NCBI RefSeq assembly: GCF_001936335.1
Contig: NZ_CP018888.1
Span: forward strand, 124,001-188,000
Length of the DNA: 64,000 nucleotides
Direction of reading: 5' to 3'
DNA from: Amylolactobacillus amylophilus DSM 20533 = JCM 1125
Lineage (GTDB): Bacteria; Bacillota; Bacilli; Lactobacillales; Lactobacillaceae
Positions 1 through 64,000 of the stretch are shown one piece after another (the first letter of the stretch is position 1; every line of letters starts with the position of its first letter). Under the pieces are notes generated by a model that was not told the DNA's origin, did not search any database, and was given only the letters and a program-made list of their open reading frames with translations. The translations under genes were made by a program, and so were the position numbers.

Positions 1-222
1 TGAGAGCTCACTTAGGAAGACGCCGGCAAATGGGGTATTAGATGAAATACCAATCTTATATGTTCCACCCTTTTTGATGTCCCGCTTGTTCGTGACAACC
101 TTTGGTAAAGCTGCTGTATTCACCGTTTTTTCATTCGTATTCTTGTTATTGTTACAAGCTGTTAACACGAAGGCTGCACCAGTAACAAAAGTCAGTAGTC
201 CGACAACTTTTGTTATTTTCAT
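1..222 (-). CDS. Oligopeptide-binding lipoprotein OppA-like, N-terminal part
   Basis: The first 74 residues of a secreted lipoprotein are visible; the rest lies beyond the window edge. A lysine-containing start, a hydrophobic segment and a lipobox ending LTAC (Cys about residue 23) show a type II signal peptide, followed by an Asn/Lys/Thr-rich linker and GGTYKIGISSNTPFAGVF, typical of the start of family 5 extracellular solute-binding proteins. An AGGGGGA ribosome binding site precedes the ATG. It lies downstream of two OppD/OppF-like ATPase genes on the same strand, separated by 146 bp, so it may have its own promoter. Peptide binding is inferred from the family; the ligand cannot be read. 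Confidence 0.8.
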   Translation of the reverse strand, partial: MKITKVVGLLTFVTGAAFVLTACNNNKNTNEKTVNTAALPKVVTNKRDIKKGGTYKIGISSNTPFAGVFLSELS

Positions 223-368
223 AAAAAATCCCCCTAAAATTTGCAATCTACTCCAATTAGAATTGTGCTCTTTTTACAAGATAACATAAACATGACAAAA
301 TTTATATAATTTCTCATAATTTTTATATTTAATCTCTTTTTATCAAGCTTTTTTTGATAAATAACCAA

Positions 369-1301
369 TTATTTATCTGGGATAGCGACAAAATGGGTGG
401 ATGATAATTGTTGCAGCGGCAGGTTGGCAGCTGAAAGATGTGCCCGCGTTACCTGAGTAGCGGTAAACTCACGTTCAAGCGCACAACGGTATTTTTTAAG
501 CTGCTCCCTTTGCGTCGGATCTGCCGGTGGATTAGCCGCTAACATCCGCCTCGTATAGATGTGGCTGGCGTGATTACGGATATCACCACTGGTACCCAGC
601 TCGACGAAACGCCCAGCATCTAGCATGGCAATCTGGCCACACATCAAAATGGCGAGGCTCAAATCATTAGTCAACATAAGCCAGCTCAACTGAGTCTCTC
701 GCTGCATCCCCTGCAAAATCCGCAATATCTGTCTCTGGGCAAAAGCGTCTAGTGACGTAATCAACCCGTCGATAATCAACAACTTAGGCGCCCTGGTTAA
801 AGCGCGCGCAATTAAAACCCGGCACAGTTCACTCTCGTTTAATTGCGCCAATGATTTGGCTGCGGTGTCACTAGACAGCTCAACCACAGACAGTAGTTCC
901 ATCACCCTTGCTTTTTCTGCTGTAACTGATAAATTGCAGAAATTGCGCAGCGGGGATGCAATATAATCTAACACTAACATGTGGCGCCCGACGAAATTAA
1001 ATTCGTCCTTTGAAATTAGCTGGATCGCTTTCTCATAGTCAGTCAGCCGCCGATTCGTCGCCTGGATCATATTTCTGCCTGCGTAGATAATTTGGCCAGA
1101 TGTGACCTGCTCTAATCCAACCAGTGCGCGCCCAATTGTCGACTTACCTGCACCACTCTTACCCACAATGGCGAGGGAACCCCTGGCGCAAATGGTAAAG
1201 TTAATACCATCAATCGCGCGTATCCGGCCGGTCTGTCGGCTAAAGATGCCAGATTTAATCGGATAATGAATCTTTAAATCTTCTACTCTTAATAGTGGCA
1301 A
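369..1301 (-). CDS. Degenerate OppF-like ABC ATPase
   Basis: A 310-residue relative of the oligopeptide transporter ATPase OppF. Walker A is intact (GKSGAGKST, residues 47-55), and the C-terminal oligopeptide-transporter region follows the ATPase fold. Other catalytic motifs are missing: the Q-loop position reads ISKD, the signature expected as SGGQRQR reads LNESELCR (154-161), Walker B ends IIDGL where ADEP is expected so the catalytic Glu is Gly, and the H-loop reads LTND with Asn for His. The start is TTG with GGGAGA upstream, overlapping the end of the OppD-like gene by 13 bp, so the two are translationally coupled. The frame is intact. It may be a non-hydrolysing subunit, or a gene decaying without frameshifts yet. 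Confidence 0.85.
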   Translation of the reverse strand: MPLLRVEDLKIHYPIKSGIFSRQTGRIRAIDGINFTICARGSLAIVGKSGAGKSTIGRALVGLEQVTSGQIIYAGRNMIQATNRRLTDYEKAIQLISKDEFNFVGRHMLVLDYIASPLRNFCNLSVTAEKARVMELLSVVELSSDTAAKSLAQLNESELCRVLIARALTRAPKLLIIDGLITSLDAFAQRQILRILQGMQRETQLSWLMLTNDLSLAILMCGQIAMLDAGRFVELGTSGDIRNHASHIYTRRMLAANPPADPTQREQLKKYRCALEREFTATQVTRAHLSAANLPLQQLSSTHFVAIPDK

Positions 1302-2095
1302 CAGCTTTCTCTCCCAACATTTAATAGTCTTCTGGTGTATGGATGAAGTGGATTGTGGAAAATCGTGGCAGCACTACCGTACTCAACAATCTGCCCCTCA
1401 TACATGATTGCCAATTGATCAGCGACTTCTGCAGCTACACCCATATCCTGGCTCAAAATAATCATCCCTGCGTGTTTCTCTGTACAATATTCCACTAAAA
1501 GATTGAGAATCTGTGCCTGGACGATTTTATCGAAACCGCGCGTTGGGTCGTCAGCAACAATCATTGTCGGATTACCCATCAGGGCCAGGGCCACCGCCAC
1601 ACGCTGTTGCAATTCTGCGCTCAGCTCAGCGGGGAAAAGTTTGAGCAATGAACGAGCTTCCGGCATGCCCACATACTTGAGAAACTGCGCGCTAAATTTA
1701 GCTAAACTTGCTTTATTAATACCGTTGTGTTGCAGCACCATGTTCAGTTCTGCGCCAATTCTCCTGAACGGGTTCAAGATTGTCAGTGGATTGTTCACAA
1801 TCACGCCCAGCTGATCCTGCAACCCATTATTCAAAGAGTCATGCCTGAACCTAAGGCGGTCACGACCATCTAATTTGATCTGTCCGGAGATAGCCGTGTT
1901 ATCCTTGTCATAAAGCCCCAGAATACTGCTGGCCAGCGTGCTTTTGCCGGTACCAGATTCACCGACAACCGCCAGAATTTCACCCCTGGCGAGTGAAAAA
2001 TTGATATCCGTCAAAACATTGTAGAACTTCTTACGAACCTGGTACGCCATATTAAGGTCTCTGACCTCTAATAATAGATTACTCTGCGTGCTCAA
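1289..2095 (-). CDS. Degenerate OppD-like ABC ATPase
   Basis: About 268 residues, shorter than usual OppD (about 330-350). I chose the TTG at 2095 because GAAGGA lies 6-7 bases before it; a TTG at 2131 in the same frame has no such site. Walker A is intact (GESGTGKST, residues 45-53) and the C-terminal HPYTRRLL region is typical of OppD. The Q-loop Gln is replaced (VNNP), the signature reads LSAELQQR (158-165) instead of SGGMRQR, Walker B reads VADDPT with Asp at the catalytic Glu, and the H-loop reads LSQD with Gln for His. It overlaps the OppF-like gene. No permease gene is in view; these could lie beyond the window. Confidence 0.85.
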   Translation of the reverse strand: MSTQSNLLLEVRDLNMAYQVRKKFYNVLTDINFSLARGEILAVVGESGTGKSTLASSILGLYDKDNTAISGQIKLDGRDRLRFRHDSLNNGLQDQLGVIVNNPLTILNPFRRIGAELNMVLQHNGINKASLAKFSAQFLKYVGMPEARSLLKLFPAELSAELQQRVAVALALMGNPTMIVADDPTRGFDKIVQAQILNLLVEYCTEKHAGMIILSQDMGVAAEVADQLAIMYEGQIVEYGSAATIFHNPLHPYTRRLLNVGRESCCHY

Positions 2096-2155
2096 TTGAT
2101 TTCCTTCTCTAACCTGCTCTAGCAGGCTCAACCAGATTTAGTTAATTAATTATTC

Positions 2156-2183
2156 AAAAAAAAGTCTGTCATCTCTGACAGAC
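2156..2183 (-). terminator. Intrinsic terminator after acpP
   Basis: A perfect 8-bp stem (2164-2171 with 2176-2183, loop of four) is followed on the minus strand by eight T residues. It separates acpP from the downstream OppD/OppF-like pair, so those need their own promoter or read-through. Confidence 0.85.
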
Positions 2184-2186
2184 CAC

Positions 2187-2432
2187 CTACTTAGCCATGT
2201 TAGTAAAAATATAATCAACTGCTTGGCCAACTGTTTGCAATCCTTCGGCATCCTCATCGGGAATCTCTCCCCCAAATGTGTCCTCAAGTTCAAGTACAAA
2301 CTCGACGAAATCAATTGAATCGGCATCTAAATCACGCTTAAAATTCATTTCAGGCGTCACCGTGTTAGCATCGACCTCGAAGTGATCAACGATTAGTGTG
2401 GTCACCTTGGCCATAATCTCTTCTTTAGTCAT
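2187..2432 (-). CDS. acpP: Acyl carrier protein
   Basis: An 81-residue acidic four-helix carrier protein for fatty-acid and phospholipid synthesis in the cytosol. The phosphopantetheine attachment site is the Ser in DADSIDF (about residue 39), followed by the usual acidic helix II (VEFVLELEDTFGGEIPDED). It is directly downstream of plsX on the same strand, the common Firmicutes pairing that links acyl-ACP to acyl-phosphate production. A strong terminator follows its stop. In many lactobacilli rnc and smc come next; here degenerate ABC genes follow instead. Confidence 0.95.
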   Translation of the reverse strand: MTKEEIMAKVTTLIVDHFEVDANTVTPEMNFKRDLDADSIDFVEFVLELEDTFGGEIPDEDAEGLQTVGQAVDYIFTNMAK

Positions 2433-2492
2433 TGTTTTCCTCCAAAAAAGTTTACCAGATTAGTCTAAGCTAGTAATAAGAAGATGTCTAGT

Positions 2493-3494
2493 CTATTTTT
2501 GCTCAAATTGCTCAACGATTGTTGCCGTTAGATTCTGAGCCAGCATCTGCTCAATCTGCTTCAGTGTGTAGTAAACCGCGCGTGCATCGGCGCGTCCGTG
2601 GGCCTTAACAACAGGTGCCTTTAGCCCCATCAATGCCGCACCACCATACTTACTCGTATCAAAGCGGACCATCACATTCTTTAAGGCAGGCTTAACCATT
2701 ACGGCCCCAAGCTTTACCTTAAGACCACTGTTTAACAGGCCATCCTTTAAGAGACTAAGCAGTGTCTCAGCGGTACCTTCAATCGTCTTCAACAAGGCAT
2801 TACCTGTGAAGCCATCGCTGACCACGATATCTGCCTTACCAGTCAGCACCTCGTTGGCCTCGATGTTCCCCACGAAATTGATGTCAGCCTGTCCAGTTAA
2901 TAATTGGTAGACGCTTTGGTGCAAGTCATCGCCCTTGTCGGATTCACTTCCGTTATTCAAGAGAGCAATGCGGGGATTAGCAATTCCACGGACCTTTTGG
3001 GCGTAGAAGTTTGCCATTTGAGCCCACTGCACTAAGTATTCTGGCTTGCTGGTAGCATTCGCACCTGCGTCTAGCAATGTGAAGCCGTCACTCGAGTTGC
3101 TCACTGGTAGTGTAGGCATTAATGCAGGCCTAGTAATTCCCTTGATCCGGCCAACAATGAAGATCCCAGCAGCCAGTAATGCCCCAGTATTACCCAAAGA
3201 CATCACCGCGTCTGCCTCACCATCCTTAACGGCCGTAGCAGCCCGCACCATCGAGGCGTCCTTCTTAGTTCTAATTGCCCTAACCGGTTCGTCATCACCG
3301 GTTACCTCTTCGGTTGTATGAACAATTTTTATTTGGGGACTGTACGTCTCAGGTAAGAACGGCTTGATTTTATCCTGATTACCATAAAGAATAAACTCGA
3401 CGTCGGGCATTTCCTTTTGCGCCCGCAAAACACCCTCAATAATAGATTCCGGTGCATGGTCACCGCCCATGGCATCGATTGCGATTTTTTTCAT
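2493..3494 (-). CDS. plsX: Phosphate acyltransferase PlsX
   Basis: A 333-residue PlsX that makes acyl-phosphate from acyl-ACP as the first step of phosphatidic acid synthesis. The N-terminal KIAIDAMGGDHAPE motif and the SDGFTGNALLKTIEG segment are characteristic, and length is normal. It begins 9 bp after recG and precedes acpP, matching the conserved recG-plsX-acpP order. No anomalies seen. Confidence 0.96.
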   Translation of the reverse strand: MKKIAIDAMGGDHAPESIIEGVLRAQKEMPDVEFILYGNQDKIKPFLPETYSPQIKIVHTTEEVTGDDEPVRAIRTKKDASMVRAATAVKDGEADAVMSLGNTGALLAAGIFIVGRIKGITRPALMPTLPVSNSSDGFTLLDAGANATSKPEYLVQWAQMANFYAQKVRGIANPRIALLNNGSESDKGDDLHQSVYQLLTGQADINFVGNIEANEVLTGKADIVVSDGFTGNALLKTIEGTAETLLSLLKDGLLNSGLKVKLGAVMVKPALKNVMVRFDTSKYGGAALMGLKAPVVKAHGRADARAVYYTLKQIEQMLAQNLTATIVEQFEQK

Positions 3495-3503
3495 TGATTT
3501 ATC

Positions 3504-5534
3504 CTACCCTTCGAAATCCTGATTCTTATATTCTAACACTTGCTTCAAAAACTGGTACTCCGGATTACTCAAAGTTGGGTCCTGTTCTAAAACTAGTTTG
3601 GCTGACTTCTTGGCCTCCACCAACGTATTGAAATTGGTGACCACATCACCCACCTTAAACTCGGGTAAGCCAGACTGCTTCGTCCCAAACAGGTCTCCCT
3701 CGCGTCGCAACTTCAGATCTTCCTCGGCTAACACAAATCCGTCGGTCGTGTTCGCAACTACATCCATCCGCTTCTTACCAGATTTGGTCTTTGGGTCAGC
3801 AATAAAGACGCAGTAAGACTGTGTCTCACCCCGTCCTATTCGACCACGCAATTGGTGTAGCTGGGACAAACCAAACCGGTCGGCATCAAAAATCACCATC
3901 ATATTAGCATTTTGCACGTCGACCCCGACTTCAATTACGGATGTAGTGACCAAGATGTCAATCTGGTGGGCAACGAATTGGGCCATGATGTGTTCCTTCT
4001 CATCAGCTTTCATCTGACCGTGCAGTAAGGCCACATGATTGTGCTGCCCGAATTGCGTGCTCATTTTTTCGAAAATATCGGTTGCATTCTCTACATCTAG
4101 TTGTTCAGATTCCTGGATTAAGGGCGTGACGACGTAGATTTGAAAGCCTTGCTCTAGCTGCTCACGCATCTGGAGAAAGACATCTGCCAGTTGACCCGAC
4201 GTCTTCCATTCCGATTTGATTGGCAGGCGGCCCTGAGGCAGTGTCTTGATGATCGAAATATCCATATTACCATACACCGTTAGTGCCAAAGTCCGTGGAA
4301 TTGGCGTTGCAGTCATCGCTAATACATCGGGGTGATCGCCCTTACCACGCAACGTTGCACGTTGCCCCACGCCGAATCGGTGTTGTTCATCGATAATGAT
4401 TAACCCAAGTTTAGCAAATTCCACCTGATCTTGAATGAGTGCGTGAGTACCAATGACACAGTTAATCGCCCCGGACTTCAAACCAGCATAGATCTGCTTT
4501 TTCTCAGCACTACTGGTTGATCCGGTGATCAGCGCTACAAAAACGCCGACCCGGCCGAGTAATGCACTAATCTTCTGGTAATGCTGCTGCGCCAATATTT
4601 CAGTTGGCACCATCAGCGCGGCCTGGTAACCAGCGGTAATCACAGCGAAAATGGCGAAAACAGCGACCACAGTCTTGCCCGAACCTACGTCACCCTGTAG
4701 TAACCGATTCATCACTCGCGGGTTCTTTAGATCGGCCAGAATCTCCCGTACAACTACCTTTTGATCCTGCGATAATTCAAAGGACAGGAGATTAGCCAGC
4801 TCAGTGAGTGCCGACTCATCGTAGTTTTTCGCTACCCCCGTTTCATCACTTGCCTCCTGAACAGTAGACTGAAGTTGCATTTGAAATAAGAAAAATTCAC
4901 GAAAAATTGCACTTCGTAGTGCCAATTGGCTAATCTGCATCGTCTTGGGTCGGTGCATACCAACTACAATCTGAGTTTCGTTCAGTAGGTGATACTTTAC
5001 CCGCAAAAATTCTGGCACAACGTTCTCGAGTACCGGAAAATTTTGCAGTACAAGATTAACTAACTCTGTAATTTTCTTCTGCTTCACATGCTGGTTCACA
5101 GAATAAATTGGTGCCAACTCGTTTTGCTGGTCCTTCGTTGCCATAACTTTCATCCCTGTCAGCATCTGCTTTGGCTCATTATATTTGCCATAGACAGCAA
5201 TCTCTTGACCCAATTCGAGCTGTTTCTTTAACCATGGTTGATTAAAAAAACTGACCATGATTACATCATGGTCAATTTTAAGTTTGAACGTGAGCCTAGT
5301 CTTACGGTAACCAAACCGTCCAACTACAGGATCGGTTACGACAAGCCCCTTTAACACAACCTTCTGGCCATCCACTACCGCATCTAGTGGTAACTCCTGT
5401 AGATCATCGTAGCGGTAGGGAAAATAATAGAGCAAATCAAATTGGGTGAAGAGGCCAAGCGTCTGCAAGTTATTCAACGTCTTTTTTCCAACACCAGGCA
5501 AGTTACCAAGAGTATCGAATATGTTTGTTGTCAT
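3504..5534 (-). CDS. recG: ATP-dependent DNA helicase RecG
   Basis: A 676-residue superfamily 2 helicase that remodels stalled forks and branched DNA. An N-terminal OB-fold wedge domain precedes the helicase core with Walker A GDVGSGKT, Walker B/motif II DEQHRFGVGQR, motif III AMTATPIPRTL and motif VI QLRGRIGRG. Length and motif order are those of the family. It sits between fakA-like and plsX genes on the same strand, as in other Firmicutes. Confidence 0.97.
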   Translation of the reverse strand: MTTNIFDTLGNLPGVGKKTLNNLQTLGLFTQFDLLYYFPYRYDDLQELPLDAVVDGQKVVLKGLVVTDPVVGRFGYRKTRLTFKLKIDHDVIMVSFFNQPWLKKQLELGQEIAVYGKYNEPKQMLTGMKVMATKDQQNELAPIYSVNQHVKQKKITELVNLVLQNFPVLENVVPEFLRVKYHLLNETQIVVGMHRPKTMQISQLALRSAIFREFFLFQMQLQSTVQEASDETGVAKNYDESALTELANLLSFELSQDQKVVVREILADLKNPRVMNRLLQGDVGSGKTVVAVFAIFAVITAGYQAALMVPTEILAQQHYQKISALLGRVGVFVALITGSTSSAEKKQIYAGLKSGAINCVIGTHALIQDQVEFAKLGLIIIDEQHRFGVGQRATLRGKGDHPDVLAMTATPIPRTLALTVYGNMDISIIKTLPQGRLPIKSEWKTSGQLADVFLQMREQLEQGFQIYVVTPLIQESEQLDVENATDIFEKMSTQFGQHNHVALLHGQMKADEKEHIMAQFVAHQIDILVTTSVIEVGVDVQNANMMVIFDADRFGLSQLHQLRGRIGRGETQSYCVFIADPKTKSGKKRMDVVANTTDGFVLAEEDLKLRREGDLFGTKQSGLPEFKVGDVVTNFNTLVEAKKSAKLVLEQDPTLSNPEYQFLKQVLEYKNQDFEG

Positions 5535-5579
5535 TATTTCGTCTCAACCGTTCTACTTCTTCAAACAAAGCCACATTGA

Positions 5580-7238
5580 CTATTCAACCGAAATGAGGAA
5601 GTTATAAACTGGCTGCCCACCAGCATGAATCTCAAATTCAATGTCGTCATCAACCGTACCATTTAGGTCTTCCACCACCTGATTTGCCAGTGCTTCAGTC
5701 GTGTCAGCTCCATACAACAGAGTCACAATCTCGCTGTCATCATCAAGCATTGATTTAATCGTTGCCACCGTAGTTTCAATCAGGTCAGTTTGAGCAACCT
5801 TGATATCGCCATCAACAATTCCCATGTAGTCGTTCTTTTGAATTTTGACGCCATCAATTTCGGTCTTCCTAATTGCCTTAGTGATTTCACCACTCTTGAC
5901 GGTCTCTATTGCCTCAGTCATTTCCGCTACGTTATCGTCTACGTCGCCATCCGGGTTAAAGGACAGCATCACGGTCATTCCTTGTGAGATAGTCTTCGTT
6001 GGCACGATTCCCACAGGAATATCGGCAACTGCTGCAGCCTGTTTCGCAGCCATCAAAATATTACCGTTATTTGGCAAAATCAGAGCCTTCTTGGCACCAC
6101 TATTCTTCACAGCATCTAGGATATCTTGGGTACTTGGATTCATGGTCTGACCACCACTGATAATTCGATTTACCCCGAGACTCTTGAATAAGTCTTTAAT
6201 GCCATCACCAGAGGCAACAGCAATCACTGCAAAGTCAACATCTTCCTCATCAGAATCTTGTTCGACGATCGTTTCATGTTGAATCCGCATGTTATCAATC
6301 TTGATTTTGTCCAGTTGACCAAATTCGGTCCCGTAGGCAAAAACCTTGCCCGGATTCTCTGTGTGGACGTGAACTTTAACAACTTCGTCGTCCGAGACCA
6401 CAAGGAGCGAATCACCTAACTTATCCAGGTAGTTTCTGAAGTCGTCATAAACAAACTTCTTTTTATTAGGCACATCCTTCGTTAAATCCACCATAATCTC
6501 GGTACAGTAACCGAATTTGATGTCCTCTGTTGCAAGTTGACTTTGAACGGATTGGTGGTGAGCCGCATTAACCATCTCATCCATCTCGGATTCGTTCGGT
6601 TCATAGGTGTCCGGTAAATCCTCGCCACTTAGTCCCTCAAAGAATCCCTCATAAATGAATACTAAACCCTGGCCACCAGAGTCGACAACACCAACCTCTT
6701 TTAAGACCGGCAAAAAATCTGGGGTAGTCTTCAACGCCTTTTTCGCTCCGTCTGCGACCGCCTGCATGACCTGAATGGCATCATCTGTCTCCTTAACCGC
6801 GTTTAACCCAGCCTGAGCACCGCCACGAGCAACAGTTAAGATTGTTCCCTCAACCGGCTTCATCACAGCCTTATACGCTGTCTCGACTCCTGTGGCAAAG
6901 GCCTCTGCTAAATCGTTGGCAGTCAGCACTGCCTTGCCGTCTGTACTCTTTTGAAAGCCACGGAATAATTGCGACGTAATTACGCCCGAGTTACCACGTG
7001 CTCCCATTAACATTCCCTTAGCTAATGCTTTGGTTAAAATGCCAATGTCTGTCTCTGCTTGTTCATTGACAGCTTTGGCACCACTCTGAACGGTTAAGTT
7101 CATGTTCGTTCCCGTGTCCCCATCGGGCACAGGAAAAACGTTTAGTGAATTAACGAATTGTGCATTCTTACCTAAGCGATGCGAAGCAACGCGAATCATG
7201 TCTCTAAATTTGTCGGCTTTTATTTCTTTTAAAACCAA
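5580..7238 (-). CDS. fakA: DAK-family fatty acid kinase subunit FakA-like (YloV)
   Basis: A 552-residue protein with an N-terminal DhaL-type nucleotide-binding domain (FPVPDGDTGTNMNLT at about residues 35-49) and the long middle and C-terminal regions of the YloV/FakA family. In staphylococci FakA phosphorylates fatty acids held by a FakB partner, allowing exogenous fatty acid incorporation through PlsX products; that role is inferred by family. The gene lies between asp23 and recG-plsX-acpP, so context supports lipid metabolism. It starts 24 bp after the asp23 stop. Confidence 0.9.
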   Translation of the reverse strand: MVLKEIKADKFRDMIRVASHRLGKNAQFVNSLNVFPVPDGDTGTNMNLTVQSGAKAVNEQAETDIGILTKALAKGMLMGARGNSGVITSQLFRGFQKSTDGKAVLTANDLAEAFATGVETAYKAVMKPVEGTILTVARGGAQAGLNAVKETDDAIQVMQAVADGAKKALKTTPDFLPVLKEVGVVDSGGQGLVFIYEGFFEGLSGEDLPDTYEPNESEMDEMVNAAHHQSVQSQLATEDIKFGYCTEIMVDLTKDVPNKKKFVYDDFRNYLDKLGDSLLVVSDDEVVKVHVHTENPGKVFAYGTEFGQLDKIKIDNMRIQHETIVEQDSDEEDVDFAVIAVASGDGIKDLFKSLGVNRIISGGQTMNPSTQDILDAVKNSGAKKALILPNNGNILMAAKQAAAVADIPVGIVPTKTISQGMTVMLSFNPDGDVDDNVAEMTEAIETVKSGEITKAIRKTEIDGVKIQKNDYMGIVDGDIKVAQTDLIETTVATIKSMLDDDSEIVTLLYGADTTEALANQVVEDLNGTVDDDIEFEIHAGGQPVYNFLISVE

Positions 7239-7262
7239 AGTTAGCTCCCCCAGCCTAATTAA

Positions 7263-7625
7263 TTAGTCATCTAAAACCTTAACGCCTTGTACAATGACAT
7301 TAACAGATTTTGCTTTAGTACTCAAATCCTGTTCCAGGTGGTACTTTACGCTGTCTTGCACGTTTTTGCTGACTTCGGAAATTTTCAACCCATAGCCCAC
7401 CACAATGTAGACGTCAACGACTGATTGGCCGTCATCTTGCTTCACAACTACTCCGCGGCCGAAATTGTTAAGATTCAAAATCTCGTACACACCATCGCGA
7501 AATTGGTTCTTACTTGCCATACCAACAACGCCATAGTTCGAAGTTGCTGCATTACCAACTACAGTGGCAATGACATTGTTCGAAATATCAATCATTCCGT
7601 ATTTTGTTTTTATTTTAACAGCCAT
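7263..7625 (-). CDS. Asp23/Gls24 family protein (YloU)
   Basis: A 120-residue Asp23/Gls24-family protein. It has the family pattern of a short beta-rich N terminus (YGMIDISNNVIATVVGNAA) and a C-terminal VNVIVQGV segment. Family members associate with the membrane or envelope stress response; the biochemical role is not established. It is the first gene of the leftward block that continues into fakA-like and recG, and is divergent from rpmB. A second paralogue lies at 26302-26760. Confidence 0.9.
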   Translation of the reverse strand: MAVKIKTKYGMIDISNNVIATVVGNAATSNYGVVGMASKNQFRDGVYEILNLNNFGRGVVVKQDDGQSVVDVYIVVGYGLKISEVSKNVQDSVKYHLEQDLSTKAKSVNVIVQGVKVLDD

Positions 7626-7715
7626 TTTTATCCTCCATCAAGAAGTCATGTTACTACTCATACCATTTTATCATAGGTATCGGTAATATTAAATTCTAAA
7701 TATTTAGCTTAACTA

Positions 7716-7744
7716 TTGCTAAAGGACTCTGATTATGATAAATT
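7716..7744 (+). promoter_or_regulatory. Promoter for rpmB
   Basis: TTGCTA (7716-7721) and TAAATT (7739-7744) are spaced by 17 bp, with TG one base before the -10 (extended -10). It points to rpmB, whose AAGGGGG site and ATG follow. Confidence 0.55.
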
Positions 7745-7782
7745 ATTTAAGTGATTGAAACAAGTAAAAGGGGGTTAGAATA

Positions 7783-7968
7783 ATGGCAAAGGATTTTATT
7801 ACTGGTCGTAAGACTTCATTTGGTAACACACGTTCAAAGGCTTTGAACTCATCACGTCGTAGTTGGAAGCCAAACCTTCAAAAAGTTCGTATTCTTGTTG
7901 ACGGTACACCTAAACGTGTTTGGGTTTCTGCAAGAGCACTCAAATCAGGTAAAGTTACTCGCGTATAA
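7783..7968 (+). CDS. rpmB: Ribosomal protein L28
   Basis: A 61-residue large-subunit ribosomal protein. The start [18 protein letters not shown] and the basic C terminus are typical for Firmicutes L28. It is a single-gene unit on the plus strand, divergent from the asp23 block, with its own promoter and a strong terminator after the stop. Confidence 0.96.
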
Positions 7969-7989
7969 TTATACAAATGACAAAGTTAA

Positions 7990-8019
7990 AGTCAGGACCA
8001 ATTGGTCCTGACTTTTTTT
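7990..8019 (+). terminator. Intrinsic terminator after rpmB
   Basis: A perfect 10-bp stem (AGTCAGGACC with its complement, AATT loop) is followed by seven T residues. A short A-run before the stem could also let it act weakly on thiN transcripts from the other side. Confidence 0.9.
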
Positions 8020-8040
8020 GTGTTTTATTCAGATTTGTGA

Positions 8041-8724
8041 CTAATCACGACTATAGATGACAGCAACCACACCTTTTGTAAAGGAAAAGTTTACCTCATC
8101 TTTGACAAATTCATTGCTCGCAAAGGAGACAGGATAATTACTCGAGAAATCAGCTAACTGATACTTGGCATCCGCAATCTGAAAATGCGCGACAGGCGTC
8201 AGATTCACGAACGCCAAGTATTTATATTCTTTAAGCCGGTCAATTGACCATTTGCCAGGATTAAAGAAACGGATCAAGTTTTGCTGGTCAACCATGGTTA
8301 TCCGGTCTGCAACCGGTCGTAAACGCTCATTCAGGACACATAAGAGATTCACCAAGAAATGGTCTAAACGGCCGCCGGTGGCCCCAATTACAACTACATC
8401 CTTACTATTTAAGTCGAATAGTGCAGTAGCTAACCCCATCTCAGAATCAGTGAAATCCTTCTCCGGGACAGCGAAGCGAACATCCTGCACGTTTTCTAAT
8501 AACATGGCTCTTTCGGCGGCATTAAGGGAATCATAATCACCCACAGCAATATCTGGAATCAGACCGTGCTTTAGTAATGAAATGTTTCCGTGATCCACAC
8601 CAATCACCTTAACAGCCTTTTGCCGTGCACGCACGCGATTAAACTCGGTAAAAATCTGCTGGGGCCACAATTCTTCGGGTCCGCCAAGAAAAACATATGT
8701 GCGGTAATTTAAACTATTGGACAT
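8041..8724 (-). CDS. thiN: Thiamine pyrophosphokinase
   Basis: About 227 residues; converts thiamine to thiamine diphosphate. The family motifs are present: GVDHGNISLLKHG, DIAVGDYDSL and the C-terminal GATGGRLDHFLVNLL. I chose the ATG at 8724 (MSNSLNYRTYVFLGG) because AGGTG lies about 11 bases before it and because the longer alternative would overlap rsgA by 35 bp with a non-conserved extension. It follows rsgA directly; the ribulose-phosphate epimerase gene often found between them is absent. Confidence 0.92.
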   Translation of the reverse strand: MSNSLNYRTYVFLGGPEELWPQQIFTEFNRVRARQKAVKVIGVDHGNISLLKHGLIPDIAVGDYDSLNAAERAMLLENVQDVRFAVPEKDFTDSEMGLATALFDLNSKDVVVIGATGGRLDHFLVNLLCVLNERLRPVADRITMVDQQNLIRFFNPGKWSIDRLKEYKYLAFVNLTPVAHFQIADAKYQLADFSSNYPVSFASNEFVKDEVNFSFTKGVVAVIYSRD

Positions 8725-8737
8725 TATTTTACAACAC

Positions 8738-9631
8738 CTACTTCCGGTATTCCGGTAGTTTATTATCTTCAATCTCTTTACGCATGGTCAGATAGTTATC
8801 GTAGCGTGACTGCAGAATTTCGCCGGATGCGACTAGATTCTTAACGGCACAACCAGGCTCGTTCAGATGTTGGCAGCCCCGAAATTTACACTCAGCCGCA
8901 TGGGCGACAAAGTCCCTAAAGTAATCAACCAAGTCGAGTAGCTTAATTTGATGCAACTCGATGGATGAAAAACCCGGTGTGTCAGCAATATAACCTGGAC
9001 CGTATGTAAATAATTCAATCTGTCTGGTCGTATGTTTACCCCGATTAAGACTACTAGAAATGGGCGCTGTCGCCTGCCGAGCATCCTGCTTGAGCTTATT
9101 CAATAAGGTCGATTTGCCTGCACCAGACTGACCAGCCAAAACCAAGATATCTTCGTCCTCCATCAGATTAAGAATCTCGGCTTTTGTTGTGCCTTCATAC
9201 GACAGTAAGGGATAACCGATTCGTGCGTAATATTGGAGCGCCTGTTTAATCTCCTCTAAACGTGCTGGTTTGACGATGTCCTGTTTCGAAAGGTACAGCT
9301 CAACGTTTATGCCTTCACTTTCGAAAAAGATAATGAACCGGTCTAACAAATTCAACGAAAAATCCGGTTCAACAGCCGAAATCACCAGAATAACCCGCGA
9401 AACGTTGGCCAACAGCGGACGCTTAAGAAAATTCCGCCGCGGCAGAATTTTGACTAAATAATTCGTTTGATTGCCATCTAACTCCACCTGAACGTGATCG
9501 CCAACGACGGGTTTCTCCTTGTTTTTGCGAAATACGCCACGAGCCCTTGTGCGCACGGTACCGTGCTCTGTAGCCACATCATAAAATCCGGCTACGGAAG
9601 TGATAATCGTACCAGTTGTTCTCTGCTTCAT
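8738..9631 (-). CDS. rsgA: Ribosome small subunit biogenesis GTPase RsgA
   Basis: A 297-residue circularly permuted GTPase that acts late in 30S maturation. Domains in order: N-terminal OB fold, G domain with SKQD (G4) before GQSGAGKSTLLN (G1) and DTPGFSS (G3), and a C-terminal zinc motif (CKFRGCQHLNEPGC). Length is normal. It starts one codon position after the pknB stop, in the conserved stp-pknB-rsgA order. Confidence 0.96.
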   Translation of the reverse strand: MKQRTTGTIITSVAGFYDVATEHGTVRTRARGVFRKNKEKPVVGDHVQVELDGNQTNYLVKILPRRNFLKRPLLANVSRVILVISAVEPDFSLNLLDRFIIFFESEGINVELYLSKQDIVKPARLEEIKQALQYYARIGYPLLSYEGTTKAEILNLMEDEDILVLAGQSGAGKSTLLNKLKQDARQATAPISSSLNRGKHTTRQIELFTYGPGYIADTPGFSSIELHQIKLLDLVDYFRDFVAHAAECKFRGCQHLNEPGCAVKNLVASGEILQSRYDNYLTMRKEIEDNKLPEYRK

Positions 9632-11560
9632 CTACTCCGTAACACTTTCATCTACTACGGTTTGCCCGTCCTGCACAATTTTGACATGACCATTACCATT
9701 ATTCAAAGTAAATGGAATACTTACGCTCGAATCGCTCGTGATATACATATCCTTATACACGGAGGTCGTTGTATGGGTATCATCACCGATATAAATAATT
9801 ACGTGATTCCCCCGACCATTATTGTCGTTATCGCTGTTGTATGTTAAGGCGTAGCTCTTCGTGACAGACTTGTTTGTCCCCTTAGAAACCACAACGTTAA
9901 TGGTAGTTCCAGGTTGAACCTTAGTGCCAGCACCCGGAGTTTGTGAGATAATCTGGCCTTTATCCACAGTACTTGAAAATTCCTCTAAAGATGAAAGCTG
10001 TAGCTTATTCTCGTTTGCGTAATCCTGGGCGCTCTTCAGCGTGTAGCCACTGAGATCACGTAAAGTAACGGATTCGTCCTTTGACTCCTCAACTTCTGGG
10101 CCACGACTGACAGTGAGCACGATTGTTGTCTTTGCCGCATCCACCTTTTTACCTGCAGTGACACTCTGATCGATAATCTTGTTCTTTGGCGCATCACTAT
10201 CTTCAGTTCGTTTAGTTACTGTGAAGCCAAGTTTCTCCAGTCTCGTTTTAGCTCGGCTATATGTGGTGCCCAACACGTCCGGCACTGTAGTCAAGCCAAC
10301 GCCACTGGATACTACTAGTCCAATCTCGGCGCCAGACTTGACACTCATATTCTTTTCGGGCAACGTTCTGATGACATTCCCCTTCTTGACCGAATTGCTG
10401 GGTTGCTCATCGATATCCCCCACGACAAGGCCAGCATCCTGGATTGCCCCAATGGCGGATGCACGAGACATATTAGTTACATCTGGCACCTCGACAGTAC
10501 CATTTCTGCTCAATGCAAAAACGAGAGCGAACACGACCATCAATGCCGCAATGGCTGAGAATATCCACCAAAACTGATGTTTCTTGAAACTAGCTTTAAA
10601 TTTAGCAAGGGCGGAATTCTTTGGCTTGTCGGCGTCATTATTGGTTTCGGTTACCACACCATTCAAGTCTGGTAAAACAATAGTTTTATCCAACTCAGGA
10701 TTATGGTCCGCTAAGAAAACCGGTTCAGCTGCTCGACTAGGATCCATCGCCGTATCTAAATCGTTCTTCATTTCTGAGACAGTTTCAAATCTGTCACGCG
10801 GATCCTTTGCCGTAGCTTGTAAAACGACATTTTCTAGCGCTTGAGGGACCTCCGGGTGTTGTTTCTTAATTGATGGAATATTCTCCTGGAAGTGCTTCAG
10901 GGCGATGGAGACGGCAGTCTCTCCGCCAAATGGTACGTCACCGGTAATTAATTCATAGAGAATGATCCCGAGAGAGTAGATATCAGATTGCTTGGTGGCC
11001 ATAGAGCCCCTGGCCTGCTCAGGACTCATGTAGTGCACAGAACCCAGGAGCGAGTTAGTCTGAGTAATCGATTGTTGACTCAATGCGATTGCAATACCAA
11101 AGTCCGCCACTTTCACGCGTCCGCTTGGATCCATCAAGATATTCTGCGGCTTTAGGTCGCGGTGAATCACGTTATGTTGGTGCGCAAGCGCAATAGCGCC
11201 CAGCATCTGATCCATAATCTCGATCACCCGGGTTAGCGTGAGCGGATTATGGTCATGGATGTATTCCTTTAGGTTTGGCCCGTCAACATATTCCATGACC
11301 AGATACTGCATTCCTTTTTCAGAACCCACATCAAGAATGGAAACAATATTGGGGTGACTTAGCTCACTCGTAGCGAGGGCCTCACGCTGAAATCTTTGGA
11401 CTGTCTTCTGGTCATTTTGCAAATCCATGCGTAATACTTTAACCGCAACTTTTCTTTGCAAAATAATATCTTCAGCTAAGTAGACGTTGGCCATTCCGCC
11501 TTCGCCTAGGGTATCAACAATCTTGTAACGGTCTGCTAACAAATAGCCTTTATCAATCAT
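9632..11560 (-). CDS. pknB: Membrane Ser/Thr kinase with PASTA repeats
   Basis: A 642-residue Hanks-type kinase that senses cell-wall material and controls cell division and wall synthesis. The kinase domain has GEGGMANVYL (about 19-28), catalytic Lys 41, HRDLKPQN (132-139) and DFG (152-154). A single membrane segment (about 335-357) leads to three extracellular PASTA repeats (about 359-565) and a final beta-rich domain of about 75 residues. It overlaps the phosphatase gene stp by 4 bp, so kinase and phosphatase are co-translated. The extra C-terminal domain after PASTA is a common variable region. Confidence 0.95.
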   Translation of the reverse strand: MIDKGYLLADRYKIVDTLGEGGMANVYLAEDIILQRKVAVKVLRMDLQNDQKTVQRFQREALATSELSHPNIVSILDVGSEKGMQYLVMEYVDGPNLKEYIHDHNPLTLTRVIEIMDQMLGAIALAHQHNVIHRDLKPQNILMDPSGRVKVADFGIAIALSQQSITQTNSLLGSVHYMSPEQARGSMATKQSDIYSLGIILYELITGDVPFGGETAVSIALKHFQENIPSIKKQHPEVPQALENVVLQATAKDPRDRFETVSEMKNDLDTAMDPSRAAEPVFLADHNPELDKTIVLPDLNGVVTETNNDADKPKNSALAKFKASFKKHQFWWIFSAIAALMVVFALVFALSRNGTVEVPDVTNMSRASAIGAIQDAGLVVGDIDEQPSNSVKKGNVIRTLPEKNMSVKSGAEIGLVVSSGVGLTTVPDVLGTTYSRAKTRLEKLGFTVTKRTEDSDAPKNKIIDQSVTAGKKVDAAKTTIVLTVSRGPEVEESKDESVTLRDLSGYTLKSAQDYANENKLQLSSLEEFSSTVDKGQIISQTPGAGTKVQPGTTINVVVSKGTNKSVTKSYALTYNSDNDNNGRGNHVIIYIGDDTHTTTSVYKDMYITSDSSVSIPFTLNNGNGHVKIVQDGQTVVDESVTE

Positions 11561-12306
11561 TTTGAAATACCCTCCTTCCCATAGCTAATCAGACAAACGG
11601 TAATATTATCTTGTCCACCAAACCTGTTGGCGGCGGCGATTAATTCATCGCTTCTCTCCTGGAGTGAGGTCTGCTTGACCAAAATATCCTTAATTTGTTG
11701 ATTGGTAAGTGAGTTGGTGAGTCCATCCGTGCAAAGCAGGAGCAAATCACCCTCCAATATCTGTAACTCAGTAAATTCCGGATTAATTACCTTAGAAACG
11801 CCCAATGTTTCAGTAATAACGTTTTTTTGCGGATGATTCTTGGCCTGCTCAACAGTAATTTGCCCTGATTTCAGTAGCTCGTTCACCAATGAATGATCTT
11901 GAGTTACCTGCAGAAACTCATTTTTACGTAAGAGATAAGCACGAGAATCACCAAGATGCGCAAGTAACACATCCTCGGCGAATAATACGGCAAGTACAAT
12001 GGTCGTACCCATTCCATTCAAATCACTAAACCGGTCACTCGTGGCAAGAATCGTCTCGTTTTCCAAATTCAAGTTTACCTTGAGCCAGGTTCTAGCAGTC
12101 GCGACGTTATCAAGGTCACTACCAACAAATGCATGACCAAGGTGATTAACCGCCATACTGGATGCCACATCCCCGCCTTGGTGACCGCCCATACCATCGG
12201 CCACAATTGCCATCAGAATATTTTTCTTGTTTTTAAATATTTGGACAAAATCTTGATTCGATTTGCGAACACGCCCAATATTTGACGCATATGCCGTCTT
12301 TATCAA
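11557..12306 (-). CDS. stp: PP2C-type protein phosphatase Stp
   Basis: A 249-residue metal-dependent Ser/Thr phosphatase that reverses PknB action. Metal-binding and catalytic motifs: VADGMGGHQGGDVAS, LAHLGDSRAY, LCTDGLTNSLT and GGQDNITVCL. The gene lies between rsmB and pknB with a 4-bp overlap to pknB, the standard arrangement. Confidence 0.96.
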   Translation of the reverse strand: MIKTAYASNIGRVRKSNQDFVQIFKNKKNILMAIVADGMGGHQGGDVASSMAVNHLGHAFVGSDLDNVATARTWLKVNLNLENETILATSDRFSDLNGMGTTIVLAVLFAEDVLLAHLGDSRAYLLRKNEFLQVTQDHSLVNELLKSGQITVEQAKNHPQKNVITETLGVSKVINPEFTELQILEGDLLLLCTDGLTNSLTNQQIKDILVKQTSLQERSDELIAAANRFGGQDNITVCLISYGKEGISK

Positions 12307-12311
12307 AATAC

Positions 12312-13664
12312 TTAACCTCTTAATCTTAAACTGGTGATACTGAAGCCGTCGGTTTGATAATCGTCTGGAAAGATCCTGACGGTTAAATCGGTGCCGACCT
12401 CAGTTTTTACGGAGTCAAAACTAGGTAATTTAATTTGTTCAACGAAGAACTCAGGATGTGCAGCGATGAACCGCGCAACTACTTCCTCGTTCTCCTCTGG
12501 AGTTATTGTACATGTACTGTACACAATTCGTCCACCAATCTTCAAAGATTGTGCAACTGATTCCAAAATTGCTAGTTGGATTTTACTCAGGTTGATAATA
12601 TCTGTAAATGTTTTTTCATACCGAATCTCTGGTTTACGCCGGAGCAATCCCAATCCGGAGCACGGCGCGTCTACCAGAATCTTATCAAACTTCTGGGGAC
12701 CAAATTCACTAGCAACATTTCTGGCATCCATCGCCTGCACTGTAATCAGATCGGTCAATTCTAGCCGTTTTGCATTATTCTCGATCAGCGCAAGTTTTTT
12801 CTCATGCAAGTCGAGAGCAGTCACCTTACCAACATTTTGATCAAGTAATTCTGCAATCTGCATCGTCTTACCACCCGGTGCCGCACAGGCATCGAGCACA
12901 ATATCACCGGGCTCCACATGAAGTGCATCAACAACCACACTAGAGGCCTCATCCTGGATCGTAATCTGACCATCGCGAAAAAGATTTGTAGCGGCAACTC
13001 CGCCGTGACTCAGCAAAATATTCTCGCCCCGAAGAGGCGAAACGGTCACATCAAATCCCTGATCGTGCAGCTCCTCTTTAGCCGCCTGGACAGTCGTTTT
13101 CTTGGTGTTTACACGGACACTATTATGTGACACGGTATTCAGGCTTTGGAGGATGCGCGCGGTTTTACTGTTACCAAACTTATCGCTCAGGTATTTGACT
13201 AGCCACTCGGGCATACTTTCCTTGATGGATAGGTACTCCGCGGTTTGGCCCACCGCCGGTAAAAGTGGACCTTGACGTTGCACATTACGTAGAATCCCGT
13301 TAACCAGTTTATACGCGCCGTGACTCGAGCGTTTTTTAGCCAGCTCGTTTGCAGAGTTCAAGACTGCATGGTCGGGTATCTTATCGAGAAACTGTAACTG
13401 ATAGACCGACATGAGCAGTAAAGGCACGACAAAACTCTCCTTTGGTTTGGCCCGCAGAAGATGCTTAATTTGATACTCAAGAAAAAGTTTATACTGGATT
13501 GTTCCGTAGACTAGCTGTGTGACTAGTGCCTTGTCCCGTTCGTCTAGCGTCGAATTATTTAAAGAGAAGTTTAGCTGAATATTCGAATAACTCTTTTGCT
13601 GTAGAACCTTTGTAAGCACATTTAGTGCAACTTCCCGGGCTGTAGCAACATTCAAATTATTCAT
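12312..13664 (-). CDS. rsmB: 16S rRNA (cytosine 967-C5) methyltransferase RsmB
   Basis: A 450-residue methyltransferase with an N-terminal NusB-like RNA-binding domain and a C-terminal SAM domain. Visible motifs: DACAAPGGKTMQIAELL (SAM binding), DAPCSGLGLLRRKPEI (motif IV Cys) and STCTITPEENEEVV (motif VI catalytic Cys). It overlaps fmt by 8 bp, as in other Firmicutes. Confidence 0.95.
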   Translation of the reverse strand: MNNLNVATAREVALNVLTKVLQQKSYSNIQLNFSLNNSTLDERDKALVTQLVYGTIQYKLFLEYQIKHLLRAKPKESFVVPLLLMSVYQLQFLDKIPDHAVLNSANELAKKRSSHGAYKLVNGILRNVQRQGPLLPAVGQTAEYLSIKESMPEWLVKYLSDKFGNSKTARILQSLNTVSHNSVRVNTKKTTVQAAKEELHDQGFDVTVSPLRGENILLSHGGVAATNLFRDGQITIQDEASSVVVDALHVEPGDIVLDACAAPGGKTMQIAELLDQNVGKVTALDLHEKKLALIENNAKRLELTDLITVQAMDARNVASEFGPQKFDKILVDAPCSGLGLLRRKPEIRYEKTFTDIINLSKIQLAILESVAQSLKIGGRIVYSTCTITPEENEEVVARFIAAHPEFFVEQIKLPSFDSVKTEVGTDLTVRIFPDDYQTDGFSITSLRLRG

Positions 13665-14604
13665 CAGTCATGACCCGTGTGCCAACCACCAGATTTTTGG
13701 CACGACCATTTAAGAAATCGCTGGCCTTCATTCTCTTACCGCCCACGGGTTGGACCTCAAGCAAGCGTAAAACCGTTCCGTTGGCTAGGCTAATTGTCAG
13801 CTCACGTTTATTGTTGACCAAAAAGCCCGCTTCATAAGGAGTAACAACGTCAACAACCTCACTCTGCCAGACTTTTAACCGTGCACCATTGAAAAACATA
13901 AAAGCACCCGGATCAGGATTTAAACCGCGAATCACGTTATGGGCCTGCTTAGCTGTCATCTTGGTTCTAAGTTGTTCCTCCTCTTTCCTGATGTTCGGTG
14001 AGAAAGTCACTAGTGCTTCATCCTGTGGTGTTTTCTTCACCGTACCGGCGATAATACCCGGTAACGTCTCCAGCAGCAGGTCACGACCGAGGATGGCTAG
14101 CTTAGTGAACATTGTGCCCGTTGTGTCCTGGTCCGTGATTCTAAGTGCTTGTTGGGCATACATGTCACCCGCATCCATCTGCTTCACCATCTCCATGATT
14201 GTGATTCCTGTCTCCTGATCACCGTTCATGACCGCATACTGTATTGGTGCACCACCCCGATATTTAGGCAATAGCGAACCATGAACATTAACTGCGGCAA
14301 TTCTGGCGGAATTCAAGAAACTTGTCGGTAAAAATTGCCCATAAGCAGCGGTAATAATTAGGTCTGTCTGCTGCTCAATTAGTTCGGTAAGCTCTGGACT
14401 ACCACTCAATTTTACTGGCTGGTAGACTGGCAAATTATGTTTTAGTGCAAATTCCTTAACCGGCGTGGCCACAATCTTTTGTTTCCGACCCACCTTTTTA
14501 TCCGGCTGTGTAACGACGGCAATCACGTCGTAGCCCGCTTCTAAAAGGCCGTCTAAGACTGTCACTGAAAATTGGGGCGTGCCCATGAATATTATTTTTG
14601 TCAT
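13657..14604 (-). CDS. fmt: Methionyl-tRNA formyltransferase
   Basis: A 315-residue enzyme that formylates initiator Met-tRNA. Motifs: MGTPQFSVTVLDGL at the N terminus, HGSLLPKYRGGAPIQ (active-site region), and METGITIMEMVKQMDAGDM-like segment. It lies between priA and rsmB; the def gene (peptide deformylase) sometimes found beside it is not here. Confidence 0.96.
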   Translation of the reverse strand: MTKIIFMGTPQFSVTVLDGLLEAGYDVIAVVTQPDKKVGRKQKIVATPVKEFALKHNLPVYQPVKLSGSPELTELIEQQTDLIITAAYGQFLPTSFLNSARIAAVNVHGSLLPKYRGGAPIQYAVMNGDQETGITIMEMVKQMDAGDMYAQQALRITDQDTTGTMFTKLAILGRDLLLETLPGIIAGTVKKTPQDEALVTFSPNIRKEEEQLRTKMTAKQAHNVIRGLNPDPGAFMFFNGARLKVWQSEVVDVVTPYEAGFLVNNKRELTISLANGTVLRLLEVQPVGGKRMKASDFLNGRAKNLVVGTRVMTDE

Positions 14605-14613
14605 GAATATCCT

Positions 14614-17022
14614 CTACATAAATTTATCGGGCTCGCGATCGATATAAATGTTGAGTCCGTATTTTTTCTGTGTTTGAGCTGCATCCTGGATCTCGTGCAG
14701 AAATGCATTTAATTCTGGCTCTCTTTTATATTTTACCAATATTTGATAGAAATAATGCTGTTTTATTTTTGAGACCGCGCTTGGAGTGGGGCCCAAAATG
14801 AGAACGCGTCCATTCAGCTCGCGCATCAGTTTTCGTTTGATGATAAAAGCCTCTTTCGCGGCATTCTGCTCATTCTTACTAGACACGCTAATGAGGGATG
14901 TGAAGAAGTACGGCGGGTAGTTTCCTTGATGACGCACCTGCATCTCCTGGTGGTAGAAACGTTCATAATCCTGACTTTGAGCAAGAACAATGGCATAATG
15001 CTCTGGATTATACGTCTGTACGAGCACAGAACCCTTTAACGCAGCTCGGCCCGCCCGACCACTCACTTGTGTCAACAATTGAAAAGTTTTCTCGGCAGAA
15101 CGAAAATCCGGGAAAGACAGAGCTGTATCGGCGTTGATTACGCCGACCAGAGTTACGTTACTAAAATCTAATCCTTTTGCAATCATCTGAGTTCCAAGCA
15201 AAATATCCGCTTCATTTCGCCCAAACGCATTCAGAATCCGTTCGTAACTTCCCTTTTTTCTGGTCGTATCCACATCCATCCGCAATATTCTTGCTTGTGG
15301 AATTAGCTTACCTAGTTCTTCTTCAATCTTCTGCGTTCCCGTACCATAGAAACGAATTTCATCTGAGTGACAATTGGGACAACTTGTCGGCACAGCCTCC
15401 GTATGGCCACAGTAATGGCACTTCATCTGGTTGGTGGATTTGTGATATGTCAGGCTAATGTCACAGTTTGGACATTTCAGGACGAATCCACATGAACGGC
15501 AGAGCATGAAGCTAGAGAAACCCCGCCGGTTCAGTAGTAAGATTGTCTGCTCTTTTCTTTGAACACGGGTTTTGATTGCGTCAACTAATTCTTGCGTCAA
15601 GTCAAACTGTTCACCCGCAAATTTGGCCTCTTTTAAATCCAAAATTTTCACTGTCGGTAAAGACTGCTGGTTGGTTCGTTTAGTCAACGTCAATAACTGA
15701 TAGACGTTTTTAGAAGCACGTGCACGGCTCTCTAGGGAAGGCGTGGCACTCCCAAGAACAAGTGTCGCCTTATTGTAATCGCTACGCCAAAAGGCCACAT
15801 CGCGTGCGTGATAACGTGGCGTGTCATCTTGTTTATAGCTGCTCTCGTGTTCCTCATCGATAATGATAAGGCCCAGGTTCTGCAGTGGCGCAAAAATAGC
15901 GCTGCGTGCACCCACAACTACCTTAGCTTCATTTCGCCGAATACGCCGCCATTCATCGTACTTCTCACCCTCGCTTAAACCACTGTGCAACACAGCCACC
16001 GCATCGCCGAACCTTGCCTGCACCTGCCGGACCATCTGTGGCGTGAGCGAGATCTCCGGAACAAGCATCAGCGCAGTCTTGCCTTCATCTAGCGTATTGG
16101 CGATTGCATGCAGGTAAACTTCTGTCTTACCACTACCCGTTACGCCCTCTAGTAGAAAGGTGGTTGCTGTATCAGCATTCACACTGGTAGTGATTTGTTC
16201 TAGTGCTTGGACCTGTTCTGGTAAAAGTACTAGGTCATTTCTATTCTTATTAGTCTGTGTGGTAATGGGACGGCGATATACTTCAGCCTTCGATCGTGTT
16301 AACCAGCCTTTGTCAGCGGCTACCTTAATTGTGGCACCGGAAATAGCCAGCTGCTGCTCTAGCTCCGTTTGACTAAGCGGTAATTTAGGCTCTGTAATTA
16401 GAAAATTTAGTAGCTTTTGTTGCTGATGTGCATTAGCACGTAGCTTCTCCAGCTCCACGCGTAATTCGCCACTCGATTTTACCGCAGTTATCTCGCTAAT
16501 TTCTTTGACTTTCGCCCTTGATTCAACCAGGTACTCAATCTTGATCTTGTCCACGCGCAATAAACGATTAATGCTCGCGATAATTGTGCTATCTTGGTCG
16601 TCAATTTCGGCCAAGTCAATTTCTTGTTTCTCCCCAAATAGCTGCCTAACCTCTAGATCATCTTTGACTAGTGGCACTAAAATTTTGCGATAATTGGCCC
16701 GTAGCACACTTGGCAGCATCGTTTTCAAGATAGTTATCCGGTATGAGAAAATATATTGACTGAGCCATGCGGATAAATCGACTAACTCCGGTGTCAATGG
16801 GGGTAGCTCATCAACAATCATTAGTAACTCCTTTAGCTGACCTTCGTAGTCCGTTTCGTCAACCAATGAGATTACAAACCCTTGCACTTTCCGACTCTTA
16901 CCAAAAGGAACGACGACCCGTGAGCCCACCTGCACATCGTTTTCTAAGATGTGCGGCACCAGATATTCAAATAAGCGATCTGTCTGTTTTGCAGCGACGT
17001 CCACTACTACTTGTGCAATCAT
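14614..17022 (-). CDS. priA: Primosomal helicase PriA
   Basis: An 802-residue helicase that reloads the replisome at repaired forks. N-terminal DNA-binding part, then Walker A GVTGSGKTEVYLHA, motif II DEEHESSYKQ, eight zinc-binding cysteines in two groups (CRSCGFVLKCPNC and CHYCGHTEAVPTSCPNC), and a helicase C-terminal domain ending QVSGRAGR. Length is normal. It follows rpoZ directly; the coaBC gene often in between is absent. Confidence 0.96.
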   Translation of the reverse strand: MIAQVVVDVAAKQTDRLFEYLVPHILENDVQVGSRVVVPFGKSRKVQGFVISLVDETDYEGQLKELLMIVDELPPLTPELVDLSAWLSQYIFSYRITILKTMLPSVLRANYRKILVPLVKDDLEVRQLFGEKQEIDLAEIDDQDSTIIASINRLLRVDKIKIEYLVESRAKVKEISEITAVKSSGELRVELEKLRANAHQQQKLLNFLITEPKLPLSQTELEQQLAISGATIKVAADKGWLTRSKAEVYRRPITTQTNKNRNDLVLLPEQVQALEQITTSVNADTATTFLLEGVTGSGKTEVYLHAIANTLDEGKTALMLVPEISLTPQMVRQVQARFGDAVAVLHSGLSEGEKYDEWRRIRRNEAKVVVGARSAIFAPLQNLGLIIIDEEHESSYKQDDTPRYHARDVAFWRSDYNKATLVLGSATPSLESRARASKNVYQLLTLTKRTNQQSLPTVKILDLKEAKFAGEQFDLTQELVDAIKTRVQRKEQTILLLNRRGFSSFMLCRSCGFVLKCPNCDISLTYHKSTNQMKCHYCGHTEAVPTSCPNCHSDEIRFYGTGTQKIEEELGKLIPQARILRMDVDTTRKKGSYERILNAFGRNEADILLGTQMIAKGLDFSNVTLVGVINADTALSFPDFRSAEKTFQLLTQVSGRAGRAALKGSVLVQTYNPEHYAIVLAQSQDYERFYHQEMQVRHQGNYPPYFFTSLISVSSKNEQNAAKEAFIIKRKLMRELNGRVLILGPTPSAVSKIKQHYFYQILVKYKREPELNAFLHEIQDAAQTQKKYGLNIYIDREPDKFM

Positions 17023-17084
17023 TTCTGCCCACCTTTTAAAAAACCTCCATTCACTAAACGTGATGAAGGATTAATTGTCATTCA

Positions 17085-17297
17085 TTAAATTGATTCTTTC
17101 TTATCGGGGTCAATGGTAACTGAACCGGCCGCAATTTCCTCGAGTGCCTTACCAACGGTCTTGTTTGACTTATATTGATCTAACACTAGGACCGAACCAC
17201 TCTCGATTTCATGGGCACGCTTAGCAGCGAGTATTGCCAAAGAATATCTTGAATCAACGTTTTCTAGTAATTTATCAATTGATGGGTATGAAATCAT
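17085..17297 (-). CDS. rpoZ: RNA polymerase omega subunit
   Basis: A 70-residue omega subunit with the family core [15 protein letters not shown] and [12 protein letters not shown]. It starts 2 bp after the gmk stop, the conserved gmk-rpoZ pair. Confidence 0.95.
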
Positions 17298-17298
17298 C

Positions 17299-17913
17299 TT
17301 AATTCTCCTTTATCATTTTCCGATAATTATCGATTACTCGTGGCACACGAACATGTTCACTTGAGACAATGTCTTTGATTCTGTTAACAGCATTCTCTAC
17401 TTTATCATTAACGACAGCATAATCATAGTTCTCCATCATCATGATTTCAACTTTGGCCTGGGCCATCCGCTTCTCGATGACGGCAGCAGCGTCTGTGCCG
17501 CGTTTTGTTATCCGATCCTTCAGTTCCATCAAATCGGGTGGTGTGAGGAAAATAAACACACCATCTGGCATTTTCTCACGGACCTTCATGGCACCGTTAA
17601 CTTCAATCTCCAGCAGAACATCATGTCCTTCAGCCAGCATCTTCTTAACTGGCGTTAGCGGCGTACCGTAGAAATTATCAACGTATTGGGCATGCTCCAG
17701 CATCTTGCCGTTTGCAATTGCCTCCTTAAATTTATCCTTCGTCGTAAAGTAGTAATCCTCTCCATCTACTTCGCCCGGACGCGGTTTCCTTGTAGTCATC
17801 GAGACCGAGTACTGAAACTCAAATAATTTACTCTCTACCATTTTTTGACGAACGGTCCCCTTTCCAACACCAGAGGGGCCAGACAAAACAATTAATAATC
17901 CCTTTTCGGACAT
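17299..17913 (-). CDS. gmk: Guanylate kinase
   Basis: A 204-residue kinase converting GMP to GDP. P-loop [15 protein letters not shown] at the N terminus, GMP-binding [17 protein letters not shown], and the lid region follow in order. It is the first gene of the leftward gmk-rpoZ-priA block. Confidence 0.96.
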
Positions 17914-18027
17914 GTTCTCTTCCTGTCATCTATCTAAAATTAATATATCAATCATGCATTAAAAGTCATTTTTTTTCAAGTTTTTCATCGTGTTTTTAAA
18001 ATTTTTTGCAGCAATGAAATAATGTTG

Positions 18028-18056
18028 TTGCAAAATAGAACGTTTGTTCGTATAAT
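18028..18056 (+). promoter_or_regulatory. Promoter of the YolD-like gene with LexA box in the spacer
   Basis: TTGCAA (18028-18033) and TATAAT (18051-18056) are 17 bp apart. The spacer's last 14 bases (18037-18050) read AGAACGTTTGTTCG, a GAAC-N4-GTTC palindrome one base off the Gram-positive LexA (DinR) consensus CGAACRNRYGTTYG. LexA bound here would block RNA polymerase. Confidence 0.8.
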
Positions 18057-18063
18057 AGAAATA

Positions 18064-18077
18064 CAAACAAATGTTCG
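18064..18077 (+). promoter_or_regulatory. Second LexA-type box
   Basis: CAAACAAATGTTCG matches the LexA/DinR consensus except for one base (A for G at position 2). It lies just downstream of the -10 and its last base touches the GGAGG ribosome binding site of the YolD-like gene. Confidence 0.7.
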
Positions 18078-18089
18078 GAGGAGTAAATA

Positions 18090-18428
18090 ATGGACTTCAA
18101 GATTAATTCTTTAGATGCAAACGTGAACACACCTGCCAATACCGCATTCATCAGTAGACTAACAGAGACCTATCAGAAGCTCTTTGACTACTCCATTCCA
18201 GAACTGACGATTATCGAGGATCTTCCAGCTGAACGCTTGGAAAAGTTAAACACAGCTTGGCATACAAAAAATCTTGTTCTTGTGACATTGGACGATGAAC
18301 GGCAAATTATTGGTCGAGTTCAGCAGATTACGCCAGTTAGCCAAGTTGTACTTGCCACATATCACTCAAACGTGATTGAGTTTGTTCCACTCAATCGAAT
18401 CTTCAAAGTTGAATCTGCAACTAAATAG
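18090..18428 (+). CDS. YolD-like small protein, probably SOS-induced
   Basis: A 112-residue protein with a helical N-terminal half and a beta-rich C-terminal part with pattern LVLVTLDDERQIIGRV...IEFVPLNRIFKVES, which resembles YolD-like proteins (small partners of DinB/UvrX-type polymerases). The assignment rests on this pattern plus the two LexA-type boxes at its promoter; I cannot confirm it by search. GGAGG lies 8-9 bases before the ATG. No polymerase gene follows: the next element is an insertion sequence starting 46 bp after the stop. It is the only plus-strand protein gene between rpmB and the 30.7 kb region apart from none others, so it looks like a single-gene unit. Confidence 0.6.
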   Translation: MDFKINSLDANVNTPANTAFISRLTETYQKLFDYSIPELTIIEDLPAERLEKLNTAWHTKNLVLVTLDDERQIIGRVQQITPVSQVVLATYHSNVIEFVPLNRIFKVESATK

Positions 18429-18504
18429 TCATTTAGCTACAAAAAAAGACCGCACAAGAAATTACTTTTGAAATTGAAGTGAACCCCAAATATTGGACGA
18501 AACT

Positions 18505-19319
18505 TTAAGCAACTTTCTGGGTGGTAAGAACACGGTATTTAACCGGGCTCTTACCACCCAGTTTTGTTTTGATTCTCGTGAAATTATAATATTGAATCCA
18601 GTTTGCTACGGCTAGGGTTAATTCTGCCAAGGTTTCTAACTGTTTTTGATCATAAACTTCTGCTTTTAGAATGTGAAAAAACTTTCCATGGCCGCATTAT
18701 CTAAGCAGGTTGGCTTGCGTGACATACTCTGGAAGAGACGTTGTTGCTTTAAAATGCGGACACAACGTGGATTTTGATATTGAAAGCCTTGATCAGAGTG
18801 GACCGTTGTCCGATAACCTAGTTGTTTTGGAATCAGGTTGATCGCTGTTGTTAAAACATCGGTGGTGAACGCCACAGTTGGGTTTAAAGAAATATCATGG
18901 CTCAGGACTTCACCGGAAAATAGATCATAAACACACGTAAAGTAAGCCCGTTCTTCAATCGTTTTATTGCCCCAACAAAGCTCCGTAATATCAGTCGTTA
19001 ACTTTTGATACGGTCGATTAATCATAAAGCGTCGTTTAAGTCGATTCTTAGCGACAGCTCCAACCGTTCCCTTGTAAGAGTTATATTTACGGGTTTGCTT
19101 ATTATATACCGTTGATAACAGGTTCAGTTCACGCATTAGTCGTAAGACTTTCTTATTATTGACCACCAGACCCATTTCACGCAATTGGCCAGTGATCTGG
19201 CGATAACCGGACGCGGTCACGTTAGCCTTAAGGTCTGTAATGGTTTGTTTAAGGATCACATACGGATTGTTTTCAGTTGGGAGATACTTTATCGCGTAGC
19301 TATAGGTGCTCTTGGCCAT
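18505..19319 (-). pseudogene. IS3-family transposase orfB (integrase core), frameshifted
   Basis: The DDE integrase domain is visible: first Asp in LTTDITELCW, second Asp in VHSDQGFQY, and Glu in DNAAMESFF. Right after this Glu the frame stops at 18666. A run of six A on the plus strand at 18676-18681 should be seven: restoring one base continues the protein as FFHILKAEVYDQ... to the natural stop at 18505, within the inverted-repeat-proximal region. So the last 50 or so residues are out of frame. The reading frame upstream of 19319 is open back to the A7 motif of orfA, as expected for a -1 fusion product. The single-base lesion in a homopolymer could also be a sequencing error. Confidence 0.85.
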
Positions 19320-19360
19320 GCCAACGACTTTGAGGATCTTGCCGCACCGATATTTGGGCC

Positions 19361-19927
19361 TTAGTTCTTGGATGATTTGTGATCGTTGTCTACTTGTAAT
19401 TGAGCCAAGGCCTTTAATTTTTTTAGGTATTCATTCTCGATCTTTAGTAATTCATTTTCGTCACGTAAGCGTGTTAATTCATCTGGTTGTTTTGTTTTCT
19501 TGCCTTGTTTATCAGCTGACATAATTTTTGATCGTCCTCGGTTACGAAACAAGGCATCAAGGCCTTCATATTCAAACGTTCGTCGCCATTGCCAAACGGT
19601 TGACGGCGCAGAAATATCGAAGTTAAGGGTAGTTTCGGTTATAGATGCCTGATTCGTTTTCATCCAGTTGAAAACAGTCACCTTAAAAGTGCCATCATAA
19701 ACTTTCTCTGGTCGGCGAATCTCAAGCCCCTTAACACCGAAACGTTGGTATTGAAGCACCCATTTATTAACGGTTGCATGACTTTTAATCCGGTACTTTC
19801 TAGCAATCAAGATAAAACCCAATGAAGAAGTCAAATAGTCTTGAACAACATGTAGTTTAAACTGCTTGGTATATTTGGTCATAGTAAAACCCCCGGTATT
19901 GATTTTGGTCCAATACCGGGGGTTCAC
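19361..19927 (-). CDS. IS3-family transposase orfA (HTH protein)
   Basis: A 188-residue protein with two helix-turn-helix segments (TKYTKQFKLHVVQDYL... and the FDISAPSTVWQWRRTFEYEG region) and a C-terminal leucine-rich coiled coil (LRDENELLKIENEYLKKL), as in IS150-group OrfA. orfB is in the -1 frame relative to it and overlaps. Its start codon is 4 bp inside the right inverted repeat boundary. Confidence 0.85.
   Translation of the reverse strand: MNPRYWTKINTGGFTMTKYTKQFKLHVVQDYLTSSLGFILIARKYRIKSHATVNKWVLQYQRFGVKGLEIRRPEKVYDGTFKVTVFNWMKTNQASITETTLNFDISAPSTVWQWRRTFEYEGLDALFRNRGRSKIMSADKQGKKTKQPDELTRLRDENELLKIENEYLKKLKALAQLQVDNDHKSSKN
19418..19424 (-). other. A7 slippery site for -1 frameshift in the IS at 18475-19931
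   Basis: On the coding strand CTA AAA AAA TTA lies near the end of orfA. A -1 slip here continues as ATT AAA GGC into the orfB frame, which is open from this point to the DDE domain. This matches the known A-rich programmed frameshift of IS3-family elements. Confidence 0.7.
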
Positions 19928-19982
19928 TTCAATCTACTAAGTTAGTATTAGTAGTTATGGACTTTTTCGGTTTGATAATTAT

Positions 19983-21665
19983 TTAGTTTTTTTGAGCTAA
20001 CAAATCGGCCGCATTCTTCAAGGCAGACTCCGTTACCTTATTTCCCGCAATCATCTTTGCAATCGCCTGGACCGAGCTGCTGTCATCAAGCAAATCAAGC
20101 TCTGTGTATGTCTGATTGTTGGCAATTGTCTTGGCGATGAGGAAGCGTTGATCTGCAATCGCCGCAACCTGCGGTGCATGCGTAATTGTCAGTACCTGCT
20201 TTGTCTTAGAAAGCTCGAGCATCTTCTGACCAATTGCCGCCGCAACGCGTCCCGACACACCAGTATCAATCTCATCAAACATCATTGTTTGAACGGCTGA
20301 TAGTTGCCCAAAAATTACTTTCAGGGCGAGCATAATTCTAGATTGTTCACCACCAGAGGCAATCTTAACGAGGGGTTTTAATTCTTCACCCGGGTTTGGT
20401 GAAATCAAAAATTTAATCTCATCTAAACCATTTGTTAGAAAGTTATCGGTTTGAACAATAGAGACTGCAAAATCGGCTTTTTCCATATACAAATCGCGTA
20501 ATTGATGCTTGATTTCTTGCTCGAGTTGCTGCGCAACTTTTACCCGGGCACTATGCAATTTAGTCCCGATCTCATTGAGATACTTTTCTTCTTGCTTAAT
20601 GAGTTTATCGAGCTGCTGTACATCATAATCGCTATCGTTAAAACCAGCCAGTTCCTGTGCATTTCTATCGTAGAACGACAGTACGTCGGCTAAGGTTGGT
20701 CCGTATTTCTTCTTCAAGATATTTAGTTGACTCGACCGCTCCAGTAGAAATTGATAATGTTCCTCATCGAAGTCGAGCGTATCTAGCAGATCTTGAACAC
20801 GCGCGCGCGCATCATCAAGTGCATAATACGCATCATTCAATGAGTCTGCGAGACCTTGGTATTCGTGACTAAGGTTTGCTAGACTCACGGCATCATTCAT
20901 GGCGACACCCACCGGATCCACCACATTCTGATCTTCAGACTCCAAGATGGCCTGGATGGAGTTAGCCGTTTCCAATATTTTCTGGTAATTATCAAGTCTA
21001 GTTAGTTCATCGTCAATTCGCTCATCCTCAGTAGCATCTTCAATCTTAACTTCCGCAATCTCATTGAGTTGAAAAGTTAAAATATCTTTCTTCTGAGCAA
21101 TTTCTTGGACATTTTTGGTAACCTGATTTAAGTGCTTCTTGGCCTCATTGAAGGACCTGTAATGTGTCTGATAATCTGCTAATAATTGTCTGATTGCCGT
21201 ATCACCAAAGCGGTCAAGCAGAGTTACATGAGCGGTCTCGTCCATTAGTATCTGCTGATCACTTTGACCGTGAATATCGACTAATTTCTGTCCCAGACTA
21301 GCCAAAACGTTAATCGTCGTCAGCTGACCGTTGACGCGGACGGTATTGCGCCCCTTCGTCGTAATCTCCCGCTGCACCAGAAGTGTTTGGTCATCTAATT
21401 CAGGTAAGCCATAGTTTGCCAGATCTTGTTTAATCAACGGTAAGGTGGTTTCGCCGACTTCAAATTGACCGGTAACTGTACTGCTTTTACTACCAGTTCT
21501 AATGAAGTCTGTAGATGCACGGCTTCCCAGCAAAATAGCTAACGCGTCAATTAAAATAGACTTACCTGCGCCAGTTTCACCAATCAGAGCAGTAAATCCC
21601 GTTGTGAAATCAACCTTTAAGTCCTTGATAATTGCAAAATTTTGGATATCTAACTTGGCTAACAT
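19983..21665 (-). CDS. recN: DNA repair protein RecN
   Basis: A 560-residue SMC-like ATPase for double-strand break repair. N-terminal Walker A GETGAGKSILIDAL, long central coiled coil, signature ASGGEQSRIMLALK and Walker B MMFDEIDTGVSG are all present. It is followed leftwards by the IS element and preceded by tlyA, as in the usual tlyA-recN order. I see no LexA box directly upstream of the gene. Confidence 0.96.
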   Translation of the reverse strand: MLAKLDIQNFAIIKDLKVDFTTGFTALIGETGAGKSILIDALAILLGSRASTDFIRTGSKSSTVTGQFEVGETTLPLIKQDLANYGLPELDDQTLLVQREITTKGRNTVRVNGQLTTINVLASLGQKLVDIHGQSDQQILMDETAHVTLLDRFGDTAIRQLLADYQTHYRSFNEAKKHLNQVTKNVQEIAQKKDILTFQLNEIAEVKIEDATEDERIDDELTRLDNYQKILETANSIQAILESEDQNVVDPVGVAMNDAVSLANLSHEYQGLADSLNDAYYALDDARARVQDLLDTLDFDEEHYQFLLERSSQLNILKKKYGPTLADVLSFYDRNAQELAGFNDSDYDVQQLDKLIKQEEKYLNEIGTKLHSARVKVAQQLEQEIKHQLRDLYMEKADFAVSIVQTDNFLTNGLDEIKFLISPNPGEELKPLVKIASGGEQSRIMLALKVIFGQLSAVQTMMFDEIDTGVSGRVAAAIGQKMLELSKTKQVLTITHAPQVAAIADQRFLIAKTIANNQTYTELDLLDDSSSVQAIAKMIAGNKVTESALKNAADLLAQKN

Positions 21666-21686
21666 AATTTAACCTCATTCACAAAT

Positions 21687-22502
21687 TTATTCTAGATCGG
21701 CTACTGCAGCTTGAACTAATTCCTGTGGAGTAACCTGCCATAATAATTGCGCCACTTCGTTCGCGTTCTTTCTTAGATGAATTAGAAATTCTATATTACC
21801 ATGACCACCCTTTACCGGTGAATAGTCCAGATTAACTACATCAAATCCGTTTTTAAGCGCAGAATTAATAATCTTCTCTATCACCTGTTGATGAACCCGA
21901 TGGTCACGAATAATTCCGTTCTTACCAACATTTTCTTTACCGGCCTCAAACTGCGGTTTAATTAAACAAACTGCGTCGCAGCCGTCCTTCAAAATAGCAT
22001 GCATCGGCGGCAGAATTAGATCAAGGGAGATGAAGGATACATCGGTCATGGCAAAGTCTGGAAGTCCCGCGGTGAAATCCTCTGGCTTACTGTACCGAAA
22101 ATTAACCCGCTCCATCACAATTACTCTGGGGTCATCCCTTAACTGCCACGCCAACTGGTTATAACCAACATCGAGGGCGTACACCTTTCTGGAGCCATTT
22201 TGTAATGCAACATCGGTGAAACCACCAGTTGATGCACCAATATCTAGACAGAGTCTGTCTTGTAAGTCAATCTCAAATACCTCGAGGGCTTTCTCAAGTT
22301 TGTAACCGCCACGACTAACGTATTTCTGACCATCGTCCTTGATAATAAACTGCTCATCTTCAGGGAATTTATCCCCTGCTTTATCAATCCGTTCAGAATT
22401 GTGATCGAGAACTAGCCCGGCCATGATTGCACGCTGCGCCTGTGAGCGTGAATTAAATAAACCTTGCTCAAATAATAATGTATCAACTCTTTTTTTGGTC
22501 AT
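21687..22502 (-). CDS. tlyA: TlyA-family rRNA 2'-O-methyltransferase / hemolysin-like
   Basis: A 271-residue protein with an N-terminal S4 RNA-binding domain ([22 protein letters not shown]) and an FtsJ-type SAM domain (LDIGASTGGFTDVALQNG). The start overlaps the ispA stop by 20 bp. Family members methylate rRNA; the name hemolysin is historical. Confidence 0.93.
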   Translation of the reverse strand: MTKKRVDTLLFEQGLFNSRSQAQRAIMAGLVLDHNSERIDKAGDKFPEDEQFIIKDDGQKYVSRGGYKLEKALEVFEIDLQDRLCLDIGASTGGFTDVALQNGSRKVYALDVGYNQLAWQLRDDPRVIVMERVNFRYSKPEDFTAGLPDFAMTDVSFISLDLILPPMHAILKDGCDAVCLIKPQFEAGKENVGKNGIIRDHRVHQQVIEKIINSALKNGFDVVNLDYSPVKGGHGNIEFLIHLRKNANEVAQLLWQVTPQELVQAAVADLE

Positions 22503-23382
22503 TCTCTAACACTTTCTTAAAGATATTGGTAAAACCTAGTAAGACACCACCGTCAAAATCACTAAGGTCCTGCCTCATTTGCTCCACCAGCTGGTTGAGA
22601 TCTTTTCTGGCACCAGCAATGCCAAACCTGGTCACATAATTATTCTTTCCTGCAGCTGCGTCTTTCTCAGTTGCTTTGCCGGCTTCTGTTGCGGTCTCAG
22701 TCACGTCGACCAAATCATCATAAATCTGAAAGGCTTGCCCGAAATCGGTCGCAAATTTAACAAGTTGTTGGGCTTGTTGTTCATTCGCTTGACCAAAAAT
22801 TGTTCCCATTTTCACCGCGGCAATAATTAATTCAGCAGTTTTTTTGTACTCTAACTGCTCAATCGTCTCCTCATCAACATCTGAGTTAGTTGAACGAATA
22901 TCGATAAATTGGCCGCCCACCATGCCATTTGGTCCAATAGCATCTGTCAGTACCCGTGCTGACTGGACCACCTCTGCACTATTTAAATCGGCAACCAACA
23001 GCCAGTTGATACCCATAGTGAGGAGGGCATCGCCAGCCAAAATTGCATTGGCTTCGCCAAATTTCTTATGACTGGTCAGTTGACCGCGCCGATAATCGTC
23101 ATTATCCATGGCTGGCAGATCATCATGAATCAACGAGTAGGTGTGGATAATCTCAATCCCCCCCGCAACTTTCACATGCTCATTTGTAATCTCGCAACCA
23201 AGCTCCACCAATGTAGCCAAAAATAAAAGGGGGCGCAACCTCTTACCTGGAGCTAAGACAGAATATGTTAAGACTGTTCGTAAGTTCTCATCAGTCACTC
23301 TAGCAACCAGCGCCTGTTTCAAAAAATCATCGATGGTCAATGAATATTCAACAATAAATTCGCTGAAACTCCTACTTGTCAT
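22483..23382 (-). CDS. ispA: Farnesyl/geranylgeranyl diphosphate synthase
   Basis: About 299 residues; makes the prenyl chain for undecaprenyl phosphate and quinones. First Asp-rich motif [10 protein letters not shown], second [10 protein letters not shown] chose the ATG at 23382 (MTSRSFSEF); a GTG four codons upstream is in frame but lies inside xseB. Order xseA-xseB-ispA-tlyA is conserved in Firmicutes. Confidence 0.93.
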
Positions 23383-23611
23383 CAGGATTCTCACTTACAT
23401 CTAACGGTTTAACCTGCCCATCCTCGTCCATCAACTTAGCTACTGTCGCCTCTGCTTTTGCTAACTGTTGTTCCAGATTCTTACTCAATAAGACCCCTGT
23501 CTGAAACTGAGTTAAAGCCTCATCCAAGGGAATAGCACCATTTTCCAAATTCGTAACAATCTGTTCTAAATCAGCTAATTGTTCCTCAAAACTCTTTTTC
23601 TGATTACTCAT
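23372..23611 (-). CDS. xseB: Exodeoxyribonuclease VII small subunit
   Basis: A 79-residue helical protein with the family start [27 protein letters not shown]. It overlaps the xseA stop by 8 bp and ispA downstream, so the four genes are tightly coupled. Confidence 0.95.
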
Positions 23612-24953
23612 TACGTCTCTCCTCTATCTTGATGGCTTCTGCCGTGACTATGCCATCCTTAAAATTCAATTCTAACAAATCGTTCTGCTTAACTTGTGTT
23701 ACAGATATTATTGTCCGATCACCCTTGTTGGCCAGAACATATCCGCGACCGATAATCTTCAATGGACTTATTGCATCAAGCTTGTTAGCTGCTAAACCAA
23801 GGCCATTCTTCTTGTTATTCAATACTGCTTTCATTTTAGCAAAAAGACTCTGAAGAAGGAATGTGTTTTGATTAGTCAGGTTAGCGATATTCTGTTGGAG
23901 CAGGCGTTTATTGAGTCGCTCCTTCAGCAACACAGTTCTATGTGCCAAATCGCTATTGCGCTTTGTAATGGCTTTTAGTAAGCGTTGCTGTAGGAGATCC
24001 ACCTGCTGTGTCCGCTGGTCAAAGAGTCTGTTTGGCTGCGTCAAGACGATATTGCTATTCACGCGCTCTAATCCTTCACGTTTTAAACGCAGTACAACAT
24101 TGATTCTTGAAAACAATAATTGTTGTTGTTTCTTCAAGCTAACCAACTCATCAACCAGTTTGGGTGTGGCTAGTTCTGCCGCCGCTGTTGGTGTTGCTGC
24201 ACGATAGTCTGCCACCAAATCACTCAATGTCGTGTCAGTTTCATGCCCAACCGAGCTAATTACCGGTAACTTCATCTCGGCAATCTGTCGGACCACAACT
24301 TCCTCGTTAAATGGCCAAAGATCCTCGATTGAACCACCACCACGCCCAATGATTAGCACATCATAGTTAGCAACGTCTCGTTGCACGCGTTTCAACGCAT
24401 CAACTAAACTATACTTAGCCTGATCACCCTGCACAACGGCTGGATAGAGGACAATTTCTGCCTGAGGATACCGCCTATTGGCCGTGGTAATGATGTCGCG
24501 AATAACTGCCCCAGACCTACTCGTAATCACCGCAATTCTCTGCGGAAAATGCGGTAAAGCCCTAGTTGGTAAATCAAATAAACCTTCAGCTGCCAACTTG
24601 CCTTTTAATTGCTCATACGCCTGATACAATGAGCCGACGCCGTCTGGTTCCATCTTATCAATGTTAATCTGATATTCACCGCTCGGTTGATAGAGGGTAA
24701 CCTTCCCCCTAACCAGTACCTTCATTCCTTCTTCTGGCCGAAATTTCAACTTCTGATAGGCCGACTTAAACATCACAACTTTGATCTTGCTGTGTTCATC
24801 CTTCAAAGAAAAATACTGGTGTGAATTTGGTCGCTCACGAAAATTAGATATCTCACCACTCAAGAAAACATGATGGAGGTATGGGTCATATTCAAATTTT
24901 CTATTTAAATACTGATTAAGGAGCGAGACAGTAATATATTCCGGTGAATTCAT
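23604..24953 (-). CDS. xseA: Exodeoxyribonuclease VII large subunit
   Basis: A 449-residue nuclease subunit. N-terminal OB fold ([24 protein letters not shown]), catalytic domain with [17 protein letters not shown] and a long coiled coil before the C terminus. Its stop overlaps xseB; its start ATG shares a base with the folD stop at 24953. Confidence 0.96.
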
Positions 24954-25801
24954 TAATCTTTCCTTTTCTTTGCAATCTCTACCACTTGTTGCATAAGTGT
25001 AATGACCGTCATGGGTCCAACACCACCAGGAACCGGCGTGATCAGACCTGCTTTTTTTGATACTGCTGCAAAATCTACATCTCCAACAAGTTTACCGGCT
25101 TCATCCCTATTCATGCCAACATCAATCACAATAGCCCCGGGATGCACCATGTCCTTCGTAACGAATGCTGCACGTCCGGTTGCTGAAACCAAAATATCGG
25201 CGGTCCGAGTCAACTCTGGTAAATTTTTAGTTTTTGAGTGTGCAATCGTAACCGTGGCATCCTGCTGTAACATGAGCGCCGCTAGTGGACGACCGACAAT
25301 ATTGCTTCTGTTGATGATTACAACATTTTGGCCGGTTAAGTCAATGTTCTTCGCCTTCAAAAGCGTCATGATCCCACCAGCAGTTGATGGAATGATTGCC
25401 GGATTATTCTGCCATAAATGACCGAAATTAACGGGACTAAATCCATCGACATCCTTTTCAGGTGCGATTGCATTGATGACAGTCTCCTCGTTAATTGCAG
25501 CCGGGAGTGGTAGTTGAACCAAGATTCCGTCAACGCCCGAATCTTGATTCAGTTGCTCAATGTTTCGTAACAATTCGGCCTCGTTTACAGTTGCTGGCAA
25601 GTGAATAAGCCTAAACGAAATACCCAGTTCCTCGGCACGACGTCCCTTATTTCTAACATAAATAGCACTGGCACTATTATCACCAACTAGGATAACAGCC
25701 AACTTGGGCTGCACACCAGACCGCTTCAATTCAGCCACTGACTGTCTTAACGAGACGGCTAACTCATTGGCAATTGCCTTACCATCAATTAAATTATTCA
25801 T
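24953..25801 (-). CDS. folD: Methylene-THF dehydrogenase / methenyl-THF cyclohydrolase
   Basis: A 282-residue bifunctional one-carbon enzyme. Motifs: YVRNKGRRAEELGI (active-site Tyr/Lys region), GILVQLPLP and NRSNIVGRPLA (NADP-binding loop), and PVPGGVGPMTVITL at the C terminus. First gene after a terminator, so folD-xseA-xseB-ispA-tlyA-recN may form one unit. Confidence 0.96.
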   Translation of the reverse strand: MNNLIDGKAIANELAVSLRQSVAELKRSGVQPKLAVILVGDNSASAIYVRNKGRRAEELGISFRLIHLPATVNEAELLRNIEQLNQDSGVDGILVQLPLPAAINEETVINAIAPEKDVDGFSPVNFGHLWQNNPAIIPSTAGGIMTLLKAKNIDLTGQNVVIINRSNIVGRPLAALMLQQDATVTIAHSKTKNLPELTRTADILVSATGRAAFVTKDMVHPGAIVIDVGMNRDEAGKLVGDVDFAAVSKKAGLITPVPGGVGPMTVITLMQQVVEIAKKRKD

Positions 25802-25866
25802 CCAATACCTCCCATTACTCTGCTAAGTATAAATCAAGCACTAAGTAAGTAGTCAAGCTAGAATAT

Positions 25867-25892
25867 AAAAAAACTGGTACAAAAAGTACCAG
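25867..25892 (-). terminator. Intrinsic terminator after nusB
   Basis: A 7-bp stem CTGGTAC/GTACCAG (25874-25880 with 25886-25892) is followed on the minus strand by seven T residues. It lies 6 bp after the nusB stop and splits nusB from folD. Confidence 0.85.
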
Positions 25893-25898
25893 CCTGAC

Positions 25899-26300
25899 TT
25901 ATTTAGAGACGAAGTTTGACAGGATTCCGTTGATAAACGCCTTTGAGACATCATCACTAAACTCTCCTGCTAGATTCAATGCTTCATCGACCGCAGCAAT
26001 CTTTGGAATACTTTCACTATTTTGAATTTCGAAAATTGCTAACTCTAAAATAGATAAATCAATCTTATTAATTCGTTCAATTTTCCAGCCCTGCTTCAGG
26101 TACTGTGCAATTGACTGGCGTAAGTCTGCCCGCTTCTCCTCTACGCCGTTAACTAGGTAAGTTGCATACTCTGGCGTCTCCTGGTCGAAGTCCGTCGTGT
26201 TTTTGACCTGTTGGATGGCGCTTTGAGCCGTCAACTCCTGGTTCTGGTTTAGCAAAAAGATTACTTGGAGTGCAAACCGTCTAACTTCATGTTGATTCAT
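25899..26300 (-). CDS. nusB: Transcription antitermination factor NusB
   Basis: A 133-residue all-helical RNA-binding protein for rRNA antitermination. Typical ends: NQHEVRRFALQVIFLLNQN and SIPKIAAVDEALNLAGEFSDDVSKAFINGIL. Starts 1 bp after the asp23 paralogue stop. Confidence 0.95.
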   Translation of the reverse strand: MNQHEVRRFALQVIFLLNQNQELTAQSAIQQVKNTTDFDQETPEYATYLVNGVEEKRADLRQSIAQYLKQGWKIERINKIDLSILELAIFEIQNSESIPKIAAVDEALNLAGEFSDDVSKAFINGILSNFVSK

Positions 26301-26301
26301 C

Positions 26302-26760
26302 TTAATCTAATTGCTCCTTCGTCAAAGCTTGCTCATCGGTTTCTTCCTCTGAATTAGAGAATAAAGAGCCAGGATTAGCCTGCTCCTCTTCCTTAATTGA
26401 ATACAAGCCAACAACGTGAATATTAATTTCCTTCAATTTCAAATCAGTCATCTGTTCAAGTTGCGTCTGGAGCTTCTTCTGTAATTCTAAAGCAACCTTC
26501 GGGATGTTGACTCCACTCTTGAAATAAGCATAGACATCGGCCAATAATTCATTATCGACCACCTTCAAATCAACACCTTTACCGTGATTTTCACGGCCAA
26601 ACAACTTATTAATATTGTTTGCAAGTGTACCCCGCATCTCATATACGCCATCAACTTTAGTTGCAGCAATACCAAGAATTACCTCGAGGACACGCAGGTC
26701 AATCTTAATTTGGTTATCTTCGTTTTCGTTGGTTAAGATAATTGTAGAATTTTCAGCCAT
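26302..26760 (-). CDS. Asp23/Gls24 family protein (YqhY)
   Basis: A 152-residue Asp23-family protein with the core DLRVLEVILGIAATKVDGVYEM and the LKEINIHVVGLY segment, followed by an acidic Glu-rich tail (EEETDEQALTKEQ). It sits in the efp-yqhY-nusB order conserved in Firmicutes, where YqhY has been linked to control of acetyl-CoA carboxylase in Bacillus. Paralogue of the gene at 7263-7625. Confidence 0.9.
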   Translation of the reverse strand: MAENSTIILTNENEDNQIKIDLRVLEVILGIAATKVDGVYEMRGTLANNINKLFGRENHGKGVDLKVVDNELLADVYAYFKSGVNIPKVALELQKKLQTQLEQMTDLKLKEINIHVVGLYSIKEEEQANPGSLFSNSEEETDEQALTKEQLD

Positions 26761-26772
26761 TTTTCTGCCTCC

Positions 26773-27336
26773 CTAGTTGTTAGAGCGAGAAATATAAGAA
26801 CCATCTGTCGTATTGATTGTTAACTTGTCGCCAGCGTTAACGAAGAATGGCACTTGAACAACGAGTCCAGTCTCCATAGTCGCTGGCTTAGTACCACCGC
26901 TTGATGTGTCGCCCCGAATTCCTGGTTCTGTTTCGGCCACAGTCAAGTCGACGGTGTTAGGAAGCTCGACACCAATAGTCTCACTACCATACATCATGAC
27001 GTTAACCACCATGTTCTCGAGCAAATACTTTTGCTCTGCGACAATTTCTTCCCCTGGTAATTCGATTTGCTCATAGGTATCTGTGTCCATGAACACGAAG
27101 TTGTCACCGTTCATATAAAGATACTGCATCTTCTTAGTATCAACTTGAGCCTTCTCGACCTTCTCGGTTGATCTAAAAGTCTTCTCTTGTAATGCACCAG
27201 TCCGTAAGTTCTTTAACTTAGACCGCACGAACGCACCACCCTTACCTGGCTTTACATGTTGGAATTCCACAATGCGCCATAGTCCGCCATCAAATTCGAT
27301 GGTTAAGCCGTTTTTAAATTCATTAACAGAAATCAT
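26773..27336 (-). CDS. efp: Translation elongation factor P
   Basis: A 187-residue tRNA-shaped factor that relieves ribosome stalling at polyproline. The loop at the modification site reads [15 protein letters not shown], and the C-terminal [22 protein letters not shown] is typical. It lies between pepP and yqhY. Confidence 0.96.
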
Positions 27337-27396
27337 TTGATTTTCCTCCGTATCTAGTTATCATTTTACCAATCAATGGGGTCCCGTTGCAACAAA

Positions 27397-28515
27397 CTAT
27401 AGGATAATTAATTCTTCTTTTGGCAAAGTTGTTAAAACAGCGGGAGTTGCACTAATCCGCACGTCGTCTTCGATCCGCACGCCACCCTTTCCTGGGAGAT
27501 AAATTCCCGGTTCGACGGTCGTGACCATATTCTCCAAGAGCATCGTCTCTCTGAATTTCATTGTTGGGCTATTAATCTCGTGAATATCCAGGCCGATGCC
27601 GTGACCGATGCCGTGACCAAAGTATTGACCATACCCGGCCTCATTAATCAGATTTCTTGCCGCAGAATCTACGTCGGCACCCCTGTTACCAGCCACGCTA
27701 GCAGCAATTCCCTGCTTATTGGCCGCCAGCACAACCTGATAAATCTCATTCAGCTCTGAACTAACCGTTCCCAAGGCTACAGTCCGTGTAATGTCAGAAA
27801 CATATCCTTCAAACACACAACCGAAGTCAATCGTAATCAGTTCGTGTGCCGCTAGCTGCTTATCACTCGCCTTACCATGTGGCCAGGCTGAACGCACTCC
27901 AGAGGCAACGATTGTCGCAAACGAAGGACCACTAGCTCCAGGCTCTTTCATAGCGTATTCGAGGGCCGCGGCGATTTCACGCTCTGTTTTACCAACAGCG
28001 ATTTGGGGGAGAATCGCTTGAAAACTCTGCTCGGAGATCTCAATTGCACGCCGTACTAGCGCAATCTCATCTTCATCTTTAACGAGCCGTAGCCGCTCCA
28101 CGAATTCAGTTACCAGTTCATATTCCAGTTGAGAATCTTGGGCCTTTAAGGTAGCAAATGCCGTTGCCGAAAGAAAATCTCCTTCAATTAGAACTTTTTT
28201 GCTTGCATGGGCATGCAGCAAAGCAACGATTTCCGGCATCTCGCCACGTGTCTTCATGACCACAGAAATCGTGCTCGGAACCTCAGTCTTAAGCTGGCTG
28301 GCGAACCGAGAATCAGACAGTAAAAAGCTGCTGCCGTCGGAGAAAATCACCAATTGCGCCTCCTCGCCAGTAAAGCCAGTGAGGTAGCGGATACTCGTCT
28401 CCGAGAAGACAACCATCGCTTCTGCTGCCTCTTTTTTAATCAACGAGATGAGCTGTTCTAATCGCCGCTCAATTGTCTTTTGTCTGTTTGAATCCACTAA
28501 ATATTCTCTATTCAT
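27397..28515 (-). CDS. pepP: Xaa-Pro aminopeptidase family protein
   Basis: About 372 residues; a pita-bread metallopeptidase. Metal ligands appear in ITIDFGCVFEGYVSDITRT, GHGIGHGIGLDIHE and TTVEPGIYLPGKGGVRIEDD. I chose the ATG at 28515 (MNREYLV); a TTG upstream lies in the terminator tail of rpmA. In lactic acid bacteria it releases N-terminal residues before proline; the exact specificity cannot be told from sequence. Directly upstream of efp. Confidence 0.88.
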   Translation of the reverse strand: MNREYLVDSNRQKTIERRLEQLISLIKKEAAEAMVVFSETSIRYLTGFTGEEAQLVIFSDGSSFLLSDSRFASQLKTEVPSTISVVMKTRGEMPEIVALLHAHASKKVLIEGDFLSATAFATLKAQDSQLEYELVTEFVERLRLVKDEDEIALVRRAIEISEQSFQAILPQIAVGKTEREIAAALEYAMKEPGASGPSFATIVASGVRSAWPHGKASDKQLAAHELITIDFGCVFEGYVSDITRTVALGTVSSELNEIYQVVLAANKQGIAASVAGNRGADVDSAARNLINEAGYGQYFGHGIGHGIGLDIHEINSPTMKFRETMLLENMVTTVEPGIYLPGKGGVRIEDDVRISATPAVLTTLPKEELIIL

Positions 28516-28528
28516 TATTTTCACCAAC

Positions 28529-28556
28529 AAAAAAGGGCTGAAATTTCAGCCCTTTT
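28529..28556 (-). terminator. Intrinsic terminator after rpmA
   Basis: An 18-base perfect palindrome GGGCTGAAATTTCAGCCC (28535-28552) is followed by six T residues on the minus strand, between rpmA and pepP. Confidence 0.88.
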
Positions 28557-28565
28557 CCTAATTAA

Positions 28566-28865
28566 TTATTTTGCTTCTTCAAGTGGATAAACTGAAACTT
28601 GTTTACGGTCTCTTCCAAGACGTTCAAATTTAACAACGCCTTCAACTTTAGCAAACAAAGTATCGTCGCCACCACGACCAACATTAAGTCCTGGGTGAAT
28701 CTTAGTTCCGCGTTGACGGAAAAGGATTGAACCTGCAGTAACATTTTGGCCATCAGCTCTCTTAGCGCCTAAACGACGACCAGCTGAGTCACGGCCATTA
28801 GATGTGGAACCGCCACCCTTATGGTGAGAAAATAGTCTTAGATTTAAAATATTCTTGATTAACAT
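28566..28865 (-). CDS. rpmA: Ribosomal protein L27
   Basis: About 99 residues. I chose the ATG at 28865 because GAGGTG lies 6 bases before it; the in-frame GTG at 28874 is part of that site. The protein begins with a Firmicutes-type N-terminal extension, LNLRLF then [15 protein letters not shown]; in relatives the extension is removed after the Phe by protease Prp (YsxB). The prp gene normally between rplU and rpmA is missing: only 28 bp separate the two. The cleavage site is also altered ([10 protein letters not shown] against the usual NLQLF-AHKK). Confidence 0.95.
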
Positions 28866-28893
28866 TCTATTCACCTCAATATTGAGCTAGTAA

Positions 28894-29205
28894 CTAGCCC
28901 TTAATACTTTCAATAACGACTTTGGTATATGGTTGACGGTGACCCTTTTTGGTATGTGAATGCTTCTTAGGCTTGTACTTGTAAGTAACAACTTTCTTTT
29001 CCTTACCTTGCTTCTCAACCTTACCAGAAACGCTTGCGCCATCAACTAATGGAGCGCCTACTTTAGTGTTCTTGCCATCGTTTACTAAGATAACTTGATC
29101 AAAAGTAACATTTTCACCTTCAGCAACGTCTAGTTTCTCAACGTAAACGGCTTCGCCTTCGGCTACTTTATATTGTTTACCACCTGTTTTAATGATTGCG
29201 TACAT
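28894..29205 (-). CDS. rplU: Ribosomal protein L21
   Basis: 103 residues beginning [17 protein letters not shown]. The ATG at 29205 has AGGAGG just upstream; a GTG three codons earlier is part of that site. Basic C terminus ([20 protein letters not shown]) is typical. Confidence 0.95.
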
Positions 29206-29212
29206 AACGTAC

Positions 29213-29310
29213 ACCTCCTATATTCTTAGACTCGCCACCACCGGGTGCTACGCTTTAAAACCCTTGATGTGCGGTTGCAGCTGTGTGGTCCACAAATACA
29301 ACTACACAAT
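29213..29310 (-). ncRNA. Candidate L21 leader RNA
   Basis: The untranslated stretch upstream of rplU contains CCGCACATCAAGGGTTT followed by paired elements (TAGCACCC / GGTGGTGG region) in the place where Firmicutes carry the L21 leader, thought to sense L21. Assignment is by position and partial sequence memory only. Confidence 0.45.
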
Positions 29311-29356
29311 AATAACAGAGCTATATGGAAAAAGCAACAGTTCTACCACCTAAATC

Positions 29357-30265
29357 TTAACGATCGTAGAAGCCGAGAATGGCAATCGCCACCATGATGA
29401 ACGTAATCACGGTATATTGTTGCCAGTTTAGTTTCTCCTTCAAGAAAATCCGGGCCAAAATAATGGAGACCACACTGTATGAGGCAATCATCGGTGCAGC
29501 GACAATTGCGTTGCCGGCCGTCGCACCAACGTAGAAGAATTGACCAAGTGTTTCGAAAATCGCAGCTAAGCCTTTAGAGCGTTCCTTGAAGATGTTGACC
29601 GTCTCTTTTTTGACCAATGCGAGGTACAACCAGATGACGACACCCACGATTAAGAATGTTAATTCATAGCTCATATTCGCTTGGTCCTCAGGGAGGATCT
29701 TCTTGTAATAGAGGTAAACTCCGTCTAAAAAGGTCCCGGTTGCGTCGAGTAACGCATAGATGATTGGGAAGATAATCGCAATGGCACTTAAGCGATACTT
29801 TCGATCAACTTTCTCCCCCTCTGTCAAGAGTTCAGCATCAGCTTCCTTCTTCTCGAAAATACCAAGCAGAATCATTCCGATAATGATAATCGCCACGGCG
29901 ACCCATTGAAGTGGCTCCATGTTACCATTCATGAGGAAGAATGACAGGAGGACTACAAACGCACCAGAAGAGTTCTGAAGCGGACTGGATACGGATAACT
30001 CAATGTACCGCAGACCGAAATATCCCACCCCCATTGAGAGGATGTACATTGCAGAAACCGGTAGGTAAACGATTAGGTTGCGCCAGTCGTAGTCGATTCC
30101 CTCGTACATCACGTAGTAGAACAACACGTGAAGTCCCATGACAACGCCGACCAAAATTACCGTTTTTAATGCACTGTACCTATCTCTCTCATGATTGCCT
30201 AGTTTATAAAATAAATCAGCAGCTCCCCAGGCAAGAAGCGTGATTAACGCAGGTGCAAACCACAT
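29357..30265 (-). CDS. DMT/EamA-superfamily transporter
   Basis: A 302-residue membrane protein with about ten hydrophobic segments arranged in two halves (residues about 1-140 and 165-302), split by a charged loop (EKKEADAELLTEGEKVDRKYR). This is the layout of EamA-type drug/metabolite transporters. Substrate unknown. It diverges from the methionine T-box unit. Confidence 0.75.
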   Translation of the reverse strand: MWFAPALITLLAWGAADLFYKLGNHERDRYSALKTVILVGVVMGLHVLFYYVMYEGIDYDWRNLIVYLPVSAMYILSMGVGYFGLRYIELSVSSPLQNSSGAFVVLLSFFLMNGNMEPLQWVAVAIIIIGMILLGIFEKKEADAELLTEGEKVDRKYRLSAIAIIFPIIYALLDATGTFLDGVYLYYKKILPEDQANMSYELTFLIVGVVIWLYLALVKKETVNIFKERSKGLAAIFETLGQFFYVGATAGNAIVAAPMIASYSVVSIILARIFLKEKLNWQQYTVITFIMVAIAILGFYDR

Positions 30266-30370
30266 CAGCGTATTCTCTCTTTCTTTTTAAAATCTTTGTT
30301 AGGATACACAAAAAAATCACTGTCGTCAATCAAAAAATCATACGATTATTGATTTATTTCGTTTTTCCTA

Positions 30371-30399
30371 TTGACACCCGGTAAACGGGAACCCATACT
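30371..30399 (+). promoter_or_regulatory. Promoter of the methionine T-box leader
   Basis: TTGACA (30371-30376) and CATACT (30394-30399) are spaced by exactly 17 bp and lie just ahead of the T-box leader. Confidence 0.75.
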
Positions 30400-30405
30400 A
30401 GCAAC

Positions 30406-30690
30406 CAATCAAACAACATTAAAGAACAATGAAAAGATGAGTACAGGTATTTCATTATTCTCAGAGAGTCTACGTGTGGTGTGAGTAGATAATAATACTG
30501 CTTGGAAAATGGTCTTGAAGCGTCGTAACACTGAGCCTTAATGTAAAGTTTTACTGGGTACGCCCATTATAGCGTGCGGGTATGTTGGTACTCAGTGAGG
30601 GATTATGCTTTTTCATAATCTAAATTAAGGTGGTAACACGATTCAATGTCGTCCTTACTTTCGCGTTTGCGATTGTAAGGATTTTTTTAT
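30406..30690 (+). promoter_or_regulatory. T-box riboswitch, probably methionine-specific
   Basis: Stem I shows AGTA at 30447-30450 region, AGAGAG, and GTGTGGTG distal motifs; the 3' side of the specifier loop contains AUG (30509-30511) followed by G and then TCTT, which can pair with AAGA on the 5' side, so AUG is the likely specifier codon. The T-box core GGTGGTAACACG is at 30629-30640. The terminator is a TCCTTAC/GTAAGGA stem (30652-30681) followed by seven T. Downstream are remnants of methionine-pathway genes, which agrees with a Met specifier. The leader itself looks intact. Confidence 0.85.
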
Positions 30691-30712
30691 TGCTTAGAAA
30701 AGGAGCAGCAAG

Positions 30713-30775
30713 ATGACTAAATTAAAAGAAAATGCACCATTTCGGGTCGATATTGAAGGAAGATTTTTGACATGA
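30713..30775 (+). pseudogene. 20-codon remnant of a methionine-synthase-II-like (YxjG/MetE-type) gene
   Basis: After AAAAGGAGCAGC a short frame encodes 20 residues including APFRVDIEGRFL. This resembles the start of cobalamin-independent methionine synthase relatives (PFRxDxVGSFLRP). The remainder of such a gene is absent; the frame ends at a TGA that overlaps the ATG of the next gene (ATGA). It could now act as a coupling leader peptide for the downstream frame. The identification is from a short match and is tentative. Confidence 0.55.
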
Positions 30776-31538
30776 CAGAGAATAAGACCAAATCAGATTT
30801 ACACTACGATTCATTAGTTGTGCAGGGCGTTCCCACACGCGAGAACGAGTATGGTGCCATCATGCCCCCAATCTTTCTCAGCTCAACTTACCGCTTCCAG
30901 GATCTGGATCACGATGGACAATACGAATACGTCCGCACGCAAAAGCCGACCCGTGAAAAAGCAGAACGCCTCATTGCCCGGTTAGAGGGAGCCAGATACG
31001 GCCTCGAATTTAGTTCGGGCATGGCTGCTATCGCCACCGTCTTTGAACATTTCAATCCCGGCGACCGGGTCATCAGTTCGGCGAATATTTACGGCGGCAC
31101 CTACCGCTTCTTCAGTGATCTTTTCACGAAAAACCAGATTGACTACAGCCTAGTACTAGACCTAAATCACCTGACAGACGCCGATTTCACCGAGAATACT
31201 AGGAAAGTTTACATCGAGACGCCCCTAACCCAACGTTACGGGTAACGGATATCAAGCAGGTCGCAGAGATTGCACACCGTCACCACGCAATTGTCATTTG
31301 TGATAACACGTTTATGACCAGCTACTTGCAACAACCGCTTGAGTTAGGAGCCGACGTCGTTGCCTACTCCGCGACCAAATACTTTGGCGGCCATGCCGAC
31401 CTCTGTGCCGGCTTCGTTGTTTTAAACGATCAAACACTCGCCGAAGAATTTTACTTCTACCAAAATACCCTGGGGGCAACCATTAGCCAATCCAACTATT
31501 ACATCGCACCAACTAAAGCCGGTTCTTCTATCCCTTGA
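30772..31538 (+). pseudogene. Cystathionine synthase/lyase-type PLP enzyme, frameshifted and truncated
   Basis: The first part (to 31245) is a normal start of a Cys/Met-metabolism PLP enzyme: YGAIMPPIFLSSTYRF, FSSGMAAIATV (PLP phosphate site) and IYGGTYRFF. After YIETPLT the frame breaks; comparing with the expected NPTLRVTDI, about 4 bases are lost near 31220-31228. The protein continues in another frame with ICDNTFMTSYLQQPLELGADVV and the PLP-lysine motif YSATKYFGGHADL, but homology ends at about GATIS and a stop follows at 31538, so about 100 C-terminal residues are missing. Both a frameshift and a truncation make it non-functional unless the sequence is wrong at the first point. Confidence 0.85.
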
Positions 31539-31614
31539 ACGAATAGTCACTGGAGCTTTGCACGCGTCAATTACTCATTAGCTAAAAAAATCTCGGGATA
31601 AAACCCTAATTCAA

Positions 31615-31644
31615 TTGACAAACTGCTCAGTTACTTAGTACAAT
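31615..31644 (+). promoter_or_regulatory. Promoter for tRNA-Arg
   Basis: TTGACA (31615-31620) and TACAAT (31639-31644) with an 18-bp spacer end 12 bp before the tRNA. Confidence 0.7.
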
Positions 31645-31656
31645 ATACTTCGTTCT

Positions 31657-31730
31657 GACACAGTAGCTCAGCTGGATAGAGCAACGGTCTTCTAAACCGT
31701 AGGTCGTGGGTCCGAATCCCACCTGTGTCA
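31657..31730 (+). tRNA. tRNA-Arg (anticodon TCT)
   Basis: A 74-nt cloverleaf: acceptor GACACAG/CTGTGTC, D stem GCTC/GAGC, anticodon stem ACGGT/ACCGT with loop CTTCTAA (anticodon TCT, reading AGA/AGG), T arm GTGGG-TCCGAAT-CCCAC, discriminator A. The CCA end is not encoded. Confidence 0.95.
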
Positions 31731-31746
31731 TTAATGCTTAAAACCG

Positions 31747-31770
31747 AACCGGTTGGTCCGGTTTTTTTTG
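31747..31770 (+). terminator. Terminator after tRNA-Arg
   Basis: AACCGG/CCGGTT stem with a TTGGT loop, then a run of T. Confidence 0.75.
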
Positions 31771-31862
31771 TCGTCTGCAGTGACCAGAATCGGTGATAAC
31801 AGTCTTTTAAACCGTTCTCAAAAACTGTAAAATAAAGATTATATGATGTTGGAGGTAAACAC

Positions 31863-34253
31863 ATGAAATACAATCAATACGGTCGCATCAACGTTGGTCA
31901 GGCCGACCAAATTAAGGAACTCATCGCACTGAAATTTCTTCCCGCCGAGTATGAGACGTTAGAATTCTCAGACTTATTGGGCTTGTTGTTCGGCAAACTC
32001 TTCCCGGAGCAAAAGACCATCGGTGCTAAGCGCCAAACGCTCTCGGCCATCGCGGCTGATGAAACACAAAGTATTTTCGCACTAATTGAACAACACGTGA
32101 CCGAAATCACGCAGAATAATTTCTACAACGTGGCCCTGCAGCTACTGGGCTATCATGCAGGATACGACTACGATTTAGGAAATCCCTTAGCGCTTTTCAA
32201 GGAGCACAATTTACCCTTTCTGCAAGCCAATAAAATCAACCAAGAAAACATCTTTAATGCATACTATCTTTTGCTATCTACCAGGGCGAAGAACGGTCAA
32301 TTATTAATTGATCATCTGGCAGCAAAAGGCTACTTCGTTCCGTGGTTCAAGGCGGAAAAACCACAATTTGTCTACTTCAACGGCAAGATTCTGCCCGTGT
32401 TCGATACCACTAAGATTATCCGCGAAGTCATCTATGTTGAAAGTGACCTCGACACAGATCACGATGGCCAAAAGGATCTGTTACAAGCAACCATCTTTCG
32501 TCCACAAGAGACTGAACAAAACTTACGGGTACCAATCTTGTACACTGCCAATCCTTATTGGGGTGGCACAAACGATGTCGATGATCACCTCCACTCAGTT
32601 GATGAGAACCTCACCGAAATCAAAGAAAATCCTGTCTACCGCCAACCAGCCCCTAACTTGAAGGAAAAGAGCGTGCCAAGTACAGAGAATGCTGTGCCTG
32701 AAGAGACAGCAACTAGAAACGGCATCTACAGCCTGAATGAGTACTTCCTCGCTCGCGGATTCGCAAACGTCTATGCAGGCGGTATTGGAACATACGGCTC
32801 TGACGGTGTGCGCCTTTGTGGCTCAGTGGAAGAGACCATCTGTGCCAAAGAAATTATCGAGTGGCTAACTGGCAATCGGATTGCCTATACAACACGCGAA
32901 AGAACCACTCAGACTAAAGCCTGGTGGTCTAACGGTAACGTGGCGATGACCGGCAAATCCTATTTGGGTACTCTGGCAACGGCAGTGGCTACTACCGGCG
33001 TTAAGGGGCTAAAGACGGTTATCTCAGAGGCCGCAATCTCAAGTTGGTATGATTACTACCGAGAACATGGGTTGGTAATTGCCCCGGTACTCTGCCAAGG
33101 CGAGGATACGGATATTCTGGCTGAGCTATGTCAGAGTAACTTCCAGCAATCTGCTGATTACCTAAGAAACAAGCCCTATTTCGACAAAGTTATGCAGGCT
33201 TTAGTGGCCGGACAGGATAGAACCACGGGCCAATACAACGATTTCTGGGCTGCCAGGAACTACCGGCATAACGTCAAGAACATTAAATGCAGCTTCATCT
33301 CGGTTCACGGTCTAAACGACTGGAACGTTAAGCCAAAGAACGTCTACAAACTATGGCACGAACTCCAGAATCTGCCAATCAAACACAAGTTGTTCCTTCA
33401 CCAAGGACCACACACCTACATGAATAATCTACAATCAATCGACTTTACAGACATGATTAATCTTTGGTTAGCACATGAGCTCTTAGGTGTAAAAAACGGC
33501 GCATTGATTCAATGGCCAGACGTACTTGTCCAGGATAATCTACAGGCAGACACCTGGCATTCGGAGCAGACCTGGTCTAACAACCTTGGTCAGGCGACCA
33601 CTTATCACTTGAATAACAACCAGCAATTAGCAAAGAACCAGGATGCCGCAAGTATCCACTCCTTTGAAGACGTCGGTGGCAAACAGTTCCATGAGATGAA
33701 TATCTCGGAAACAGAATGGGAAAAGCAATTTCTCGGCGGCACGAAGTCTTGGCTTGATGCCCAACTCCGTTTCATGAGCGAACCATTAGATTTCCCAGTC
33801 ACGCTTGTTGGCCGTCCTAAAGTACACCTACGAGTTAGTTCAAGCTTAAAGAAAGGCCAACTCTCCGTAGCTTTGATTGAACTGGGCAGAAGAAGCCGTC
33901 TAAGTGCAGTGCCGCAAGTCGTCGACCTCAACGGTCAAGAACTAGGATACCATTTCGGCACGGAATCCTTAAAAGAGTTTCAACCCGCTCATCCGACAGA
34001 CTTCAAGTTGATTGCAAAGGGGCACCAAAATATCCAGAATTATGCGAATCAAAGGATCGCCAGGTCTGTAACGCCCGGTGAGTTCTACGATCTAGAATTC
34101 GAACTTCAACCAACCTACTACACACTGCCAAAGGACACCCAGTTGGCACTTGTAGTCTACAGTACAGATCAGGGCATGACTAAACGACCACAGGAATCAA
34201 CCACTTATACGGTCGACCTAGCTCAGAGTAGCATCACAGTTTATCAGAAGTAA
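31863..34253 (+). CDS. pepX: Xaa-Pro dipeptidyl-peptidase
   Basis: A 796-residue serine peptidase of family S15 that removes X-Pro dipeptides from casein and other proline-rich peptides in the cytosol; typical for lactic acid bacteria. The nucleophile motif GKSYLGT lies in the central alpha/beta-hydrolase domain, with the Asp/His region around HGLNDWNV and HQGPHTYMN; a C-terminal beta-sandwich follows. GGAGGT precedes the ATG. Length matches the family. Confidence 0.96.
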   Translation: MKYNQYGRINVGQADQIKELIALKFLPAEYETLEFSDLLGLLFGKLFPEQKTIGAKRQTLSAIAADETQSIFALIEQHVTEITQNNFYNVALQLLGYHAGYDYDLGNPLALFKEHNLPFLQANKINQENIFNAYYLLLSTRAKNGQLLIDHLAAKGYFVPWFKAEKPQFVYFNGKILPVFDTTKIIREVIYVESDLDTDHDGQKDLLQATIFRPQETEQNLRVPILYTANPYWGGTNDVDDHLHSVDENLTEIKENPVYRQPAPNLKEKSVPSTENAVPEETATRNGIYSLNEYFLARGFANVYAGGIGTYGSDGVRLCGSVEETICAKEIIEWLTGNRIAYTTRERTTQTKAWWSNGNVAMTGKSYLGTLATAVATTGVKGLKTVISEAAISSWYDYYREHGLVIAPVLCQGEDTDILAELCQSNFQQSADYLRNKPYFDKVMQALVAGQDRTTGQYNDFWAARNYRHNVKNIKCSFISVHGLNDWNVKPKNVYKLWHELQNLPIKHKLFLHQGPHTYMNNLQSIDFTDMINLWLAHELLGVKNGALIQWPDVLVQDNLQADTWHSEQTWSNNLGQATTYHLNNNQQLAKNQDAASIHSFEDVGGKQFHEMNISETEWEKQFLGGTKSWLDAQLRFMSEPLDFPVTLVGRPKVHLRVSSSLKKGQLSVALIELGRRSRLSAVPQVVDLNGQELGYHFGTESLKEFQPAHPTDFKLIAKGHQNIQNYANQRIARSVTPGEFYDLEFELQPTYYTLPKDTQLALVVYSTDQGMTKRPQESTTYTVDLAQSSITVYQK

Positions 34254-34254
34254 C

Positions 34255-34290
34255 TAAAAAACCGAGCCTTCAGTTGAAGGCTCGGTTTTC
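34255..34290. terminator. Bidirectional terminator between pepX and glnA
   Basis: An ACCGAGCCTTCA/TTGAAGGCTCGGT stem (34261-34286) has an A-run on the left and a T-run on the right, so it can serve both convergent genes. Confidence 0.9.
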
Positions 34291-34299
34291 TTTGTATAC

Positions 34300-35637
34300 C
34301 TAGTATAATTGCATGTATTGTTCACGTTCCCAGTCAGAGACGGTCTGCCGGTAGCTCGCCCACTCAAGATCCTTTGAGTCAACAAAGCTTTGTGCTAAGT
34401 GTTCTCCCAGTGCGTCCAGCACTACTTGGTCTTTCTTGAATGCCTTAACCGCATTATGCAGTGTCGAAGGTAAATCGGTGATGCCATTTGCCTTACGCTC
34501 TGTTTCGCTCATTGAATAGATATTTCGATCAACGGAGTGTACAGGCATCTGTCGTTCTTTCAAGCCATCCAAGCCGGCCATCAGAATTCCCGCAATCACC
34601 AAGTATGGGTTCGCAGTTGGATCCGGGCTCCGGAACTCAATTCTAGTAGAGTTGCCTCGACCTGAGGGAATCCGAATTAACGGCGAGCGATTACGTGCGG
34701 ACCAGGCCACATAGACAGGTGCCTCGAAACCTGGGACAAGTCGCTTATACGAATTTACAGTTGGATTATTGAGCGCCGTCAGCGCCCGTGCATGGTTCAG
34801 TACACCATTCAAGAAGTAATAGGCCTCCTTTGAAAGCTGTTGCTCACCCTGACTATCAAAAAAGATGTTTTGGCCGTCTCGGAAGAGCGACATGTTCATG
34901 TGCATTCCACTACCGTTAATTCCTTGGAGTGGCTTAGCCATGAACGTCGCATGGAGACCGTGTTTGCGCGCAATTGTCTTCACAACTAGCTTGAAAGTTT
35001 GGATCCGGTCAGCAGCCTCTAATGCATCAGCATAGCGGAAGTCAATTTCGTGTTGACCCGGCGCTACTTCATGGTGACTAGCCTCCACCTCAAAGCCCAT
35101 CTTCTCAAGTTCTAAGACGATGTCACGGCGACAATTTTCCCCAAGGTCAACCGGTGCAAAGTCGAAGTATGCACCCTGATCATTTAGGTCCAATGTTGGC
35201 TCATTGTTATCATCTAATTTAAAAAGGAAAAACTCTGGCTCGGGGCCAATATTAAAGTCCGAAAAGCCTTTATCGCGCATCTGCTCTAGCACGCGCCGTA
35301 GATTATTTCTGGGATCGCCTGGGAAAGGCGTGCCATCTGGCAGATAGACATCACAGATTAGGCGGGCAACTTTGCCATGCTCAACGCCCCAGGGAAAGAT
35401 TAGCCAAGTCGAGAGATCAGGATGCAGCAGCATGTCGCTCTCCTCAATCCGCACAAAGCCATCGATTGATGAGCCATCAAAAGTGATTTTGTTATCGAGC
35501 ACCTTATCCACCTGTGAAGCCGGAACCTCAACGTTCTTAATTATTCCGTTAATATCTGTGAACATCAACCGCAGGAACTGTACGTTCTCCTCCTGCATAA
35601 TCTGTTTTATTTCTTCCTTTGATAATGTTTTCGCCAT
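34300..35637 (-). CDS. glnA: Glutamine synthetase type I
   Basis: A 445-residue enzyme forming glutamine from glutamate and ammonia. Metal/substrate motifs: [42 protein letters not shown] and the [13 protein letters not shown] segment. It is the second gene of glnRA and lies 17 bp after glnR. Confidence 0.97.
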
Positions 35638-35654
35638 TGAACCTACTCCGTCTA

Positions 35655-35990
35655 TTAAGATTTATTTCCGAAAGGACTACTCTGTAGTAACTCATCGAAC
35701 AAAATCTTTCTGGTCGTCTGATCATCGTTTTGACTCGGATGTGACATTTTCTTACTCAGAAATTTCTTGGTTTCGGCCAAACTGAATCCAGCACTGATTT
35801 GTGCTTTAATCTCCAGCAGCAAATCAATCTGATTCAGGGAGAACAAACGTTGTCCCCCTGGTGTTCGTGCCACCTTGATCAGTTCCTTGTCTGTGTAATA
35901 GCGAATCTGCCTGGCAGTTAAACCAGTCAGTTTAATCGCGATTGCCATCGTCAAAATTGGATAATTGCGGCGTGTCGTAATTTCATCCAT
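35655..35990 (-). CDS. glnR: MerR-family regulator GlnR
   Basis: A 111-residue repressor of nitrogen genes. MerR-type winged helix ([28 protein letters not shown]) followed by a short effector-sensing tail that in relatives reads glutamine synthetase feedback inhibition. Directly upstream of glnA, with a perfect GlnR box in front. Confidence 0.95.
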
Positions 35991-36015
35991 GTTATTTACC
36001 TCGAGTACGTTGATT

Positions 36016-36043
36016 AGAATAGCACATTCTAAGAGAATTACAA
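36016..36043 (-). promoter_or_regulatory. Promoter of glnRA
   Basis: On the minus strand TTGTAA and TATTCT are spaced by 16 bp, ending 26 bp before the glnR start. The -10 lies within a degenerate copy of the GlnR site (about 36012-36028). Confidence 0.55.
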
Positions 36044-36050
36044 TTTTCCA

Positions 36051-36067
36051 TGTAAGCTATTCTAACA
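36051..36067. promoter_or_regulatory. GlnR operator
   Basis: TGTAA-GCTATTC-TAACA matches the GlnR/TnrA consensus TGTNA-N7-TNACA perfectly on both strands. It lies just upstream of the glnRA -35, implying autoregulation. Confidence 0.85.
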
Positions 36068-36096
36068 TGTACAGCAAATAAACTGTATTTTGGCGT

Positions 36097-37353
36097 TTAT
36101 TTGCTAAAGTATAGTTGTTCAACTGCGTTAATTAACGCTAGTTTAACGTGCTCAAATGTTAGTCCGCCTTGAAGGTAAACTGCGTAAGGTGGTCTAATTG
36201 GGCCGTCCGCCGAGAACTCGAGTGTTGAACCTTGGACAAATGTCCCGGCGGCCATAATGACCTGATCCTCGTAGCCAGCCATCTCACTTGGATTTGGTAC
36301 TACAAAAGAATCAATCGGCGAATTTGCCTGAATTGCCTGAATAAATTTAATCATTTTTGCTCGATTGTTAAAGATCACTGTCTGAATTAAATCCGTTCTA
36401 GTATCAGTAAATCTAGGAGAAACTTCTAACCCGACCCGTTCAAGAAGGGCACTGGTATAGATTGCTCCCTTAATTGCCTGACCCACAACATGCGGTGCCT
36501 GAAATAGGCCCTGGTAGAACGTCCTATTTGCATCTAGCGTGGCACCCTCTTCGCCACCGATGCCCGGTGCCGTAAGTTGATACGCCGCATTTTCAACTAA
36601 TGAGGCATCACCGACGATATAGCCACCAGTTTGGGCCAAGCCACCACCCGGATTCTTGATCAAAGATCCGGCCATCAGGTTAGCACCCAGCTCAGTTGGC
36701 TCAACCGTCTCAGAGAATTCACCATAACAGTTATCGATAAAGATAATGGCGTTTGGCAGCGTCTTTTTGACGAAATCGATCATCTGCTTGATTTTCTGAA
36801 TGACGAAACTCTGCCGGGTATCATAACCACGTGAACGCTGAATAGCAACGATCTTCGGATGATCTCGTAACAGGATGGTCTTTGCTGCTGCAAAATCGAT
36901 TTCACCGTCTTTTAACGGAACGTGTGAGAAATTAACCCCCCACTCAACCAATGAGCCGCGCTTGTTACCGGCGATACCAATGACTTCCTGCATGGTGTCG
37001 TATGGCATCCCAGTTAAGTAAGTCAATGTGTCTCCGGGGCGCAAGTTACCAAATAACGCCGTGGACAGCGTATGCGTGCCCGAAACAAACTGGGTGCGAA
37101 CCAAGGCCTTCTCCGTGTGGAAAATGTCCGCATAGATTTCATCAAGCTTCTCACGACCATAGTCATCATTGCCGTAGCCATTAGTTCCATTCAAATCCGA
37201 TTCTGAAACTTGATGCTTGATGAAGGCATCGAGGACCTTCTTTTGGTTGAACAACATGTTTGCTTCAACTCGTTCAAAATACGGCTTTACCTGTTCATCC
37301 ACTTCAGCCAATATCGTATTCAATTGTTCATTTGCTACTAGTCTATTTGTCAT
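36097..37353 (-). CDS. Methionine gamma-lyase-related PLP protein (aluminium resistance family, YnbB)
   Basis: A 418-residue PLP-dependent fold-type I protein of the family annotated as aluminium resistance or cystathionine-beta-lyase-involved. Motifs: NGYGNDDYGREKLDEIYA, QFVSGTHTLSTALFGNLRPGD, FIDNCYGEFSE and the Lys in SLIKNPGGGLAQTGGYI. The real reaction is not established. It overlaps the end of miaA (stop at 37343) by 11 bp, the common miaA-ynbB-glnR-glnA order. Confidence 0.9.
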   Translation of the reverse strand: MTNRLVANEQLNTILAEVDEQVKPYFERVEANMLFNQKKVLDAFIKHQVSESDLNGTNGYGNDDYGREKLDEIYADIFHTEKALVRTQFVSGTHTLSTALFGNLRPGDTLTYLTGMPYDTMQEVIGIAGNKRGSLVEWGVNFSHVPLKDGEIDFAAAKTILLRDHPKIVAIQRSRGYDTRQSFVIQKIKQMIDFVKKTLPNAIIFIDNCYGEFSETVEPTELGANLMAGSLIKNPGGGLAQTGGYIVGDASLVENAAYQLTAPGIGGEEGATLDANRTFYQGLFQAPHVVGQAIKGAIYTSALLERVGLEVSPRFTDTRTDLIQTVIFNNRAKMIKFIQAIQANSPIDSFVVPNPSEMAGYEDQVIMAAGTFVQGSTLEFSADGPIRPPYAVYLQGGLTFEHVKLALINAVEQLYFSK

Positions 37354-38281
37354 TATTTAACCACTCAATTACTTCCTGTTTTATTTTTGCAAAATCCGTT
37401 GCGGCGTCAGGATTATAGTCAGTTAAATCACACCAACTGACGGACATTTTATTCCTAAAGTAGGTTAGTTGCCTTTTGGCATACTTACGTGACGCCTGCT
37501 TCAGCTTAGCCACAGCCTCATCAAGAGTTTGTTCGCCTTCAAAGTAGGGAAACAACTCCTTGTAGCCAATTGCCTGCTTAACCTGTTGAATCGTCTCTTT
37601 GTGTGTGAAAATAAATTCAGCCTCTGCTAATAGACCCTGCTCAAGCATCGTATCCACCCGCCGGTTGATCAAATCATACAGGTGGGCACGCTCCGTATTT
37701 AAGCCAATAATCTTGGTATCAAACAAAGGGGCAATCTGTTCCTGTTGCTGTGAGAACGGGTGTCCAGTCCGTTCTATCACACTCAAAGCACGCATGACCC
37801 GCCGCGTATTCTGGTAGGGAATTTTGGCCGCTGCCTGCGGGTCCTGCTCATGTAGATGCTGCCAGAGTGCAAGTGGACCTGCACGCACCAGATATTGCTC
37901 AATTTGCTCGTCCACCGGAGAATCATATGTCTCCTGTTCCCCCAGTTGCAACCCATTGACCAAGGCCGTGATATAAAAGCCCGTACCACCAACAACCAGT
38001 GGAAGGTGATTGGCCGCGTTAATCTGGCCGATTGCTGCATTCGCACGAGCGACGAAATCCTTCACCGAATAGGAGTCAAACACGGATAATTCATTTACTA
38101 GGTGGTGTCTTGCCATAGCCAATTCAGCCTCAGCTGGCTTTGCCGTCCCCACCGAAATTTCCCGATAAATTTGCATGGAATCGCCGGAAATGATTTCACC
38201 ATTCAACTGCTGGGATAACGCCACGCCAAGTTTTGTTTTGCCAACCGCAGTTGGGCCAACAATAATTAATACCTTTTGCAT
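37343..38281 (-). CDS. miaA: tRNA dimethylallyltransferase
   Basis: About 312 residues; adds the isopentenyl group to A37 of tRNAs reading UNN codons. P-loop GPTAVGKTKLG, GDSMQIYREISVGTAKP, and VGGTGFYITALVNGL are present. I chose the second ATG (38281), nine bases after AAAGGA; another ATG two codons earlier is too close. Confidence 0.95.
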   Translation of the reverse strand: MQKVLIIVGPTAVGKTKLGVALSQQLNGEIISGDSMQIYREISVGTAKPAEAELAMARHHLVNELSVFDSYSVKDFVARANAAIGQINAANHLPLVVGGTGFYITALVNGLQLGEQETYDSPVDEQIEQYLVRAGPLALWQHLHEQDPQAAAKIPYQNTRRVMRALSVIERTGHPFSQQQEQIAPLFDTKIIGLNTERAHLYDLINRRVDTMLEQGLLAEAEFIFTHKETIQQVKQAIGYKELFPYFEGEQTLDEAVAKLKQASRKYAKRQLTYFRNKMSVSWCDLTDYNPDAATDFAKIKQEVIEWLNNDK

Positions 38282-38351
38282 ACACATTTCCTTTAATAAA
38301 TTGGTTTTTATGCTAAAATTTAGTTGTTAACGAATTAGGAGGAAAACGAAC

Positions 38352-38531
38352 ATGGCTAAAAAATTTACTACCGGTTTCCTGACTGGTGCACTAATTACCA
38401 TCGCGACCGCTGCTGCAGGACTATTTGCCTTCAAGAAGACGGTGCTTGATCCAGAGGATCAAGAAGCTGAGCGCATTGAAGAAAATCGCCGGCGGGCCAA
38501 TCGCAAGAGTTTCAGTGCTCATCAAGGCTAA
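38352..38531 (+). CDS. DUF3042 family membrane-anchored small protein
   Basis: A 59-residue protein starting MAKKFTTGFLTGALITIATAAAG: one N-terminal hydrophobic segment (about residues 8-27) and a charged tail rich in Arg/Glu. This matches the small DUF3042 family found in lactobacilli; function unknown. AGGAGG precedes the ATG. It is divergent from miaA and convergent with the rhodanese-like gene. Confidence 0.85.
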   Translation: MAKKFTTGFLTGALITIATAAAGLFAFKKTVLDPEDQEAERIEENRRRANRKSFSAHQG

Positions 38532-38541
38532 TTTTAACATA

Positions 38542-38600
38542 AAAAATGCTTGGTTTTTAGTAACAGTTCCAAAGGAGCTGCGTTTAAACCAAGCATTTTT
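38542..38600. terminator. Long bidirectional terminator
   Basis: A 15-bp stem (AAAAATGCTTGGTTT with its complement, 38542-38556/38586-38600) caps an inner CAGTTCC/GGAGCTG stem. A/T runs at both ends suit both converging genes. Confidence 0.85.
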
Positions 38601-38620
38601 ATTTTGGTCGTCTTGTGCTT

Positions 38621-39022
38621 TTAGTATTTAGAAGACTTGGTCTTACCTTCCCACTTGCTAAAACCATTCTGGAGGAACGAAACGTTCGTGTATCCATTCT
38701 TGCGTAGTAATTTCACGGCACGAACGGAAAGACCCACGCTATCGCCATAGATGTAAACTGGTAGATCAGCCCTAATTTCGGAGTAAGTTGAGCGAATCAT
38801 CGAGAACGGAACATTTCTAGCACCCAGAATATGACTCTTCTTGAAGTCCGCCTTCTCACGCACATCGATGATCTGAGCCTTACGCATGTTTGCTTCGAAT
38901 TCTTCGTTTGTTAATGCACCACCCATGCGTTTTGCCTGGATTTTTAAGTATAACCAGTTACCAAACAACGCCAGCAAGATGACAATTAAGACCGAGTTTA
39001 GAACCCACATGAATATTTGCAA
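38621..39022 (-). CDS. Membrane-anchored rhodanese-like protein without catalytic Cys
   Basis: A 133-residue protein: one N-terminal membrane segment (about 5-27) and a rhodanese domain (AQIIDVREKADFKKSHILGARNVPF). At the loop where active rhodaneses have Cys (CxxGxR) the sequence is YGDSVGLS, so the sulphur-accepting Cys is lost. A sulphurtransferase role is therefore unlikely; it may act as a binding domain. It lies downstream of glcK, as YqhL-like genes do in Firmicutes. Confidence 0.85.
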   Translation of the reverse strand: MQIFMWVLNSVLIVILLALFGNWLYLKIQAKRMGGALTNEEFEANMRKAQIIDVREKADFKKSHILGARNVPFSMIRSTYSEIRADLPVYIYGDSVGLSVRAVKLLRKNGYTNVSFLQNGFSKWEGKTKSSKY

Positions 39023-39034
39023 AATTTACCTCTC

Positions 39035-39994
39035 CTAACCTTTAACTACTAGTGATGCTGCGCCAATCACGCCGGCCTCGTTACCAAGAGTAGCCAGTTC
39101 AACCTTAGTAGTGTTGCGCACATTTGGAAATGTGTATTTTTCAAAGTACTTCCGCACAGTATTGAGTAATAATTCACCCGCTGCAGATACACCACCGCCG
39201 ATGACCACGTACGATGGATTCAGTGAGTTACCGAGCATTGCTAACGCATAGCCGAGGTCATCACAGACCCGTTCAACAATCAGAAGACCAAGGGTATCTT
39301 TTTCACGAGCGCTGTCGAACACCGTCTTAGCTGTCACTTCCTCACCATTGTCAAGCATTTGCTTCAGCTTTGAAGTGCCGGCAAATTCCTCTGACATGTC
39401 GCGAGCAACACGAACAATACCAGTGGCACTTGAGACAGTCTCTAAGCAGCCAACATTACCACAGGTACAAAGATAGCCGTGCTTATCAATCGTGATGTGG
39501 CCAATCTCACCGGCGGAACCAGCAACACCGTGGAGAATCTGGTTATTCATGATGATTCCACCACCAACACCGGTGCCAAGTGTGACGAAGGCCACATTCT
39601 CGGCATTGTTGCCGGCGCCCTTCCATGCCTCACCAAGTGCAGCAACGTTCGCATCGTTCTCCAGTGTTACGGGAATCTTCACGCCTGCTTCAATTTCTTT
39701 TTTCACATTAACGGTATGATCCCAGTTCAAGTTAAATGCACCTGTAACTGTGCCATTATCGTAGTCGATTGAGCCAGGTGAGCCCATGCCGATGCCGCTA
39801 AAATCGCTTGCGTCCATTTGGTACATCGACAAGTGATGATTAATTGATTCGACAATGTCTGGTACGATGTGGGAACCTTCATCGTTGATGTTGGTATCCT
39901 CAGCCCACCGTTGTTGAATCTCACCCTCCGGTGTCAGGATAGCAAACTTAATAGTCGTACCACCTAAATCGATTCCAATTAATTTCTTATCCAT
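39035..39994 (-). CDS. glcK: Glucokinase (ROK family)
   Basis: About 319 residues; phosphorylates glucose. IGIDLGGTTIKFAIL (ATP site), LENDANVAALGEAWKG, GTGVGGGII and the zinc motif CTCGNVGCLETV are present. The ATG at 39994 has AAGGAG 8 bases before it and overlaps the yqgQ stop by 8 bp. Confidence 0.95.
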   Translation of the reverse strand: MDKKLIGIDLGGTTIKFAILTPEGEIQQRWAEDTNINDEGSHIVPDIVESINHHLSMYQMDASDFSGIGMGSPGSIDYDNGTVTGAFNLNWDHTVNVKKEIEAGVKIPVTLENDANVAALGEAWKGAGNNAENVAFVTLGTGVGGGIIMNNQILHGVAGSAGEIGHITIDKHGYLCTCGNVGCLETVSSATGIVRVARDMSEEFAGTSKLKQMLDNGEEVTAKTVFDSAREKDTLGLLIVERVCDDLGYALAMLGNSLNPSYVVIGGGVSAAGELLLNTVRKYFEKYTFPNVRNTTKVELATLGNEAGVIGAASLVVKG

Positions 39995-40199
39995 TGTTCT
40001 TCTCCTTTTGTTCCTCAATTTCATGTTCATGTTGCAACACTAATTTGGCCGATAGGTATTCTTTTTGAGAGACGACGCCTGAATGGTACAGCTTGTCGAG
40101 TTCAATTGCCATTAATTCGATATCCCAAATTCTCTTGCCGAGATAAACATAAATATTAAATTTTTTAAGTAGTTGTTGTACATCATACAAATTTCTCAT
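39987..40199 (-). CDS. yqgQ: YqgQ family protein (DUF910)
   Basis: A 70-residue helical protein, LYDVQQLLKKFNIYVYLGKRIWDIELMAIELDKLY, with an acidic/basic tail. Function unknown. It lies between the rhomboid gene and glcK, the conserved Firmicutes position, and is separated from the rhomboid stop by 2 bp. Confidence 0.9.
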   Translation of the reverse strand: MRNLYDVQQLLKKFNIYVYLGKRIWDIELMAIELDKLYHSGVVSQKEYLSAKLVLQHEHEIEEQKEKNNG

Positions 40200-40201
40200 T
40201 G

Positions 40202-40891
40202 TTAATTCGTTAACACCATTCCCGTACGCAAAGTGAAGACAACGTAGATAATTAAGCCCACGAGAGCGAGTACACGAATCTTATTGCTATAGATTGATTT
40301 GTTAACGCCACCGCTAATTACTATACCAAGTAGAAAGCCTGTGAGCAACCCTCCGATATGACCAAAAATGTCGATGTGACTGATAAATAGGTCTAAGAAG
40401 AGGTTAAGCGCCGCCAGAATAAACAGTTGCTTCCCGACCATGGCAATTGGTGTATAACGCCGCAATTTAATTGCTAAGGCAATGACCACGCCAAACAGGC
40501 CAAATAATGCCGTGCTTGCTCCCGCAGAAGTAGCTAGGTCACTCGCAAAGGCAAAGCTAAGCAAATTCCCACCAACACCACTTAACAAGTACACGCTTAA
40601 AAAGCGCCAAGGACCAATCATTGGTTCTAAGATACTGCCGACATAGTAAATAATCACAGCGTTTGAGGCCAGATGTAGTATACCAATATGGACAAACTGG
40701 GCCGTAAACAAGCGCCACCACTGATTACCAAGCACAATTAACGGGTTGAAGCTCGCCCCATATTTAAGCAAGGTAGCGATATTCGTGCTCCCACCATCGA
40801 ATGTCTCCGCTAAAAAGACGATGAGCATGACAATCAGAAGACTGTTAGTAACCGCAGTCCGCCCGCTAAAATAATTTTTTATTTTCTGCAA
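40202..40891 (-). CDS. Rhomboid family intramembrane serine protease
   Basis: A 229-residue membrane protein with about six to seven segments. Catalytic Ser in SAGASTALFGLFG, His in FGHIGGLLTGFLLG, and the WRLFTAQFVHIGILHL loop typical of rhomboids. Position rhomboid-yqgQ-glcK is conserved. Confidence 0.94.
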   Translation of the reverse strand: MQKIKNYFSGRTAVTNSLLIVMLIVFLAETFDGGSTNIATLLKYGASFNPLIVLGNQWWRLFTAQFVHIGILHLASNAVIIYYVGSILEPMIGPWRFLSVYLLSGVGGNLLSFAFASDLATSAGASTALFGLFGVVIALAIKLRRYTPIAMVGKQLFILAALNLFLDLFISHIDIFGHIGGLLTGFLLGIVISGGVNKSIYSNKIRVLALVGLIIYVVFTLRTGMVLTN

Positions 40892-40939
40892 AATATTATC
40901 CTCAATCCGAATATTAGTCGTAATCAGTCCTAAACAAAG

Positions 40940-41482
40940 CTAGCCGACCGTGATAATTTCATCAACGGGAACGTCAAGCATTGAAATATCCCACTCGGGT
41001 TCCTCGAATAGCATTTTGGAATACGCAATGCCCACTGTCTTTGTCTGGTAACGATTCAAGAAGAAGTCAAAATTACCTTCGCCTACACCGACGCGATAGT
41101 GGCCCTTCTGACTGAAGGCCATTCCTGGTGCCACAATTAAGTCAAGCCGGTTATTCACTACATTATCATTGAACTGATTCAACTCGGCAACTGATTTTGG
41201 GATATTAATCTCCGCGGGCCACAAGATGAAATCAAGTTGATTGCGTTTGGTGGGACGAGCCAGATAAACGTCTTTCCCTAAATCGCGTAGCTGTCTGACT
41301 AGCTGATTAATTGGCAGCTGCAGGTCATCGTTCAGTGAGATGCCAACGCTCGTCGCGCTTTGAAAAATGGGACTCTGACTAATTTTCACTAGTAATTCGT
41401 CTGTTTCCGTGCGACTTTTGGCAGTCTGAAAAAAATCTTCTAACCGTATAATTTGTTCAGCCCTAAAGCTACTTTTATCCAT
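40940..41482 (-). CDS. 5-formyltetrahydrofolate cyclo-ligase
   Basis: A 180-residue enzyme that recycles 5-formyl-THF to methenyl-THF. The family C-terminal region VAPGMAFSQKGHYRVGVGEGNFDFFL is clear. Located between rpmG and the rhomboid gene. Confidence 0.92.
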   Translation of the reverse strand: MDKSSFRAEQIIRLEDFFQTAKSRTETDELLVKISQSPIFQSATSVGISLNDDLQLPINQLVRQLRDLGKDVYLARPTKRNQLDFILWPAEINIPKSVAELNQFNDNVVNNRLDLIVAPGMAFSQKGHYRVGVGEGNFDFFLNRYQTKTVGIAYSKMLFEEPEWDISMLDVPVDEIITVG

Positions 41483-41501
41483 AACAGAACCTCAAGATAG
41501 T

Positions 41502-41527
41502 AAAAAACAACAGGTCCCCCTGTTGTT
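41502..41527 (-). terminator. Terminator after rpmG
   Basis: AACAACAGG/CCTGTTGTT stem with a TCCC loop and a six-T tail on the minus strand. Confidence 0.8.
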
Positions 41528-41533
41528 CGTTTG

Positions 41534-41683
41534 TTATTTTGTTTCACGATGAAGTGTAACATGACGTTCACGAGGGCAGTATTTCTTCAGCTCTAAACGT
41601 TCAGGATGGTTACGTTTGTTCTTTTTAGTTAGATATGTTCTTTCGTGACATTCAGTACATTCTAATAAAATGTTGTCGTGCAT
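41534..41683 (-). CDS. rpmG: Ribosomal protein L33
   Basis: A 49-residue protein: [25 protein letters not shown]... ending HREATK-like HRETK. One CxxC pair (CTEC) plus a single Cys in KYCPRERH, the reduced-cysteine form common in lactobacilli. GAGAGGG region precedes the ATG. Confidence 0.93.
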
Positions 41684-41763
41684 GTGATTCACCCTCTCTT
41701 AACCTATATTAACTGTATTAGTTTACCATCAACCATTAAATTTTACCAGTATTATTTAATAGG

Positions 41764-43866
41764 TTATTTGTAGAGTTTGAAATAATTGGTAAATAAATCC
41801 CGTGCGACATCGAGATTGTAGTGTTGAGTATTACCAGAGGCCAAGTTAGGAAAGACAACAGCCACCGCTATCTCTGGCTTATTCGCTGGCGCATAGCCGA
41901 CAAAGCTGAGCGTAATAGTCTCAGGTGGTGTGACGTTGCCCGGATTATCCGGATCGTAATAGAAACTTTGTGCGGTACCGGTCTTGGCCGCAATCTCAGG
42001 CTTGATATCTGCCAATGAATGTGCGGTACCCCAACCATTTGAACCGTGTACAACATTATAAAATCCCTGTTTTATAACATTATATTGGCTCTCAGACCAC
42101 GGAATACTGCTTTGCGGTTTGGGATTAGTTCTAGCGTAAACATAGTTGGTTTTTCCGTCATTTGCATTCTCCCCAATTGTCTTGACCAGATAAGGCTTCA
42201 TCTTATAACCGCCGTTAGCGATTGTGGAGACATACTGTCCCAGTTGAATCACAGTGTAGGCGTCATAGTTACCATACGACAAGTCAAGCACACTACCGGT
42301 AAGGACGTTGCCGTTTTCGTCAAAGGAACGGCCGGTGATTCCCCCTACCTCACCCGGTAAATCAATCCCAGTCTTTTGGCCCAAGCCAAATTGGGCAAAG
42401 TTCTTCCGGAGAGTCTCAAATGCCGTGCTAGGCATTGCGATATACTTATTGGGCACATAATTTGCTTTGACCCACCGCAGCGTCAGTTGCATCATATAGA
42501 TATTTGATGAGACTTCAAGCGCAGAGGGTGCTGTAAGTGAACCAAACGTCCCCACTGGATAAACGGACTTTTTCACCGGCGTCGCTGGCAAATAAATTGG
42601 CGTATCTGGAAGAGTGTTATTAGCGGGTGTGATTGTCCCACTCAGGAGTCCGCCAGCCACCGTGGCCCCCTTGACCACGGAGCCCATGACGAACGACCGG
42701 TTAATGACACCAAGAGCATCATCCACCGTTTTGTTTGTCTTTGGGTTGTGTTTCACGCCAGCAATGGCCAAAATTGCGCCCGTTTGGGAATTCATTGCGA
42801 CGGCATAGGCTCCATCTGAGTACTGCGTTGTGCCATCACTTTGGGCCTGCCGATAAACCCTCGTTAAGGTGTCCTCAGCCATTTTTTGGTATTTTGAGTC
42901 AATGGTTAAAGTCAGGCTGCTGCCCTTCGCACCAGCATAGGTCACCTTATTATCCTCAACCTCATTGTTGGCTGAGACTTCCACCTGTGAAAGCGTCTTT
43001 GAACCCTTTAGAATCGACTCATACTCCTTCTCAAGGTAACTGGTACCGACGCGGTCGTTTCTGGAGTAGCCCTGAGTCAAGTAGTAGGACAAGTTATCTT
43101 CAGGCAAGCCAGCCTTCTCCGACGAGACAGAACCAATAATACTGCGCATCGAATTACCATTCGGATAACTTCTGGACCAATCCGTTCCGATACCAACTCC
43201 CGGCAAGCTATCAAGGTGCTCCCCTACCTTAGCTAGTTCATCATCCGTTAAATCCTTGTTCTTCAGGTAGATAGTGGAGAGCTGATATGCTCCACTAATT
43301 TTTTTAAAAATCATCGCCGCCGTTTTCTGGCGTTTAGTAAACTTGATGTTCTGCTGCTCAACTTCTTCCACAATCAACGGATAAACAACACTGTTAGCTT
43401 CGGCATCCCCATCCGCATTATACCGCTTAGAGCGGGGCACGCGGTTAGTCATTTTGGCCAAGTTCTTTGGGTCGCCCAAATAATAGTCGGCTAAGTCACG
43501 CTTCGTTGGGTCTTCATCTGAGAGATCGATGTATTGGCTCAAGGCATCACTGATTTCCTTAATCTTACTTGTGGAGACGCTGATCCCTTTAGTGTACGTA
43601 ATCGCGTTGTTGGGCTGGTTACCAACTAGTATGCGCCCCTTTGAATCGTACATTACCCCTCTTGGAACGTTCGTTGAGACAATCTTCTGGTCACTTTTTT
43701 GGACCTCGGCCTCAAACCGGCCACCATAGGCAATTTGCAGGTAAGCCAGTTGGCCTACGAGCATCGCAAAAAGTACGAGAATAACTCCCAAGATAATGTT
43801 CATTCTCACGGGGATTGATGATGTATTTTTCTTATTTGGCGCCTTAATCTGTCTAATGTATTTCAC
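41764..43866 (-). CDS. Class B penicillin-binding protein (PBP2-type transpeptidase)
   Basis: About 700 residues; cross-links peptidoglycan. One N-terminal membrane segment (about 22-45), a dimerisation domain starting near NVPRGVMYDSKGRIL, and a transpeptidase domain with the three active motifs SVVK, SSN and KTGT in order. I chose the GTG at 43866 with AAAGGTG before it; the in-frame TTG at 43905 has no site. In lactobacilli the gene before rpmG is usually pbp2b, the septal/elongation enzyme; which one cannot be told. Confidence 0.92.
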   Translation of the reverse strand: MKYIRQIKAPNKKNTSSIPVRMNIILGVILVLFAMLVGQLAYLQIAYGGRFEAEVQKSDQKIVSTNVPRGVMYDSKGRILVGNQPNNAITYTKGISVSTSKIKEISDALSQYIDLSDEDPTKRDLADYYLGDPKNLAKMTNRVPRSKRYNADGDAEANSVVYPLIVEEVEQQNIKFTKRQKTAAMIFKKISGAYQLSTIYLKNKDLTDDELAKVGEHLDSLPGVGIGTDWSRSYPNGNSMRSIIGSVSSEKAGLPEDNLSYYLTQGYSRNDRVGTSYLEKEYESILKGSKTLSQVEVSANNEVEDNKVTYAGAKGSSLTLTIDSKYQKMAEDTLTRVYRQAQSDGTTQYSDGAYAVAMNSQTGAILAIAGVKHNPKTNKTVDDALGVINRSFVMGSVVKGATVAGGLLSGTITPANNTLPDTPIYLPATPVKKSVYPVGTFGSLTAPSALEVSSNIYMMQLTLRWVKANYVPNKYIAMPSTAFETLRKNFAQFGLGQKTGIDLPGEVGGITGRSFDENGNVLTGSVLDLSYGNYDAYTVIQLGQYVSTIANGGYKMKPYLVKTIGENANDGKTNYVYARTNPKPQSSIPWSESQYNVIKQGFYNVVHGSNGWGTAHSLADIKPEIAAKTGTAQSFYYDPDNPGNVTPPETITLSFVGYAPANKPEIAVAVVFPNLASGNTQHYNLDVARDLFTNYFKLYK

Positions 43867-43981
43867 TATTTGTTCACCTTTGATGTCTGGCAATAATTTT
43901 AGCAAAAAAAAGATGAAATTACTAATCGATAACGGTTAAAATAAGGAATATTAGAGTAATTTAAGAACTTTGAGGTAAGTA

Positions 43982-46672
43982 ATGGTTATCAAAAGACATA
44001 TCCGCACAAACCAGCCAATCAAGCACCAAAAGAGAAACTGGCCGCCCTATCTCCTAAGCTTCTTGGTGCCTAGTCTGCTTTTCACATCCTATTTCTTCTA
44101 CCGCGGTGTCGTGCCGTTTGGTCATAGTTCCATTCTGACAGTTGATCTCGGCCAGCAGTACATCGACTTCTTTGCTTTCTACCGTCACAATCTCTTCACA
44201 CATCCCAGTAACCTGCTCTTCACATTCAGCAAGGGATTAGGGGGAACGCTGATTGGAACCTTCGCCTACTACCTCACAAGCCCGTTGAATCTCCTTGTCT
44301 TTCTCTTTCCAGAGAGCCAGCTTCCTGGTGCAATCTTCGTCATTATCAGCTGCAAAATCGGCTTGATTGGACTAACAGGCTACCATTATTTCAAACGCAG
44401 ATTTAACTTCAAACAAACGCGCATCGCACTTGCACTAGCGGTCAGCTACGCTCTAAGTGGCTATGTCATCACCAACAACTTCAACCTGATGTGGCTTGAT
44501 TCCGTCATTTTACTGCCACTACTTGTGCTAGCCGTAGATTACTTGGTCGAGTCACCAACTATCCCTAGTAGTGGAATTCACAAACATAACTTACTCATCG
44601 TCCTGTCCTTGACCTGGTTCTCCAATTTCTACACCGGTATGATGATCATTCTCTTCACTACGCTATACTTCTTGATTAGGCTTTGCCAATATTCCCACCT
44701 GAAAAACAAGGGGCTCCGCTGGCAAAAACTCCGATTCTACGTTGTCCAAAACTTCTTCTCTGGCATGCTCAATGCAGTGGTTTTGCTTCCAACATTTCTC
44801 GAACTACTACAGGGCAAAGCGAAATCCACGGAGAATATCTTTAACCTGCACTTTAGCGTTCAACCACAAAATCTCTTGGCCAAGCTCTTCTCCGGGAGTT
44901 TCGACTTCGACGAGATGTCCCAGGGTATGCCCAACTTCTACTTCGGCGCCATCCTCTTGGTCTTTCTCCTAGCCTACTTTTTGTGCAAGCAGTTTCCGAT
45001 TAAAGAGCGCTTGTTGAACCTCGGACTAATTGTGTTCTTACTCCTCTCGATGTGTTTTGACCCACTGATTTTACTCTGGCACGCCGGCCAATTTCCCACC
45101 TGGTATCCGGGACGATTCAGCTTTGTCCTCAGCTTTTTCGCCCTCATTCTGGTGGCAAAGTATCTCGAATATTGGCAAAGTGGTTCAGCAAAGCTTTCAC
45201 CAAATAAAATAAAGGTAATAGGGCTTATTTTACTGGCCCTGATCACCTTTGTCGGCAGTAAGCTTGTTGCCTTTCAATTTCTCGACCAGGCGCGCATGTT
45301 CATCACCATCGGCCTCCTCATCGTTGGTCTCTTGCTGCTCGTTTATCGGGGTCAGTTAAGGATTGTTACCACCACGCTCCTCGTTTCTTTGATTACTTTG
45401 GACGTTGCCACGAACCTGGTCGGTAGCCTGCAGGATATCACTTATCAGGACTACGCAGACTACATCAACTACACCAAAGCAGTCAGGACCGCCACTACCA
45501 GCGTTAATCAGAAGCAGCAGTCTCTCTTTCGCATTGAGAAAGATTTCTTACGGTCGGACGATGATTCGTTTTCTAGTGGCTATGCAGGTGTAGGACAGTT
45601 CAACTCAGTTATCGAGAAGAATCAGATTGATTATCTGCGGGACCTCGGCCTTGTGACCAATGCCAACGCATTTTCAAACGGCTTCCCCACGGTGGTCAGC
45701 GACAGCCTCCTTGGTATTAAATATTATCTTACAGAAAATCAGGCCTTCGAAGAAAAACGCCAAGTGGCGAGCTTCGAACAACTGAGTTATCGACCGGACT
45801 TCAAGCTGTATCAACCGGTACGAACAGTTGGTCAAATTAATCTAATCCGGAATCCCTACGCCCTCCCCTTTGCTTACTTGACGAAGAAGGAGATTAAGGA
45901 AACTTTGAGGTCTAATACGGGCAGGATGAACCAGGAAGCGATTTTACAGAGCATACTCCCCAGCAACACACCGTATTTCACCCAGCTTACGTTACCAAAG
46001 GCTACATTGAAAAACTTCGAGTTAACCGCAGGGCAGAAGTATAAGACCGTCCTACCCGGTCAAACCGGCACCGTCAGCTTTACATTCACCCCCTCAACGG
46101 ATGCGCCCTATTATCTCTCGATTCCTCACTGGCTTGTAAAAGACGATGTGAAGATTTACGTCAACAAGCACCAGATAAATAATAGTGATCTGGCGAGCGA
46201 GCCTAAGCTAATCAACGTTGCTGCCGCGCAGAAAACATACCCAATCAAAATTACATTTGAGGCCAAAAACATCCTTGATCTGAATGAACTCTATCTCTAC
46301 CAATTCAATCTGCCACAGTTTAAAGTAGCAACAAAACGACTCCAGCAGACCGCGCCGCAAATCCGGCAGCTGAGCGCACGTAAACTGGTAAGTAGTAGTT
46401 TCCACACCAAAAGTAGGCAGATTCTCCAGACACAAATTCCGGTCACATCTTATAGTGGACGCTGGCTCGTTTATGATCATCAAGAAAGAATTAAAACTAC
46501 TGATTGGAACAACGTCATGCTCCAGGTGCCCCTTAAAGCGGGGACACACAAGCTGAGGTTCGTCTATCAGCCAATTGGTTTATATTACGGATTAGCAATC
46601 TCAACTCTCACTTTACTAGTATTTCTGATCAACGCGTTTGTGACTAGAAACCAACAAGAAAAGGCTGATTAA
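43982..46672 (+). CDS. YfhO family membrane protein
   Basis: An 896-residue protein with about a dozen hydrophobic segments in the first 500 residues (starting FLVPSLLFTSYFFYRGVVPFG, then VDLGQQYIDFFAFYR), a large extracytoplasmic region, and one last segment near the end (GLAISTLTLLVFLINAFV). This is the YfhO/GT-C-like layout; relatives add sugars to lipoteichoic acid. A GAGGTAAG site precedes the ATG. Divergent from the PBP gene. Confidence 0.85.
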   Translation: MVIKRHIRTNQPIKHQKRNWPPYLLSFLVPSLLFTSYFFYRGVVPFGHSSILTVDLGQQYIDFFAFYRHNLFTHPSNLLFTFSKGLGGTLIGTFAYYLTSPLNLLVFLFPESQLPGAIFVIISCKIGLIGLTGYHYFKRRFNFKQTRIALALAVSYALSGYVITNNFNLMWLDSVILLPLLVLAVDYLVESPTIPSSGIHKHNLLIVLSLTWFSNFYTGMMIILFTTLYFLIRLCQYSHLKNKGLRWQKLRFYVVQNFFSGMLNAVVLLPTFLELLQGKAKSTENIFNLHFSVQPQNLLAKLFSGSFDFDEMSQGMPNFYFGAILLVFLLAYFLCKQFPIKERLLNLGLIVFLLLSMCFDPLILLWHAGQFPTWYPGRFSFVLSFFALILVAKYLEYWQSGSAKLSPNKIKVIGLILLALITFVGSKLVAFQFLDQARMFITIGLLIVGLLLLVYRGQLRIVTTTLLVSLITLDVATNLVGSLQDITYQDYADYINYTKAVRTATTSVNQKQQSLFRIEKDFLRSDDDSFSSGYAGVGQFNSVIEKNQIDYLRDLGLVTNANAFSNGFPTVVSDSLLGIKYYLTENQAFEEKRQVASFEQLSYRPDFKLYQPVRTVGQINLIRNPYALPFAYLTKKEIKETLRSNTGRMNQEAILQSILPSNTPYFTQLTLPKATLKNFELTAGQKYKTVLPGQTGTVSFTFTPSTDAPYYLSIPHWLVKDDVKIYVNKHQINNSDLASEPKLINVAAAQKTYPIKITFEAKNILDLNELYLYQFNLPQFKVATKRLQQTAPQIRQLSARKLVSSSFHTKSRQILQTQIPVTSYSGRWLVYDHQERIKTTDWNNVMLQVPLKAGTHKLRFVYQPIGLYYGLAISTLTLLVFLINAFVTRNQQEKAD

Positions 46673-46686
46673 TTAATCAGCCTTTT
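46659..46686. terminator. Bidirectional terminator between yfhO and HesB-like gene
   Basis: AAGGCTGATT/AATCAGCCTT stem spans the yfhO stop codon, with A and T runs at both ends. Confidence 0.8.
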
Positions 46687-46704
46687 TGTGTTAACCTAAT
46701 CAAT

Positions 46705-47082
46705 CTATGGCTCGTCGTGCGCACTGGCACCCGATGTCCCGTCAACTTCGGACGCACCAGTAGTATCGTCTGTAACTTCCTGCCCATCGACCAAAAAGTT
46801 ATACTTTGGTTCCTCTAACTTATCATCAAATTGCACATCAAGATCATACTCACCAAAGAACCAGCTATCACCATCTGTGACGAAATAATTTCGCCCGTCA
46901 CGGACAACTAGTGCCGCTGTATTTCGGGGGACCTCTTTAGTCTTAACAATACCGATAGACATGCCATCATGTACAGCAGTCTTGCCATACACCTTTCCGA
47001 TAAATCGCACACCCTCTCCTGGCTCTAGCTTCAATTCATGAACGTACCATGCATGTGCTTTATCAGAGATACTTAGTTTCAT
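46705..47082 (-). CDS. HesB/IscA-fold protein without cysteines
   Basis: A 125-residue protein with the HesB-like beta fold of the YneR group (EPGEGVRFIGKVYGKTAVHDG, FFGEYDLDVQFDD). Fe-S scaffold IscA proteins use three Cys; here there is none in the whole protein, and the C terminus is an acidic Thr/Ser/Asp-rich tail. So an Fe-S carrier role is unlikely and function is unknown. Confidence 0.8.
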   Translation of the reverse strand: MKLSISDKAHAWYVHELKLEPGEGVRFIGKVYGKTAVHDGMSIGIVKTKEVPRNTAALVVRDGRNYFVTDGDSWFFGEYDLDVQFDDKLEEPKYNFLVDGQEVTDDTTGASEVDGTSGASAHDEP

Positions 47083-47212
47083 TTAACCGCTCCTAACGTT
47101 GAGATTATTGTGAATCAGTAAGTATTACAGAAATCATAATTCAATTGTACATTAACCGCTTACATTTTTCCGTAAAATTGGCTTTTTTCACAAACTTTTT
47201 TATTTTTCGGAC

Positions 47213-47252
47213 CAAAAAAAACTAAGTCCCAGGCCGTCGCCCGAACTTAGTT
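47213..47252 (-). terminator. Terminator after greA
   Basis: AACTAAGT.../...ACTTAGTT stem with GC-rich upper part and an eight-T tail on the minus strand. Confidence 0.85.
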
Positions 47253-47267
47253 CTTAAAACACTTCGA

Positions 47268-47750
47268 TTATTGTACTACTTCAACTTTGTTAATTAAGAC
47301 ATCAAATGAACCACCAGGTGTGGTAATTGTCACTGTTTGTCCCTCTTTCTTGCCAAGCAACGACTGGGCAATTGGTGATTCGTTTGAAATCTTACCAGCA
47401 AGTGGATCTGACTCGGCTGAGCCAACAATGATGTATTCTTCAGGATCGTCCTCGCCTAATTCGGTGAAGGTGACTTTCTTACCGACAGAAACCTCATCGG
47501 CGGACACCGTTGAAGCATCAACGACCTGAGCAAACTTCAACATCTCTTCAATTTGCTTGATCCGGGTCTCTACCACACTTTGTTCGTCCTTAGCTGATTC
47601 ATACTCGGAGTTCTCCGATAAATCGCCGTAAGAACGGGCAATCTTAATGCGTTCTATTACCTCCGGACGCTTAACTAATTTCAAGTTCTCTAATTCTTCT
47701 TCTAACTTAACTTTCCCCTCCGCAGTCATCGGGAATACCTTATCGGTCAT
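47268..47750 (-). CDS. greA: Transcription elongation factor GreA
   Basis: A 160-residue factor that rescues backtracked RNA polymerase. N-terminal coiled coil with the acidic tip region ([16 protein letters not shown]) and C-terminal FKBP-like domain ([23 protein letters not shown]). Confidence 0.96.
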
Positions 47751-47816
47751 CTTAACACCTCATAATTATTTTCTGAGTTAAATCTTATTGGTTATCTTGC
47801 TAATTGTCAACGATAA

Positions 47817-48935
47817 TTATTGACCCAAACCAGAATTCGTTGCTAAATGTTCATCATATGTGTGTGAATAATAAACCTTACCAGTATCTAAATCGGCAAC
47901 AAAGTAAAGGTAATTCAGCTCTCGGTCAGCTGGGTTTAGTACAGCTTTCAACGAGTCTAGGCTGGGGTTGTTAAATGGGCCAGGACCAAACCCAGTATGA
48001 ATGTACAGGTTGTACGGTGATTTAACAGCAGTATCCTTATTCGTCAGCGATTTTTTGTGCGTATTCAAAGCATACATTACAGAAATATCTGATTGAATCG
48101 GCATATCAATGTCCAGCCGGTTGAGGAAGACACCCGCAATCTTAGCCCGGTCCGTTGCCGTCACACCCTCCCGCTCAGTAAGCGAGGAGAGAGTCAGTGC
48201 TTGTTGGACCGTCAAATCTGCATCCCTAATCTGGCTAAAATACGGACTATAAACGGAGTTTGCCTTCTCCACCATCTGCTCGACTAGTTGTTTCAGCGTA
48301 GTGGACTTATAGAGGTCATACTTGGCTGGGAAAAGGTAGCCCTCCAGATGATAACGCACGTCCTTTTGCTCCATTGAGGACTTCAGCAACGCGGGATACT
48401 TCTTCAGTAAGCTATTTAAGAAGCTTTGATTCTTCATCAGGTCAAGGAAGTCGGCCTTTTTGAACTTCGTTGATTCCGCAATCGCATCACCAACTTGGTC
48501 AACCGTAATTCCCTCTCTCACGAGCACCTGGGCGGAGACAGTTCTGGTTCCACCAGTCTGCAGCTGCTTCACAATTTGTCTCAGAGTCATTGAGGGCGAC
48601 AAGTAGAATTCCCCGGCCTGAAAGTCTGTATAACTGTTAGTCTTTGTCCAATAGTTAAATACCGTCGCGTTCTTGATCAGCTTCTTCTTCTCCAAGATAT
48701 AGGCAATATCCTTATTGGATGAGCCAACAGGAATCTCTACTTTTACCTCGGATTTACTTGCAGAATTATATGGTTGGAGGGCACTATGTACAAATAAAGT
48801 TGCAGCTAATGCCACAATCACAATCAAAATTCCTAGGATACTGAGAATCCATTTAGTTAGTTTATGCGCGGCCTTTTGCTCCAGCCTGTCTTCTAACTGC
48901 TTCTGTTCGTTCAAGTCTGGTTCATTAAGATTCAA
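47817..48935 (-). CDS. mltG: Endolytic murein transglycosylase MltG
   Basis: A 372-residue protein: cytoplasmic N terminus, one membrane segment (about 26-50), LysM-like domain and YceG catalytic domain with Glu in LSSLTEREGV and the NLYIHTGFGPGPFNNPSLDSL segment. Upstream of greA as in many Firmicutes. Confidence 0.94.
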   Translation of the reverse strand: MNLNEPDLNEQKQLEDRLEQKAAHKLTKWILSILGILIVIVALAATLFVHSALQPYNSASKSEVKVEIPVGSSNKDIAYILEKKKLIKNATVFNYWTKTNSYTDFQAGEFYLSPSMTLRQIVKQLQTGGTRTVSAQVLVREGITVDQVGDAIAESTKFKKADFLDLMKNQSFLNSLLKKYPALLKSSMEQKDVRYHLEGYLFPAKYDLYKSTTLKQLVEQMVEKANSVYSPYFSQIRDADLTVQQALTLSSLTEREGVTATDRAKIAGVFLNRLDIDMPIQSDISVMYALNTHKKSLTNKDTAVKSPYNLYIHTGFGPGPFNNPSLDSLKAVLNPADRELNYLYFVADLDTGKVYYSHTYDEHLATNSGLGQ

Positions 48936-48988
48936 GGTCTTTCTCCCTTTACAATCGTCTCTAATTTTGCAAACGCGAATATCTCGAT

Positions 48989-51397
48989 TTATCTTACCAC
49001 AATTTGCAATTCAGAGCGCAAACTAGCCGTAATTTTATCCATTGCTTCCTCAATCTCACTATCTGTGAGGGTTCGTGCTTCGTTTTGGAAGACTAATTGG
49101 TAGGCAATAGACTTCTGATCATGGGCAATCTTCGCACCTGCGTAGACGTCAAATACCGTCAAGCTTAGTAGATCTTTACCAGCATTTTTGAAAATTACGT
49201 CTTCAATCACAGCATTTGGCGTTGTCGCACTGACCAATAACGAGAGATCACGCTTAATTGCCGGGAACTTCGGCGCTGGTTTAGTCGTCACCGTCTCGCG
49301 CTCTGATTCTAGCAGTGGCTCAAGATTTAATTCAAAGCCGTAGACATCGTGAGCCTTCATTTTCTTCGTGATACTTGGATCAACTTGGCCCACGAAACCA
49401 ATTAATTGCTCACCAAGATAGACACCAGCAGTGCGCGTAGCGTGCATCCCATCTAACACCAATTCTTTGAATGCGACCGTATCCAATACGCCCATTTGAT
49501 CTAGGAGATATTCAACCTGTCCCTTAACATAATAGAAATCCGTCTTTTGCGTGATATGTTGCCAGTTAGTTTCAATTGCATCACCCGTGTAAACTGCGGC
49601 AATGTGCTCATATTCATCGAACGATTGGCCAAATTGGTCAAATACACGCCCTTGTTCGTACAAACGCAGGTCTTTCTGACTTCTAGCCACGTTGTAAGCT
49701 ACGGCGTCGAGCAATCCGCTCAACAGATTCTGTCTCATGGCAGTACGACTAGAGTTCAATGGCCATTCTACCTTGATTAATCCGTTCTGATTCTTTGTAA
49801 AAAGCTTACTCTTAGTCTCATCAGTCAGGGAATAGTTAATGGTTTCAATGAGTCCCTGGTTCTGCAGGAGATTCTTCCAGTGATTAATGAGCGTCTCCCG
49901 CTTAGAATAGCCGCCAAGAGTCTGCATCCCACTTGGAAGTGTCGCTGGAAGGTTATCGTAGCCGTAGATGCGGGCAACTTCTTCAATCAGATCCGCCTCA
50001 ATGAAAATATCGAATCGTCTGTTAGGAACATTAACCTCTAAAACAGCAGTGGCACTAGCACTCTTCTGGTAGCTAAAGCCTAACCGAGAAAAGATTGTCG
50101 CAATCTGTTCAGTCGTAATCTCCGTTCCCAGCACATGGTTCACATGGTCAGTTGAAACATTGATTGTTAACTGTGGTTTCTCCTCGTCTTGACCAACTAC
50201 CAGACCCTCATAAGTCTGACCATCGGCCAGTTGCTCTAACAAGTAGGCAGCCAGATCAGCCGCATTACGGGTATTATCCCAGTTCAATCCCTTTTCAAAT
50301 CTGTTTGATGCCTCAGAACGAAGGTTGTGTCTCTGCGCCGTTTTTCTAATATGGGACCCATCAAAAATAGCACTTTCGAGCAGGACATCCTGCGTGTCAG
50401 TCGTTATTTCTGAATCCATGCCGCCCATTACACCTGCCAGACCAATTGGCTGCTCGCCATCTGTAATAAGGAGGTCGGCCTCATCTAGTTCAATCTCATT
50501 ACCGTTCAAAAGTGTGATCTGTTCACCCTTTTGTGCCAAACGAACATCAATCCGGTTAGTCTTAATGACGCCAGCATCAAATGCATGCAGGGGCTGACCG
50601 GTGACCAGCATCACGTAGTTCGTGATATCGACCACGTTATTAATTGGCCGCACACCGGCGCTCATCAGTCTTCTTTGAAACCACATTGGACTCTTCTTGA
50701 TCTGAATACCGTGAATCTTGCGCAGTAGATACTTATGGGTCAGTTGCTTATCCACAGTGACCGTGAAATCGTCCTGCCATTGTCCGAGCGCCTCAATGGG
50801 CTCATGATGCTTGATTGTTGGCAGCTGGTTCGTGATGGCACCAACCTCATAGGCTGCCCCCTCCATCGAAAGTGTATCTGCACGGTTAGGCGTGATATCG
50901 AAGTCGAGCACATAGTCGTCCATCCCGAGCGCCTCATAGACGGGCGTGCCTGGGGCAATCTCTTCCTCGAACACGTAGATACCATCAGCATAGTCCTTTG
51001 GGACAACGCTCTCGTCAAAACCAATTTCTTGCAGGGAGCAGATCATGCCGTTTGAAACTACGCCACGCATCTTGCTTCGTTTGATTTTCTCATTACCAGC
51101 AATTCGTGCACCATGTAATGCTACAATCACTGTTTGACCATTTGCAATATTTGGTGCCCCGCAGACAATTTGAATGGGTTCTGCTTCACCAACATCTACT
51201 TGCGCAACCTGCAAATGATCGGAGTCTGGATGTGGCGCAAGTCCCACGACGTGACCGGCCACAATCTTCTTTAAACCAGCCGCTAGATGCGTTACACTGG
51301 CAATTTCAATACCAGTTAATGTAACCTCGTTGGCCAGTTCATTTGGATCAATTTCTAAATCTAAGTAATCTTTTAACCAGTTATATGAAACTAACAT
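48989..51397 (-). CDS. pheT: Phenylalanyl-tRNA synthetase beta subunit
   Basis: An 802-residue subunit: N-terminal tRNA-binding domain (VAGHVVGLAPHPDSDHLQVAQVDVG), B3/B4 editing region, B5 domain, catalytic-like core and C-terminal anticodon-binding FDX-ACB domain (FPAIKRDLSLLV). It starts 1 bp from the pheS stop. Confidence 0.97.
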   Translation of the reverse strand: MLVSYNWLKDYLDLEIDPNELANEVTLTGIEIASVTHLAAGLKKIVAGHVVGLAPHPDSDHLQVAQVDVGEAEPIQIVCGAPNIANGQTVIVALHGARIAGNEKIKRSKMRGVVSNGMICSLQEIGFDESVVPKDYADGIYVFEEEIAPGTPVYEALGMDDYVLDFDITPNRADTLSMEGAAYEVGAITNQLPTIKHHEPIEALGQWQDDFTVTVDKQLTHKYLLRKIHGIQIKKSPMWFQRRLMSAGVRPINNVVDITNYVMLVTGQPLHAFDAGVIKTNRIDVRLAQKGEQITLLNGNEIELDEADLLITDGEQPIGLAGVMGGMDSEITTDTQDVLLESAIFDGSHIRKTAQRHNLRSEASNRFEKGLNWDNTRNAADLAAYLLEQLADGQTYEGLVVGQDEEKPQLTINVSTDHVNHVLGTEITTEQIATIFSRLGFSYQKSASATAVLEVNVPNRRFDIFIEADLIEEVARIYGYDNLPATLPSGMQTLGGYSKRETLINHWKNLLQNQGLIETINYSLTDETKSKLFTKNQNGLIKVEWPLNSSRTAMRQNLLSGLLDAVAYNVARSQKDLRLYEQGRVFDQFGQSFDEYEHIAAVYTGDAIETNWQHITQKTDFYYVKGQVEYLLDQMGVLDTVAFKELVLDGMHATRTAGVYLGEQLIGFVGQVDPSITKKMKAHDVYGFELNLEPLLESERETVTTKPAPKFPAIKRDLSLLVSATTPNAVIEDVIFKNAGKDLLSLTVFDVYAGAKIAHDQKSIAYQLVFQNEARTLTDSEIEEAMDKITASLRSELQIVVR

Positions 51398-52446
51398 TAA
51401 GCTTCCTCCGTTTTGAATTGTTCTAAGAAGCGGACATCATTCGTGTAGAAATCCCGAATATCGGTCACCCCATACTTCAGGATGGCGAAGCGATCAATTC
51501 CGATACCAAAAGCGAAACCACCGTAAACACTGCTATCAACGCCGGCATTCTCCAGCACGTTCGGGTGCACCATGCCGGCTCCTAATACTTCAATCCAACC
51601 CGTGTACTTGCAGACTGCACAGCCGGCACCATTACACTTGAAACAAGAGACATCCATTTCAACTGATGGCTCCGTAAACGGGAAGAAACTTGGCCGCAGA
51701 CGAGTTTGTCTATCCTGGCCGAAGAAATGCTTAGCGGTCAACTCAAGCGTCCCCTTCAGATCGGCCATAGTCACGTGCTTGTCAATCACGAGCCCCTCGA
51801 GTTGGTTAAATTGGTGGGAGTGTGTGGCATCATCGTCATCACGTCTGTACACCTTACCCGGGCTCACCATGCTGAGTGGACCTTTTTCAAAGTCGTGTTG
51901 CTCCATCGTCCGCGCCTGGACCGGTGACGTCTGGGTCCGCAACAGGTGTTCCGCGTCGACATAAAAGGTATCTTGCATGTCACGTGCCGGATGATCTTTA
52001 GGCAAGTTCATCATCTCAAAGTTATAGTGATCGGATTCTACCTCAGGTCCGACGATGACACTGTAGCCAAGACCGATGAAGAACTGTTCTAGATCCTGCC
52101 GCATGATGTTGATGACGTGTTGCACGCCGGTATTTGGCCGCACGCCTGGCAGAGTAACATCAACTTTTTCTGCAGCCAGCTTTTTATTGAGCAAATCTGT
52201 TTCAATTTGTTGTTTCATTGTCGCAATCTGAGTTGCCAAATGGTCCCGCGCATCATTGACGGCCTGGCCAACCTCTTTACGCCGCTCCGGCTCCACATCC
52301 TTCATCGAATGCAAAATCTCCGTTAACGCTCCTTTTTTACCCAACAAACGCACTCGAGCATCGTTTAACTCCTGCTCTGTCTTACTGTTCTTAATATCGG
52401 TCAAACCTTTTTCTCTGAGCTTACTCAGCTTCTCAAATAAATCCAT
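51397..52446 (-). CDS. pheS: Phenylalanyl-tRNA synthetase alpha subunit
   Basis: About 349 residues: N-terminal coiled coil, class II core with motif 2 [13 protein letters not shown] and motif 3 region [14 protein letters not shown], and [13 protein letters not shown] chose the ATG at 52446 with AAAGGA upstream; the longer frame runs back into the T-box. Controlled by the Phe T-box. Confidence 0.97.
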
Positions 52447-52463
52447 CTTTTTTCCTTTCCAAT

Positions 52464-52680
52464 AAAAAAAGCTCCATCCAAAAGGGACGAAGCTTCGCGG
52501 TACCACCCTAGTTTATCCGCACACAGCGAATACACTCAAACTTTCGTTAACGGTGAAATACCGGAATTGATTAGATTCTACTCCTAAGCTGAAATTTGGT
52601 AGTGCTCTTCGGAATGCTTCCATTATCCATTCCTCGCTGTGGAAAAGTCCCACTACCTACTAGGCTTAATCATAGTCATT
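52464..52680 (-). promoter_or_regulatory. T-box riboswitch, phenylalanine-specific
   Basis: The T-box core AGGGTGGTACCGCG is at 52496-52509 (minus strand) and the terminator stem GCTTCGTCC/GGATGGAGC with a seven-T tail at 52464-52494. In stem I, GGTAGTG/CACTACC is followed by AAATTTCA, then GCTT, which pairs with AAGC on the other side; the specifier is UUC (52591-52593), a Phe codon, matching pheST. Confidence 0.93.
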
Positions 52681-52687
52681 AACTAGT

Positions 52688-52716
52688 ATATTAAAACAAA
52701 AAAAAGACTTGGTCAA
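52688..52716 (-). promoter_or_regulatory. Promoter of the pheST T-box
   Basis: On the minus strand TTGACC and TAATAT are spaced by 17 bp. The -35 lies inside the terminator hairpin of the upstream HxlR gene. Confidence 0.65.
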
Positions 52717-52725
52717 TTGACTAAG
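52698..52725 (-). terminator. Terminator of the HxlR-family gene
   Basis: CTTAGTCAATTGACCAAG stem-loop (52708-52725) followed by eight T on the minus strand; it contains the last bases of the gene, including the stop codon. Confidence 0.75.
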
Positions 52726-53050
52726 CCCATTTATCTGCCCATTGATGAACTTGATCCATCACTGGTTTTAATTCCATACCCTTTTTCGTTAATGTATAAC
52801 TGATAATTCCCGATTCAGGATTAACGTTTCGCTTCACAACGTTCAGTAACTCGAGTTCCTTCAATCGTTCGACTAAAACACGATCGGAGCAATTGCTAAT
52901 GGTCCGCGATAAGTCCTTGAAACGCATCTCTTCAGAGTCGCACAGCGAACTGATAATGAGTCCGTTCCACTTCTTACCTAGAATCTCAAAGGAGCTAACA
53001 AAATGACTACAAAGTTCATAGTCTTTAGTTGTTAATTCTCTAACAGTCAT
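52721..53050 (-). CDS. HxlR-family transcriptional regulator
   Basis: About 109 residues. Winged-helix domain typical of HxlR: EILGKKWNGLIISSL, MRFKDLSRTISNCSDRVLVERLKELE and YTLTKKGMELKPVMDQVHQWADKW. I chose the second ATG (53050), which sits seven bases after GGAGG. A Cys in ELCSHF near the N terminus is at a place where some redox-sensing members have one. Target unknown; no adjacent divergent partner. Confidence 0.88.
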   Translation of the reverse strand: MTVRELTTKDYELCSHFVSSFEILGKKWNGLIISSLCDSEEMRFKDLSRTISNCSDRVLVERLKELELLNVVKRNVNPESGIISYTLTKKGMELKPVMDQVHQWADKWA

Positions 53051-53119
53051 CATATCACCTCCATCTAGTTCAACCTTTTAGATACGCTTATTATAAATAA
53101 TATACTTACTAAAAACAAG

Positions 53120-53926
53120 TTATTTTACTTGTACAAGTTGATACATGAGAATTCCGGCGGCTACAGCAGCGTTTAAGGACTCCGCTTTACCCGTAATCGG
53201 GATGTAAAGTTCTTGATCCGCTTGTTCAATGACGCTAGCACTAACACCGTGGGCTTCGTTACCAACTACAATCGCAAACTGTGCCGGAGCGCCGTAGTCA
53301 AACACGGACTGGGCGTTTTGGTTCAACAGGCTCACAAGAACAGGAATATCATTCTCCTTCAGACTAGCAATTGCCGCATTGATGTCCTGCCGAATCACGG
53401 GCAGGTGGAACTGGCTTCCCTGCATACTGCGTTGAACCTTAGCGTTATAGATATCCACGCTGTAGGGACTCAGGACTACACCATTGTAGCCGGCAGCATC
53501 GGCGGTCCGGACGATGGTACCGACATTACCGGGATCGGCTAAGCCATCCAGAATGACCCACCGCCCATAGTTGAATGAGTAGGTTCCCGGCTGATTAATC
53601 GGCAGCACCATGAAGATTTCCTGGGTGGTCACCGTTTGGCTTAAATGCTCCGCCAGTGAGTCGTTTATTTGAATAATTTTACTGCTATTCAGGTTGAGTA
53701 AGTCGGCTAGCTCGGGATTAGCAACTAGCTTGTCGAGCGCCTCCTTCGTGCCCAACAGAAATTTGAAACGCTTGGGAGCCTTCAGAGCTTCCTCAATGAG
53801 GTGGAAGCCCTCAATGATGTACTCTTGTTCCTGGTTGCGGTACTTCTTCTGCTGCAACTTCCTAACGTGCTTGATGGTCGGATTGTTCATTGAATTAATT
53901 TCTTGCATTATCGATATTTGCTCCAT
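53120..53926 (-). CDS. SpoU/TrmH-family RNA 2'-O-methyltransferase
   Basis: A 268-residue knot-fold methyltransferase acting on 23S rRNA or tRNA. N-terminal substrate-binding domain (IKHVRKLQQKKYRNQEQEYIIEG), motif 1 LDGLADPGNVGTIVRTADA, motif 2 IVVGNEAHGVS, motif 3 IPITGKAESLNAAVAAGIL. Divergent from acylphosphatase, the usual Firmicutes order. Start could also be at an ATG seven codons later. Confidence 0.9.
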   Translation of the reverse strand: MEQISIMQEINSMNNPTIKHVRKLQQKKYRNQEQEYIIEGFHLIEEALKAPKRFKFLLGTKEALDKLVANPELADLLNLNSSKIIQINDSLAEHLSQTVTTQEIFMVLPINQPGTYSFNYGRWVILDGLADPGNVGTIVRTADAAGYNGVVLSPYSVDIYNAKVQRSMQGSQFHLPVIRQDINAAIASLKENDIPVLVSLLNQNAQSVFDYGAPAQFAIVVGNEAHGVSASVIEQADQELYIPITGKAESLNAAVAAGILMYQLVQVK

Positions 53927-54039
53927 TTCAAAAGTAAGTCGTTACGACTTTATATAGCACTAGAATACCATGAAAAACCGAATTAGGTTAAAATAGGAGG
54001 AGAAATCTTTTTATTTTGATACCACACGGGAGGCAGCAG

Positions 54040-54315
54040 ATGATCACAAACGAGATAATTGTGCACGGTTTAGTCCAGGGCGTGGGCTTTCGTTTCATGA
54101 CGAAACTGGTGGCGGACCAACTTCACGTATTTGGTACGGTAGAGAATTTAGCAAATGGCGACGTGCGCATCGTCGCTCAGGCAGACTCAGAGACGATGAC
54201 GCATTTCTTAACAAAAATTAAAGCTTCTCCCTCGCCTTCCGGGCACGTGGAAACCATGCAGGTCCGGGAATTAACGGATGTGCAACCACTACATTCATTT
54301 AGGGTGACTGGTTGA
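54040..54315 (+). CDS. acyP: Acylphosphatase
   Basis: A 91-residue enzyme hydrolysing acyl phosphates. Family motif VHGLVQGVGFRFMTK with the catalytic Arg and the GTVENLANGDVRIVAQ segment with catalytic Asn. GGGAGG lies 6 bases before the chosen ATG. Confidence 0.94.
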   Translation: MITNEIIVHGLVQGVGFRFMTKLVADQLHVFGTVENLANGDVRIVAQADSETMTHFLTKIKASPSPSGHVETMQVRELTDVQPLHSFRVTG

Positions 54316-54372
54316 AATCAGCAATGGTAACAGGTACAATTCTTGATTAGATACACTTTGAAAGGATTTCAA

Positions 54373-55389
54373 ATGAATAAAAAATTACTCAAGAAAATTG
54401 GCTTGTTACTGCTGGTAGCGAGCTTGATTGTCGTCGTTACAGGCTGTGCTCGCGTAGACTACTCGGCCATGAAGCCACCGACCGATCCGTTCATGGGCAC
54501 GATTTACCGCTTCATTGGGCACCCATTGCAGAACCTGATGTTGGGTGTCGCAAAGTCAATGAGTGGTACAAACGGAGCAGGTTGGGCAATTGCTCTAATC
54601 ACCTTCGTGGTCAGACTGATACTTTTACCGTTGATGTTGAACCAATCCTTGAAGTCTACCAGACAACAAGAGAAGATGAAGGTGCTCCAGCCCCAGCTAA
54701 AACTCGTTCAAGAGGCCGTTAGACGCCCTGGCATCACCCAAGCACAAAAGATGCAAATTAACCAACTTTCGATGCAGATTTACAAAGAGAACAACATGTC
54801 GATGATGGGTGGCATGGGCTGCCTGCCATTACTACTGCAACTCCCAATCATGATGGGAATCTACCAAGCGGTAGTTTACTCGAAGGATTTGTTCAGTGCC
54901 TCATTCTTTGGCATTGCACTTGGTAAACCTTCGATGATTCTAACCATCGTCGCCACACTATTGTACCTGGCTCAGGGCTACATGATGACGATTGGCGTAC
55001 CCGAGGACCAGAAGAAGATGATGCGGACAACTATGATGATGAGTCCGTTGATGACCTTCTTCATCAGTTTCTCCGCCCCAGCTGCCTTGGCGCTTTACTT
55101 CTTGGTCGGCGGAATTATCGCCATCATCCAACAGGCCATCGTCTCATTCATCATTATGCCAAGAGTTAAGCGTGACGTGGACCGCGAGCTGAAGGAACAC
55201 CCAATGAAGGAAGTCGTGACAGAGGGTACAATTAATGCTATTCTAAATCAAGAAACTGCAGATGCTGCAATAACCAATGCGGATTCGACAGCTACAGACG
55301 CTACCCCTACCACAAAGCAAAACGTTGAGAGTCGTAACAGACAGCGAAATGCCGGTAAACAACAGCATCATCATGATAGAAATAATTAA
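54373..55389 (+). CDS. yidC: Membrane protein insertase YidC/OxaA
   Basis: About 338 residues. Signal peptide with lipobox VVTGC, then five membrane segments with the conserved GWAIALITFVVRLILLPLM containing the hydrophilic-groove Arg, MGGMGCLPLLLQLPIMMGIYQAV, and a basic C terminus ending in a His-rich tail. The ATG at 54373 follows AAAGGA. It lies 57 bp after acyP and 24 bp before the IS3-family element. Confidence 0.94.
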   Translation: MNKKLLKKIGLLLLVASLIVVVTGCARVDYSAMKPPTDPFMGTIYRFIGHPLQNLMLGVAKSMSGTNGAGWAIALITFVVRLILLPLMLNQSLKSTRQQEKMKVLQPQLKLVQEAVRRPGITQAQKMQINQLSMQIYKENNMSMMGGMGCLPLLLQLPIMMGIYQAVVYSKDLFSASFFGIALGKPSMILTIVATLLYLAQGYMMTIGVPEDQKKMMRTTMMMSPLMTFFISFSAPAALALYFLVGGIIAIIQQAIVSFIIMPRVKRDVDRELKEHPMKEVVTEGTINAILNQETADAAITNADSTATDATPTTKQNVESRNRQRNAGKQQHHHDRNN

Positions 55390-55447
55390 TTTATTGAATA
55401 ACCCTTTGGAGCTACTCCATGTCAAGTGGACAGATAAATAATTAAAA

Positions 55448-56275
55448 TCAGGCAATATTTTTTGAGGCATGATTTCGAAATTCTTTCGGAGTCATGCCTT
55501 TTAGTGTGCTTTGTCTGCGTTCATTGTTATACCAGCTCATAAATTCCGCTATGTTGTCTATCAATTCTTGCTTTGTATTTGAAGTGTAGAACCTAAAGTA
55601 CTCTTCTTTCATGTGGCTCCAGAAGCTCTCGATTGAACTATTATCACCTGGTTCTCCCGGTCGCGACATACTATGCAAGACTCCTTCAGCTGATAAGGTA
55701 GTGTTAAACAGCCCTGACACATAGCCGCTACCACGATCGCTGTGCAGTATTTCTGGTACTGCACCATATTCATTCTCAATCGCTAACTTAAATGTCTCTG
55801 TTACCAATTTTGCGGTTTCTGTATCATCTACCATCCACGCAATTATCGAATGGTCATACAGATCCTTTATCGCACTGAGCCGAAGTTTACACTGATTATT
55901 TATGCCATAGAGTAACTCGGTACAGTCTGTAACCCAATATTTATTAGCGTACCCGGGCTTAAAGTTGTGCGTATAGTCTTCGTTCAGTAGTAAATTTTTA
56001 CTGATAATTTCTTCTTTACGTTTTTTTCTTGGTTTACGTTTGGTCTTAATTGAAGCTACTATATTATTTTCTCTCATGATTCGTCGCATTTTACTATTGG
56101 ATACATGATATTGTGTATCGTCATTTACATGCATCACTAGGCGCTTTACCCCAAAGATATAGTTGTGTGCTTCTTCTAATTGAATTACGTAATCTAGGAT
56201 GCCTTGATCATCGATATTCCTTTTCGATGGAACATGGTTTAACCAGGCATAGTAAGATGAACGTGCAACTTGCAT
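55448..56275 (-). CDS. IS3-family transposase orfB
   Basis: 275 residues from the first ATG; the frame is open further upstream to the A7 motif at 56395. HTH_21 linker (YCAW...), then rve core with DDE: Asp in VTDCTELLYG, Asp in LHSDRGSGY and Glu in SSIESFWSHMKEE, and the C-terminal NNERRQSTLKGMTPKEFR. Natural product is probably the OrfAB fusion. Confidence 0.92.
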   Translation of the reverse strand: MQVARSSYYAWLNHVPSKRNIDDQGILDYVIQLEEAHNYIFGVKRLVMHVNDDTQYHVSNSKMRRIMRENNIVASIKTKRKPRKKRKEEIISKNLLLNEDYTHNFKPGYANKYWVTDCTELLYGINNQCKLRLSAIKDLYDHSIIAWMVDDTETAKLVTETFKLAIENEYGAVPEILHSDRGSGYVSGLFNTTLSAEGVLHSMSRPGEPGDNSSIESFWSHMKEEYFRFYTSNTKQELIDNIAEFMSWYNNERRQSTLKGMTPKEFRNHASKNIA

Positions 56276-56322
56276 AATTTGGCAGCTCAGAGCTACGCTG
56301 AAGACTTTTCCGCTTCTTTCAT

Positions 56323-57030
56323 CTATTTTCTGTGATAATTCTTTAATTGCACGATATTTGTTCTCTTGGAATCCCTTCTTTCTATCTCCTGTAATTTTTT
56401 TAAAAGATTATTTTCTGTGGACAAGTAAGTTACCTGCTCCTTTAGTCGCTTAACTTCCAGTGCCTGCTTTTCGGCCGTAGTGAGTAAATCATTTTCAGAT
56501 TTTCCCTTACCGCGGCGATCAATGAGTCCATCGGGACCGTATTTCTTCAACTTCTTAGTCCAACTGTATACCTGACCATATGAAACGGTGAACTTACGCA
56601 TGGCACCACTATAGTCGTAATCATGTGCAATAACCCAATTTGTGATTTCTATCCGCTCTTTGAGAGTGGTTGATCTTCCTTTATTCATCTCAGATCTCCT
56701 AGTGGCCTCTAATTTATTACCACTAGTATACAGTTTTACCCACTGATAGATGACAGATTCATTTGATATATTGTACTTGTCACGTAGAAACGGTAGAGAA
56801 GTATCCGTACTGAGATATTCAAGGACGACTTTCTGTTTAAATTCTTGAGAAAAGTGGGTGTATTTCCTTTGTTTAAGCCCACCAATACCTTTAAGCTGAT
56901 ACTGATGTCTCCAACGTTTGACGGTACTTGTAGATAAAGAATGGTATTGGGCAACCTCAGTTATACCCCAGCCTTTATCTAAGAAGGACAATATCTCAAT
57001 CTTTTCCTCAACACTATAATGTTTAGCCAA
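56323..57030 (-). CDS. IS3-family transposase orfA
   Basis: 235 residues: three helix-turn-helix segments (YSVEEKIEILSFLDKGWGITE; FSQEFKQKVVLEYL; TTLKERIEITNWVI) and a C-terminal coiled coil (VKRLKEQVTYLSTENNLLKKL). Confidence 0.9.
   Translation of the reverse strand: MAKHYSVEEKIEILSFLDKGWGITEVAQYHSLSTSTVKRWRHQYQLKGIGGLKQRKYTHFSQEFKQKVVLEYLSTDTSLPFLRDKYNISNESVIYQWVKLYTSGNKLEATRRSEMNKGRSTTLKERIEITNWVIAHDYDYSGAMRKFTVSYGQVYSWTKKLKKYGPDGLIDRRGKGKSENDLLTTAEKQALEVKRLKEQVTYLSTENNLLKKLQEIERRDSKRTNIVQLKNYHRK
56395..56401 (-). other. A7 slippery site of the IS at 55413-57095
   Basis: TTA AAA AAA TTA on the coding strand near the end of orfA. After a -1 slip reading goes ATT ACA GGA and stays open through the orfB start and DDE domain. 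Confidence 0.7.
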
Positions 57031-57175
57031 AATAAATACTCCTAGTTCGTGAGACCGGAATTTTAATTATTTCCGTGTCCAACTAACTAGGAGTATATCC
57101 TTTGGGGTTATTTTTTTGGCGCAAAAAAGGAACAATTCGGAGGTGAATTGTTCCCAGTTCGTAAGTTGATTTATC

Positions 57176-58070
57176 TTACTTCTTCAAGACTTGTTCGAGC
57201 GCTGCAAGGTCCTGCTTATTGCGCCGGTGTAACCTGAAGCCAAAGATGGATATTCCGGAGATGAGCACTAACGTTAACCCTGAAAGGAGCAGCGCCCGGG
57301 TGTTAGAGCCTGTTATAGGTAGCGTGTTTGGAATCGTCTCATATTCTTTCAGGACGTAAGTATCAGGCAGGTCGCCTTGATCAAGATTGAACACATCATC
57401 CGCGAGGCGTTGTCCTGCTGGTGCAGCAATTGTCCCACCGTTAGTTGAATCTACTGCAGTCCACTTTGTGGTAGCAGTTGCGTTAGGTAGAATTGGCTGC
57501 GAACTTGTTACTTGATTAGTCCAAAAACCATCACCAAATGTTATCTGTTTGGAGAGATGTCATCCCTCCAAAAATGTTAGTCATATCGATAACTTTTGCT
57601 GTATCAAAATTACTTAAAGCCAGATTGGTTATACCAGACGCATCCGCAAACATATACCGCATATTAGTCACGTTACTGGTGTCCCAATTATTGATATTTT
57701 CGATTTTTTCTAGATTAGTTAAATTAGCAAATAGATATCCTGAGTCCGTATTTGCAATTATTTTCTCTGTTACTGGAAAAATAATTTTTTTAATTTTGTC
57801 TTTGTATACGTCCCAAGGTGACAATGTACTTTGCTTTAATCTTCCAAAGTTTCCTGGTCCAATATGCATTGTCCCGTTAGTGTCGATATACCACTTCGCC
57901 GTACCGAAGATTCCTTTGGCTAAAACATCTTCAGTCACCGGAGTTTCGAGTAAATCACCGGTACCAAAAGGCTCCTGCGGGTTAATCTTCAATTTGAGTC
58001 CGGTCGTACCATATGTTCCGATGCTTGATTTGTGTCTTTTGTGCCACTTTAGTTGGTACCCGCTTGGCAA
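57176..58070 (-). pseudogene. LPXTG-anchored BspA-type surface protein, truncated and frameshifted
   Basis: The first part (58070-57531) has the BspA/DUF285 leucine-rich pattern (FGTAKWYIDTNGTMHIGPG; NWDTSNVTNMRYMFADASGITNLALSNFDTAKV) but no signal peptide. Near 57545 an extra base shifts the frame; in the next frame the sequence goes on as FGDGFWTNQVTSS...GGTIAAPAGQRLAD and ends in a cell-wall anchor: LPITG, a hydrophobic stretch and RLHRRNK. The N-terminal half is fused into the end of a broken sortase gene. So both ends suggest a deletion plus a point indel. Confidence 0.85.
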
Positions 58071-58748
58071 AAATCAGGAGGCGGTGACTGTTGATAAAGA
58101 TCGGCGTACACGTCATCAATGTAATCCGATCCTGACCTGGCTTGACGTACAGGTGATCATACTCAGCATGATTGTTTGGGTCGATAACCTGCTGCCCAAT
58201 GACCTTATACGACAATTTATCGCCAAATACATTGAGATAGATGATATCACCCTTCTTCAGGTGCTTGATGTTATCGAAATAAATCTGGTTGGCTAAGCCA
58301 GAATGCCCGGTCAAGACGCTGAGTGTATTCTTCCCACCCGTGGGTAAACTACTCCAAGCTAAATTGCCAATTCCCTTCTCTAACACCGCATCGCTTTAGC
58401 CATAGTAAATCACCATCGGATCCAGGTGAATGGCCGGAATACTGATGTACCCAATGGGCTGCTTCAGCTGCTCTCTCGTGAAGACAGAATTAATGTATTT
58501 TTCGCCAGCTGCCCACGCGTTCACCTGTTGCTGTGTGAAGATTTGCCTGTTATAGTTTCTTGCAGCTTCTAACTGCTTCGAATCGACATGTTTAGTCGCC
58601 TTTTGGTAAACCACTTTTGCGTAATCTTGCTTCTGTTGCGTATAAGCGACATAAATAAATGGCAATAAAAAAGTACCAAGCCAAACAACAGGCTTAAATA
58701 AAGCCAGAGATTCTTCTTCGTTGTTTGCTTGCTACTAATTTTACCCAT
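58040..58748 (-). pseudogene. Sortase (class C-like), decayed
   Basis: From the ATG at 58748 (MGKISSKQTTKKNLWLYLSL) the frame breaks in a T-run (58667-58672; six where seven keep the frame). The next part (58665-58396) reads as the sortase N-terminal half, ending YISIPAIHLDPMVIYYG and an in-frame TAA at 58396. In the same frame it resumes with LEKGIGNLAWSSLPTGG, LTGHSGL (catalytic His) and ITLMTCTPIFINSHRL (catalytic Cys and Arg), then homology ends at RVP and the sequence runs into the surface-protein remnant. One frameshift, one nonsense codon and a lost C-terminal membrane anchor. Confidence 0.88.
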
Positions 58749-58805
58749 GATTCAACCTCATTTACCGCTAAGTATAGCCGAACCAGAGGTCATTATTCAA
58801 TTCTT

Positions 58806-60320
58806 TTACTTAGTATTTCTTGGAAAACTTATCTTGAACTGACTCCCGCTACCCTCAAGCGAATCGACCGTAATCGTGCCGTGGTAACTCTCCACCAGCT
58901 TTTTGGCAATCGGCAAGCCTAGACCATTGCCGCCCTTTTCCCTTGTACGAGCCTTATCAACCCGGTAGAATCTCCCAAAGATTTTCTCCTTATCCTCACG
59001 GCTGATTCCTTCACCGAAATCCTGCACGACCAAGTTCACGGTGCTCTCATTTGATGCTGCAGAAATAATGATTTCATTTCTCGTAGTTGAGTACTTAATG
59101 GCATTGTCCATCAGAATAATCAGAATTTGCTCAAGGTGATTCCGGTAGATTTTCATATTGGTATTCGGCTCCAAGTCGTCGTCGAGCTGAATCTCAAAGT
59201 CCGGGTGCACCAGACGAATATTATCGACGACCTGATGAACCACTTCTTCCACCTTTGTTACCTCATCTGGATACAAGATGTCAATCTGTTCTGCACGCGT
59301 TAAATCGAGCATCTCTTGGATCAAATGCTTCATGCGGGAGACTTCTTGGATGGAGGCCTTAATCGACTCATCCAACACCTCAGGGTCGTCTTTACCCCAG
59401 CGGTTCAACAAGTTAAGGTGACCCTCAATGACCGCTACGGGCGTACGGAGTTCGTGTGAGACGTCCCCCACGAAGTTCTTCTGCTGCTCGGTATAGCTTT
59501 GCATTCGGTCAAGCATCTGGTTGAAGGTTAATGTTAGTTCGCCTAATTCATCATTGCGTTTCAAGTCCGGAATCCGGGCGTCAGACTCAGGTGCATCATC
59601 CAAAGTCTTTGCAACCTTGGACATCAGCTTGATTGGCCGGAGAATACCACGCACCACCAGGTAACTTAGGACGATGGTCACCAGAATAGCCGAAACCGAG
59701 AGAACAATCGTCCATAATCGCAGCTCCGCGAGGATGCTGTTCGCATTATTCATCTCGTTTTGAGCCATGATATAACCAGTTAATTTGCCGGTCTGAGCGG
59801 AAACTACCGGACGGATACCTGTGAGCACATTCCTGCCCCGTCTATTGTTTATACGATAGCCGAAGTGGGCACTAGGACGTTCTTTAACATTAATCTCTTT
59901 ACTTGAGAAAACTACTTCCTTGGCCTTGTTAAACACCACAAGCGTCAGGTCTGGCTTCGACAGACTACTGAGGACCGAATCATCAAAGACATTTCTTTGA
60001 TTGCTACCCGAGATAGCGGGCTTGCCCTCAATCACTCGCTTAGTTTCCGGCGAAAGATTTGTCACCACATTTGAAATCATCAAATTATCCGGAATCTCCA
60101 CCAGCCGATTTTCAACAATATTAATGGTATCAGCAGCGATGGCGCGCTCCTGCTGCATCAGTTTAGTTTGAATCAGAGTATAAATGGTCACAGAGAAGAC
60201 CATGAAGGTAAAGGCAATTGTCAGTCCAACTAAACTGACCCATTTTGTCGTAATTGAAAAATGCCGCGGTTTTTTATCTTCCGCAGCAATTTTTTCCGAC
60301 TGGTTAGTTCTTTTTTTCAT
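58806..60320 (-). CDS. arlS: Sensor histidine kinase, ArlS-like
   Basis: A 504-residue kinase. Two membrane segments (about 27-50 and 205-229) flank an extracellular sensor; HAMP linker follows, then HisKA with VSHELRTPVAVIEGHL and HATPase_c motifs DNAIKYS, VQDFGEGIS and GGNGLGLPI. It starts 1 bp after the regulator gene stop, as in ArlRS/CisRK pairs of Firmicutes. Stimulus unknown. Confidence 0.92.
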   Translation of the reverse strand: MKKRTNQSEKIAAEDKKPRHFSITTKWVSLVGLTIAFTFMVFSVTIYTLIQTKLMQQERAIAADTINIVENRLVEIPDNLMISNVVTNLSPETKRVIEGKPAISGSNQRNVFDDSVLSSLSKPDLTLVVFNKAKEVVFSSKEINVKERPSAHFGYRINNRRGRNVLTGIRPVVSAQTGKLTGYIMAQNEMNNANSILAELRLWTIVLSVSAILVTIVLSYLVVRGILRPIKLMSKVAKTLDDAPESDARIPDLKRNDELGELTLTFNQMLDRMQSYTEQQKNFVGDVSHELRTPVAVIEGHLNLLNRWGKDDPEVLDESIKASIQEVSRMKHLIQEMLDLTRAEQIDILYPDEVTKVEEVVHQVVDNIRLVHPDFEIQLDDDLEPNTNMKIYRNHLEQILIILMDNAIKYSTTRNEIIISAASNESTVNLVVQDFGEGISREDKEKIFGRFYRVDKARTREKGGNGLGLPIAKKLVESYHGTITVDSLEGSGSQFKISFPRNTK

Positions 60321-61022
60321 CTAGTCGTCAGTCCTCATTACATACCCTGTACCGCGAATTGTCTTAATGTATGAAGGTTGTCCTTCAACATCAATCTTAT
60401 TCCGGAGGTATCTGATATAAACTTCCACAACGTTCGTTTCAATCTTCGATTCTGGACCCCAAATCTTGTCGAGTAGTTGTTCACGACTTACAACGTTATT
60501 CTCATTATCGACCAACGTCATCAGCAGGTTGTATTCGCGTTTGGTTAAGTCAACCGACTTATCCCCACGCCGAACCATGCGATTGTTGGTTTCAATCACA
60601 AGATCCTTAAATTTAACTACTTCGCGGCTCGTAATCTTCGGTGAATTATGTGTATCTTCAATCTCCACCCGGCGTAATACGGCCCGAATCCGCGCCAATA
60701 ATTCCTCAATCGCGAACGGCTTGACGATATAGTCATCTGCACCATGATCAAGTCCAGAAACACGGTCAATCACAGAATCACGGGCCGTCATCATAATAAT
60801 TGGTGTCGTCTTCGCCTGACGAACCCGGCGCGCAACTTCTAAACCATTGAGTTCTGGCAGCATCAAGTCTAGGAGAATTACATCAAAGTTCTGACTTAGT
60901 GCAATTTCTAGACCGCGACGACCGTTATTCTCAACAACTGTTTCATAACTTTCATGTTGTAATTCGAGTTCTACAAAGCGTGAAAGATTTTTTTCATCTT
61001 CAATAATTAAAATTTTTGCCAT
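60321..61022 (-). CDS. arlR: OmpR-family response regulator, ArlR-like
   Basis: A 233-residue regulator: receiver domain with acidic pair EDE, phospho-Asp in VILLDLMLPELNG and Lys in YIVKPFAIEE; C-terminal winged helix (LTKREYNLLMTLVDNENNVVSREQLLDKIWG ending IRGTGYVM). Confidence 0.93.
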   Translation of the reverse strand: MAKILIIEDEKNLSRFVELELQHESYETVVENNGRRGLEIALSQNFDVILLDLMLPELNGLEVARRVRQAKTTPIIMMTARDSVIDRVSGLDHGADDYIVKPFAIEELLARIRAVLRRVEIEDTHNSPKITSREVVKFKDLVIETNNRMVRRGDKSVDLTKREYNLLMTLVDNENNVVSREQLLDKIWGPESKIETNVVEVYIRYLRNKIDVEGQPSYIKTIRGTGYVMRTDD

Positions 61023-61095
61023 ATGCTCTCAGTCTTTCTTATTATTCTTTAATTGATTCTAACATAGATTAGAGCTATTTGCTCTATAATCACAC

Positions 61096-61120
61096 AAAAA
61101 AAAGCTGTTTTGCAGCTTTT
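61096..61120 (-). terminator. Terminator after gnd
   Basis: AAAGCTG/CAGCTTT stem and eight-T tail on the minus strand, between gnd and arlR. Confidence 0.8.
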
Positions 61121-61127
61121 CTTAAAT

Positions 61128-62552
61128 CTATTGTTCATTATACCACGAATAATGGAAAATTCCCGGACGATCTGTTCTTTCGTAAGTATGTGCACCGAAA
61201 TAGTCACGTTGCGCTTGAATGATGTTTGCGGGCACAACTGCTGCCCGGTAAGAATCAAAGTATGACACAGAGGCAGATAGTGCTGGAGCAGGAATGCCTG
61301 CCTGCACTGCGAGGCTAGTCACGTCACGAACGGCATCTTGGTAGTTATTAGCGATGTCCGCAAAGTAATCGTCCAACAGCAGGTTGGCGAGGTTAGCATT
61401 TTGATTATAGGCATCAGTAATCTTCTGTAAGAACTGAGCGCGAATAATACAACCAGCACGCCAAATCTTAGCAATCTCACCGAAATTGAGGTTCCAATCA
61501 TAGTTAGCAGATGCCAATTTCATTTGCTCAAATCCTTGAGCGTAACTCATGATTTTACTGAAGTAAAGGGCTTTCTTAACCTTATCAACAACCTCATCAA
61601 CGTTCAAATTAGTTGGTTTGTTAGCTGGATCCTTCAACACCTCACTTGCAGCCACACGCTCATCTTTGAATGTGGAAATGTAACGTGCATAAACGGCTTC
61701 TGTAATTAGTGACTGAGAGACACCAATTTCGAGGGCGTTCTGTGAACTCCACTTACCAGTTCCCTTGTTCCCGGCTTTATCGAGGATTTTATCGACGATG
61801 GGTTCATCACTGCCCAGATCGTCTTTTCTGGTCAGAATATCTGCCGTAATCTCGATGAGGTAGCTTTCCAGTTCGCCCTTATTCCACTCGCTAAAAATCT
61901 CGGCGATTTGATCCGTTGATAATCCCAGTACGTTACGTAAGATATTGTAGCTCTCAGCAATGAGCTCCATATCACCATATTCGATACCGTTGTGGACCAT
62001 CTTTACGTAGTGACCTGCACCGTTTGGTCCGATGTAGGTGACACAAGGAGCGCCATCAGCTGGTGCTTTAGCCGACATCTTCTCGAGGATTGGTGCAACG
62101 AGATCATACGCTTCCTTTTGACCGCCGGGCATCATTGAAGGTCCTTCAAGTGCGCCTAATTCACCACCGGAAACGCCCATCCCGATAAAGTTGATACCTG
62201 ATTCGTCCAACATTTTGTTGCGCCGAACCGTATCTTCAAAGTATGTATTACCACCATCAATTAAGACGTCGCCTTTGTCTAGTAGTGCCAGAAGTTGTTC
62301 AATGACAGCATCTGTACCCTTGCCGGCCTGCACCATCATGATAATTCTGCGGGGCTTCTCTAATGAATTAACGAAGTCCTCAATCGTGTAGCTTGGTACT
62401 AGATTCTTATCCGCGTGGTCCTCCATTACTTTTTCAGTTTTGGAACCAGTCCGGTTGTAAATGCCCACTGTATAGCCACGGCTTTCAATGTTTAGGGCAA
62501 GGCTCTTTCCCATTACAGCCATTCCAATAACACCAATTTCAGGTTTTTGCAT
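61128..62552 (-). CDS. gnd: 6-phosphogluconate dehydrogenase (NADP-type)
   Basis: About 474 residues; oxidises 6-phosphogluconate to ribulose 5-phosphate and CO2. NADP site [21 protein letters not shown] and substrate motif [31 protein letters not shown] and the C-terminal KRTDRPG-like region are typical. ATG at 62552 follows GGAGG. Single gene with its own terminator. Confidence 0.96.
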
Positions 62553-62666
62553 AATTTCCTCCATTGCATCCCAAATGTATCAGATTAGTATCGTGTATCT
62601 GCACACACTTACTCACAAAACAATCCTAGCAGAGTTTCCCACTAGATTAAAGCCAAAATACTCAGA

Positions 62667-63245
62667 TTAATTATTTTCGTCATCTGTAGCCGAATCTTCA
62701 CTTGCAGGAAACAATCCCTTCAGCTTCTCAAAAGCGGGGTTAATCTTCGTCACTTGCTCCTGTTTCTGCTGCTCTAAGAACTTCGACTCACTGACGACCT
62801 CCCAGTCATCACCCTTTGGCATCAGGTCTTGTTCTAGTTCCTCTTTAGTCAGATTTTGCAGTGGAATGTGCAACAATAGGTGATCCTCAACGGCCGTCTG
62901 GAGGTCGATCAGATCATCTTCCAGCTCGATAATCGTATCAATTGCTTCTAAGTCTTCCTGGCTTGGTGTCTCCTTTGTGTAGGCCTCCAGGAACTTGAAG
63001 TCGAGCTTCAATGGAACGGAATTCAGGCTTCTGGATGAGGGCACTGTAATGTCCGCAACCACATGCATCTGTGCGAACACAAATGGTTCGTCATAGAAGA
63101 TTTGCCCCGTCACATTAGCTTTTTCCACTGAGATAATCAGCTCTTTAGCCCGCTCGAAGAAATCGGGGCCGAAGCTAATTGCTTCATCTACTTGAATCAG
63201 CGGATTCTTCTGGTCTGCCACTTGGCTAAAATTATATTTCAACAT
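62667..63245 (-). CDS. YceD-family protein (DUF177)
   Basis: A 192-residue acidic protein with the DUF177 core (IELEDDLIDLQTAVEDHLLLHIPL) lacking the usual Cys pairs. Family members affect 23S rRNA processing in other organisms. It starts right after tmcAL; rpmF, its usual downstream neighbour, does not follow. Confidence 0.85.
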   Translation of the reverse strand: MLKYNFSQVADQKNPLIQVDEAISFGPDFFERAKELIISVEKANVTGQIFYDEPFVFAQMHVVADITVPSSRSLNSVPLKLDFKFLEAYTKETPSQEDLEAIDTIIELEDDLIDLQTAVEDHLLLHIPLQNLTKEELEQDLMPKGDDWEVVSESKFLEQQKQEQVTKINPAFEKLKGLFPASEDSATDDENN

Positions 63246-64000
63246 TTATTTCACCTCGTTTGGTCTGCGACCAAAGTTTTGATTTGACATAGTTAATTGT
63301 TCATAAAAACGGTCAACGCGGACCTGCAGGTCCATCGGACCACCGTTGGCGAGCTTCGCATCTACTCTGCTGTATATTGGTAACGTGAACTCCTTACGCT
63401 GGCGTTTAAGATATTTACTCCCCAGGTTAGTGTAGCCGAGTAAGAATAGGTATGGAGTACTCTGAGCCGTAGCCATCTCCTCTTCCGCCACGTTCAACAA
63501 TGTGTAAAGACAAGTTCTACGTAAGCGTGAATATGTGTATCGTTTCGATTTGATTGCCCGCAGAAAGCTGGTGAAATCGTGATGATCGATGATCTCCGCC
63601 TTCATCTTGTACTGGAGTCCCTCGCTCATTTGGTAGATTCTAGCCAACTCCTTTGGCGTGCTAGAATCTAAGCGGTATCTGAGATAGTCAAACATCATGA
63701 GCCAGGTAGGAAACGACTTGGCGTTATTCACGGCCAGTACCTCGACCGGTGGCAGCCAATCATTCAACCGCTCCGTTGCCCCAACGTGAAGGATAAAGTT
63801 TCTGATTGAGGTTGAGCTCATCACTAACTCATCATCGACAAGTTCAGCCTCATGGGCCTGCCCAATTCTGCGAATAGGATGTAGCTGCAGTGGATGACCT
63901 AACTTGGTGTTAGCTACGGCGTATGCTACCGCGAGCATCAAGTTCGGTTGATTAACCTCGTAGCCGACTTCGTCCGTGACCATTTGGTTGTATTGCGTGG
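63246..64000 (-). CDS. tmcAL: tRNA(Met) cytidine acetate ligase, C-terminal part
   Basis: The visible part (about 251 residues) runs off the window at its 5' end, reading TQYNQMVTDEVGYEVNQPN first. The nucleotidyltransferase tail (VMSSTSIRNFI) and the long helical C terminus (LRRTCLYTLLNVAEEE; YLFLLGYTNLGSKYLK) match the TmcAL (YlbM) family, which acetylates the wobble C of elongator tRNA-Met. Directly followed by the YceD gene. Confidence 0.9.
   Translation of the reverse strand, partial: TQYNQMVTDEVGYEVNQPNLMLAVAYAVANTKLGHPLQLHPIRRIGQAHEAELVDDELVMSSTSIRNFILHVGATERLNDWLPPVEVLAVNNAKSFPTWLMMFDYLRYRLDSSTPKELARIYQMSEGLQYKMKAEIIDHHDFTSFLRAIKSKRYTYSRLRRTCLYTLLNVAEEEMATAQSTPYLFLLGYTNLGSKYLKRQRKEFTLPIYSRVDAKLANGGPMDLQVRVDRFYEQLTMSNQNFGRRPNEVK

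Follow-up and report, generated by a model that had tools for sequence, protein, structure and literature searches.

Do two neighbouring genes for oligopeptide-importer ATPases, which keep the P-loop and have lost most of the residues needed for catalysis, still specify proteins of use to the cell, or are they the decaying remnants of a transporter? The question is raised by the genes here called D* (OppD-derived) and F* (OppF-derived), which lie beside a gene for an OppA-type lipoprotein at the start of the window, i.e. the whole stretch of 64,000 nucleotides of Amylolactobacillus amylophilus DNA that was analysed. The genome consists of one contig of 1.61 Mb (99.95% completeness), in which the gene order is recG-plsX-acpP-D*-F*-oppA-rnc-smc-ftsY. 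The features of the locus and the changes in the conserved motifs are collected in Table 1.

Table 1. Features of the D*/F* locus, with positions in the window, and conserved ATPase motifs of the two gene products
Feature	Position	Strand	Remarks
Orphan OppA lipoprotein gene, 5' part	1..222	-	continues past window edge; SBP_bac_5; normally constrained
F*-to-OppA gap, 146 bp	223..368	-	oppB and oppC here in relatives; holds candidate OppA-gene promoter
F*, OppF-derived ABC ATPase gene	369..1301	-	TTG start, 310 aa; intact P-loop, loss of catalytic motifs
D* end/F* start overlap, 13 bp	1289..1301	-	fusion-like junction at missing OppD C-terminal domain
D*, OppD-derived ABC ATPase gene	1289..2095	-	268 aa; intact P-loop, loss of catalytic motifs, truncated C-terminal oligo_HPY region
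Intrinsic terminator 3' of acpP	2163..2184	-	9-bp stem, then T run
acpP	2187..2432	-	left boundary of oppDFBCA slot in relatives
Walker A			D* GESGTGKST, F* GKSGAGKST; intact GxxGxGKST in both
Q-loop			D* IFQDP to IVNNP; F* IFQDS to ISKDE
Signature			D* LSGGMRQR to LSAELQQR; F* FSGGQRQR to LNESELCR
Walker B			D* ADEP to ADDP; F* ADEP to IDGL
H-loop			D* ITHDL to LSQDM; F* ISHDL to LTNDL

The first-pass annotation had described two intact, overlapping frames, and this was confirmed: the overlap is 13 bp and neither gene contains a stop codon. D* starts with TTG, preceded by a GAGAAGGA Shine-Dalgarno sequence; an alternative reading from 2131 would give a product of 280 aa. The codon usage of both genes is typical for the window. 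The full OppA gene (locus L031 8471-10222) specifies 583 aa and has its own Shine-Dalgarno sequence. A search for permease genes beyond position 1, which the annotation had advised, was carried out, and neither oppB/oppC nor other permease genes were found at the locus; its order is acpP-D*-F*-OppA-rnc, both oppB and oppC having been deleted.

D* was aligned with 68 OppD and F* with 69 OppF sequences, the set being made up of orthologues from acpP-rnc-type loci in other Lactobacillaceae and the same-genome paralogues OppD1/D2 and OppF1/F2. All of these comparison sequences are canonical in the motifs, D* and F* are not, and no gap falls inside any motif. Since every relative is canonical at these positions, the loss in D* and F* is no motif shift, and misalignment as its source was ruled out. 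The Q-loop Gln, the LSGGxRQR signature, the catalytic (Walker B) Glu and the H-loop His are all four changed in both proteins. The earlier claim that every catalytic motif other than Walker A had gone therefore stands for these four but goes too far for Walker B and the D-loop, both of which retain their Asp. P-loop positions are kept at 8/8 in D* and 6/8 in F*, whose Walker A carries the substitutions E48K and S51A. D* is in addition about 65 residues shorter at the C-terminus than OppD, and only the first 23 of the 65 positions of the oligo_HPY region are left, below the cut-off.

Of 14 family-invariant positions concerned with hydrolysis or the dimer interface, three are kept in each protein, in agreement with the proposal that both sites of the pair are degenerate; the intact paralogues OppD1/D2 and OppF1/F2 keep 13-14 of them. 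D* is changed at 11/14 of these positions versus 29/82 other invariant positions (P=0.003), and F* at 11/14 versus 45/98 (P=0.04), P values which are descriptive as the categories were picked after the motifs had been seen. Binding without hydrolysis, as the annotation suggested, is what these residues imply, and D* and F* may bind nucleotide without turnover. Shifted motifs or stop-carrying alleles, which the annotation had considered signs of simple decay, were not encountered: the motifs are gap-free and the single allele at hand has no stops.

In terms of family, D* and F* belong to the ABC ATPases by fold, their closest sequence relatives are OppD and OppF, and they possess the GxxGxGK[ST] Walker A of these importer ATPases; the cognate OppB and OppC are missing from their operon. 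AlphaFold models gave a pLDDT of 89 for D* and for F*, and the nearest solved folds are chains C and D of E. coli OppBCDF, although such models draw on the alignment and do not amount to proof of folding. With the catalytic residues lost and the fold apparently preserved, as judged by prediction and by the pattern of substitutions, the two would rank as pseudo-ATPases.

The origin of the pair was traced by searching F* against 301 genomes of the family. Strong matches occurred in 122 of these, spread over 24 of the 40 genera; nearly all were full-length, 33-43% identical and present once per genome. The neighbourhoods of 39 relatives showed the order oppD-oppF-oppB-oppC-oppA, and in seven the operon lies exactly between acpP and rnc within the stretch examined. 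The best full-length matches of D* and F* are these acpP-rnc opp orthologues, which rank above the genome's own paralogues. By gene order and similarity, the locus is a reduced lactococcal-type oppDFBCA operon. It resembles the oppDFBCA operons of lactic acid bacteria, such as L. lactis Opp and OppLc of Lacticaseibacillus paracasei Shirota (PMC12634024), in its D-F-...-A order and the full-length alignment of F*, and that of many relatives in its place between acpP and rnc; unlike them, it is devoid of oppB, oppC, the catalytic residues, the OppD C-terminal domain and the oppD promoter.

In the acpP-oppD gap of seven relatives, a perfect TATAAT with a -35-like hexamer was found in six, while the seventh scored 8/12. 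Between the acpP terminator and D* no promoter better than 8/12 was detected, the best match overlapping the terminator, and the oppD promoter is thus missing at D*. Since a strong acpP terminator also precedes D*, expression of D* and F* may be very low. The candidate promoter of the OppA gene, TTGATA-16-AAAAAT (346-319, minus strand), is weak with 9/12 matches. In L. paracasei Shirota, oppDFBCA1, which is homologous to L. lactis Opp, has predicted promoters upstream of oppA1 and of the remaining four genes (PMC12634024); a candidate promoter of its own before OppA is a feature shared with OppLc.

The same slot has been reduced elsewhere. In five species, four from one genus and the fifth from a second (L150, L151, L152, L153, L154), it reads acpP-oppA-rnc without ATPase or permease genes, and tblastn revealed no oppD or oppF remnants upstream of OppA in these genomes. 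By their gene content, these relatives represent a parallel reduction to an orphan peptide-binding protein. Other relatives have no opp genes, a Dpp-order transporter or a metE/metF-like pair between acpP and rnc. Loss of the transporter, with OppA sometimes retained, is therefore recurrent.

The D*/F* pair itself was found in one genome only. No second genome with the pair was detected, a scan of contigs with D* returning distant ABC proteins only, and even samples of the family and the order contained no F relative closer than the matches of the family search; one congeneric genome was compared (G001), which is 65% complete and whose contig ends inside rnc. That the pair is common to no relative counts against proof of its persistence over time.

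Whether D* and F* are decaying was approached through their substitutions; at a protein identity of about 40%, saturation is to be expected at synonymous sites. Of the residues that are fully invariant, 61% are kept in D* and 53% in F*, whereas no single relative falls below 94%. In a neutral simulation, genes of relatives were mutated until the observed loss of invariant residues was reached (38-48% replaced); with the start taken from present-day relatives, not the true ancestor, and with indels omitted, about 5-7 stops were expected in D* and about 7-10 in F*, with means of 3.2-6.6 and 7.0-10.1 across settings, and none was seen in either. Changed invariant hydrophobic residues are still hydrophobic at 18/18 positions in D* and 21/23 in F* (39/41 in total), against an expected fraction of about 0.6, and the BLOSUM62 score of the changes is +0.35 and +0.07, respectively, compared with about -0.6 and -0.7 in the simulations. 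The simulation was repeated with the catalytic positions left out and with transition bias and GC varied (200 runs). Stop-free runs numbered 1-7 of 200 for D* and none for F*; the observed BLOSUM score was reached in no run for D* and 0-1 for F*, and the observed hydrophobic value in 2-5 and 0-2 runs. The changes in the intact paralogues OppD1/D2 and OppF1/F2 are similarly conservative, with the catalytic positions kept. Relative to the consensus, D* shows one single-residue deletion besides its C-terminal truncation, and F* lacks two residues at the C-terminal end and has no other indel.

The marks of an ordinary pseudogene (stops, frameshifts, loss of coding character) are accordingly not seen in these genes. 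Plain neutral decay is disfavoured by the simulations, in which several values of transition bias and GC were tried, and also when the catalytic sites are excluded. The absence of stops together with the conservative replacement of hydrophobic residues indicates that D* and F* were fold-constrained, catalytically dead ATPases, which were either repurposed or only recently released from selection. The simplest reading is that loss of catalysis was followed by a period in which they continued to exist as folded proteins.

Against a pair that is still maintained count the loss of the promoter and three properties of the sequences. Retention of consensus residues is down by a similar factor at invariant and variable columns, which suggests that specific constraint has gone; radical substitutions occur at structural positions of F* (G40R, P106R, G141E, P151L, P180L); and the GC content at codon position 2 of F* is raised to 0.424, the maximum for other long ORFs of the window being 0.401. 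With these four points, a late release is nearly as likely as a present function.

Our preferred reading, to which we give slightly less than an even chance, is that D* and F* are remnants of oppDFBCA that have lost catalysis and are maintained as a foldable pseudo-ATPase pair, next to an intact orphan OppA. The ancestor would have possessed a complete oppDFBCA importer between acpP and rnc, and the lineage would then have lost oppB and oppC, as synteny shows, together with the promoter of oppD and the C-terminal domain of its product. Once there was no channel left to be driven, both ATPases would have given up the residues that serve hydrolysis and formation of the ATP-sandwich dimer, the polypeptides being kept as full-length, foldable P-loop proteins, as suggested by the missing stops, the few indels and the conservative replacements. 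The likeliest working state would be a pair of pseudo-ATPases with nucleotide binding at most and no turnover, acting as a soluble scaffold or regulator. The evidence supports a "catalytically dead but fold-constrained" pair and no specific role, such as the regulatory or structural one beside OppA that the annotation had proposed. The more far-reaching proposal that the importer pair became a soluble, permease-free pseudo-ATPase heterodimer, both composite sites dead and the P-loops kept, under selection for a scaffold or sensor role, seems rather doubtful.

A slow or late decay, in which weak function or relaxed selection covered most of the divergence and a recent release, with loss of the promoter, left young stop-free pseudogenes, is a serious possibility that we judge somewhat short of even. 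It accords with the absent permeases and promoter, the C-terminal truncation of D*, the radical changes in F* and the five relatives in which oppD, oppF, oppB and oppC were lost wholly while OppA stays. The FastTree terminal branches of D* and F* (1.82 and 1.58 substitutions per site, medians 0.18 and 0.14) also point this way when set against 0.52 for OppA. A catalysis-free but maintained phase would nevertheless still be needed, since catalysis was lost and yet stops, indels and breaks in the core were avoided. Incorporation of D* and/or F* as non-hydrolysing subunits among the permeases or ATPases of an intact Opp-type system, with OppA, appears improbable. Two such systems exist, OppA is kept at the same spot, and asymmetric pairs with one dead site are common among exporters (PMC7756269); but here both partners are dead, the Q-loop residues responsible for coupling to the permease have gone, each intact system has a D and an F of its own, and OppA persists in relatives that have neither.

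That the frames stay open on account of their position, as a safeguard of oppA-rnc against polar effects, with no part played by a protein product, is very improbable. The conservative hydrophobic replacement would be left unexplained, OppA has a candidate promoter and a Shine-Dalgarno sequence of its own, and D and F were cleanly removed in five relatives, even though such an explanation would fit the way in which D* and F* overlap and the presence of housekeeping genes (rnc, smc, ftsY) downstream. An artefact of sequencing, assembly or annotation, or the import of a divergent subfamily, could be proposed from the occurrence in one genome and the closest matches being about 43% identical; it is scarcely credible given the single, nearly complete contig, the synteny of both neighbours, best full-length matches that are acpP-rnc opp orthologues and not the genome's own paralogues, and an even sample of the order that yielded nothing closer.

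The OppA protein keeps 27/28 invariant residues, as a working protein would. It has the characters of an orphan binding protein, i.e. an SBP_bac_5 lipoprotein under normal constraint with no adjacent permease genes, and its presence without ATPases at the same spot in five relatives shows that it needs no D*/F* pair. Two complete canonical Opp-type oligopeptide systems are specified elsewhere in the genome. All BPD-type permease matches of the genome lie outside the D*/F* locus, and the Opp-type permeases recognised in the genome family search are those of the two complete systems. OppA probably delivers peptides to one of these two systems. AliA and AliB of pneumococcus are orphan binding lipoproteins which serve Ami (PMC10191383), and DppA2 and DppA3 of L. 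paracasei have been proposed to serve DppLc (PMC12634024). Like these, OppA is an OppA-type lipoprotein with no permease genes beside it, in a genome that also specifies intact Opp-type systems; unlike them, it is left over from a complete operon that occupied this site, with two ATPase relics in front.

Degenerate ATP sites have usually been studied singly and in complete transporters, and a review of exporters treats one degenerate site per transporter (PMC7756269). As in TM287/288, CFTR and SUR (PMC7756269), the catalytic Glu, signature and H-loop are changed and Walker A is kept in D* and F*. Those proteins retain one canonical site out of the two composite ones, and their ATPase domains are joined to a transporter, whereas D*/F* has two dead sites and no membrane domain specified alongside. 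PhnK and PhnL on C-P lyase (PDB 7z15, 7z16), a match in the fold search, are likewise two ABC domains, and work without a membrane permease; unlike D*/F*, they form a functional complex whose structure has been solved and whose partner is known, and they are no Opp relic. No literature on such a double-dead ATPase pair was found, and D*/F* is an unusual one. If both sites are dead, there is no membrane partner and selection on the fold has continued, ATPase domains of importers can become bacterial pseudoenzymes. The acpP-rnc slot offers a natural series of importer reduction, from the complete operon through ATPase relics plus OppA and OppA alone to nothing, which shows the parts given up; the peptide-binding lipoprotein is among the last to be lost.

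Several further arrangements were observed. In L166, L167 and L171, from another genus, the slot holds a different peptide transporter with the order A-B-C-D-F, 54-77% identical to intact system 1 of A. amylophilus, so that peptide importers of two distinct kinds have occupied this slot. Two species (L169, L170) have the metE/metF-like pair between acpP and rnc, and genes in the slot appear to have turned over repeatedly. The whole oppDFBCA operon is present in tandem in L134 (genome G278), with three F copies spaced at about 6.7 kb. Two tandem oppA genes precede rnc in L117 (genome G037) and in further members of its genus, and extra oppA copies scattered through the genome amount to an expansion of the binding proteins.
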